In this document: in pieces, positions 1 to 35,208 of the stretch
Layout of the letters: each line of letters starts with the position of its first letter
Position numbering within the stretch: position 1 is the first letter of the stretch
Virus record (IMG/VR): IMGVR_UViG_3300035698_017235
Span: 1-35,208 of that record
Origin: a virus
DNA length: 35,208 bases
Direction: 5' to 3' (one strand)
The notes under the pieces: model-generated
What the model saw: only the letters and a program-made list of their open reading frames with translations
The model's database searches: none
Told to the model about the DNA's origin: nothing
Made by a program: the position numbers and the translations under genes

Positions 1-2
1 AT

Positions 3-1355
3 TCTGTAGAAGGAGATTTAAACGTTAATGATACAGATTATCTTGATAACCAAGATGGAAGTTATTATTTGGATGATACTAACTGTTCGGCAGACCAGGA
101 TTGTGCAAACATACTATATACTACAGACGAATATCTTGGTGGATTGAGCTGTTCAAATTCTGAGATAGCAAAATGGAATGACACATCTTCTGCTTGGGAA
201 TGTGAAAGTGATGCTGAAGGAGCGGGTGGAGTAAATATGTGGGCTGATGGTGGAACTTACTTATATCCAAATACTACCTATGGAGATAATATAAATGTCA
301 TAGGATGGGTAAATGCAACTGAATTTTACCAAGATGGAAGTAAGGTTTTAGATTTAGCAGATATGGGAGACCTTAATACAAACTCAAGTGAATATTGGGA
401 TGATATAGATGCACCAAGCGGTTTAAATAATTTAATAACAATTTTATGGGCTAATGTAACAGATGGATGGAGTTTAGATGTAGGTTGGACTGGTACTTTA
501 CATGGTGGAAATATAACTGCAGATAGTTTGACTGGAACACAGATAGCCGAGCTTACTGATGCAGATATAAGCAACACTCTAACCGCTTCAACCTGGGACA
601 GTGAAACCTCACAAGGAGATTTAAATGTAAATCACTCTGATACATCTGGAACAGCTACAACTTGGGATGGAGAAACATCACAAGCGGATTTAAATGTTAA
701 TTCTTCAAATTATTGGGATGAATTAGATACACCAGCAGACATGAATACAAACTCAAGTGAATATTGGGATGACTTAGGAAGTCCGAGTGACATAAGTGCT
801 GGTGATATAACCGATGATGATACATTCATAGCAGTTGGAGATTCTTTCTTAAACGACAGCGGAGATGTTGGTGTATCAGGTACATATGGAGCTATGGTTT
901 TAACAATAGAACATAATGCTTTAGATGACCAATATTTTGATGCAGAGAATGATTTAACTGCTCTCCTAAATGATAATTATCTTTTAATTAGTGGAGGAAA
1001 TGTTACAGGAAACATAGGATGTGACCATAATTTTTATACAACAGGAGCTGGTGATGATTTATGGCTTGGTAACGAAGACCAAGCTTCTGCAAGTTTTAGG
1101 GCGTATGCTTCTGGAAATCTTTTTATGAGCGGGGATTTAACTGGAGCAGACGATATAAATGCAACGGAATTTTACCAAGATGGAAGTAAGGTTATAAGTA
1201 ATTTAGTAGAAGATACAAGTCCACAACTTGGAGGAAACCTTGATGCAAATGCATTTAATGTTTCTGTAGATTCAGGAAATTATATTTGTCTTGACGGAGC
1301 GACATGTTCTAAATACATTTACTATGATGGTTCAAACGTAATAATACAGGGGTGA
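3..1355 (+). CDS. Tail fibre / receptor-binding protein, 5' end missing
   Basis: The frame is open from the first bases of the window, so the N-terminus lies upstream; the TTG at 69 is not a credible start. The visible 450 residues are low in Lys and rich in Asn, Asp, Thr and Ser. They contain degenerate repeats built on DLNxNSSxYWDxxDxP (about residues 100, 205 and 235) and two copies of NATEFYQDGSKV, one near base 310 and one near 1160. The C-terminus has LVEDTSPQLGGNLDxN, a signature common in tail fibres of environmental phages, then a short Cys-containing end. This fits an elongated, beta-rich, probably trimeric adhesin. It is followed after 4 bases by another surface-type gene. The exact receptor is unknown. 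Confidence 0.7.
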   Translation, partial: SVEGDLNVNDTDYLDNQDGSYYLDDTNCSADQDCANILYTTDEYLGGLSCSNSEIAKWNDTSSAWECESDAEGAGGVNMWADGGTYLYPNTTYGDNINVIGWVNATEFYQDGSKVLDLADMGDLNTNSSEYWDDIDAPSGLNNLITILWANVTDGWSLDVGWTGTLHGGNITADSLTGTQIAELTDADISNTLTASTWDSETSQGDLNVNHSDTSGTATTWDGETSQADLNVNSSNYWDELDTPADMNTNSSEYWDDLGSPSDISAGDITDDDTFIAVGDSFLNDSGDVGVSGTYGAMVLTIEHNALDDQYFDAENDLTALLNDNYLLISGGNVTGNIGCDHNFYTTGAGDDLWLGNEDQASASFRAYASGNLFMSGDLTGADDINATEFYQDGSKVISNLVEDTSPQLGGNLDANAFNVSVDSGNYICLDGATCSKYIYYDGSNVIIQG

Positions 1356-1359
1356 TAAA

Positions 1360-3936
1360 GTGGTAAAAAATATAATAAAAGCCACTTCGATTATAATTAT
1401 TTTGATTGTTTCTGGTATCACTGTAAACTGGGTTATAAGCGATGAATATTCATCGCTCTATAAAGACGGAGACCTCATGGCAAGGTACAGATGGCACGTC
1501 GAGGCCGAAAGAACTTATATCAACAAAAATTCTTGGTATAGAACAAATGTAATGTGTCCTAGAATAGTATCGGAAGGTGGTTATGAAACTCCAACAAGAT
1601 GCTATTATTCGGATGATTATTATGAACAGTTGAGCAGAAGCTTGATAAATACAAAAATATTAAGAGATGGTGATTTTGTTTATAAAAATTCTCCGTTCTA
1701 TAAATATGGAACTTCTGGAGCTTATGCTGGTATTCTGGAAGAAACCTATGATTTTTCTGGTAAAGTTATTGAGGAATTTCCAGAAGATTATTTTGTCAAC
1801 TGGAATCCAAAGGACACAAGAAACTACAAGCTTGTATGGAGAATTTGGGAGCTGAAAGAATTGGATTTACCGCCTGGAGAATATCACGATTGTATATATA
1901 CTTTTGGTAATATTAAGATAGACATAAAAGATTGCGACAAACTTGAAAAAGCTGTTGTAAAGGATAGCAAAACAATATGGTTCTATTTCAAGAATGAAAA
2001 AGGAGAGCAAGTCATTAATGCAAATCTCATTGACCCAGAGACCGACTGGTTTATCGAAGGAGATACAATTTATTTGAATGTTTCTGGAAAGGGAATAATA
2101 AGCCAGACTCCGCACACTTTAAACGATTTTACGAATAAACCGATTCTAAACTTCACTTCAGATTTAGAAACTTCACAATGCTTTAATGTTGGATTTTTAT
2201 TTGATACCGATAGGGCCTATGCGTCAGGGGCCTCATACTGGACAAATTATTCGCATCCAGACGAGGAATTAATTTACGATAACATAACTAATCATTTTGA
2301 TTGTGCAGGAATTAATAATGTAAATTATGGAATAATAAACTCTACATATGGTTGGTGTAATGATAGTGATTGTTTGTATAATACAAATAATGTAACAGAA
2401 TGTTACAGCGAGAATTATTACGAATGGTATAATGCAAATGCTACTGGTGTGAGATTATACTGGAATGTATGGAGTGTAACTGATTATATTGACAAATGGT
2501 ACTATGACTGGAAAAATGTAACTAATAAATTCAGTTCCAAAAACATAGATTTTGGTGGGTGGAACAAGGCTTATTATATAACAGATATAATATTTGAAGC
2601 AGGAGAAACAAAAAGTTTAAAGCCTATTATAAATGTAGTTCCAACAATTGGAGATAATATAGGAAAATATGGATTATATATATGGAAATGCGAGGATACA
2701 ATACAGGAGTCATGGACTGGCTGGAATGTTTATGTTGACCCTTGGTGGAATGAAAGTTGGAGTAAATGTAAAGATATAACATTTGATAATAATGATGATA
2801 GAGTACATACAAACGAGTTTACTTTGATAAATATGACTGATTTAAGTTTTAACGATACAACATATGTAAGGATAATAAATGCAGGTTGTGGTGATGAAGG
2901 AACTGAGCAAAACTTACAGGTTGAAAGTAATTCTACAAGCTGGATAAGAGGATGGGTATTGGTTCCTTCTATTTCAAATACAACAAATACAACCTGGTCA
3001 GTCTATTATAGCGTTCCTTCTGAAGATGTCTCTGCTTCTTCAATGAGAACAGATATGGTTTATGCGTGGGAAGATTTTAACGATAAAACACAAACAAACA
3101 TAGATAACGGATTTAATGATTTAGCAGGTGCTGCGTGGTCTGAACATACTGGTGCTGTTTATATATGTCCAGGTATTGGAGAAACAAATGGAATTAATAC
3201 ATCTGCACGTGCCGATGCAAGTATGAAAGTAAACCCTACAATTAACTTATTAGGAGATGTATATTTTTCAAGATTTATGACAACAAATGCAGCAGCTTAC
3301 GCTGGTGCAAGATTAGATGATGCTTATATTTACGATGATGCTGGAGGAGTACCAGTTTATCAACCTCTAGTATTTCATGCTTCAACTGATAATGTAACTT
3401 TTCAAAATTATACAACAACAGAACAATTAACTCCTCCAACTGGTTGGTCTGCTGATGTATGGTATAATAAAAAAATTATGTTAAGCTTTACTTCTGACTA
3501 TCAGAGTGGATGGTTTAACTATGGAACGAATACTTATACTGATAAAAGATTTTATCAGACTACTGGAAGTTCCTTGGATTATATTAGAGTAGTAAGATAT
3601 GGAGGTACTGGCGTAGATGCTGGTGTGTTATATTGTGTTGATAATATAATTATAAGCAACTATTCTGATTTTAATGATTATGATGTAAGAAGTGCGATTG
3701 AAATGGGTTCGGAAGAATCATCAGGAGATTCATGCGACTATACTTCGGGAACTTGGACAATAGATTGTGCCGAAAACTGCCATGTAGATACCATAACAGA
3801 TGTTATGGGAAATTCTATAGTAACAACAGATTCAGGAATGATATATGTAGATAATAACGTAACAAATTTTACAAGTATATTAAATTTAAGTTCAGGCTGT
3901 GCAATTAACATAAGTTCGGGAATAAGGTGGGGATAA
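1360..3936 (+). CDS. Large membrane-anchored or virion surface protein with DUF2341-like domain
   Basis: This is an 858-residue protein. The GTG start has a GGTGAT site 3 bases upstream. Residues 4-26 form one hydrophobic segment (signal peptide or anchor). The middle and C-terminal parts are rich in Trp, Tyr, Asn and Cys, with many N-x-S/T sites. Around residue 465, PWWNESWSKCKDITF opens a DUF2341-like domain. A concanavalin-like beta region follows (about 570-770). The end, CDYTSGTWTIDCAENC, resembles disulphide-rich repeats of archaeal surface proteins. Lying between fibre and baseplate-like genes it is probably a host-binding virion protein; a secreted protein made in the infected cell is the alternative, favoured by the signal-like N-terminus. 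Confidence 0.6.
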   Translation: MVKNIIKATSIIIILIVSGITVNWVISDEYSSLYKDGDLMARYRWHVEAERTYINKNSWYRTNVMCPRIVSEGGYETPTRCYYSDDYYEQLSRSLINTKILRDGDFVYKNSPFYKYGTSGAYAGILEETYDFSGKVIEEFPEDYFVNWNPKDTRNYKLVWRIWELKELDLPPGEYHDCIYTFGNIKIDIKDCDKLEKAVVKDSKTIWFYFKNEKGEQVINANLIDPETDWFIEGDTIYLNVSGKGIISQTPHTLNDFTNKPILNFTSDLETSQCFNVGFLFDTDRAYASGASYWTNYSHPDEELIYDNITNHFDCAGINNVNYGIINSTYGWCNDSDCLYNTNNVTECYSENYYEWYNANATGVRLYWNVWSVTDYIDKWYYDWKNVTNKFSSKNIDFGGWNKAYYITDIIFEAGETKSLKPIINVVPTIGDNIGKYGLYIWKCEDTIQESWTGWNVYVDPWWNESWSKCKDITFDNNDDRVHTNEFTLINMTDLSFNDTTYVRIINAGCGDEGTEQNLQVESNSTSWIRGWVLVPSISNTTNTTWSVYYSVPSEDVSASSMRTDMVYAWEDFNDKTQTNIDNGFNDLAGAAWSEHTGAVYICPGIGETNGINTSARADASMKVNPTINLLGDVYFSRFMTTNAAAYAGARLDDAYIYDDAGGVPVYQPLVFHASTDNVTFQNYTTTEQLTPPTGWSADVWYNKKIMLSFTSDYQSGWFNYGTNTYTDKRFYQTTGSSLDYIRVVRYGGTGVDAGVLYCVDNIIISNYSDFNDYDVRSAIEMGSEESSGDSCDYTSGTWTIDCAENCHVDTITDVMGNSIVTTDSGMIYVDNNVTNFTSILNLSSGCAINISSGIRWG

Positions 3937-4196
3937 TGACAAGAATAACAGTAACTAATGATAACTTACGCAGAACTTTAATAAATGATAACTCACGTAG
4001 AACTTTAATAAACGACAACTTACGCAGAACTTTAATAAATGATAACTCACGTAGAACTATTATAACAAGAAGGCATGGTGGTAGTACAGAATTAAGCCTA
4101 TATGGAGATACCGATTTCGGATTTGGAAGGTATGGTGGTACTAAAATAGACGAAACAGCCACAAACGAAATAACAATAATTAATGAGGGAGGTTAA
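3936..4196 (+). CDS. Small protein with four 9-residue N-terminal repeats
   Basis: The ATG overlaps the previous stop (TAATG) and AAGGTGGGG lies just upstream, so this start is preferred to the GTG nine bases earlier. The protein has 86 residues. After seven residues come four perfect-length copies of NDN(L/S)RRT(L/I)I, then a Gly-rich, uncharged tail containing YGDTDFGFGRYGG. The repeats are strongly basic and alternate with Asn, which suggests a solenoid or a polyanion-binding segment. No family is recognised. Gene order suggests a fibre-tip, linker or baseplate accessory role; this is inference only. Confidence 0.6.
   Translation: MTRITVTNDNLRRTLINDNSRRTLINDNLRRTLINDNSRRTIITRRHGGSTELSLYGDTDFGFGRYGGTKIDETATNEITIINEGG
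3957..4064 (+). repeat. Four tandem 27-base in-frame repeats
   Basis: Four 27-base units encode NDNLRRTLI, NDNSRRTLI, NDNLRRTLI and NDNSRRTII. Units 1 and 3 resemble each other more than units 2 and 4, so a 54-base unit probably duplicated after the first 27-base duplication. There is no spacer, so this is a coding repeat. Confidence 0.9.
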
Positions 4197-4197
4197 T

Positions 4198-4545
4198 ATG
4201 ACAGATTTAATATTTGATATGAAAAAAGGAGATACACACAATCCATTGCAGCTTTTGTTAAAGCATGGCACAAGTTCAAGCAGTTCAGTAGTAGACCTTA
4301 CAAGTGATACGGCAAAGTTTTACATGAGATTAAGGGGAGAAAGAACCAATAAGGTAGACGGAACGGCAATGAGTATAACAGGTGATAGTGCAGGAGAGCT
4401 TGAATATCAATGGAAAACTGCAGATGTAGATACGGCAGGAACTTACGAAGGAGAAGTTGTGGTTACTTATGACGATGATAGTGAAGAGACGTTTCCTGAA
4501 AACTCGGATAAAATAGTTATAGTTATACACAAAAGCTACGATTGA
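4198..4545 (+). CDS. BppU-like baseplate/fibre N-terminal domain protein
   Basis: The start is ATG at 4198, seven bases after GGGAGG; an in-frame ATG at 4183 lies inside the previous gene and before this site. The 115-residue product reads as one immunoglobulin-like beta sandwich: a strand with LTSDTAKFYMR, then ELEYQWKTADVDTAGTYEGEV, then a closing strand DKIVIVIH. This order matches the N-terminal domain of phage baseplate upper proteins (BppU) and related fibre-attachment domains. It probably anchors receptor-binding proteins to the tail or capsid. It closes the fibre block before the neck genes. Confidence 0.6.
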   Translation: MTDLIFDMKKGDTHNPLQLLLKHGTSSSSSVVDLTSDTAKFYMRLRGERTNKVDGTAMSITGDSAGELEYQWKTADVDTAGTYEGEVVVTYDDDSEETFPENSDKIVIVIHKSYD

Positions 4546-4552
4546 TGGGTTA

Positions 4553-4566
4553 AGTTTTTAAACTAT
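4553..4566 (+). promoter_or_regulatory. Possible TATA-type promoter before neck/tail genes
   Basis: The 63-base gap between the BppU-like gene and the neck genes holds an AT-only element, TTTTTAAACTAT, about 45 bases before the ATG at 4609. It is the largest gap in the first 7 kb and would allow separate transcription of the tail operon. It is only a sequence match. Confidence 0.35.
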
Positions 4567-4608
4567 AACAATTAAAAATAATAGTCAAGAGACAAAAAGT
4601 GGTAATTC

Positions 4609-5013
4609 ATGGCCGTATATGAAGACATGAGAAATGATTTTACTAAAGTTCTTAGTGAATGGAATAATGCAATAACAATAACTAGAACCACAGAAACAAA
4701 AGGAAGTATGGGTGAAGTTATTTCAACTTCTGATACGTCTTATACTATTAATTGTATAATTCAACAGATAACAGAAAAAGACAGAGATATTCATGCCATT
4801 GGATTAGCTGAACCAGGAAATAGAAAAGTATTTTTCAAGTATCAATATGATTCTTCTGACGATTCAGATATATCGGGAACGTTTACTCCAGCGGCAGGAG
4901 ATAAAATAACGGATGCTGACAGTAATTGTTGGAGAATAGAACAAATTGTGCATAGAGCAAGACGCGGGGATAATATTATATTTATAAAGACAGTTGCGAG
5001 GAGATTAGAATGA
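4609..5013 (+). CDS. Head closure (stopper) protein, gp16/Hc-like
   Basis: This 134-residue protein starts with a short helix and continues as a beta barrel: TITRTTETKGSMGEV, then IIQQITEKDRDIHAIGLAEPG, FFKYQY, and a late AAGDKITDADSNCWRIEQI strand pair. Size, beta pattern and place (directly before a gp10-like neck protein and a tail terminator) match the siphovirus head-closure family (SPP1 gp16, HK97 gp7-type). Such proteins form a ring under the connector that seals the filled head. The start has only a weak GTGGT site. It overlaps the next gene by 4 bases. Confidence 0.65.
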   Translation: MAVYEDMRNDFTKVLSEWNNAITITRTTETKGSMGEVISTSDTSYTINCIIQQITEKDRDIHAIGLAEPGNRKVFFKYQYDSSDDSDISGTFTPAAGDKITDADSNCWRIEQIVHRARRGDNIIFIKTVARRLE

Positions 5014-5333
5014 AGCTGGATGTAAAGGTTAAAACAAAGTTTGATGATAAAAAGGTAATGGAAGGAATGAAAAAGGCGCTTGCCGAACTTATGCATATAG
5101 TAGAATTTCACGGAGTAAGATTATGTCCAGTAGATACTGGAAGATTAAGAAATTCATTAAACTTGAAAAAGATAAATGATTTTGAATGGATATTTGCATG
5201 TGGTGTAGAATATGGAGTATATCAGGAATATGGAACATATAAAATGGATGCGCAGCCATTTATGAGGCCAGCACTTGATATAGGAATACAAAGTATGCCA
5301 AGTATAGTAAATAGATATATGGTGGCGAGTTAA
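5010..5333 (+). CDS. HK97 gp10-like neck protein
   Basis: The 107 residues carry the family signature almost completely: an N-terminal helix, CPVDTGRLRNSL (the PVDTGxLRxS motif), VEYGVYQEYGT, then AQPFMRPAL. These are diagnostic of the HK97-gp10_like family, which joins head and tail in siphoviruses. It overlaps the stopper gene by 4 bases and is followed directly by the tail terminator, the usual order. Confidence 0.85.
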   Translation: MKLDVKVKTKFDDKKVMEGMKKALAELMHIVEFHGVRLCPVDTGRLRNSLNLKKINDFEWIFACGVEYGVYQEYGTYKMDAQPFMRPALDIGIQSMPSIVNRYMVAS

Positions 5334-6026
5334 ATGGTCAGATACGAACCAAAATGGATTTTAGCAGATTTTCTAAGGGCGAGAATCACTGACCCAAGAA
5401 CAAGGCTTGCTTCCACGTCTGATACATTTACTGCTACAAACGACCAAACAAGTTACACACTTACACCAACAACTGGAAAAAGAGTTCATTCAATAACTGC
5501 TGTTACTGTAGCAGGAGTCACACAAAGCAAGTGGGGAGAATATTATATTGATACTCAAAATCAGAAGATGATACTTGTGACTGGAGCTACGACTGGACAA
5601 ACTGTAATTGTTACATATTTAGAAGGGACAACTGATTGGATTTATCCAGACAAACCAAATGAAAGTTTGGCAGCTACAAGTTATCCGAGAATAAGTATTA
5701 TGATTATAACCAGTCCAGGAAATAGACAGGGTAAATATGATGCAGATGTGGAGTATAATATTCATTTTCAGGTTGATGTTTGGGCTGCAGAAGGACAAAC
5801 GTTTACAATTAGTGGAAAAGTATATGAAGGAGATGAACTAACACATTTATTAGGAATGTTGGTATGTGAAGTGTTGAGGCGATATGAAGATGACATGTAT
5901 CCGAAAATGTATGACTATCAGCCGATAACAGGTCCCAGAGACTTACCATTCGATAAAGACCATGGAGTATTTAGAAGTACTGTTGAATTCAAACTAAAAA
6001 CATTGAATCTGGGTGTAAATTTATAG
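5334..6026 (+). CDS. Tail terminator / completion protein with an extra beta domain
   Basis: The product has 230 residues, longer than the roughly 130-160 of typical terminators. The terminator fold can be read from about residue 115: YPRISIMIITSPGN, FQVDVWA, then a long helix GDELTHLLGMLVCEVLRRYE, and a final beta strand STVEFKLKTLNLG. Residues 25-105 are an additional Thr-rich beta module (TDTFTATNDQTSYTLTP onwards) inserted near the N-terminus. Terminators cap the growing tail tube and dock it on the neck. The gene begins one base after the gp10-like stop, so translation is probably coupled. Confidence 0.7.
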   Translation: MVRYEPKWILADFLRARITDPRTRLASTSDTFTATNDQTSYTLTPTTGKRVHSITAVTVAGVTQSKWGEYYIDTQNQKMILVTGATTGQTVIVTYLEGTTDWIYPDKPNESLAATSYPRISIMIITSPGNRQGKYDADVEYNIHFQVDVWAAEGQTFTISGKVYEGDELTHLLGMLVCEVLRRYEDDMYPKMYDYQPITGPRDLPFDKDHGVFRSTVEFKLKTLNLGVNL

Positions 6027-6039
6027 GAGGTATTGAAAA

Positions 6040-6354
6040 ATGTTAGTAAAATATATTGGAATACATCCTGAAGTAAGGTATAGAAAAATGATATTTAAGA
6101 AAGGAGAAGAAAAAGTACTTCCTGAAGGATTTGATATTCCACAAGATTTTGAAATAATTGGTAAGGAAAAGCCAAAATTTAAGAAGATGTCTATTGATAG
6201 TTTGATTGATATAAATGGAATAGGCGAAGAAACGATAAAAGATATAAAAAGAAAATACAACAATTTGGAGAGTTTAAAGATTGATTTGAAAACCGACAAA
6301 GCTCCATTTAGAAATGATGTTGTAAAACAGTTAAAAAATAAACTTTTACGGTGA
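6040..6354 (+). CDS. Small helix-hairpin-helix-like protein in the tail operon
   Basis: This is a 104-residue, Lys-rich protein with a good AGGAGGT site upstream. Residues 50-85 include SIDSLIDINGIGEETIKDI, close to a helix-hairpin-helix motif (hydrophobic-x-x-GIGxxT) of the kind that contacts DNA backbone. The N-terminal 40 residues look beta-rich (VKYIGIHPEVRYR...FKKGEEKVL). Genes of this size with HhH-like ends occur between neck and tail-tube genes in other phages, but their role is not established. Confidence 0.5.
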   Translation: MLVKYIGIHPEVRYRKMIFKKGEEKVLPEGFDIPQDFEIIGKEKPKFKKMSIDSLIDINGIGEETIKDIKRKYNNLESLKIDLKTDKAPFRNDVVKQLKNKLLR

Positions 6355-6360
6355 TAAAAA

Positions 6361-7308
6361 ATGGTAGAATTAACATTAGGAAAAAGGGAACAGATAAGCA
6401 TGAAGGAGGAGACGGATTACGGTGACGCAGTAACACCAACGCTCATAATGGGAAGAGAAGCTATATGGGAGCCGAACAATCTGGAAAATTGGATTGAGCT
6501 AAGAGGAGCAGATAGTAACGACGTGAACGTGGATGATATGGAAATAGGTATGAAAACAGTTGGCGGAACATTGACATTTGCTCCGCAGGACTGGATATTC
6601 ATGAAATATATTCTTTGTGATGGTAGTTCTGATATTGCAGATACTGAACCAGCAGCTTATTATTTACATACGTTTACAAACGCGGTGGATGTTGGGAGTT
6701 TCACTTTACAAAGAGCACAACAGTTAACTGCTTTAGATGACCATGTTGTTACATATGATGGATGTCAAGTAGATAAATGTTCAATGTCTTGGGATTCAAG
6801 CGGTGGTGATGCATTACTTAAGGTAGCTCTTACAGTTTTAGCTCAGGATTTAACGGCAGGAACAACGACTACATCAATAGCTGGAGCTACAACAAGCGCA
6901 TTTCAGTTCAGGAATGTTGTATTAACATTGAATGACTCAGAAGTAACAGAGCATGTTGGTGGAACATTTAATATAGAAAATAATTTAAATCCAGCTAGAT
7001 ATTCAAACTATACTCTAGATAGAACAAAGGGAGAATCCGCACCAACAATTAGAAGATTTAATGGAAGTTTTAGAATAAGAGTAAAAAGCGATGCATATTT
7101 TGACTTCTGGGATACTGACGCAGTAATAGATGACTGTAAACTTAAATTTGAGAGGGGAACAAACGACCTGGCAGAATTTACATTCGTCAATTTCAGAATA
7201 GAAAATGCACCCGACCCAACAAATTTGGATGGAATAAATACAGTTACAATAAATTGGACAGCAGAAGATGCAACTCTTACAGCACAGGATGCTATTGGGG
7301 TTTATTAA
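6361..7308 (+). CDS. Major tail tube protein
   Basis: This is a 315-residue, beta-rich acidic protein, with start ATG after GGTGAT. It lies directly before the frameshifted tail chaperone, the standard position of the tail tube protein. Internal features fit the tail-tube fold with duplicated beta layers: GGTLTFAPQDWIFMKYIL near the N-terminus, VDKCSMSWDSSGGDALLKVALT mid-protein, and SFRIRVKSDAYFDFW with a closing TVTINWTAED strand. It should form the hexameric rings of the non-contractile tube. No sheath gene is present, so the tail is of siphovirus type. Confidence 0.8.
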   Translation: MVELTLGKREQISMKEETDYGDAVTPTLIMGREAIWEPNNLENWIELRGADSNDVNVDDMEIGMKTVGGTLTFAPQDWIFMKYILCDGSSDIADTEPAAYYLHTFTNAVDVGSFTLQRAQQLTALDDHVVTYDGCQVDKCSMSWDSSGGDALLKVALTVLAQDLTAGTTTTSIAGATTSAFQFRNVVLTLNDSEVTEHVGGTFNIENNLNPARYSNYTLDRTKGESAPTIRRFNGSFRIRVKSDAYFDFWDTDAVIDDCKLKFERGTNDLAEFTFVNFRIENAPDPTNLDGINTVTINWTAEDATLTAQDAIGVY

Positions 7309-7326
7309 AAACCAAGAGGTGATTGA

Positions 7327-7674
7327 ATGTACGAAGAAGACTTCGTAAAAGAAGCATTGATAGATGTTAAGATAGATAAAAGGGAGTTTAAGTTCAGAGA
7401 AATAACAGGAGAAGAACACGATAAAGTTGCTGGAGAATCCATAAGCATATCGGAAGATGGAAAAATTAATATGGATTTAGGCAAAAGAAATCTTGGATTT
7501 CTTCTGACTATGGTAATTGAAGCTCCATATGAAACAAACGGCAAAAAATACAAGGATATGAATATAATAGAGAAAACGAAGGTTCTTAAGAAGCTAAACT
7601 TTAATATGTTCGGAAAGCTCTGTAAGGAAGCCAACAAGATACTTGGAGTGAGTAAGGAGACTGAAAAAAAATAG
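7327..7674 (+). CDS. Tail assembly chaperone, short (gpG-like) product
   Basis: The product has 115 residues, with start ATG after GAGGTGAT. It begins with short beta strands (ALIDVKIDKREFKFREITGEEHD) and continues helical, as in tail assembly chaperones of the gpG / DUF-type families. The stop TAG is preceded by eight A residues, and a second reading frame opens just beyond, as in the lambda G-GT arrangement. These chaperones bind the tape measure during tail assembly and are absent from the virion. Position between tube and tape measure supports the call strongly. Confidence 0.8.
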   Translation: MYEEDFVKEALIDVKIDKREFKFREITGEEHDKVAGESISISEDGKINMDLGKRNLGFLLTMVIEAPYETNGKKYKDMNIIEKTKVLKKLNFNMFGKLCKEANKILGVSKETEKK

Positions 7675-7712
7675 AGGGGGTCGTGCTGCACGGAGGAGTA
7701 TGCCGTGACCCC
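7665..7712 (+). promoter_or_regulatory. -1 programmed frameshift signal (slippery heptamer plus hairpin)
   Basis: Zero-frame codons AAA-AAA at 7666-7671 preceded by A make the canonical heptamer A AAA AAA (7665-7671), immediately before TAG. Five bases later a hairpin begins: GGGGT 7677-7681 pairs with ACCCC 7708-7712, and CACGG 7689-7693 pairs with CCGTG 7703-7707. There is a 7-base bulge on the 5' side and a 9-base loop. Heptamer, spacer and structure all match known -1 frameshift sites. Confidence 0.8.
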
Positions 7713-7877
7713 AGAATATCGAGGAAACTCCTATATGTTGCCCTTAGCGAAGAGTTCGGTGGAACTCCGATTGATTGGAAAAGGGAGAATGAAAGCGACA
7801 TTAAGGTTTACGAGATAATAATGAGATGTAAAATGAGAAAAAAGCTGGTAAATGCGCAGCTTAATAGTATGAGATGA
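7671..7877 (+). CDS. Tail assembly chaperone, -1 frameshift extension (gpT-like)
   Basis: After a -1 shift on the A run, translation continues with IEGVVLHGGVCRDP and ends at the TGA at 7875-7877. The extension has 68 residues, giving a 183-residue fusion. It is helical, with PRISRKLLYVALSEEFGG and a basic C-terminus MRKKLVNAQLN, typical of gpT-like parts. A GTG at 7683 could start a separate 64-residue protein, but it has no clear ribosome site and lies within the hairpin, so the fusion is preferred. Confidence 0.75.
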   Translation: MEGVVLHGGVCRDPRISRKLLYVALSEEFGGTPIDWKRENESDIKVYEIIMRCKMRKKLVNAQLNSMR

Positions 7878-7881
7878 TTAA

Positions 7882-8430
7882 ATGGTTGAAGTAAAATGTG
7901 AATATTGTGGTAAAATAATAGAAAGAATACCCGCCAGATTGAAGTTAAATAAACTTCAATTTTGTAATGCTGAATGTTATAGTAAGTATGTTTCAAAATA
8001 TTATAGAGGTAGAAATCATCCACATTGGAAAGAAGATAGTCATATAAAATTAGAATGTTTAAATTGTGGGAAAATATATGATGAAATAATTCAAAGAAAA
8101 GATAGAAGTCATTTTTGTAGTAATAAATGTAAATATGAATGGCAATCAAGTGAGTTGGTCGGAGATAAAAGATATAATTGGAAGGGTGGATATATACCAT
8201 ATTACGGAACAAATTGGATAGAAATAAGAAAAAGAGCGTTAAAACGGGATAATTTTACTTGTCAATTATGCGGAAAACATGAAGATGAATTTGATATATC
8301 ATTAGATATTCATCATAAAATATCAATTAGAAAGTTCAAAGAACCAGAAGATAGTAATTTTTTAAATAATTTAATAACTCTTTGTAGAAGATGTCACATG
8401 AAAGTAGAACGAGGTGATGAATTATTGTAA
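7882..8430 (+). CDS. HNH homing-type endonuclease with zinc ribbons
   Basis: The product has 182 residues. The N-terminal half holds two Cys-pair ribbons (CEYCG with FCNAEC; CLNCG with FCSNKC). The sequence RYNWKGG precedes the HNH domain, as in many phage endonucleases. The HNH part shows RDNFTCQLCGK, IHHKISIRKF and NLITLCRRCHMKVE, so the Cys pairs and catalytic His are intact. It is a free-standing mobile gene between the chaperone and the tape measure. Its last codons contain the GGTGAT that probably serves the tape-measure gene. Local base composition is even more AT-rich than neighbours. Confidence 0.88.
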   Translation: MVEVKCEYCGKIIERIPARLKLNKLQFCNAECYSKYVSKYYRGRNHPHWKEDSHIKLECLNCGKIYDEIIQRKDRSHFCSNKCKYEWQSSELVGDKRYNWKGGYIPYYGTNWIEIRKRALKRDNFTCQLCGKHEDEFDISLDIHHKISIRKFKEPEDSNFLNNLITLCRRCHMKVERGDELL

Positions 8431-8441
8431 ACGTTGGAAGT

Positions 8442-9191
8442 TTGGAAATTATAGGAACTCTGAACGCTGAGAGCCTTAAGGCTGGTCTCTCTGATATGAA
8501 GAGAAGTCTTAGCGAGGTAGCGGTAGCGGCAAAGGGAACGTTTGGAGATATAAGCAGAATGGCTGGTCCGCTAAAAGTAATTGGAGGACTTGCAACGACA
8601 ATAGGAACTGGATTATTAGGAGCATTTATGGGCTTAGCTACAATGGCTCCGCAGGTTGCACCGCATCTTGAGAGGATGAAGGCCGATTTCTTCAGACTTA
8701 GCACGATTATAGGAGAACATTTTGAGCCAGTATTTTCCAAAATGGCTGAAGGATTTTCAGGATTTATAGGTTGGCTTGGAAGTGACGGAAAATGGGTTCT
8801 TGAGGTTGCTGCAAAAACATTTGATTTTTTAGCAGATTCTATAATTAACGCGAAGAATAATCTTTGGGATATACATGCAGAAACTGGAAAAGCATTTAGA
8901 GAAGCAATGGATATAGGAGATATAATAGGAATGGGAGAAAATCTTCCACTGGGACTAGGAACTGTTTTTAAGATTGGAGAAGAATTGGGTAATGCACTAT
9001 TTGATGGATTTTATGAGGCTGGTAGAGCTTTTAGGGAAGACTTTGAATCAGGAAATATTTTAGGAGTTTTGGAAGGTGCATTTTCTGGTGTTATTGATGC
9101 AGCTGGTAGTATATTTTCTCCTTTCATAAAACTTATAGAAAGTATAGGTAAGGACACAGACGAACTGAAAATAAAATATTCAGGAACGTGA
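8442..9191 (+). CDS. Tail tape measure protein (unusually short)
   Basis: About 250 residues, with alternating Ala/Gly-rich hydrophobic and amphipathic helices: GPLKVIGGLATTIGTGLLGAF (about 42-62), then ARG-poor helical stretches and FSGVIDAAGSIFSPFIKLIE at the end. Place after the chaperone and before the distal tail protein fixes the role. By the usual 0.15 nm per residue it would set a tail of roughly 37 nm, short for a siphovirus. The listed start is TTG; the ribosome site GGTGAT at 8413-8418 instead points to an in-frame ATT at 8424, overlapping the HNH stop. No in-frame ATG or GTG exists between the upstream stop (8418) and 8442. Confidence 0.75.
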   Translation: MEIIGTLNAESLKAGLSDMKRSLSEVAVAAKGTFGDISRMAGPLKVIGGLATTIGTGLLGAFMGLATMAPQVAPHLERMKADFFRLSTIIGEHFEPVFSKMAEGFSGFIGWLGSDGKWVLEVAAKTFDFLADSIINAKNNLWDIHAETGKAFREAMDIGDIIGMGENLPLGLGTVFKIGEELGNALFDGFYEAGRAFREDFESGNILGVLEGAFSGVIDAAGSIFSPFIKLIESIGKDTDELKIKYSGT

Positions 9192-9195
9192 TAAA

Positions 9196-10059
9196 ATGAC
9201 TACAATGAAAATTGGCGAAGATACACAAGCATACGCTGCTGCATCATATAGTTTCTCGAATAATCCAGAGATAGTAGATTCACAGCTTGTGCCAAATAGA
9301 AAGTTTACAGAGGTTCCATTCGGTAAGAAGCATATAGTCAGCGATGGATATGGAGCGAAACCAAGGAATATAATTCTTACTGGTACGTTCCATGGAACTA
9401 GTAAGAGGACATATTATAACGATTTAGCAGAACATATTTATGATAATCTTGTAAAGAAATTCTTTATAACATCGACAAAGTTTTATTATTTTCTCGGCGG
9501 TAATTTAAAAGAGACACTTAAGGGCGGAAGGACAAACTTCATAGATTATGTGGCAAATCTATGGACTCCAATACCATTCGCGTTTTCTGATACGGAAAGC
9601 ACATATACAGTCGCGATAGCTAATGCAGATGAGTTGGAATTAAATGATGCAACTGCGAACAGTACAGGTAATTTTACAAATGCTGGAAACGCACCATCTT
9701 TTGTTAAGTGGGTTATAGTAAACACAAGTGGAAATAATATAACCCAGATAGACATAGGGAACGCATCAACACTAGCAGGTAGCAAGCAGAAAATAAAATG
9801 GACTGACTCGACTGGATTGGCATCTGGAAAGACGCTGACAATTTATATTTATAAGTTCAAAGAGGAAGATTCTGGATATAAATTTATGAGATACGGATAT
9901 TCTGAGGAATCGAGTGTTGAGTTTGGAAGTGTGGCCATAACAGGAGATTTGCCTTATGTCACTAAAGAGGCAACAGACCAAAGCTTTTCAATACAACTTA
10001 CAGGAAATTCTGATGCATCAACTATTACGGCAACTTATAGAGCCGCATATCTTGGGTGA
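9196..10059 (+). CDS. Distal tail protein (Dit-like)
   Basis: The product has 287 residues. The N-terminal part has the Dit pattern: a beta-rich ring domain with VPFGKKHIVSDGYGAKP, then ILTGTFHGTSK and a helix YNDLAEHIYDNL. A mid section ends in WTPIPFAFSD, like the belt of siphovirus distal tail proteins. The C-terminal half is a beta module (galectin-like or spacer). It lies between tape measure and hub, the invariant position of Dit, whose hexamer joins tube and baseplate. Start ATG follows CGTGAT. Confidence 0.7.
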   Translation: MTTMKIGEDTQAYAAASYSFSNNPEIVDSQLVPNRKFTEVPFGKKHIVSDGYGAKPRNIILTGTFHGTSKRTYYNDLAEHIYDNLVKKFFITSTKFYYFLGGNLKETLKGGRTNFIDYVANLWTPIPFAFSDTESTYTVAIANADELELNDATANSTGNFTNAGNAPSFVKWVIVNTSGNNITQIDIGNASTLAGSKQKIKWTDSTGLASGKTLTIYIYKFKEEDSGYKFMRYGYSEESSVEFGSVAITGDLPYVTKEATDQSFSIQLTGNSDASTITATYRAAYLG

Positions 10060-10063
10060 TTAA

Positions 10064-11818
10064 ATGTATAGGATAGAGGTAACTGACGGAAGCGGAAACG
10101 TGGAAAGCGTAGATACGTATACAAAATTAGTCTATGAAATACCTCTAAACAGGACACGATGGTTTGATATTCTTATAGAAGATTCTGGTTCAAGCCAGAG
10201 AACAAAATTTGCTAAGGGGTTTATTATAAGGATTTATCGCGCAGGAACTCTTGAATTAAAAGGAGTTATAACAAAAAGAAGGCTTACAAGCAGCGGATTT
10301 ATGCAGATTCTTGGAATGGGATTTTGTGAGAAGAAATGTATGGATGCAAATTCTCCAAGTAATACATGGACATCTACAGATACAAGCGGAGTGGCAGCCG
10401 ATGATGGTACAAATCTTATTGATTTGGTTGGTACAGTTTCAAAAGGTACACAAGCTGACCAGACCGTTGATTCTTTCAGAACTGATGTTAATCTTTCAGT
10501 TTTACAAGGAATTACCAAGTTGTGTAGATATACTAACCAAGATTTCAGCTTTGATGACGTGAACGATGAATTAGATATCTCAGACCACTTGGGAAGCTCT
10601 ACAACTGTTGGATTTCTTAATTCAGGAATAGATATAAAAAATGTTGTTAAAGAAGAAGATGATACAGAGAAGATAGAAAAGGTTACAGTTATAGGAAAGA
10701 ACGAGGGTGGGAATCAAATTACTGGCTCCGCTGACTCTGGGAGTTTTGCTCAGGGCGACCCAGAAATTACAATTATAGATAAATCAATAACTACAGCCAC
10801 AGAGGCAAATACTAGAGCTGGAGATGAATATACCATAAGAAGCGCTACGAGATATGTTTATAAGGCGGATGTAATGAATTCAAATTATTCATTTAGTTTG
10901 GGAGATGTTGTCACAATAAAAGATGAATCAACAGGAACAGACGAAACAGATGTAAGAATATTATCTTATACAAGAACAGTAACGCTAAGAAACGACCAGC
11001 TTAAAATGGAGTTTAGAGGAACTGGTGAAAGAGAAAGCGCTGAAGATAAGATGCAATGGATGAAAGATAAAGTAAGAATTACTGAAGAAGCCAATACTAT
11101 GAAACAAGGAACTGATGATTCGGTAAGCATTACAAGTATAACTGGTAGTGTTACAGATGCAGTAAGCATTACAAGCATAACTGGTGGTGTTACCAATGGT
11201 GCGAGTGTAACAGATGTGACTGGTAGTATAAATTCATCTACTCCTACAGCTACAGCAGGAACGTCATGGTGTTTTGGAGGAACAATGCTAGCAACTGGAC
11301 AATATTCTAAAGCATATATGAGCGAAAATCTTACAGGAAGTCCAAGTTTTTCTACAACAAGAAGTTGGACTTTGATTGCTAATGAATCAGGAGTTCAAAA
11401 AACTGTAGATTTAACTGCTTATTTTCCGTCTACAACTGAAGATAAAGAAGGTGACCAAACTGTAGATAATGCTTATACAAGATATTATGCAACTGGAGAA
11501 AGTGATTCTGGCAATGCAACAGGTTGGTTTAAATGGTATGACGATAATGGAAATACTGACTGCTACCAGTGGGGTTTTGCACAAAATATATACACACATA
11601 CACACGGAAGTCATACACATACAGATGGTTTTGGTACAAGCGATACAGCACATCCACATGCAGATACGGTAGATACAACAGATACAGCACATCCACATGC
11701 AGATACAATAGATACAACAGACACTGCTCATCCACATACAGATACAATTGATACATCAGATGCTACACATCCACATACAGATACATTCGACACGTCAGAT
11801 TCAAATCATTCTCATTAG
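10064..11818 (+). CDS. Tail hub / Tal-like protein with histidine-rich C-terminal needle
   Basis: This is a 584-residue protein. Residues 1-340 resemble the gp27/Tal hub: N-terminal beta domains (VYEIPLNRTRWFDILIED, GVITKRRLTSSGFMQILG) and a later KVTVIGKNEGG to FRGTGERE section. A linker with repeated SITSITGxV follows (about 350-395), then a beta segment. The end consists of HTHGSHTHTD and four 13-residue units DTAHPHxDTxDTx, closing with HSH: seven HxH motifs in all. T4 long-tail-fibre tip gp37 binds iron through HxH motifs in a trimer, so a metal-clamped trimeric needle is likely here. Start ATG follows GGTGAT. Confidence 0.7.
   Translation: MYRIEVTDGSGNVESVDTYTKLVYEIPLNRTRWFDILIEDSGSSQRTKFAKGFIIRIYRAGTLELKGVITKRRLTSSGFMQILGMGFCEKKCMDANSPSNTWTSTDTSGVAADDGTNLIDLVGTVSKGTQADQTVDSFRTDVNLSVLQGITKLCRYTNQDFSFDDVNDELDISDHLGSSTTVGFLNSGIDIKNVVKEEDDTEKIEKVTVIGKNEGGNQITGSADSGSFAQGDPEITIIDKSITTATEANTRAGDEYTIRSATRYVYKADVMNSNYSFSLGDVVTIKDESTGTDETDVRILSYTRTVTLRNDQLKMEFRGTGERESAEDKMQWMKDKVRITEEANTMKQGTDDSVSITSITGSVTDAVSITSITGGVTNGASVTDVTGSINSSTPTATAGTSWCFGGTMLATGQYSKAYMSENLTGSPSFSTTRSWTLIANESGVQKTVDLTAYFPSTTEDKEGDQTVDNAYTRYYATGESDSGNATGWFKWYDDNGNTDCYQWGFAQNIYTHTHGSHTHTDGFGTSDTAHPHADTVDTTDTAHPHADTIDTTDTAHPHTDTIDTSDATHPHTDTFDTSDSNHSH
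11642..11797 (+). repeat. Four 39-base tandem repeats encoding HPH units
   Basis: Four in-frame units of exactly 39 bases each encode D(T/A)(A/T)HPH(A/T)DTxDT(T/S). Units 1 and 2 are nearly identical in DNA; 3 and 4 have drifted at wobble positions. A partial fifth unit (DSNHSH) ends the gene. The coding frame explains the repeat. Confidence 0.92.
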
Positions 11819-11826
11819 GTGATAAA

Positions 11827-12270
11827 ATGAAATTAACAAAAGCTCAAATAAAAGAAAGAAAAGATAAAATTCTTAAGAAACCAGATAAAATTAAATGGCT
11901 TCATGAAATTTCTGTGACATCTGGAGAGATACCAGATGAAATTTTAAGTAATATAAATGATTATCCTGACAGTCCATTTTCAAATGACACTAAACATAAA
12001 GTTATTGATTTTAAAATACGTGAAGATGGCTCTGGAGAAATCCGAGAACTTATACTTGATGGAAAAGAGAATAATATAAAGGAAAGGAGCGAATCTGGTG
12101 TTTTTATACCATCAGATAAGGAAATCTTTATAATTGAGAAAAAACAACACAAAGATGGCAAACTTAAAGAAGTTTCAAAAAGAAGCATAAATAAACATAA
12201 AGAAGAAGATTATTGGAAAGATATGGATAAAAAAATTAAAAGTGGAGAAATTAAAGAGGTGGATACATGA
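11827..12270 (+). CDS. Hypothetical protein after the tail hub
   Basis: The product has 147 residues, charged (about one third Lys, Glu and Asp), with no membrane segment. The start has AGGTGAT 3 bases upstream. It reads as an N-terminal helix pair (LTKAQIKERKDKI), a mixed centre with DGSGEIRELILDG and KEIFIIEKKQHKDGK beta hairpins, and a helical Lys-rich end. No family is recognised. The position after the hub suggests a virion accessory or phage 'tail-end' protein. It overlaps the next start by 4 bases. Confidence 0.6.
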   Translation: MKLTKAQIKERKDKILKKPDKIKWLHEISVTSGEIPDEILSNINDYPDSPFSNDTKHKVIDFKIREDGSGEIRELILDGKENNIKERSESGVFIPSDKEIFIIEKKQHKDGKLKEVSKRSINKHKEEDYWKDMDKKIKSGEIKEVDT

Positions 12271-12464
12271 AGATAAAAATTTTAAAACAAGAAGATTATG
12301 AAGCTACTATAAAATTGACAATAGAAGTGGATGGAAAAACTGAAAGATTTGGATTTTCCAAAGGACAGATAGAAAATGGTGATTGGAAAAAGGTTGTAAA
12401 AACATGGGCAGAACAATCCAAGATAAAAGTAGAAAATCTTGAAGGAAAAAGTGTAGAAATATAA
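12267..12464 (+). CDS. Small hypothetical beta-rich protein
   Basis: The product has 65 residues and overlaps the previous stop by ATGA. It alternates strands and charged turns (KIKILKQEDYEATIKLTIEVDG) and ends in a helix plus a strand. There are no Cys residues and no membrane segment. It is probably translated by coupling with the gene before. No function can be assigned. Confidence 0.55.
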   Translation: MKIKILKQEDYEATIKLTIEVDGKTERFGFSKGQIENGDWKKVVKTWAEQSKIKVENLEGKSVEI

Positions 12465-12479
12465 AATTGTTGTGGTAAA

Positions 12480-13241
12480 ATGTGGAATATTATATTGGAC
12501 CTTATATGTCCTGCAAGAAAAGAGCTCAATATACTTAAATCTGAACATATTAAACAAGCAGAGCTAATAGAGAGCTTACATGATGATATAGAAGACCAGA
12601 AAAAGCTGTATTCCGAATTAGAGAATAAATACAACAATCAGTCAGGAGTAAACCCCAAAGAGAAGTACTGGAATAATCATTGGCCAAAAAATAAGATAAT
12701 ATACCGTGCTCAGGGCGAATTAAACAGAGATGTGAGAACATTATTGACCAGTGAATCATATTTACTGAAAAATATAATAACAAAAAATAAATTAAAGAAG
12801 AAAAATGAATATAATACAGTTTTAGCAATTTTAAAGTGGGTAACAACAAATATTAAATATGTCAGTGATAAAACTATTCACGGAGTATCAGAATATTGGC
12901 AACATCCAGAAGAGACAATTCAAACAAAAATTGGTGATTGTGAAGATTTTTCATTATTAATCAAATCTTTATTAAATAATGCAGAAGTGCCAGATTATAA
13001 AAGCAAAATATGTGCTGGATATGTAGAGACAAAAGATGGTAAAGGAGGACATGCATATGTAATTTTCTTAAGAGATGATGATACATGGTGCATACTTGAT
13101 GGAACATATTATAAAGATTTTACTTTAATAGATAAAAGAATTGAGCATAAAAAGGACAGCCGTTATCTCGATATTTGGTGGACATTTACAAAAGAATTTA
13201 CATTTGCACAGCATAATACTACTATTGGTGTAAAAAAATGA
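12480..13241 (+). CDS. Transglutaminase-fold cysteine peptidase, candidate endolysin
   Basis: The product has 253 residues. Residues 15-60 form a coiled coil (ELNILKSEHIKQAELIESL onwards). From about residue 110 a transglutaminase-like domain is seen: VLAILKWVTTNIKYVSD, then the nucleophile Cys in IGDCEDFSLLIKSLL, the His in GGHAYVIF, and the Asp in CILDGTYY. The Cys-His-Asp triad is complete. The pseudomurein endoisopeptidases of methanogen viruses use this fold, so cleavage of the host envelope is a fair guess, supported by the membrane proteins that follow. A tail-borne or maturation peptidase is also possible. Confidence 0.7.
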   Translation: MWNIILDLICPARKELNILKSEHIKQAELIESLHDDIEDQKKLYSELENKYNNQSGVNPKEKYWNNHWPKNKIIYRAQGELNRDVRTLLTSESYLLKNIITKNKLKKKNEYNTVLAILKWVTTNIKYVSDKTIHGVSEYWQHPEETIQTKIGDCEDFSLLIKSLLNNAEVPDYKSKICAGYVETKDGKGGHAYVIFLRDDDTWCILDGTYYKDFTLIDKRIEHKKDSRYLDIWWTFTKEFTFAQHNTTIGVKK

Positions 13242-13693
13242 GAAAATACGTACAATACAACAAAGGCAAGACATTTGAAGAAGTGTTTGGAGAAGAAAAG
13301 GCCAAAGAAATAAAAGAAAAAATGTCAGAAAATGCTAAGAATAATCCCTCAAATAATCAGTTCAAGAAAGGACATGGAGTTCCAGAAGAATGGAGAAAAA
13401 AAATTAGAAAAGCAGCAAAACAATCAACAGGAGAAAATTCAAGGAATTGGAAAGGAGGAATAACTAATAAAAATCGGCTTATAAGATGGTCGAAAAAGAA
13501 CAAGGAATTTAAAAAACGAATATTTGAAAGAGATGACTACACCTGTCAAATATGTGGAAAATGTGGTGGAGATTTAAATTGTCATCATATAAAATCTTGG
13601 GCAAAATACCCAGATTTAAGATTCGATGAAGATAACGTTATAACTCTTTGTGTTAAATGTCACAGAGAAATTCATTTTGGGAGGAGAGATTAA
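13238..13693 (+). CDS. HNH endonuclease with NUMOD3-like N-terminus
   Basis: The product has 151 residues and overlaps the peptidase stop (ATGA). The N-terminus KTFEEVFGEEKAKEIKEKMSE resembles NUMOD3-type DNA-binding motifs of homing endonucleases. ENSRNWKGG leads into the HNH domain: RDDYTCQICGK, LNCHHIKSW, NVITLCVKCHREIHFG, with the Cys pairs and catalytic His present. It shares the NWKGG plus HNH design with the gene at 7882 but is not a close copy. A selfish insertion within the lysis region is the likely origin. Confidence 0.88.
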   Translation: MRKYVQYNKGKTFEEVFGEEKAKEIKEKMSENAKNNPSNNQFKKGHGVPEEWRKKIRKAAKQSTGENSRNWKGGITNKNRLIRWSKKNKEFKKRIFERDDYTCQICGKCGGDLNCHHIKSWAKYPDLRFDEDNVITLCVKCHREIHFGRRD

Positions 13694-13782
13694 TGGTAAA
13701 ATATATAAAATGGTCGAAACCGATGTCAACATTATTTTTCGATTTTAATGACTTTATAAGAAATGCAGATACAACGAGGTGA
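13693..13782 (+). CDS. Very small ORF after the HNH gene
   Basis: This is a 29-residue ORF beginning in TAATG overlap with the HNH stop and ending inside the GAGGTGATGA that serves the next gene. The product is MVKYIKWSKPMSTLFFDFND followed by nine more residues. It may be a real coupled microprotein, or a remnant of the gene that the HNH element entered. Evidence is only the tight overlap at both ends. Confidence 0.35.
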   Translation: MVKYIKWSKPMSTLFFDFNDFIRNADTTR

Positions 13783-13786
13783 TGAA

Positions 13787-14032
13787 ATGGGAAAACTTGA
13801 TGAAGTAAGTAGTGCAATAGGAGAATTAAAGGGTATAGTACAATCCCAGGGAAAGGATACCTCAAGAAGACTTGGAAATATAGAGTCACATCTTGACAAG
13901 CTGAACAACAGGGTAGGAGCTATTGAGAGATGGAAATCAACACTGAGCGGAGGTATGAAGACGATGTCAGCAATGGTTTCAGCGTTCGTCGCTTTGATTA
14001 TTATTATACTTAACAAATTTTTAGGGTCCTAA
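13787..14032 (+). CDS. XhlA-like small membrane-anchored protein
   Basis: The start ATG at 13787 is set by GAGGTGAT 5 bases upstream; an in-frame ATG at 13763 precedes this site. The product has 81 residues: a coiled coil (DTSRRLGNIESHLDKLNNRVGAIERW is helical with heptads) and then one C-terminal membrane span, MVSAFVALIIIILNKF. This layout matches XhlA-type holin partners of phages. With the next two genes and the peptidase at 12480 it could form a lysis unit. Confidence 0.6.
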   Translation: MGKLDEVSSAIGELKGIVQSQGKDTSRRLGNIESHLDKLNNRVGAIERWKSTLSGGMKTMSAMVSAFVALIIIILNKFLGS

Positions 14033-14052
14033 AAATTAAAGGAGGTGAAAAT

Positions 14053-14325
14053 ATGCAATTACAATTGTTGGAGGTTTTGTTACAGAACTTGCCAATAGCA
14101 GCATTAGTAGGAATTACGGCTGGACTTCTTAGAAGTATTGCAGGATGGCTTGAAAACGTGTTGAAAGATGGTAAAGTAGATAAATTTGAATGGAAGCAGC
14201 TTTTAGGAACAATAACAAAATATTTCGGCGGAATGATATTATTAATGTTTGGTTTACCAATTGGAACAAGTATAGTAGCCCTTTTTGGTCTTGATGTTAT
14301 TACAAGCGCGCTAAAAAAGAAATAG
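14053..14325 (+). CDS. Small two-span membrane protein, possible holin
   Basis: The product has 90 residues, with start ATG after GGAGGTG. Two hydrophobic segments (about residues 12-32 and 55-80) flank a polar turn with KDGKVDKFEWKQL. A basic tail KKK closes it. Size, double span and short basic C-terminus fit a class II holin. There is no family match from memory, and archaeal lysis proteins are poorly known, so the role is inferred from context. Confidence 0.5.
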   Translation: MQLQLLEVLLQNLPIAALVGITAGLLRSIAGWLENVLKDGKVDKFEWKQLLGTITKYFGGMILLMFGLPIGTSIVALFGLDVITSALKKK

Positions 14326-14363
14326 CAAAAGGGATTAAAAAAGCAAAGGAGGTGAAAAGCTAA

Positions 14364-14636
14364 ATGTACGAAGGAATTTTATACGGAGTAATTGGTGGCC
14401 TTGGTTGGGCACTTACAGATTTCGTATCTGCAAAGGCAAAGGGAAAATCAGAAAAGAAAAAGATAGAATTTGATGGGCAGAAATTTTTGAGAAAAGTAAT
14501 TATAGGAGGAGTTTGTGGATTTATGGCAGGATTTACAGGTCAATCATTAGAAATGGTAACAGCTTCAGCTTATCTATATCCTATAACAGCCATAGCAGAC
14601 AAGATAGTAACTGCAATATATAGATTTTTTAAGTAA
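14364..14636 (+). CDS. Second small membrane protein, possible holin or antiholin
   Basis: The product has 90 residues, the same length as the preceding gene. Strong AGGAGGTG site. Residues 4-20 (GILYGVIGGLGWALTDF) and 46-80 are hydrophobic; the section between is very basic (KGKSEKKK). The C-terminal part GFMAGFTGQSLEMVTASAYLYPI contains Gly-rich helices. Tandem small membrane proteins next to a peptidase are typical of holin/antiholin pairs. Function is not proved. Confidence 0.5.
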   Translation: MYEGILYGVIGGLGWALTDFVSAKAKGKSEKKKIEFDGQKFLRKVIIGGVCGFMAGFTGQSLEMVTASAYLYPITAIADKIVTAIYRFFK

Positions 14637-14692
14637 AATAGTTAAATCCGATGACGAATACGAGGGTTTATTTAACTTTTTTGGTGACAAAA

Positions 14693-14983
14693 ATGGACTA
14701 TGATACATGGGATAAAAAACTTTCAAAACTATTAAAAAAGGAGATTTCTGACTATAAAACGTTGGTTGGAAAGCTTCCAGAAGATGAAAGGATTATTTCT
14801 TATTATCCAACACTTGTTCAATATGAAAACAATATACAAAATTTAGTAGATGTTTACGCTTCTTCAAAGGCTTTAACTATGGTTGGAAAACCCATAGTTT
14901 GCTCTGAGAAGGACGGAACATTGCATTATCATTCAAAAGAAACAAAAGTAAAATTAAAAAAGAATGGTGGTATGTATGGATAG
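14693..14983 (+). CDS. Small soluble hypothetical protein
   Basis: The start at 14693 is chosen because TTGGTGAC lies 6 bases upstream; a possible ATG at 14651 has no site. The product has 96 residues, Lys-rich and mainly helical (WDKKLSKLLKKEISDYKTLV, VQYENNIQNLVDVYASSKAL), with a short beta end HYHSKETKVKLKK. No family recognised. It lies between the membrane proteins and the phosphoesterase. Confidence 0.5.
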   Translation: MDYDTWDKKLSKLLKKEISDYKTLVGKLPEDERIISYYPTLVQYENNIQNLVDVYASSKALTMVGKPIVCSEKDGTLHYHSKETKVKLKKNGGMYG

Positions 14984-14998
14984 AGGTGGTTATGAGTT

Positions 14999-15823
14999 AT
15001 GTCAAATAAAAAAAATAAAAAGAAAAAAAGCAAAAGAAAGGGTTTAGGTCAACAGAAGGTTGCCAGAGTGGACTTTTCGAACATATATAAGATGGAAGTA
15101 GACGACCTAATTGGAGTCTGTGGAGATTCTCATCTTGGGAGCAAATATGATTCTCTGGATGAAATAGAACTTTACTATGATATTCTGGATGACAGGGGTA
15201 TTAAACAGGTTTTTCATGCTGGAGACCTTGTTGACGGAAACGATGTATATCGTGGTCAGCAGTATGAACAGAAGAAATGGGGATTTAACGACCAGATGGA
15301 TTATACTGTGAAAAATTATCCAAAAAAGAAACAGATGAAAACTTTTCATATTGGAGGAAATCATGATACTTCTTACATCAAGAAAATGGATGCCAATATA
15401 GGAAAGGCAATAGCTTCACGACGTTTGGATATGCCTTATATGGGAGAATATTATGCCAGGATAAAAGATGAAAAATTTAACTTTGACCTGGTACATTTGA
15501 GACGTGGAAGAGCCTATGCGGTTTCGTATCCACTACAGACATTTCTTAGAGAGAGTTTGAACCCAAATTATATGCAATATCCACAGCTTGTAGCTTCAGG
15601 ACACAGACATCAGAATTGGATTGGACAGTTGCAGAGTGTGTGGTCTTGTGAAGTTGGACATTTCCAGAAACCAAATCCATACACAATTGAAAAGGGAATT
15701 ATTTCTCCGAGAGGTGGCTGGATTCTTGAAATGGAAAGAGAAGGACCAAATATCTATATGATGGATGCAACGTTTATTCAGACAGATAAGCGTAAACCTG
15801 GTTCTAAGTACAGAAAACACTAG
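14999..15823 (+). CDS. Calcineurin-like metallophosphoesterase
   Basis: The product has 274 residues. A Lys-rich N-terminal tail (residues 3-16) precedes the catalytic domain, which shows all metal-binding motifs in order: GDSHLGS (D-x-H), GDLVDG, GGNHD, LVHL and GHRHQ. The family includes Mre11/SbcD nucleases, lambda phosphatase and 2',3'-cyclic phosphodiesterases. The substrate cannot be told from sequence. It could act in DNA processing, RNA end repair or removal of defence nucleotides. It is the last gene before the promoter at 15861. Another ATG at 14992 is possible. Confidence 0.85.
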   Translation: MSNKKNKKKKSKRKGLGQQKVARVDFSNIYKMEVDDLIGVCGDSHLGSKYDSLDEIELYYDILDDRGIKQVFHAGDLVDGNDVYRGQQYEQKKWGFNDQMDYTVKNYPKKKQMKTFHIGGNHDTSYIKKMDANIGKAIASRRLDMPYMGEYYARIKDEKFNFDLVHLRRGRAYAVSYPLQTFLRESLNPNYMQYPQLVASGHRHQNWIGQLQSVWSCEVGHFQKPNPYTIEKGIISPRGGWILEMEREGPNIYMMDATFIQTDKRKPGSKYRKH

Positions 15824-15860
15824 TTTAACGGCAAATTGGCCACCTTTTTGAGAACGTTAA

Positions 15861-15874
15861 GTATATATAGTAGC
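15861..15874 (+). promoter_or_regulatory. Archaeal TATA promoter for the small-gene cluster (leaderless)
   Basis: TATATATAG, followed by TAGC, lies with its centre 26 bases before the ATG at 15892. The gene has no ribosome binding site, so its transcript should be leaderless. A T-rich stretch, CCTTTTTG, follows the phosphoesterase gene just upstream and may end the previous operon. Similar TATA-AGCAGC elements occur at 19671 and 19997. Confidence 0.6.
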
Positions 15875-15891
15875 TTATACAGAGACTATAT

Positions 15892-16131
15892 ATGAAAACA
15901 TTAAAGGATTTGCTTGATATGGAAGATGTTTCAGACAGATTTGCTTATAGAGTAATTAGACGTGAAGCAAAAGAATGGATTAATAGATATGAAAAAAACA
16001 GGGAGAAGTATACTCCTGAATCCGAAAAGGAACTTAAAGAAATGGGAATAGATGATTGCGGTGGACACCACGAAGACTTTACAAACGCATTTAAGAAGTT
16101 TTTCAACACAGAGGAGGAGGATTTAAAATGA
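15892..16131 (+). CDS. Small hypothetical protein, first of the small-gene cluster
   Basis: The product has 79 residues, acidic and helical (DLLDMEDVSDRFAYRVI, EWINRYEKNREKYTPESEKEL), with a DDCGGHHEDF segment that could bind metal. It is the promoter-proximal gene of a run of small genes and probably made from a leaderless transcript. It overlaps the next start by 4 bases. No family recognised. Confidence 0.6.
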   Translation: MKTLKDLLDMEDVSDRFAYRVIRREAKEWINRYEKNREKYTPESEKELKEMGIDDCGGHHEDFTNAFKKFFNTEEEDLK

Positions 16132-16253
16132 AAAATGGAACTACAATTTTAATTGAGAAAGAAACTGCTAAAAAAATAAAGAAGTTACAAATTACAAAAA
16201 GAGAAACATACGACGAAATTTTAAACAGGTTGATAAAAAATGATAGGATATAA
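16128..16253 (+). CDS. VapB-like ribbon-helix-helix antitoxin-type protein
   Basis: This is a 41-residue protein. TTILIEKETAKKIKKLQ, a beta strand and helix, then TKRETYDEILNRLIKN, a second helix, matches the short archaeal antitoxin/DNA-binding family (strand-helix-helix, with GET/RETYDEI). There is no PIN or other toxin gene beside it, so it is more likely a viral repressor or a decoy antitoxin. A GAGGAGG site lies upstream. It overlaps the next ORF by 14 bases. Confidence 0.6.
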   Translation: MKNGTTILIEKETAKKIKKLQITKRETYDEILNRLIKNDRI

Positions 16254-16326
16254 AGAAGCAAGGCAGTACGCGATTTATGATTATTATTACGAACAGAAGT
16301 TCGATAAATGGCTAATGGAGGTGTAA
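16240..16326 (+). CDS. 28-residue ORF
   Basis: The ORF starts inside the antitoxin-like gene (ATGATAGG) and ends in GGAGGTGTAA, which supplies the site for the next gene. The product is aromatic and Tyr-rich (RQYAIYDYYYEQKFDKWL), probably one amphipathic helix. Support is from chaining of stops and starts only. Confidence 0.4.
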   Translation: MIGYKEARQYAIYDYYYEQKFDKWLMEV

Positions 16327-16329
16327 TAA

Positions 16330-16416
16330 ATGCCAGATAGAGATGGAAAAGGACCAAGAAAGAGAAGCCCAAAACCAAGCAGAAGAAAGGGTGGAGACGG
16401 AAAAGGAAGTTGTTAA
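16330..16416 (+). CDS. DUF5320-like tiny Gly/Lys/Arg-rich protein
   Basis: This is a 28-residue protein with MPDRDGKGPRKRSPKPSR and a GGDGKGSC end. The MPxxDGxGPxG...GxC pattern resembles the start of the DUF5320 family of small proteins common in archaea and anaerobes. The site GGAGGTG lies 7-13 bases upstream in the previous ORF. It is very basic and unlikely to be globular. Function unknown. Confidence 0.45.
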   Translation: MPDRDGKGPRKRSPKPSRRKGGDGKGSC

Positions 16417-16433
16417 TAAAATAAGGTGAAATA

Positions 16434-16595
16434 ATGAACTTACAAAAAAGAAGCTGGGTTATGATGCAGGATAGGAAATTTCACTTTCAAGTCAAAGGAA
16501 AAATATCATGCGGATTTGGTGGGTATTACGCATTATATGAAGATATTAATCCTCCAAAAAAAGATAGATGTAAAAAATGTATAGAGGTGTGTTAA
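16434..16595 (+). CDS. Small protein with four cysteines
   Basis: The product has 53 residues with start after AAGGTGAAAT. KISCGFGG and the end RCKKCIEVC give four Cys, a possible single zinc site or disulphide pair. The N-terminal 30 residues contain WVMMQDRKFHFQVKG, a likely beta hairpin. No known family. One of several tiny Cys-rich proteins in this cluster. Confidence 0.5.
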   Translation: MNLQKRSWVMMQDRKFHFQVKGKISCGFGGYYALYEDINPPKKDRCKKCIEVC

Positions 16596-16596
16596 A

Positions 16597-16770
16597 ATGG
16601 TAATGACAAAAGAAGAAACAATGGAAATAGAAGAACTGAAACAAAAATATAAGAGGGAAATTATGGCTCTCCAAAATGGATATGATAACGAAAGTCATAC
16701 AAGAAGAATGAAAGAGCTTGAAGATAAACTAAAAATAGCTCTAATAGCAAAGGGTGATTTTAATGTATAA
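16597..16770 (+). CDS. Small helical protein
   Basis: The product has 57 residues, predicted as a helical hairpin: TKEETMEIEELKQKYKREI, then TRRMKELEDKLKIALIAKG. Heptad-like spacing suggests a coiled coil. It begins one base after the previous stop with AGAGGTGTG upstream. It overlaps the next start by 8 bases. No function assigned. Confidence 0.5.
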   Translation: MVMTKEETMEIEELKQKYKREIMALQNGYDNESHTRRMKELEDKLKIALIAKGDFNV

Positions 16771-16933
16771 AAAAATAAAAATACTCTTGGACAATGCAGA
16801 CAACAATGTAACTTTTAAAAAGCGGAAGGATGATTGTATAAATGTCGATGACTGTGAAACATTAGGAGAAGTCAGAGATAAAATATTAGAATATAAAAAA
16901 AGAGGTGTAATAAATGACAGATGCGCAAAGTAG
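16763..16933 (+). CDS. Small hypothetical protein
   Basis: The product has 56 residues and starts within the end of the previous gene, with AGGGTGAT 6 bases upstream. It has a beta-like start KKIKILLDNADNN and a helix ETLGEVRDKILEYKK. Two Cys are present (DDCINVDDCE). It ends 20 bases inside the next gene, so the two are translationally linked. Confidence 0.5.
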   Translation: MYKKIKILLDNADNNVTFKKRKDDCINVDDCETLGEVRDKILEYKKRGVINDRCAK

Positions 16934-17174
16934 ATTTGCTATAATGGATGAAATGCTGCAAAAAAAGATTAACATAGACCTGGAAATAGAAAAAATGGCA
17001 CAGGAGATAAGCAACTTGGAATTGTCCATTAAAACAGCAAGTGCAGATTTAGAGAGAAAAAAAGAAATATTTGAAGAGAAAAAAACAGTATTAAGAGAAA
17101 GAAAGAATTACATAGATGCAGCTCTAAAATCTATTGAAAAAATGAGTGAAGCAGAAAAGAAAAAGGATGAATAA
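16914..17174 (+). CDS. Coiled-coil protein
   Basis: The product has 86 residues, almost all one long coiled coil: QKKINIDLEIEKMAQEISNL through VLRERKNYIDAALKSIEKM. Strong AGAGGTG site. It has no membrane span or enzyme motif. It is the last gene before the structured element at 17186, and may be an oligomerising or scaffold-like small protein. Confidence 0.6.
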   Translation: MTDAQSRFAIMDEMLQKKINIDLEIEKMAQEISNLELSIKTASADLERKKEIFEEKKTVLRERKNYIDAALKSIEKMSEAEKKKDE

Positions 17175-17185
17175 TCCTTTATTTA

Positions 17186-17324
17186 TGGACGGAGGGAGGA
17201 CTTTATGATGGATAGAGTTGTAAAAGACTTGGGATTAATTTCCCTTTACTTGAAGTCATAAAGAGATTATAAAAAAAGAAAGCCCGTGTGGCATCTCTTT
17301 ATGGTCTTTCCTTCCATCCGTCCA
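17186..17324 (+). ncRNA. Candidate structured RNA or folded leader
   Basis: The 169-base gap 17175-17343 folds extensively. TGGACGGA 17186-17193 pairs with TCCGTCCA 17317-17324 and the helix continues through 17195-17200 with 17309-17315 apart from one bulged base. Inside, CTTTATGA 17201-17208 pairs with TCATAAAG 17256-17263, and GTAAA/TTTAC plus GGGA/TCCC nest within it. TAAAGAGAT 17259-17267 pairs with ATCTCTTTA 17293-17301, and GCC/GGC caps the last arm. The second and third helices share bases 17259-17263, so two forms may compete. It could be a free RNA or a leader controlling the gene at 17344. Confidence 0.55.
17205..17261 (+). CDS. Possible leader peptide within the structured element
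   Basis: An 18-residue ORF, MMDRVVKDLGLISLYLKS, is preceded by GGGAGGA four bases upstream. It starts in one strand of the second helix and its stop lies in the other strand. Translation would therefore open that helix and favour the third one, as in attenuation. It is too short to stand on coding evidence. Confidence 0.25.
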   Translation: MMDRVVKDLGLISLYLKS

Positions 17325-17343
17325 CCCAAAAGGTGAAATTATA

Positions 17344-17676
17344 ATGAAAAAAGATTTTATATCAAGGCAAATGGTTCGTTTTGATAGAGGAAGATGGTGG
17401 GCAATTATATTACAGTTTCAAATAATTTTGTTTTTGGGTATCCAGGAACTATATAAAAATTATAGTTTTTTACAAGATATGTTTGGTTTTTCAGTATTAA
17501 AAATGACATTAATAATTATGGTATTTGGAACAATTGGTCTCTGGGTTATAGGATATTTGGATGATAAATATGGATGGTTTAGAGGAGTTGAAGGTTATAG
17601 ATTAGAAATTAATCCATATTTTGATAAAAGATTTAATAAATTGGAAAAAGAGATAAAAAAATTAAAAGAGGTGTAA
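17344..17676 (+). CDS. Two-span membrane protein with C-terminal coiled coil
   Basis: The product has 110 residues. Hydrophobic segments at about 18-38 (WWAIILQFQIILFLGIQEL) and 52-74 (LKMTLIIMVFGTIGLWVIGYL) are followed by a cytosolic helical end with FNKLEKEIKKLKEV. AAGGTGAAAT precedes the ATG. The folded element just upstream may regulate it. No family recognised; a superinfection-exclusion or membrane-tethering role is possible but unproven. Confidence 0.6.
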   Translation: MKKDFISRQMVRFDRGRWWAIILQFQIILFLGIQELYKNYSFLQDMFGFSVLKMTLIIMVFGTIGLWVIGYLDDKYGWFRGVEGYRLEINPYFDKRFNKLEKEIKKLKEV

Positions 17677-17679
17677 AAA

Positions 17680-17928
17680 ATGACAGAAATAAAAATAGAC
17701 GACAACTTTCCGAGATGCTGGATAACAATATCAGGAGCTACAGACGCACAGATAAGCAATTTGAAAGGATATCTTGAAGAGAATAAAGATTCAAATCTAA
17801 TGTTAACAAATCTTCCTATAGAGATTTGGATGTTTAATGTTGATAATTCAAAGTGGGTGAGAATAGAAAAAACACCGCCCATAAAAAAAGGTTTTTGGAA
17901 TAAACTAAGAGAGGCGGTTAAAGTATGA
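17680..17928 (+). CDS. Small hypothetical protein
   Basis: The product has 82 residues, with AGAGGTG site. It looks like a compact alpha/beta fold: KIDDNFPRCWITISGA, helix AQISNLKGYLEE, then IEIWMFNVDNSKWVRIEK and a terminal helix. It overlaps the next start by 4 bases. No match known to me. Confidence 0.5.
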   Translation: MTEIKIDDNFPRCWITISGATDAQISNLKGYLEENKDSNLMLTNLPIEIWMFNVDNSKWVRIEKTPPIKKGFWNKLREAVKV

Positions 17929-18263
17929 TAAATATAAAGAAATATATAGGCAAGTTAATTTCTAATGGTAAACCTATTAAAAAGAAGAAAAAGAGAATAA
18001 AACTTCCTGGTGAAATTGATTTAATATGTGAAAAATGTAGAACCGATATGACCAAGTTTGTAAATTATACACGGAGCGACGGGAAAATAATGAAAAAACA
18101 GAACATAGGATTGGTGATTCATCCAGTTGAAGGAAAAACAATTCTACTTTGCAAAAAATGTTATGGTAAAAAATTATTTAAGAAAAGGAGTGAGTTTAAA
18201 AAGGGCGGAGAGGGATGGTTAGATTTAAAGAGGGAAGAAAATGGAATTGATGGAAGAATATAG
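17925..18263 (+). CDS. Basic zinc-ribbon-like protein
   Basis: The product has 112 residues. A very basic N-terminus (KPIKKKKKRIKLPG) leads to CEKCRTDM and, 45 residues later, CKKC in TILLCKKCYGKK, one four-Cys zinc ribbon. The C-terminal third is again Lys/Arg-rich. Such proteins often bind nucleic acid, or RNA polymerase in archaeal viruses. It overlaps the start of the next gene by 23 bases. Confidence 0.55.
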   Translation: MINIKKYIGKLISNGKPIKKKKKRIKLPGEIDLICEKCRTDMTKFVNYTRSDGKIMKKQNIGLVIHPVEGKTILLCKKCYGKKLFKKRSEFKKGGEGWLDLKREENGIDGRI

Positions 18264-18684
18264 AAAATATCATATGGCAGGAAAGACAAATACATATTGC
18301 TTGCCGAAGAACGCAGTTTATGTGTGGGGAGGACCAGATAGCCAAACACATGAGGACCATGAATATATGAAATGGTATGTATGCTACTTGGCCAAGCATA
18401 GAATAATTGACTTTAAGCCTGGGGATAAAATACCATTTACCAAGCTCAGGGATTTTACACAAGAAGGAAAGCCTAGAAATGTGGTGTTTATAACAGAGGC
18501 GTGCAGGAAATGTAGGAGAAAAGAGACACCAGATGAATCAAGCATATTTAGAAGGATTGATGTTGTTTTATTTATAAAGAATGTTAAGGACTGGAATATT
18601 TTAGAGGTTGAAATAGAGATGGATAAGAAACGGGCCAAAAGATTTGAAGGAACAGACTTGGTGGTGATAGAAGGATGGAGGTGA
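18241..18684 (+). CDS. Hypothetical protein, possible nuclease-like fold
   Basis: The product has 147 residues. An ATG at 18253 is a possible later start. The centre has ACRKCRRKE (a lone Cys pair). The C-terminal part FRRIDVVLFIKN, then ILEVEIEMDKKRAK, then DLVVIEGW is a beta-beta-alpha order loosely like PD-(D/E)XK nucleases (Asp in one strand, Glu in the next, Lys nearby). That comparison is weak. It overlaps both neighbours' frames slightly. Confidence 0.5.
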   Translation: MELMEEYRKYHMAGKTNTYCLPKNAVYVWGGPDSQTHEDHEYMKWYVCYLAKHRIIDFKPGDKIPFTKLRDFTQEGKPRNVVFITEACRKCRRKETPDESSIFRRIDVVLFIKNVKDWNILEVEIEMDKKRAKRFEGTDLVVIEGWR

Positions 18685-18692
18685 GAGAGAGA

Positions 18693-18878
18693 ATGAAATA
18701 TAAAAACAAAAGGAAAAACATAGAGTATAGGAAAAATTATAATGATGAGGCTGGTGACCCAATTTTAGGAAATCCTATATTGATATTGATAGGAATGATA
18801 CTTTATTTGCTAATAAGAAAGCCTCTGGAAGCGTATTGGAAATTAAGAGATTGTTATAGAAAGCGCCAAAATAGGTAG
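18693..18878 (+). CDS. Single-span small membrane protein
   Basis: The start ATG at 18693 is set by GGAGGTG about 9 bases upstream; the in-frame ATG at 18675 precedes it. The product has 61 residues with a basic N-terminus (KYKNKRKNIEYRKN), one membrane span (GNPILILIGMILYLLI) and a basic end. No family. Confidence 0.5.
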   Translation: MKYKNKRKNIEYRKNYNDEAGDPILGNPILILIGMILYLLIRKPLEAYWKLRDCYRKRQNR

Positions 18879-18883
18879 AAGCT

Positions 18884-19081
18884 ATGAAATGCAAGGATTG
18901 TACATTTTGTACACAGATAGATTGGGGAACATATATATGTTCGGAATATGATGAACTTGGAGCATTGAATAGGAAAGATATGAACAAGGAATGTAAGGGA
19001 AAACGCCTTAAAATGAAGGCAAATGGCAGAAAGCCAATAAAAAGGAAATCAATAACTGAGGAAAGTTGGGGAATGTTATGA
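18884..19081 (+). CDS. Small cysteine-rich protein
   Basis: The product has 65 residues. CKDCTFC near the start, YICSEY at about 19 and KECKG at about 36 form a CxxCxxC-x-C-x-C pattern found in short zinc or iron-sulphur-type proteins of anaerobes and archaea. The second half is Lys-rich (RLKMKANGRKPIKRKS). The start has a weak site, GTAGAAG. It overlaps the next gene by 4 bases (ATGTTATGA). Confidence 0.5.
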   Translation: MKCKDCTFCTQIDWGTYICSEYDELGALNRKDMNKECKGKRLKMKANGRKPIKRKSITEESWGML

Positions 19082-19671
19082 AATATATTATATTAATGTC
19101 TATTTGTATTGTAATACTTTTTAGTTTAATCTTTTTTCTTTATGTTGATGACCTTAAAGATAACATAAAATTTCTGAACGGAGAGATAAAACAATATAAT
19201 AATGAAGCAGAAGAGCAAGAGAATTTGATAATGAATCTGAGGATAATGATGAAGGATATGAATTATAAAATGAATACGATGCAAAAGGATATATGGAATT
19301 TAAGAGATAGGAAGATAATAAATATGAATCCTACGTTGAAACAGGTAAAAGAATTTATGATAAATGACTATACGGACGAGATAGAATGGAGTGAAGAATA
19401 TGATTGCACGGAAATATCAAATATATGGATAAGTAACGCTTTAAATAAAAATGAAGGATTTTTCTCATGTACAACTGAGTTAGAGTTCAAGCAGAACGAA
19501 GGTCATATTATAGTTTCTATAAACACTTCAGACCAAGGAATTATCTATATAGAGCCTCAAAAAGATAAAATAATATATAATTTAGAAGTTGGTAATAATT
19601 ACTGTAATAAAGTAAATTGGAAGTGTGAATATATTATAAATAAAATAACAAATTGTTTTGAATTTAAGTAA
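19078..19671 (+). CDS. Membrane-anchored transglutaminase-like protein
   Basis: The start is ATG at 19078, overlapping the previous stop; a start at 19066 is less likely. The product has 197 residues: one N-terminal span (YIILMSICIVILFSLIFFLY), a coiled coil (to about 85), then NPTLKQVKEFMINDYTDEIE and a domain with YDCTEISNIWISNAL, FSCTTEL, GHIIVSINTSDQGIIYIEPQ. The Cys, His and acidic residue order resembles the small archaeal transglutaminase-like domain. It may face outside the cell and act on the envelope, or block entry of other viruses. Confidence 0.55.
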   Translation: MKYIILMSICIVILFSLIFFLYVDDLKDNIKFLNGEIKQYNNEAEEQENLIMNLRIMMKDMNYKMNTMQKDIWNLRDRKIINMNPTLKQVKEFMINDYTDEIEWSEEYDCTEISNIWISNALNKNEGFFSCTTELEFKQNEGHIIVSINTSDQGIIYIEPQKDKIIYNLEVGNNYCNKVNWKCEYIINKITNCFEFK

Positions 19672-19683
19672 TTATATAGCAGC
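19671..19683 (+). promoter_or_regulatory. TATA promoter, leaderless type
   Basis: TTATATAGCAGC is centred 28 bases before the ATG at 19704. No ribosome site stands before that gene (only AAGGAAAT further off). The ATAGCAGC half is shared with the element at 19997 and nearly with 15861. Confidence 0.55.
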
Positions 19684-19703
19684 AAAATAATTAAGGAAAT
19701 ATT

Positions 19704-19865
19704 ATGAATGTTATGAAATACTGTGGTGCTATGTTCATAAAAATATACAAAGTATGTCCAGAATGCGGACGATACTGGTCAGGGAACAACTATAGAATAA
19801 AAAGGTGTAGGTTCTGTGATGTTCCGCTTGTAAGCAAGACCATGGACGATAACTATAAATACTAA
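19704..19865 (+). CDS. Small zinc-ribbon protein
   Basis: The product has 53 residues. CPECGRYWSG and, 12 residues later, CRFCD form a complete treble-clef/zinc ribbon. The context KIYKVCPECG is typical of small archaeal nucleic-acid-binding ribbons. It has its own TATA element. A downstream ATG (19713) is an alternative start. Confidence 0.6.
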   Translation: MNVMKYCGAMFIKIYKVCPECGRYWSGNNYRIKRCRFCDVPLVSKTMDDNYKY

Positions 19866-19905
19866 AGATGATAATATTAATAATAGAAAAGCCAGAGGTA
19901 AAATA

Positions 19906-20025
19906 ATGACAGAAAAATGCTACATATTTCCACAAGACAAATGCTCAGGAATTAATTGCGGCTGGTTTGATGGAAATCAGTGCTTGCTGAAAAAAAATAT
20001 AAATAGCAGCCAACACAAAGTATAA
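19906..20025 (+). CDS. Tiny cysteine-rich protein
   Basis: The product has 39 residues, with start after AGAGGTAAAAT. CYIFPQDKCSGINCGWFDGNQC holds four Cys at irregular spacing, a likely single metal site. TATAAATAC at 19854 may drive it. The next promoter element lies within its last codons. Confidence 0.45.
   Translation: MTEKCYIFPQDKCSGINCGWFDGNQCLLKKNINSSQHKV
19997..20010 (+). promoter_or_regulatory. TATA promoter for the replication genes
   Basis: TATAAATAGCAGC lies about 50 bases before the ATG at 20057, with a second TATA-like TATAAAATAC at 20021. The shared AGCAGC with 19671 suggests one promoter class for this region. Confidence 0.5.
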
Positions 20026-20056
20026 AATACCTTCTATTTTTGGAGGGAGTGAGTGA

Positions 20057-20254
20057 ATGTTTAAGGAAGAATACTTAAAAAAAATTGTAATCGTTTGGAG
20101 AAAGAGCAATAACTTCAAGAGCGAGGGTTTAATTATTAGTGAAAATAAGCTAGGAATCTTCGTGGATGACAAGAAAAATGGCCGAACATTTATTCCATTT
20201 GATGATATAGGGGAAATACGGCCAATAAAAGAGGTGGATAAGGACGTTCTTTGA
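20057..20254 (+). CDS. Small beta-barrel-like protein, maybe N-terminal part of the AAA+ protein
   Basis: The product has 65 residues, with GGAGGGAG site. KKIVIVWRKSNNFKSEGLII, NKLGIFVDD and RTFIPFDDIGEIRPI give five short strands, like Sm- or Tudor-type small barrels seen in phages. The stop is TGA in the context CTT-TGA. The +1 frame beyond it is open into the AAA+ gene and has no normal start, so the two may be one protein made by a +1 shift (about 699 residues) or separate. Confidence 0.55.
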   Translation: MFKEEYLKKIVIVWRKSNNFKSEGLIISENKLGIFVDDKKNGRTFIPFDDIGEIRPIKEVDKDVL

Positions 20255-20256
20255 AA
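20240..20256 (+). promoter_or_regulatory. Possible +1 frameshift site (CTT-TGA)
   Basis: Zero-frame codons GTT-CTT-TGA end the 65-residue ORF. CTT-TGA is the RF2-type +1 shift site, and AAGG lies 5 bases upstream of CTT like its stimulatory Shine-Dalgarno. A +1 move enters the AAA+ frame with EKYFGEFSIEI. A sequencing error in the T or A runs would give the same picture. Confidence 0.4.
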
Positions 20257-20327
20257 AATATTTTGGAGAATTTTCTATAGAAATAGTAAAAATTAAAAGC
20301 GGTTATAAGCTGAACGCTTACGACGAT

Positions 20328-22157
20328 GTGGGCGAACCAGTAATGCCGCCAATGATTCTGCCGAAGAATTTCTGGACAAAAAGAAAGTCAATGAAGGACA
20401 TAATAAAGGAACTCGTGGGACACAAAATATTGGAAGAAGAGGAACATACGACCAATGACCTTGGCATAGAAATCGAGGAAGCATATAAAGACAGCCTAGA
20501 TGAACTTCCAAAGGAGAGGAAAATAGACCACGTATTGGACTCTAAGACAATAGATTTTCTCAAGAGCGAGAAGATTATAAATTCCGTAATGAAAATTCTG
20601 GATAAAAATGTGATAGGCGAGATACACAACAAGCTCCTTGTCTATCTTATATGCTTATCGACCAAAACAGGCAATGTCATGTCCGTCATAATTACGGGCG
20701 AAAGTGCGATAGGAAAATCATATATGAGCGACAATATTCTTGAGCTGTTCCCAGAAGAGATGGTCATGGACTATTCAAGGATAACAAAATCCGTTATAGA
20801 CCGTATAGGAAAGGACGTCCGAGGTATGATATTCTATGTAAAGGAGATACAGGGCGCAGAAGATGCAGCCAGCACATTAAGAGTGTGGATATCAGAGAAG
20901 AAGCTAAAGCTACTAACTACGACCAAAGATGAACAGGGCAACATAGTCACTGAGGAGATAGAGACAATAGGCTCCCCAAGTTTCATATCAACGACAGCCG
21001 AGATAAAGATAGAACAGCAGCTTGGAACAAGATGCTGGATAGTGTCGCTGGACGAGACAGCGGAACAGACAAAAAAGATAATGGATTATATAGCAGAATG
21101 CGCCAAGATGCCAGATTTTGGCAAGGAAGAGAGCGACGAAAAAAAGAAAATCATTGCCAATATACCAAATGTGCTTAAAAATTATAAGGTTCTGGTGCCA
21201 TATGCTGACATGATAAAGTTTCCAGGGGACAGGGTGTCCGCACGCAGAAACTTCAAGAAGTTCATAGACCTGATAAAGGTTGTGGCCTTTTTACATCAAT
21301 TCCAGAGACCTCAGCTAATTGTGGGCGACATGGATACTTATATTATAGCCAATAAGACAGATTTTGACTTGGCGACAGAGATAATCAGGACAAATCTTAG
21401 GGCAACGACTGCTGGTGTGCCAGATATATGCTTGGATATACTTACCCAGATAAAGGATTTTGATGGGGAGCTTACCCATAAAAGCATATCTACTATGACC
21501 AACAGGGCCCAAGGTACGATAAGGAAGATAATGCCTCAGTTACTACAGGCGGGATTCGTTACTTCTGGCAAAAAAGGAAGAGAAAATTTATATTATATAC
21601 AGAAAACCCCCAAGGAAGTGTTCCAAAGTGTGGGTAACAGTTTAGCTGGTTGGACAGACAAAACTGGGGTAGCTGAGTACCTCAAATCTATGTGTTCTGC
21701 TGCTCCTCTATTATCTAACTACAAAAAAAATATAACAATATTATTGAAGGGTACTTGTTATCCTTTAACGCTCTTTGAGCACAATAATGATGATATGAAG
21801 AGTATAATAGAAGAATATGATGAATATAAATATTTACTCTCTGTTCCTACGGAGCAGCAGAGCAGTTCGCTACGGAGTATGGAGAGTGCTCCTTTAGTAT
21901 CTGATAAGAAGCAGGAAGTGCTCGGAGCATTTGGGAGCAGTTCTCATGACGATAAAGAGCTTGAAACGGAAGGAGGAGCGATTTCCGATACAAGGTTCAT
22001 TGAACTTTATCCGACAGATGACGGAGAGCTAATCGACATAATTGAGGAGAAGGCAAAAAGTATTGGATTAGGTATGGCAGAATTTGCAAAAAGGCATAAA
22101 TATTTCCTAAAAATTGGATTTATATCCGAAGATAAAGGTTATTTTAAAAAGATGTGA
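20328..22157 (+). CDS. MCM-like AAA+ ATPase with winged helix, replication helicase candidate
   Basis: The product has at least 609 residues. Walker A is GESAIGKSYM (about 130); Walker B is GMIFYVKEIQGAED; SPSFISTTAEIK is a sensor-1 type segment; GTRCWIVSLDE carries a likely arginine finger. A winged helix follows (LTHKSISTMTNRAQGTIRKI to VTSGKKGRENLYYI), then a flexible acidic section and a final helical domain. This order matches MCM-type ATPases of archaeal and bacterial mobile elements. It is probably the replicative helicase or initiator. GTG at 20328 has no ribosome site; the frame is open and protein-like back to 20229, without ATG, GTG or TTG. Confidence 0.75.
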   Translation: MGEPVMPPMILPKNFWTKRKSMKDIIKELVGHKILEEEEHTTNDLGIEIEEAYKDSLDELPKERKIDHVLDSKTIDFLKSEKIINSVMKILDKNVIGEIHNKLLVYLICLSTKTGNVMSVIITGESAIGKSYMSDNILELFPEEMVMDYSRITKSVIDRIGKDVRGMIFYVKEIQGAEDAASTLRVWISEKKLKLLTTTKDEQGNIVTEEIETIGSPSFISTTAEIKIEQQLGTRCWIVSLDETAEQTKKIMDYIAECAKMPDFGKEESDEKKKIIANIPNVLKNYKVLVPYADMIKFPGDRVSARRNFKKFIDLIKVVAFLHQFQRPQLIVGDMDTYIIANKTDFDLATEIIRTNLRATTAGVPDICLDILTQIKDFDGELTHKSISTMTNRAQGTIRKIMPQLLQAGFVTSGKKGRENLYYIQKTPKEVFQSVGNSLAGWTDKTGVAEYLKSMCSAAPLLSNYKKNITILLKGTCYPLTLFEHNNDDMKSIIEEYDEYKYLLSVPTEQQSSSLRSMESAPLVSDKKQEVLGAFGSSSHDDKELETEGGAISDTRFIELYPTDDGELIDIIEEKAKSIGLGMAEFAKRHKYFLKIGFISEDKGYFKKM

Positions 22158-22162
22158 TAAAT

Positions 22163-22657
22163 ATGAGATGTCCAAAATGTGGAAAAGATATGGAGATGTT
22201 TTATTTTCAGGAAGAAGATAATATAAAAGATATAGAATGGAAGTGTAATGTTCATGGTTATTTTACAGAAAGTTATTTAGGTATAAAAAATTTAAAGGAG
22301 GTGACAACAATGGTGGGTATAAACTGGGAAAATATCGGCGAGGATTTTGAGAAGCTTGAAGCATTTCAGCTTGAAGTAGGAAAGGAAACAGATGTTTTAT
22401 TCCATGACGACGGAAAACCTGTATCAAAAGATGAGATGAAAGAAGCAAAGTTTCCAAGAGACGCATTTGTCTTTGTTATGGAAGAGAATAATGTAAAAAA
22501 GAATTGGTGGATAAATCAGAGAGATTTTTCAACACTAAGACAGCTGAGAGAAATTCGTGGTGAGGAATCACTTGCTGGAATAAGAGTACACATAAAACGT
22601 ATATCTAACAGTCCAAAAGAACAGAACTGGGATATAGCTGTAATGGAAGAGGTCTAA
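22163..22657 (+). CDS. Zinc-ribbon protein with internal start, possible replication accessory
   Basis: The full product has 164 residues from ATG 22163. The N-terminus has CPKCGKDM and CNVHG. A strong AAAGGAGGTGA site at 22294-22304 precedes an in-frame ATG at 22310 that would give a separate 115-residue protein beginning MVGINWENIGEDFEKL. That part is a beta-rich domain (ETDVLFHDDGKPVSKDE, DAFVFVMEENNVKKNWWIN, IRVHIKRISNSP), somewhat like OB-type or single-strand DNA-binding folds. Located just after the AAA+ gene. Confidence 0.6.
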   Translation: MRCPKCGKDMEMFYFQEEDNIKDIEWKCNVHGYFTESYLGIKNLKEVTTMVGINWENIGEDFEKLEAFQLEVGKETDVLFHDDGKPVSKDEMKEAKFPRDAFVFVMEENNVKKNWWINQRDFSTLRQLREIRGEESLAGIRVHIKRISNSPKEQNWDIAVMEEV

Positions 22658-22666
22658 ATGACCTCT
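22648..22666 (+). terminator. Perfect hairpin over a stop codon, possible terminator
   Basis: AGAGGTC 22648-22654 and GACCTCT 22660-22666 form a perfect 7-bp stem with loop TAAAT; the loop holds the stop codon. A T-rich run follows. It may end transcription of the replication genes, or be an operator, as the element is palindromic. Confidence 0.4.
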
Positions 22667-22676
22667 CCATTATTAT

Positions 22677-22686
22677 TTATATATAT
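22677..22686 (+). promoter_or_regulatory. TATA promoter of the zinc-ribbon gene
   Basis: TTTATATATA is centred about 36 bases before the ATG at 22717, with AGGAGG 9 bases before the ATG, so a short leader with a site is expected. Confidence 0.45.
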
Positions 22687-22716
22687 TATGATAATATTAA
22701 GTAGGAGGAATTGAAT

Positions 22717-22848
22717 ATGAAAAAATTAGTTTGTATGCGTTGCGGTCATAAATGGCAGCCAAGAGGAGAACATGAGCCATTAGCATGTCCATCTTGTAAG
22801 TCATATAGATGGGATGTACCAAAAGTTTATGGTAATGTTTCTGGTTAG
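22717..22848 (+). CDS. Small zinc-ribbon protein
   Basis: The product has 43 residues with a strong AGGAGGAA site. CMRCGHKWQPR, then LACPSCKS, is a complete CxxC-x(~17)-CxxC ribbon of the type frequent in archaea and their viruses. The short tail after the ribbon has no motif. Likely nucleic-acid binding or transcription-related. Its stop runs into the GT-rich tract. Confidence 0.65.
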   Translation: MKKLVCMRCGHKWQPRGEHEPLACPSCKSYRWDVPKVYGNVSG

Positions 22849-22900
22849 GTATGGTTCGGTCAGGTCTGGTTGGGTTTGGTTTTGGTTGGGTAAGGTAGGG
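22848..22900 (+). other. GT-rich, G-tract-containing noncoding region before terminase
   Basis: The 120-base gap between zinc ribbon and small terminase holds about 52 bases made almost only of G and T, with some twelve GG or GGG steps spaced 2-5 bases apart, in an otherwise AT-rich genome. No gene is in it. Such strand-biased tracts can form G-quadruplexes or unwinding elements. The place next to the small terminase gene suggests a pac site or replication origin. Confidence 0.45.
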
Positions 22901-22901
22901 T

Positions 22902-22916
22902 TTTATTTATAAAATA
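22902..22916 (+). promoter_or_regulatory. TATA promoter before terminase genes
   Basis: TTTATTTATAAAATAG follows the GT tract and lies about 55 bases before the small terminase ATG. It probably starts the packaging operon. Confidence 0.45.
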
Positions 22917-22968
22917 GAATAGGAAGTTATTTAAGAAAGTAAATTTGAAATACAAGAAGAGGGTTATA

Positions 22969-23424
22969 ATGAGTTATAATATAGATTATTTTAGCGTAAA
23001 AATACCAGATAATAAAGAGCCAAAAGAATATAGTTTTGTGGAGAGAAGAGCAGATATATTGAATATGATTTTAGAGGCTGGTCATCCAAGAGCTATAAGC
23101 CAAAGTGAACTTGCTGTTAAATATGGTGTTTCTCAAGTAACAATTCATAATGATTTTGAAGCTCTTGCAACCTTTTATGAAAATACATCAGATAGAAAAA
23201 CAGTAAATTTTATAACAGAATCAGTATATCAAAAAAGTATAGCAGCGTTAATGAAACAAGGTGAATTTTTTAAAGCTTCTCGTATTCTTGAAATGTGGAA
23301 CAACTGGCTATTTAATATGGGAAAGATTAAAAAGTCGCCAGATGAACTTGCTCAAAAGATAGAAGTTTCGTGGTTAGACGATGACGATGACAGCGCCGAT
23401 GATGACGATGATGACGGAAAGTGA
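22969..23424 (+). CDS. Small terminase subunit-like protein with HTH
   Basis: The product has 151 residues. ATG 22969 is used; the TTG at 22945 is the only longer option. Residues 35-65 include ISQSELAVKYGVSQVTIHNDFEAL, a clear helix-turn-helix (reported here as motif ISQSELAVKYGVSQVTIH). A helical centre and a very acidic tail (Asp runs) follow. It lies before the large terminase with only a tiny ORF between. Terminase small subunits recognise pac/cos DNA by such HTH domains. A transcription factor is the alternative. Confidence 0.65.
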   Translation: MSYNIDYFSVKIPDNKEPKEYSFVERRADILNMILEAGHPRAISQSELAVKYGVSQVTIHNDFEALATFYENTSDRKTVNFITESVYQKSIAALMKQGEFFKASRILEMWNNWLFNMGKIKKSPDELAQKIEVSWLDDDDDSADDDDDDGK

Positions 23425-23557
23425 ACGTTTTATAAGAGAACTTAGGATGTTGTGGTTGTTTGGAGGAGAGAAAGAAGAGATAACCAGGATTGTTAATGGT
23501 TATTTTGGAGAGAAGAGAGGAGAGAAAATCATTAAGTTTTTAGGCAAAGATTATTAA
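23411..23557 (+). CDS. Small ORF between the terminase genes
   Basis: The product has 48 residues from ATG 23411 (36 from ATG 23447), overlapping the small terminase end by 14 bases. MTESERFIRELRMLWLFGG, then EITRIVNGYFGEKRGEKIIK, is helical and basic. The frame is clean and fills the gap fully, but TATA-like TTTTATAAG at 23428 lies inside, so the shorter form may be made from its own transcript. Function unknown. Confidence 0.45.
   Translation: MTESERFIRELRMLWLFGGEKEEITRIVNGYFGEKRGEKIIKFLGKDY
23428..23436 (+). promoter_or_regulatory. Possible TATA element before the large terminase
   Basis: The string AACGTTTTATAAGAGAA resembles the core of the head-gene promoters (TTTTATAAACGAG). It lies 135 bases before the large terminase and about 15 before the short ORF's ATG. 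Confidence 0.35.
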
Positions 23558-23570
23558 CGGGGGAAATTAA

Positions 23571-24881
23571 ATGAGAATAAAGGCAGAATATAGACCTCAT
23601 CCCAAACAACGTAGTTTTCATAAATCTAAGTCAAAGTTCAGATTATTAAGCACAGGAGTTGGCTTCGGCAAAACGGCTGCAGGAGTGACAGAACTGTTAA
23701 AACAAGCTTTAAAATCCAAGCCGTGTATATATGTAATGGTTGCCCCGACCTATAAGATGCTCACACAGGTCACAATAAGAGAGTTTCTTAAGTTCTGTCC
23801 AAGAGAGTTAATAAAGGACTATAATAGGGGCCGACAGGTCATAACACTTATTAATGATGTAGAAATTCTTGGAATAGCAGGAGATAGGGAAGATACTATT
23901 GATAGGATAAGGGGCCTTTCAATAGGCGGTGGATATGGAGATGAGATAGCTCTATGTCCTGAATATATGCATGAGATTCTTATAGCAAGACTGCGTGATG
24001 CAAATGGATGTCTAAGGATTTGGTATACAACCACTCCAAAGGGATTTAATTGGCTGCATAGGATATTTGTAAAGAAGGAAGATAAGAAAGGCAATCTATA
24101 TAAGAATCCTGAGGACTATGAAATATTCACTGGTTCTACAATGGATAATCCACATACTCCAGAAGAATACAAATCTACGATGCTTAATACTTATGTTGGA
24201 GTTTTCAAGAGTCAGGAAATTTATGGTCAGTTTGTAGGTTTTGAATCATGTGTATATCAGAGCTTCAGAAGAGATTTACATGTGGTAGATATTGGTAAAA
24301 TGAGAGAAGAATGGAATGAGAAATATAATATAGAGGAAGGAGAAGAAAAGGAAGAAATGTTTAAATCATTTGTTTGTGGTGTTGATTTCGGATTTACTAA
24401 TCCTAGTGTAATATTAAAGATAGGATTTGACCATGATGGAAGGGCTTATATAACAAAAGAATTTTATCAGACAAAAGTAACAGATAAAGAATTGGCCCAA
24501 ATAGCAGCTGATGAATTTGGTGAAGATGTAAATTATATAGCAGATTCTGCAAATCCTGGTGGAATAGAAGAATTTAAGAGAGTTGGTCTAAGTTGTAAAG
24601 GAGCCAAAAAATTTAAAGGAGAAGGCGAAGAAGGATATGTTATGTCTGGGATAAAATATATATCAAGTCTTCTTGAACCACAAGAAGATAAGAAGCCTAG
24701 GTTATATATTGATAAAAGTTGTGTGAACACGATAATGGAGTTTGAAAATTATAGGTATCCAGATAGCAAGGATGAAAGGCCGTTACAGGAGAGACCTTTA
24801 AAAGTTTATGACCATGCTATGGATGCTTTGAGATATGCGCTGGTTAAAAGAGTGAAAGAACTTGTGTTTGCGTTTGCGTAG
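23571..24881 (+). CDS. terL: Large terminase subunit
   Basis: The product has 436 residues. ATPase domain: Walker A STGVGFGKT (about 27), APTYKM, Walker B GYGDEIAL, coupling motif YTTTPKG. Nuclease domain (RNase H-like): GVDFGFTNP, ADSANPGGIEEF and DHAMDALRYAL supply the acidic residues. The order and spacing are complete, so it should be active. It cuts and pumps viral DNA into the prohead at the portal. The site AACGGGGGA stands before the ATG. Short N-terminus (about 25 residues before Walker A) is normal for this group. Confidence 0.95.
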   Translation: MRIKAEYRPHPKQRSFHKSKSKFRLLSTGVGFGKTAAGVTELLKQALKSKPCIYVMVAPTYKMLTQVTIREFLKFCPRELIKDYNRGRQVITLINDVEILGIAGDREDTIDRIRGLSIGGGYGDEIALCPEYMHEILIARLRDANGCLRIWYTTTPKGFNWLHRIFVKKEDKKGNLYKNPEDYEIFTGSTMDNPHTPEEYKSTMLNTYVGVFKSQEIYGQFVGFESCVYQSFRRDLHVVDIGKMREEWNEKYNIEEGEEKEEMFKSFVCGVDFGFTNPSVILKIGFDHDGRAYITKEFYQTKVTDKELAQIAADEFGEDVNYIADSANPGGIEEFKRVGLSCKGAKKFKGEGEEGYVMSGIKYISSLLEPQEDKKPRLYIDKSCVNTIMEFENYRYPDSKDERPLQERPLKVYDHAMDALRYALVKRVKELVFAFA

Positions 24882-24891
24882 GGTGAAATAA

Positions 24892-25311
24892 ATGACAGGA
24901 GTTCCGTTGGGGTTACATGAGGATTGTGTTAGCGAGATTCATAAATATTGTTTAATGAGACCAGCAGTTGTTGAAACCATAGTAGATAGGGTTGTTTGGG
25001 AATTTTGTGCTATGGAGAATCAGCGGCATTTCTTAAGGGATAATAAAGCATTGATGGAAGATTTAAGGAAGAAATTGATTCATATACCAGAGGGAAAAAC
25101 GCAATCCGTAGACATACACAGAGACCATGCAAAGACCTATTTAACATTGTGTCAATCGTTAAAGTTAAATCCAATAGATATGCTTACATTTCAAACGTGG
25201 GCGTTTCTAAAAACTTATGATTTTAAGAAGAAGATTGAATTGAATAAAGAGAGAAATATGGAAGAGTGGGGAGACCCTAGGTTAAAGTGGCGAAGGCCAG
25301 GAGATGATTAA
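24892..25311 (+). CDS. Hypothetical protein in the packaging operon
   Basis: The product has 139 residues with AGGGTGAAAT site. It is helical with no signal or span: VVETIVDRVVWEFCAMENQR, ALMEDLRKKLIHIPEGK, AKTYLTLCQSLKLNPIDM. The C-terminal WGDPRLKWRRPGDD is charged. It sits between large terminase and a Cas4-like nuclease, so a DNA-packaging or recombination role is possible. No family recognised. Confidence 0.55.
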   Translation: MTGVPLGLHEDCVSEIHKYCLMRPAVVETIVDRVVWEFCAMENQRHFLRDNKALMEDLRKKLIHIPEGKTQSVDIHRDHAKTYLTLCQSLKLNPIDMLTFQTWAFLKTYDFKKKIELNKERNMEEWGDPRLKWRRPGDD

Positions 25312-25986
25312 ATGTCGGATTTAATAAAGATAATAAAAAATGAAGTAAACAAAGTAACAGGCAAGAAAGAAGAAGATAAAAAAGATAGATATTTTTATGT
25401 AACGGATATAGTAAAGTGTAGGCGTCAAATTTCTTATCAATGGACAAACGCAGATAAAACTCCATATGATATAAGTAGTCTCTTGAGGTTTGATGTCGGA
25501 AACGCAGTTCATATGATTTTAATGAGATATCTTTTTCAAAGGAGAAATATAAGAGTAGTAAGCAGCGAAGTAGACCTACCATATGAGAAATGTAATGGAT
25601 TGATTCATGGCCGTGCTGATGCAATAATAACCATTAAAGGTGAGAATGAGCTACGTGTGGTCGATTTGAAGTCTATAGCTAGCTATGGTTTTAAGCGAGT
25701 AAAGGATGGAGAAGAAAAGGAAGAATATCTTTTACAAGTTCAACTTTATATGTATTTTTTTGATATAAACAAAGGTTCAATTTTATATATGAACAAGGAT
25801 ACATCAGCGCTATTTGAACAAGAAGTTGAGAGAGACGATAAAAAGATTGAAAAATTAGTAGAAGAATTTATTCAACTTAAAGAGAAATTAGACCGTGGAG
25901 AAAAGCCAGACCGTCGTAAAATTAAAGATTGGCATTGCGACTGGTGTCCATATAAAAATATTTGTCTTGAAAAAACTGTAAAGTGA
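25312..25986 (+). CDS. Cas4-like PD-(D/E)XK nuclease
   Basis: The product has 224 residues. VTDIVKCRRQISY supplies the first Cys; GNAVHMILMRYLF a conserved helix with His; LIHGRADAII and LRVVDLKSIAS the catalytic Asp and D-x-K; LLQVQLYMYFF the QxxxY motif; and WHCDWCPYKNIC the C-terminal three Cys of an iron-sulphur cluster. This is the full Cas4/RecB-type pattern. No cas1/cas2 or repeat array is near. Viral Cas4-like exonucleases may make recombinogenic ends in replication, or interfere with host spacer acquisition. Confidence 0.85.
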   Translation: MSDLIKIIKNEVNKVTGKKEEDKKDRYFYVTDIVKCRRQISYQWTNADKTPYDISSLLRFDVGNAVHMILMRYLFQRRNIRVVSSEVDLPYEKCNGLIHGRADAIITIKGENELRVVDLKSIASYGFKRVKDGEEKEEYLLQVQLYMYFFDINKGSILYMNKDTSALFEQEVERDDKKIEKLVEEFIQLKEKLDRGEKPDRRKIKDWHCDWCPYKNICLEKTVK

Positions 25987-25987
25987 C

Positions 25988-26006
25988 CGATAGTTTTATA
26001 AACGAG
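25988..26006 (+). promoter_or_regulatory. Head-module promoter, copy 1 (late-type TATA)
   Basis: CGATAGTTTTATAAACGAG occurs here and again, identical over 19 bases, at 29770. The TATA core TTTATAAA is centred near 25999, giving an expected transcript start near 26024. Both copies stand before head genes, so this is probably a distinct late promoter class. Confidence 0.7.
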
Positions 26007-26055
26007 GCAAAGCATTTTTAGATTATTATAGTCATTTAATTATGACGCACCCCTT

Positions 26056-26127
26056 GGAAAGGAAGATTACCCACCATCCTTTCCTTTTACAGCGGTCATG
26101 GGTAAAACCGCAATCGGCTCATGGCCG
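26056..26127 (+). ncRNA. Three-hairpin RNA element with loop-loop complement before portal
   Basis: Hairpin 1: GGAAAGGA 26056-26063 with TCCTTTCC 26077-26084, loop of 13. Hairpin 2: GCGGT 26092-26096 with ACCGC 26107-26111, loop of 10. Hairpin 3: CGGC 26115-26118 with GCCG 26124-26127. Loop 1 holds TTACCCA (26067-26073) and loop 2 TGGGTAA (26099-26105), perfect complements, allowing a 7-bp kissing interaction. TTTTAC 26085-26090 can instead pair with GTAAAA 26102-26107. It lies between promoter and the likely portal start. It may be a 5' leader or a separate RNA. Confidence 0.55.
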
Positions 26128-26137
26128 TCTTACAATT

Positions 26138-28330
26138 ATGTCAAGAAATAATATATTCGGAGCAGCAGGGATGCCAGCAAGAGGAGTATTTACTTCTGTT
26201 ACTCCACCGAAGAGAGAAGGCGCATCTTCAGCAGTGGCGAGCGGGCTGACAAGTAGTTCTATTTACAAAGCTGTTATACCAAAGTTTCTATATAAACCAC
26301 CTTACGGATATCCGAGGTTTGTGGATATTCCTGAACTAAGAAGATTATCAGCAACGCCTTTTATTGCAATGTGTATTCAAACAATTGTGGATGAAATAGC
26401 TGGTATAGAATGGGATATAGTACCCAGGCATGAAGAAGCAAGCGAATCACATATAGAAGAGGTTCAAGATTTTTTTGATAATCCAAATGTAAACAAAGAA
26501 AACTTTAATCAGCAGCTCAGAAAAATAATAAGGGATATTCTTGAGGTTGATTCTGGTGTATGGGTTAAAGTGTTTGACCGTATGGGAAAATTTAAGGAGC
26601 TTTTTGTTTATGATGGCGGAACATTTACAAAGAATCCAGATATGTTCGGGACGTTTGCTGATAGGGCCGAGATAATACCAGGCTACTATGGAGCGCAGCT
26701 TGGTAAGGTTCAATATAGTACTGAGACTGGATATAGTCTTTCTGATGAAGGAAATAAATGGATGCAGGAAGCACCTGCTTATTTTCAGTATGGTTGGATT
26801 ACTGGCGCCAGGCCAATGCCATTCGGGAGCAGGGAAATAATTTATTTAATGAGGAATCCAAGAAGCGAGAATATATATGGACGAAGTCCAGTAGAGATTC
26901 TCGTTAATGTCATTCAGATGCTTGTTTATGGAGTAGATTACAATCTTGATTATTTTATGGATAATAATATACCAAAGGGCGTCTTCAAAATGATTGACGC
27001 CGACAAGGCTGCAGTAGATAGATTCAAGGAACAGTGGCAGTCAGTCACAAAGATGAAAAACGAGGTCGGAGACTGGAGACAGAGATGGTGGAAGATGCCT
27101 ATTATAAGTACTGATGGTGCTTTTGAAAGGATACAGTTTTCAAATGTAGAGATGGAGTTAATATCACAGCAGCAATGGTTTACTAAGCTTATTTGGGCCT
27201 GTTTTGGCTTGAATCCTAGTGAACTTGGTTACACTGAAAATTCCAACAAGGCGGTAGATACAAATCAATCTAAAGTTTTCAAGAGAAAGGCAATAAAGCC
27301 GATTCTACAGTTATTGGAATTCCACATAAATACGGAGATAATATGGCAGGAGTTCCACGAGGATGTTAAGTTCCAGTTCGATACTTACGACCTGGACGAT
27401 GACATGAGCAAGCACCAGCTTTACGAATTGCAGATAAAGAACGGAATAAGAACTGTCAACGAGGTCAGGGAGGAGATGGACCTTCAGCCAGTTGATGGTG
27501 GAGACGAGATAAAGAAACCTGGCGGATTCAATCCGTTTCAGCAGCTTGGAAATGAAGGCGGAAAATTAAACTTTGAAAATGAAGAAGAAGAAAAAAGTTT
27601 AAATAATCCTACACTTATTGGTCAGCACGAAGTTCCTTATACAGAAGAGAGGATGGCCAAAGCGATTAAATATGCTATAAAAGAAATAGAGAAGGCCGTA
27701 TTGGAGCAGCTTAAAATGTATATGCCGTCTGGACCAAAGAATCTTGAGAGAATAAAGGAACTGACGCCAGATATAATAAAAAAGTTAAAATCTTTAGTTT
27801 CGTTGGGCACAACTGAAGAGATAGTTAAGTCAATAATAAAAAATTCTTTCTTAAAATCATTAAACAAGGCCGAACAGGAAATGGAAATGAATTTCGTGCC
27901 GAATCAGAAGACGATAGATTTCTTACAGAATTACACCTTTGAGAATGTAAAAGGAATATCAGAAGATTTAAAAAATAAGCTCCAGCAGGAACTGTCGCGC
28001 GGAGTTATGGAAGGCGAGGGAATAACCAAGCTGAAGAACAGGGTCAAGAAGGTTTTTGATGTGGGTGATATCAGGGCCAAGGCGATAGCGAGGACCGAAG
28101 TTAATCGTGCAGAGAACATAGCGCATCTTGAAGGATATAAGCAGGCAGGTATTCCTGGGAAAAAAAGATGGATAGCTACAATGGATAGCAAGACATGTGC
28201 AACTTGTAAAGCTTTAAATGGTCAGGAAGTAAAACTTACTGATAAATTTGAAGCAAAGGGTTGGGAAGGAGAACATGGTCCCCAGCATGTAAATTGTCGT
28301 TGTCGTATAGTTTTTGTGCCAGGTGATTAA
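26138..28330 (+). CDS. Portal protein fused to MuF-like head morphogenesis domain
   Basis: The product has 730 residues from ATG 26138; the frame extends to ATG 26042 (762 residues), but that stretch overlaps the folded RNA element and reads as atypical protein. Residues to about 480 form the portal: IPELRRLSATPFIAMCIQTI, DILEVDSGVWVKVFDRMG, YGRSPVEILVNVIQML, LIWACFGLNPSELGYTEN. After an acidic linker the C-terminus has AIARTEVNRAENIAHLEGYK, DSKTCATCKALNG and QHVNCRCRIVFVP, the Mu gpF/SPP1 gp7 pattern with its Cys/His set. The portal is the DNA entry ring; MuF domains are minor head proteins, usually separate genes. Confidence 0.9.
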   Translation: MSRNNIFGAAGMPARGVFTSVTPPKREGASSAVASGLTSSSIYKAVIPKFLYKPPYGYPRFVDIPELRRLSATPFIAMCIQTIVDEIAGIEWDIVPRHEEASESHIEEVQDFFDNPNVNKENFNQQLRKIIRDILEVDSGVWVKVFDRMGKFKELFVYDGGTFTKNPDMFGTFADRAEIIPGYYGAQLGKVQYSTETGYSLSDEGNKWMQEAPAYFQYGWITGARPMPFGSREIIYLMRNPRSENIYGRSPVEILVNVIQMLVYGVDYNLDYFMDNNIPKGVFKMIDADKAAVDRFKEQWQSVTKMKNEVGDWRQRWWKMPIISTDGAFERIQFSNVEMELISQQQWFTKLIWACFGLNPSELGYTENSNKAVDTNQSKVFKRKAIKPILQLLEFHINTEIIWQEFHEDVKFQFDTYDLDDDMSKHQLYELQIKNGIRTVNEVREEMDLQPVDGGDEIKKPGGFNPFQQLGNEGGKLNFENEEEEKSLNNPTLIGQHEVPYTEERMAKAIKYAIKEIEKAVLEQLKMYMPSGPKNLERIKELTPDIIKKLKSLVSLGTTEEIVKSIIKNSFLKSLNKAEQEMEMNFVPNQKTIDFLQNYTFENVKGISEDLKNKLQQELSRGVMEGEGITKLKNRVKKVFDVGDIRAKAIARTEVNRAENIAHLEGYKQAGIPGKKRWIATMDSKTCATCKALNGQEVKLTDKFEAKGWEGEHGPQHVNCRCRIVFVPGD

Positions 28331-28655
28331 AATTATAATAATAGACGTAGATTTGAATACGTTAATGAGGATAAATAGTGGAAATCCAACTAGATATTTC
28401 TATACTGAACTGCATGGAGAGGAAACCACAATTTATACAGAAATGAACGGAATGCTTTTCAGATTTATTTACTTGTGGAGTAACGACCAGAATGATACAT
28501 TGTTTTATGAGAGATATCTATCTAGCGCCTTTAGAATAGAGAAAATAGGAGTATTTGGAGAGGGAGAATGGCAAAAGGCGTTTATGGGTCTATATAATAA
28601 ACTAGACGAAATAAAAGAAATTATAGAGGCAATTGAAAATGACAATGTCGGATGA
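28323..28655 (+). CDS. Small hypothetical protein after portal
   Basis: The product has about 110 residues. GGTGAT at 28322-28327 lies inside the portal end; possible starts are GTG 28323, ATT 28332 (right spacing after the site) or ATG 28365. The protein is an alpha/beta type: IIIIDVDLNTLMRI, YTELHGEETTIYTEMNGMLF, a Trp/Tyr-rich centre, and a helix YNKLDEIKEIIEAIEN. No family recognised. It overlaps the next gene by 17 bases. Confidence 0.55.
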   Translation: MIKIIIIDVDLNTLMRINSGNPTRYFYTELHGEETTIYTEMNGMLFRFIYLWSNDQNDTLFYERYLSSAFRIEKIGVFGEGEWQKAFMGLYNKLDEIKEIIEAIENDNVG

Positions 28656-29769
28656 TAGAACTGATAGAGAGCACAAGAAGTTTGTAGAAACAGCAAATGG
28701 AAATACGGCAGTCAGAACAAGTGGAGACACGTGGGATGGATTTTTTAATGCTTTGCCAGTTACTGACGGAAGAATGGTATTTAGCGTAGAAGATAATGGC
28801 ATATCTACAGGTCTAATACCACAAACAACAATACCACTTAATTATGGTTTTCTTAATTCAGCAGGATACTGGACAAGATTCTTAACAGATATAGACGATG
28901 GAACTATAGCAGCAGGTCAGACACCACAGCTTGTAAATGGCCTGATGTATTATTACGAGGCTAAATCGGGCAACTGGCAAAGATGGGAAGGCGAAGATGG
29001 GGCCATGTGGATGACTTTATTTGGTTTATATGATACCACAGGAAATTCAATTTGTAATGAGACAGTACACGCTATAAAGGCAATAGGAACAATAACACCA
29101 ACTGATAATTTAGCTACAACTACTACTGGGTTAAGCACGGTTCCGTTTAACATGGTTTATGATGGTTCTACATGGGATTTTCAAAGAGGCACGGCTACAG
29201 ACGGAACGCTTGTTAACTTAGGTGCTAATAATGGTGTGACTATCACGGATGGGACGAATGATGTTTATGTGTGGGGAAGCGGGGCAATTACTACAGCAAA
29301 AGCTGTACATAGGAGAATAATGCTATCGAAAGAGTTTTACTGTACTTATAGGTGGGCTGACGTTGCTGACGATGCTTCTATATATCTTCATATAAAAGTG
29401 GATTCGACCAATTCGGCGCACGGATATTTTATTGTGGAAGCTGGCGGTAAATGCTTTGTAGACCTTTATGAGAATCCGACGACCACTGGTGACGGAACTG
29501 GATTGACTGAACTTTCTATGAATAGGGAGACTATAGGAACTCCAGTAACTACGCTATTCAGAGACCCCACGGTTTCTGCCGACGGTACTATACTTGAGTA
29601 TGGTTTGCTTGGAACTGCAGGAAAGTTTACTATGGCTGGAGGAGATGTATCTGGGGCTTACTGGATGTTGAAGCCGAATGAACAATATGTTTTAAAGATT
29701 ACTAACAAATCTGGTGCAGCAATTGATATATTAGCTCAGTATAATTGGCACGAACATTTAGCCGTTTAA
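28639..29769 (+). CDS. Virion structural protein, conserved phage beta-sandwich family
   Basis: The product has 376 residues (ATG 28639 or 28645). Residues 160-200 contain TVPFNMVYDGSTWDFQRG, and the C-terminus FVDLYENPTTTGDGTGL, LSMNRETIGTPVTTLF, DPTVSADGTIL and WMLKPNEQYVLKITNKSG with a final NWHEH. This is the pattern of a beta-rich protein found near portal or capsid genes in many environmental phages. A head-surface or decoration role is likely. The N-terminus resembles a fibre attachment part. It ends at the second copy of the late promoter. Confidence 0.6.
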   Translation: MTMSDDRTDREHKKFVETANGNTAVRTSGDTWDGFFNALPVTDGRMVFSVEDNGISTGLIPQTTIPLNYGFLNSAGYWTRFLTDIDDGTIAAGQTPQLVNGLMYYYEAKSGNWQRWEGEDGAMWMTLFGLYDTTGNSICNETVHAIKAIGTITPTDNLATTTTGLSTVPFNMVYDGSTWDFQRGTATDGTLVNLGANNGVTITDGTNDVYVWGSGAITTAKAVHRRIMLSKEFYCTYRWADVADDASIYLHIKVDSTNSAHGYFIVEAGGKCFVDLYENPTTTGDGTGLTELSMNRETIGTPVTTLFRDPTVSADGTILEYGLLGTAGKFTMAGGDVSGAYWMLKPNEQYVLKITNKSGAAIDILAQYNWHEHLAV

Positions 29770-29788
29770 CGATAGTTTTATAAACGAG
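29770..29788 (+). promoter_or_regulatory. Head-module promoter, copy 2
   Basis: This 19-base element is identical to the one at 25988. TTTATAAA is centred near 29781, placing the expected transcript start close to 29808, right at the GTG of the protease gene. It begins directly after the previous stop codon. Confidence 0.7.
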
Positions 29789-29809
29789 TCATAATAGAAA
29801 TAGAAATAG

Positions 29810-30901
29810 GTGATAAAGATTCCTTTTGGAGAATATACAGATTTTGCAGAATGTGTAAGAAAAAATCAGGACAAAAGAGACCCTGAAGCATATTGCGCCC
29901 AGATTCACAAGGATATAACAGGTGAATGGCCAACTGAAAAATCTATGGAGTTCTTTACAAACGAAATGAACTTTGAGGAAATAGAAAACAAAGACGGAAA
30001 GAAATATTTCGTCACGGGATATATTTCTACTTATGATAAGGACTTGGTAAATGATATAGTAACTCCTGGATGCATGAAGAATATGCTCGACCAGTTGAGG
30101 AACAGAAGCATAAAACTTGATGTGGAGCACGAAAGCTTCAAAGGAAAGACGAACTTTGAAAAGCAATTGAACAAGACCATAATTCCTATAGGAAGGATAA
30201 TAGAAGCTGACATAGACAAAAAAGGCATAAAGATAAAGGCAATTCTCAACAAGGCGCACTCGCGTTTTAATGAAGTATGGGAATCAATAAAGGGGCTATT
30301 TCTTGACGCTTTTAGCATAGCCTATTTGCCGACGTCTACGCAGGATATGGTCACTAAGGATGGAACAACAAGATTATTAGATAAACTTAATCTTTTTAAC
30401 GTGGGACTCACAGGAAATCCAGCTAACCCGAACTGTACGATGGGAGCGATGTTCGTGAAGTCACTCGAAATTTTTAATAAAAATAATATGGAGGAAATAA
30501 ATATGTCAAAAGAAGAATTAGAAAAAATTGAAGCTAAATCCAAAGAATTCGAAGACAAGAACGCTGAGCTTGTAAAAGAAAATGAGACAATAGTAAAGGA
30601 AAAAGAAGAATTTACAAAAGAAATAGAATCTTTGAAGGAAGAGATTGAAGCTTTAAAAGAGAAAATTACAAAGAAAGATGCCGAAGACGGTGAAGACGAC
30701 GGAGAGACAGATAATGCTGATAAAGGAGAGAACAAGGAATTGAAAGAAAAGGTAGAAGGAATTGAGAAGCAGGTCAAGGAACTTAGTGAGTTCATGAAAA
30801 AATCTGACTATAAAGCAAAGAAAGAGGACATGAAAAAGATTTTGAGCGAGGAAGACATAAAATCGCTTAAAGGTAAAAATGTCATAGATAGTATTAAATA
30901 A
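29810..30901 (+). CDS. HK97-type prohead protease with C-terminal scaffold
   Basis: The product has 363 residues. The N-terminal section FAECVRKNQDK to CAQIHKDITGEWP is a small domain seen on other phage head proteins. The U35-type protease follows: MNFEEIENKDGKKYFVTGYIS, the His in KLDVEHESFKG, the Ser in FLDAFSIAYLP, then VGLTGNPANPNC. From about residue 232 a long coiled coil with an acidic insert is the scaffold. The protease cleaves scaffold and capsid proteins in maturation. The start is either GTG 29810 (leaderless, from the promoter geometry) or ATT 29819 after GGTGAT. Confidence 0.85.
   Translation: MIKIPFGEYTDFAECVRKNQDKRDPEAYCAQIHKDITGEWPTEKSMEFFTNEMNFEEIENKDGKKYFVTGYISTYDKDLVNDIVTPGCMKNMLDQLRNRSIKLDVEHESFKGKTNFEKQLNKTIIPIGRIIEADIDKKGIKIKAILNKAHSRFNEVWESIKGLFLDAFSIAYLPTSTQDMVTKDGTTRLLDKLNLFNVGLTGNPANPNCTMGAMFVKSLEIFNKNNMEEINMSKEELEKIEAKSKEFEDKNAELVKENETIVKEKEEFTKEIESLKEEIEALKEKITKKDAEDGEDDGETDNADKGENKELKEKVEGIEKQVKELSEFMKKSDYKAKKEDMKKILSEEDIKSLKGKNVIDSIK
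30503..30901 (+). CDS. Nested in-frame start for a free scaffolding protein
   Basis: GGAGGA at 30489-30494 lies 8 bases before an in-frame ATG at 30503. Translation from here gives MSKEELEKIEAKSKEFEDKN and the whole coiled coil (132 residues), with no protease. This mirrors lambda C/Nu3, where scaffold is made from an internal start of the protease gene. It predicts two products from one gene. Confidence 0.6.
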   Translation: MSKEELEKIEAKSKEFEDKNAELVKENETIVKEKEEFTKEIESLKEEIEALKEKITKKDAEDGEDDGETDNADKGENKELKEKVEGIEKQVKELSEFMKKSDYKAKKEDMKKILSEEDIKSLKGKNVIDSIK

Positions 30902-30914
30902 AGGAGGCAAAAAT

Positions 30915-32057
30915 ATGAAAGGAATAGGAGTAGGAGAATTTAAGTCAGTAGTTACAAGCACTGCTTATCAACAGTCTTTTGGAGCACTTGATAATGGAAC
31001 ATGCTATTCAGATGGTTTTAAAAATATAGATATAAGAGAAGACCTACAAACTTTGATAAATGCAGGATTAGAAACAGTACAAATGAAAGCTTACGGAACC
31101 ACAAGTGCAACCGCAGGTGGACCAGGAACCGCAGGAGTAGCTATGATACCAGTTTATGTTGACCCAAGAATAGTTGACACAACAAGAAAATATACACCTT
31201 TGGTTGAATTGATTCCAAGAGTAACAAATATGGGCGTAACTGCAGATTTTAACAAGATAACAGCAAAAGGTTCCGCAGTAGTAAAGGCAGAAGATGCAGC
31301 ATTACCAGAACAGGATGATAGTTTAGACAGGGCATCAGTACCTATGAAATATCTATATGCAGTCGGAAGAGTAACTGGACAGGCAAGGGCAGCTTATCCA
31401 TCATATATACTTGAGGGATTCCAGGCAACTGGAGCAGGTCTTGCAGGAACAGCATTCTCACCAAATGCAGCACCAAACGCTAAACAACTTGCAGTAATAA
31501 TAAAGGCAAGGGCAATAAGGGAACTTGAAGAAGAACTCATAGTGAACGGTGACATAGGTGCCGACGCCAACGAATTCGATGGTATTGTTGACGAGATGGC
31601 TGACGTAAACGAAGTGGACAGGAACACGGCAGCTTTGAGATATGCAGATGTTGAAACCGCAATACAATACGCATTTGACGACGGTGGAAGACCAAACCTG
31701 GCAGTAGCAGCAAGTTCTGTATTAACTGATTTGAGGAAGTTAATGATAGATACTTTCAGATATAGACCAGTTGATATGGTTACTGAATTGCCATTTGGAA
31801 TTTCGAGCCACTTAACATTAGAGACAATGGTTGGACCAGTTCCAGTAATACCGAGCATGAATTTGAGCAATGTTTCTGGAAGCAAAGGAATTTACTTCCT
31901 GGACATGGGATACATCGAAATGAGAGTCTTGCAGGACATGACTTATGAAGACATGGCGCATACCAACGATTCTGAGAAGTTTATGTTGAAGATTTACGAG
32001 GGTTTGGTAATGAAGAACCCAGCATTCAACGCTCAGATAAACGAGATATCAGCATAA
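30915..32057 (+). CDS. Major capsid protein, HK97 fold
   Basis: The product has 380 residues with AAGGAGGCA site and directly follows the scaffold. Residues 80-150 (VYVDPRIVDTTRKYTPLVEL, VTADFNKITAKGSA) match the N-arm/E-loop region; the spine helix includes KQLAVIIKARAIRELEEELI; the A-domain has RPNLAVAASSVLTDLRKLM and the closing strands IYFLDMGYIEMRVLQDMTYED. No Lys-rich cross-link site can be judged. Expected protease site near the scaffold-like N-terminus is not certain. Gene order makes the call firm. Confidence 0.9.
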   Translation: MKGIGVGEFKSVVTSTAYQQSFGALDNGTCYSDGFKNIDIREDLQTLINAGLETVQMKAYGTTSATAGGPGTAGVAMIPVYVDPRIVDTTRKYTPLVELIPRVTNMGVTADFNKITAKGSAVVKAEDAALPEQDDSLDRASVPMKYLYAVGRVTGQARAAYPSYILEGFQATGAGLAGTAFSPNAAPNAKQLAVIIKARAIRELEEELIVNGDIGADANEFDGIVDEMADVNEVDRNTAALRYADVETAIQYAFDDGGRPNLAVAASSVLTDLRKLMIDTFRYRPVDMVTELPFGISSHLTLETMVGPVPVIPSMNLSNVSGSKGIYFLDMGYIEMRVLQDMTYEDMAHTNDSEKFMLKIYEGLVMKNPAFNAQINEISA

Positions 32058-32067
32058 GGTGAATAAT

Positions 32068-32316
32068 ATGACAGGAGCAACAATAACTGTAACAAATACA
32101 GTTCCACATTTAGGTAAGTCATTAATTTACTTTAGCGTCACCCTTGACGGTTCGGCGAAGGCGGACTTCAGCGACTATAGTACAGTTGACTGGGTAAATG
32201 CTGTAGATGTAGATGATTTAACACCCGAAGCTACGACAGCATACACGGCAGCTGGAGATATAACCTTTACCAACAACGATAACCCAATAAAGGGAATGGC
32301 ATTGGTAAATCTATAA
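32068..32316 (+). CDS. Small head protein, tandem copy A (decoration candidate)
   Basis: The product has 82 residues, ATG 32068 after AAGGTGAATA; the in-frame GTG at 32059 is part of the site. It is a compact beta protein: ATITVTNTVPHLGKSLIYFS, DWVNAVDVDDL, AAGDITFTNNDNPIKGMALV. Copy B follows with the same length and clear DNA similarity. The place right after the capsid gene and the small beta fold suggest a capsid decoration or cement protein. Confidence 0.7.
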   Translation: MTGATITVTNTVPHLGKSLIYFSVTLDGSAKADFSDYSTVDWVNAVDVDDLTPEATTAYTAAGDITFTNNDNPIKGMALVNL

Positions 32317-32326
32317 GGTGAATAAT

Positions 32327-32575
32327 ATGACAGGAGCAACAATAAGTGTAACAAACACGGTTCCCCACATGGGGAAGTCATTGATTTACTTTAGTGTCAC
32401 CATCGACACCGATGAAAAGGCGGACTTCAGCGACTATAGTTCAGTTGACTGGATAAATGCTGTAGATGTAGAAACGTTGGCAGCAGAACCCGTGACAGCA
32501 TACACAGCAGGTGGAGATATAACCTTTACCAACGACTCGAACGTCATAAAGGGAATGGCACTGGTGAATCTATAG
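32327..32575 (+). CDS. Small head protein, tandem copy B
   Basis: The product has 82 residues, paralogous to copy A; most differences are in the middle (VTIDTDEKADFSD for VTLDGSAKADFSD; ETLAAEPVTAY for DDLTPEATTAY). The ribosome site GGTGAATAAT is duplicated too, so the repeat unit was gene plus leader, about 259 bases. The pair may form mixed oligomers or bind two capsid positions. It is followed by a terminator-like hairpin. Confidence 0.7.
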   Translation: MTGATISVTNTVPHMGKSLIYFSVTIDTDEKADFSDYSSVDWINAVDVETLAAEPVTAYTAGGDITFTNDSNVIKGMALVNL

Positions 32576-32576
32576 A

Positions 32577-32606
32577 AGGGGTACCCACCCCTAATTTTTT
32601 ATTTTT
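32577..32606 (+). terminator. Hairpin plus T-run terminator after capsid genes
   Basis: AGGGGT 32577-32582 and ACCCCT 32587-32592 form a 6-bp GC-rich stem with loop ACCC, followed by AATTTTTTATTTTT. A similar design stands at 33665. It probably ends or reduces transcription after the most expressed genes. Confidence 0.65.
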
Positions 32607-32638
32607 ATGGGAAAAAATATAAAAAGAGGTAAATAAAT

Positions 32639-33664
32639 ATGGACGATGGATTTAGAAGTGCAGAAGGAAATCCTGCATCACCACCTTATAGCAATGGACC
32701 GTATGTTATGAGTGAACACGTTACTTTTGCAGGTGGTTTGACAGGAGCAAACACGAATGGTCATGTATGGTATGTTGATGGAACTAACGGCTCAGCTGGA
32801 AACAACGCTAAGAGTTGGTCTAACGCAATGAACACGATACAAGGAGCAGTAGATTTAGCAGGAGTAGGAGATGTTATTTACGTTGCACCTAAAACAATAA
32901 GTGATGCAACAGGCGACCCGACAAGTTACGCAGAAGTTGTGACTATAGGATTTGATACACCAAGCTTGTCTATTATAGGAGTAAGCAGAGGTAGAACTCA
33001 GGGTGGTTTACCACAGATAAAGATGGGTTCAGGCTCAACGGCATTGTTAACAATACGGGCCGCAGGATGTCTAATAGCAAACATGGGATTCAATGGATAT
33101 GGTTCAACAGGTAGTGGAATACTGCTTGATGACGACAACTCAACTACGACTGCTTTCGGAACATCAATAGTAAACTGTCACTTTAAGAATTGTGTTGGTT
33201 CAGCAGCAACAGCAGATAAAGGTGGAGCAATAGTATGGGGAGCAGAAGGAAACGCATGGCAAGTTTTGATAAGTGGTTGCAACTTCTACAAGAACGTTTG
33301 TGACATTTGTGTATTGGGAACAAGCAACACAGTACCACAGGATGTAACTATTCAGGATTGTGTATTTTCAGGTTCAGCTGCATCAACAGATTGTAACATA
33401 TACACAGGTGGAAGTGGATTTGGCGGTGGACTTACAATAGATAATTGTATATTCCCGAAAGTACCAGCTCTGGGAACAACTGATTTGTTTACAAGCATAA
33501 CTTGTTACGGAACAGGTGGAACAGGAGTGATTTCAAATTGTGTATTTGGAGCAGCAGGAACTACAACTGGATACGGAGCAGCAAAGGCATCAGCAAGTAT
33601 AGGAACCACAATCGAACTGTGCAACAACTACTCAAACGCAGGCCTAATCGTAAGAGAAGCTTAA
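32639..33664 (+). CDS. Right-handed beta-helix structural protein in the head module
   Basis: The product has 341 residues, ATG after AGAGGTAAATAA. After a start of 45 residues, WYVDGTNGSAGNNAKSWSNA and TIQGAVDLAGVGDVIYVAP open a pectate-lyase-like domain; the turns LIANMGFNGYG, SIVNCHFKNCVG, VLISGCNFYKNVC, VTIQDCVFSGSA, LTIDNCIFPKV and VISNCVFGAAG are beta-helix rungs with a Cys/Asn ladder. Such proteins are usually spikes or polysaccharide-degrading fibres. Flanked by terminators, between capsid and connector genes, it may be a head spike or a moron. Catalytic residues are not evident. Confidence 0.75.
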   Translation: MDDGFRSAEGNPASPPYSNGPYVMSEHVTFAGGLTGANTNGHVWYVDGTNGSAGNNAKSWSNAMNTIQGAVDLAGVGDVIYVAPKTISDATGDPTSYAEVVTIGFDTPSLSIIGVSRGRTQGGLPQIKMGSGSTALLTIRAAGCLIANMGFNGYGSTGSGILLDDDNSTTTAFGTSIVNCHFKNCVGSAATADKGGAIVWGAEGNAWQVLISGCNFYKNVCDICVLGTSNTVPQDVTIQDCVFSGSAASTDCNIYTGGSGFGGGLTIDNCIFPKVPALGTTDLFTSITCYGTGGTGVISNCVFGAAGTTTGYGAAKASASIGTTIELCNNYSNAGLIVREA

Positions 33665-33695
33665 GGGGAATAAGCCACCCCATTTTTATTTTTTT
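33665..33695 (+). terminator. Hairpin plus T-run terminator after beta-helix gene
   Basis: GGGG 33665-33668 and CCCC 33678-33681 form a short stem with a loop of 9, followed by ATTTTTATTTTTTT. It starts immediately after the stop and resembles the one at 32577. Confidence 0.55.
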
Positions 33696-33722
33696 ATGGC
33701 TTAAAAGAGAACAGGTGATAAT

Positions 33723-33911
33723 ATGACAGATTTCGTAGTAACCGATTTTGTAGGAGATATAGAAGATGATTTAGAAACAGCAGTAGCAGCTTTGGAAACC
33801 TATTTGGAAACGGTTGTAAATACGGCAACAATAATTATAGCAGATGTAAAGTGTATCGGTCCAGGTAAATATTTTCAGGCATACGCTTTGTGGCACGCAG
33901 CCACATCTTAA
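33723..33911 (+). CDS. Small hypothetical head-module protein
   Basis: The product has 62 residues with CAGGTGATAAT site. It is acidic at the start (VGDIEDDLETAVAALETYLE), helical, with a hydrophobic end IIIADVKCIGPGKYFQAYAL. No membrane span is certain. It could be a small capsid or tail accessory protein; no match is known to me. Confidence 0.55.
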   Translation: MTDFVVTDFVGDIEDDLETAVAALETYLETVVNTATIIIADVKCIGPGKYFQAYALWHAATS

Positions 33912-33934
33912 AAGGATAGGGAGGTGAAATAAAT

Positions 33935-34204
33935 ATGATTTACATAAATAATACAGAAAAAGACGTGAAAGTTAGAATCACGGTATCAGAAAATAAAATG
34001 ACAGGAATGAAGCGATATATATGGAAGAAAGTTAAAATAGGACAAGAAATAGACATACCAGAATCTTATGGAAAGAATAAGCACTTTACGCCAGTAAAGG
34101 AAGTAGAGAAAAAAATAGAAACAGTGGAAGGAGAATCTGGTAAAGAAGTAGTTGAAACAAAAGTTTTAAAGAAAGGAATTTTTAAAAAGAAAAAGGTAAT
34201 TTAA
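33935..34204 (+). CDS. Small basic beta-rich protein
   Basis: The product has 89 residues, strong AGGGAGGTGA site. MIYINNTEKDVKVRITVS and RYIWKKVKIGQEIDIPE look like beta strands; the C-terminus is a run of Lys (KKGIFKKKKVI). This pattern (short beta domain, 'decorating' small head protein or FIIND-like linker) occurs near head-tail connectors in phages. No definite family. Confidence 0.5.
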   Translation: MIYINNTEKDVKVRITVSENKMTGMKRYIWKKVKIGQEIDIPESYGKNKHFTPVKEVEKKIETVEGESGKEVVETKVLKKGIFKKKKVI

Positions 34205-34372
34205 GTGTCGGAAGGCGTTATTAATAAATTGAAAAATGCCAGGGACAAGCTGGCGGACTGTTATGAAGAGGAGGCTACAGACGACCTGCGTGATAATGGA
34301 AATCTGATATCAATACACGAAGCTATATTAAGTATTGAAAATGCGATATCTCTTATAGAGAAGAGGAAATAA
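34205..34372 (+). CDS. Small helical protein before the connector
   Basis: The product has 55 residues. The GTG start follows directly after the previous TAA, so initiation is probably coupled. It is a helical hairpin: NKLKNARDKLADCYEEEATD, then ISIHEAILSIENAISLIEKR. The stop is one base before the connector ATG. Tight packing on both sides supports it as real. Function unknown. Confidence 0.55.
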   Translation: MSEGVINKLKNARDKLADCYEEEATDDLRDNGNLISIHEAILSIENAISLIEKRK

Positions 34373-34373
34373 A

Positions 34374-35204
34374 ATGAGGAGCGTGTGTGAAGTAGCCGAT
34401 ATCAGGAGAACTGTGGGAATAGGAAGCGATACGATAGAAGATGACGACGTTTCAAGGCTGATACAAGAGGCTACAATAGCGGTGGAAGGGTATTTAAATA
34501 CTGCTGTTTATCCAAAAACTGTTATAAACTCGCTGGATAATCACCTTGGAAATGGCAGCGAGATAATATTTCTTGACAAGATGCCTGTGTTAAACATTCT
34601 TGCAGTAAAAATAGACGGAGAGACTGTAAGTCCGCAATATGTTAAGTTCTACAGAGGCGGAAAAATTGTTCTAACAAACAGCGCTGAAGAATCATCGTGG
34701 GATGACGACCCACAGGCCAACGTAATAAAATATACTTATGGAATGGTCAAAGATAATGAAGATGTGCAAACCGTTTCTACAGCTGCAATAACAACTCCAG
34801 CGACAAGTACAAGCATGGCCGTTTCAAGTTCTGCTGAATTTGAAGTAAATGACTGGGTAAGGATTTATGGAATGGACGGTTATTCGGAAGTTTCAAAAGT
34901 AACGGCAAAGGACGATGCAACGCACGCAACAGTTGATATATATTTTCCGCATGAAAACGGAAGCATAGTAATGTTACAGGAGCCGTCAAAAAGGCTTAAA
35001 AGATTCGTTGAGATAATAACAAGTCTTATGATGGTAGCAAGGATAGTAGGGGAATCATATACTGATATTGTCGGTTATGGATTGGAAGGTTTTTCTATAC
35101 AAAAGGGTGAGCCGTACACACAATGGCGTGAAACATATAATCAATTAAATAAAGAGAAACTTGAACTGAAGAAAAACATCAGGCCAATGGCGGTGGTGGT
35201 TTAA
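34374..35204 (+). CDS. Head-tail connector (gp6/gp15-like adaptor)
   Basis: The product has 276 residues. The N-terminus shows the connector pattern: CEVADIRRTVG, DDDVSRLIQEATIAVEGYLN, then FLDKMPVLNILAVKIDGETV. A Thr/Ser-rich beta insertion lies at about 125-200 (TAAITTPATSTSMAVSSS through PHENGSIVML), and the end returns to helices RLKRFVEIITSLMMVARIVG and WRETYNQLNKEKLELKKNI. Connectors form the ring under the portal. The stop overlaps ATGGC at 35204, the start of a further gene cut by the window end. In most phages that gene would be a head-closure protein. Confidence 0.75.
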   Translation: MRSVCEVADIRRTVGIGSDTIEDDDVSRLIQEATIAVEGYLNTAVYPKTVINSLDNHLGNGSEIIFLDKMPVLNILAVKIDGETVSPQYVKFYRGGKIVLTNSAEESSWDDDPQANVIKYTYGMVKDNEDVQTVSTAAITTPATSTSMAVSSSAEFEVNDWVRIYGMDGYSEVSKVTAKDDATHATVDIYFPHENGSIVMLQEPSKRLKRFVEIITSLMMVARIVGESYTDIVGYGLEGFSIQKGEPYTQWRETYNQLNKEKLELKKNIRPMAVVV

Positions 35205-35208
35205 TGGC

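Follow-up and report, generated by a model that had tools for sequence, protein, structure and literature searches.

The 35,208-base record IMGVR_UViG_3300035698_017235 (G000; analyzed at its full length and referred to below as the window) carries three predicted hairpins directly upstream of its portal gene, and the loops of two of them are complementary. This raises the question of whether the element is protein-coding sequence, a functional RNA, a DNA site or a neutral insertion. The record represents a tailed virus with the following genes around this locus:

22945-23424, small HTH-like protein, encoded upstream of TerL
23571-24881, large terminase TerL (phrog_2, 2.4e-47)
25312-25986, Cas4-like nuclease
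26138-28330, plus strand, portal gene with a C-terminal minor-head/morphogenesis domain, start codon ATG 26138 (phrog_2662 portal, 1.6e-80)
30915-32057, major capsid protein (MCP) gene

Judged from its position and sequence, the HTH-like protein is probably the small terminase subunit. Portal homologues are present in Woesearchaeota MAGs and in one further archaeal MAG (L111-L113), which points to a DPANN (Woesearchaeota-like) archaeon as the probable host; a further portal match was found in a fourth genome (L254). The archaeal tailed-virus genome proposed in the first-pass annotation is supported. Directly after the capsid gene, a gene of ~85 codons is duplicated in tandem (32054-32574; copies 84-87% identical, spacing 259). 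The start of gene 29810 (PFGEYTDFAECV...) is homologous to a stretch inside the portal gene of a relative (L004, 8519-8644), and a small domain thus moves between two proteins. A tRNA-Met gene (anticodon CAT) was identified in another contig of the same virus family (L101, 2429-2501).

The region between the nuclease and the portal gene contains the following transcription signals:

25987-26008, plus strand, archaeal-type promoter block CCGATAGTTTTATAAACGAGGC (also given as CGATAGTTTTATAAACGAG), 22 nt, repeated in the window
25994-26002, plus strand, TATA box TTTTATAAA within this block
26025-26137, plus strand, predicted 5' leader of the portal mRNA, ~110 nt (about 113), with its start taken from the TATA spacing and its end at the portal ATG

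The promoter block was found twice, before the portal gene and at 29770-29791 (95% identity over 22 nt), upstream of the gene starting at 29810. This duplication of the TATA-containing block bears out the promoter that had initially been placed upstream of the element. Of 100 distinct homologues, 80 have a TATA-like box ahead of the portal gene. Based on the spacing to the TATA box, portal transcription is predicted to begin near 26025.

The start codon of the portal gene was examined in 100 distinct portal loci, in which the protein mostly starts ~33-45 codons ahead of the conserved YKPP core. The N-terminus encoded from ATG 26138 (MSRNNIFG) fits an M.RNF.NLFG-type pattern matched by 38 of the 100 homologues, whereas the start at 26042 does not. 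For residues 1-32 of the 26042 frame no counterpart was found in any portal homologue, the nearest relatives L031, L062 and L004 included (63, 57 and 57% identity to the window over the portal core). Conservation of these residues at the protein level had been named in advance as the observation that would speak against an RNA element, and the homologues do not reach into this stretch. The homologous N-termini from about 100 portal genes also support ATG 26138, which had been preferred from the outset. Since the homologous starts align with this codon, 26042-26137 is leader and not protein; it is hardly credible that translation of the portal begins at ATG 26042 with an N-terminal extension, in a frame open from 25994, as no homologue shares it.

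The element is non-coding and, with transcription starting as predicted, lies between the TATA box at 25994-26002 and ATG 26138. Its G+C content is 0.52, compared to 0.36 for the whole window. A Shine-Dalgarno (SD) site is absent from the ~110-nt portal leader. Among the 100 portal starts, five are preceded by an SD-like core, two of which (L102 and L111) are apparently chance matches.

The predicted structure of the leader comprises the following parts:

26056-26084, plus strand, hairpin H1, stem GGAAAGGA/TCCTTTCC (26056-26063 with 26077-26084), 8 perfect bp, 13-nt loop, -10.0 kcal/mol
26067-26073, plus strand, loop 1 7-mer TTACCCA in the H1 loop
26092-26111, plus strand, hairpin H2, stem GCGGT/ACCGC (26092-26096 with 26107-26111), 5 bp, 10-nt loop
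26099-26105, plus strand, loop 2 7-mer TGGGTAA in the H2 loop, complementary to loop 1
26115-26127, plus strand, hairpin H3, stem CGGC/GCCG (26115-26118 with 26124-26127), 4 bp, 5-nt loop, -5.1 kcal/mol
26092-26128, plus strand, alternative long hairpin (26092-26102 with 26118-26128, inner pairs 26108-26110 with 26115-26117), part of the minimum-energy fold

The three hairpins in 26056-26127, the perfect 8-bp stem and the complementary 7-mers were all located exactly where they had first been described. In dinucleotide-preserving shuffles of 26042-26137, a pair of hairpins whose loops match over 7 nt (stem length 5 bp or more, loop length 6 to 14 nt) arose in 1 of 20,000 cases. Besides the H1/H2 loop pair, the plus strand of the window contains no further pair of this kind; whole-window shuffles yield 0.17 on average, and the combination of an 8-bp stem with a loop pair was seen in none of 30 whole-window shuffles. 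The loop complementarity exceeds chance. The fold stability is moderately unusual, with a z-score of about -2.3 to -3.7 depending on the frame (-3.4 for 26024-26145 and -2.7 for 26042-26137), and the element ranks ~14th among 2200 windows in a fold z-score scan of both strands. The standout feature is the specific loop complementarity and not the overall stability. The lowest z-score of the window (-6.6) belongs to 7265-7360 on the minus strand, where the tail-tube gene 6361-7308 ends. Also among the most significant folds (z -4.8 on the plus and -6.2 on the minus strand) is a strong hairpin at 22640-22674, TAATGGAAGAGGTC-taaat-GACCTCTCCATTA, which spans the stop codon of gene 22154-22657 and looks like a terminator or a 3' end processing signal.

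H1 forms in both predicted alternative structures. The best nested fold consists of H1 and the long hairpin into which H2 and H3 merge (-28.3 kcal/mol), compared to -21.6 kcal/mol for the three-hairpin form. A 7-bp loop-loop duplex would add about -8.1 kcal/mol and bring the kissing form to ~-29.7 kcal/mol, nearly equal to the nested fold, with the reservation that these energies are rough and that a loop-loop contact differs from the free duplex used for the value of -8.1 kcal/mol. The long hairpin rules out H2, H3 and the loop-loop contact; because it consumes the TGGG of loop 2, the kissing and long-hairpin forms are mutually exclusive. PMC8250186 cautions that a fold predicted from a single sequence is no evidence of a functional RNA, and this caveat applies to the predicted fold of the window element.

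Searches for relatives of the element returned no match in Rfam at the gathering cut-off and only a chance U4atac match at E <= 10, and blastn against phages gave nothing meaningful. The gapped pattern TTACCCACC..TGGGTAAAA was matched 17 times over IMG/VR, all matches being unrelated on inspection. DNA and covariance-model searches of 371 archaeal genomes of the host phylum, run without a positive control, resulted in chance-length matches only. Among the 100 portal loci, the covariance model, which consists of one sequence given twice and detects close relatives only, matched nothing but the element itself. The nearest portal relatives (L031, 63%, and L004, 57% over the core) are without the element.

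A wider view of the leaders of this virus family was obtained from the 80 loci with a clear TATA box. For 44 of them the leader is shorter than 30 nt (mean 18.6 nt), with the leader starts assigned by an automatic procedure that may have misplaced some of them by a few codons (e.g., L063). These short leaders are mostly unstructured and often end in TTCATACTC or a similar sequence ahead of the ATG. Hairpin leaders form a scattered minority with longer leaders, 15 of the 80 reaching -9 kcal/mol or lower. Unrelated hairpins occupy the stretch from TATA box to portal ATG in L057, L063, L101, L111, L201, L203, L227 and others, and the sequences of the longer leaders are mutually unrelated, except for the group L072/L073/L092/L189 and a short stretch common to L043 and L063. 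That most relatives have short plain leaders and a scattered minority has unrelated hairpins at the same place is the new observation of this comparison. In L201 (portal start 2501), a GGCGGTG..CACCGCC hairpin carries a loop CATTCA that is complementary to TGAATG just upstream, perhaps a pseudoknot, so that loops may pair at this position in a second virus as well.

Structured leaders (-9 kcal/mol or lower) were found before 15 of 80 portal genes and before 8 of 40 other promoter-proximal genes of the same contigs (Fisher p = 1); a special association of hairpin leaders with the portal gene is therefore unsupported, the control set of 40 leaders being small. As other genes have them at a similar rate, structured leaders may be typical of these viruses in general, or background, instead of a device specific to the portal. 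The idea that hairpins hold the unpaired leader length constant was dropped, as shuffled leaders look alike.

The one recurrent leader RNA, with a three-way-junction-like predicted fold, was found at the following positions:

L072, 4394-4487, portal-leader RNA
L073, 1153-1246, portal-leader RNA
L092, 4836-4928, portal-leader RNA
L189, 2403-2500, portal-leader RNA

A pattern search over IMG/VR identified this leader type in just these four contigs, each time before the portal gene. No match to it was found in Rfam, and it was rejected as a degenerate tRNA since no tRNA was found there. In a comparison of L072 with L092, identity is highest in the leader (92.5%), compared to 82% over the initial 600 bases of the portal gene and 77% for the 66 bases upstream. 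The pairing is kept where a stem changes from ATC/GAT to GTC/GAC and where one pair changes from A-U via G-U to G-C, with covariation that is weak (120 of 500 shuffles reach the same level). The L189 leader is 67-70% identical to the other three, below its coding DNA (73-75%), and is too diverged for a secure alignment.

With moderate confidence, we interpret the window element as a structured 5' leader that acts in cis on the portal mRNA and tunes portal expression. Transcription from the TATA-type promoter block would start near 26025 and yield a ~110-nt leader lacking an SD site. Downstream of H1, this leader could adopt two competing arrangements, either H2 and H3 with the H1-H2 loop contact or the long hairpin, and its folding may alter ribosome access to the SD-less portal message or the stability of that message. 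In this way the leader would keep portal output below that of the capsid under one late promoter type. The portal is present in 12 copies per virion and the capsid protein in hundreds. A near-identical promoter block precedes the capsid-side genes, the first of which appears nearly leaderless, and the MCP gene has a strong SD (AAGGAGG); because the block is common to both sides and the MCP gene has this SD, folding of the leader would be an easy means of setting portal below capsid. As a guess, the two folds might act as a switch, e.g., read by a virion protein. Among the roles suggested in the first-pass annotation, the control of portal dosage by a leader was the most reasonable, in its cis-acting form, and the effect on dosage is one that we infer. 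A functional role is plausible rather than proven, since the portal leader, being folded, SD-less and ~110 nt long, matches neither of the two usual kinds.

The cis-acting leader is supported by the recurrence of folded structure between TATA box and portal ATG across members of the family, though the folds are unrelated, and further by the high conservation of the L072/L092 leader, the loop complementarity in excess of chance, the scarcity of SD-like cores at portal starts and the promoter block common to the portal and capsid-side genes. Because the folds at this spot in some relatives are unrelated, the leader looks more like a rapidly evolving control element than like a packaging RNA. A broader version appears improbable as a whole, namely that rapidly replaced, non-homologous leader folds in DPANN tailed viruses exert autogenous or virus-specific translational control of the portal-to-capsid ratio, in the window by a two-state kissing-loop switch. 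Against a cis-acting leader count the orphan status of the element and its absence from the nearest relatives, the fact that hairpins are no commoner at portal genes, and the weak covariation in the L072 group.

Absence from close relatives and a frequency of hairpins that is as high before other genes would also be expected if the leader tolerated the hairpins as neutral or lineage-specific insertions (e.g., small mobile hairpin relics) with no regulatory role. The mostly unrelated hairpins of different lineages and the only moderate fold z-score fit this explanation as well, but the loop-loop match and the perfect 8-bp stem are improbable by chance, the L072/L092 leader is conserved above the coding sequence, and a second copy of the element was not detected within the window. 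We consider a neutral insertion unlikely, though the most probable of the alternatives.

Every part of the element is an inverted repeat, with TTACCCA and TGGGTAA as half-sites at a spacing of 32 bp (about three helical turns). Read as double-stranded DNA, this symmetry could mark a dyad operator or, among the packaging genes, a terminase recognition (pac) site. Such a DNA-level role is rather improbable: a pac site should be common to relatives with related terminases and portals, from which the element is missing, and the pair tolerated as G-U in the L072 group fits RNA better.

The two near-isoenergetic, mutually exclusive folds predicted here are also what a ligand-sensing riboswitch could show, stabilized by its loop-loop contact in an architecture comparable to purine-type aptamers. 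Known riboswitches are conserved across distant genomes. The element has no Rfam match, and no conserved aptamer was found among the ~100 portal loci or the 371 genomes (the genome search being without a positive control). The ligand-sensing leader considered in the first-pass annotation thus found no support, no homologue of the element having been detected, and it is very unlikely.

If the cis-acting leader is the correct reading, it would be a cis-regulatory RNA in a virus of DPANN archaea, and it would provide a concrete, testable case of portal and capsid protein being made in widely differing quantities from one late promoter type. Both plain and folded leaders that occur naturally in the family are available from the comparison and can be tested directly. 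To our knowledge, gene control in viruses of DPANN archaea is essentially unstudied. A literature search on Woesearchaeota viruses with portal and terminase and on structured leaders in archaeal viruses found nothing, which proves little given its partial open-access coverage.

Compared to known systems, the element shares with the phi29 packaging RNA (pRNA) two mutually complementary hairpin loops per molecule and a location near packaging genes. Complementary loops in one molecule could permit ring oligomers, and the site next to the portal gene would suit a trans-acting RNA assembling on the portal. The analogy, drawn in the first-pass annotation, is not supported, and a packaging RNA of this kind is very unlikely: the virus encodes TerL (phrog_2, 2.4e-47), preceded by the HTH-like protein, and not a gp16-type (HerA/FtsK-like) ATPase, Rfam gave no pRNA match, the predicted folds are separate hairpins without an end-closing helix or three-way junction, and relatives have no counterpart. 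The loop contact of phi29 pRNA is 4 nt long, whereas that of the element would be 7 nt and sits in an mRNA leader.

The L072-group leader belongs to the same virus family, likewise lies between TATA box and portal start and has a similar length (93-98 nt compared to ~113 nt). Its sequence and fold are unrelated to those of the window element, and it is conserved within its subgroup.

The closest likeness of the proposed cis-acting leader is to the structured 5' leaders of phage late mRNAs, which control translation or stability and among which mutually exclusive folds are common. The window element differs from these in its DPANN-virus context, its SD-less start and its unique sequence and fold, the fold type varying among relatives; the arrangement of promoter, folded non-coding leader and structural gene is the same.
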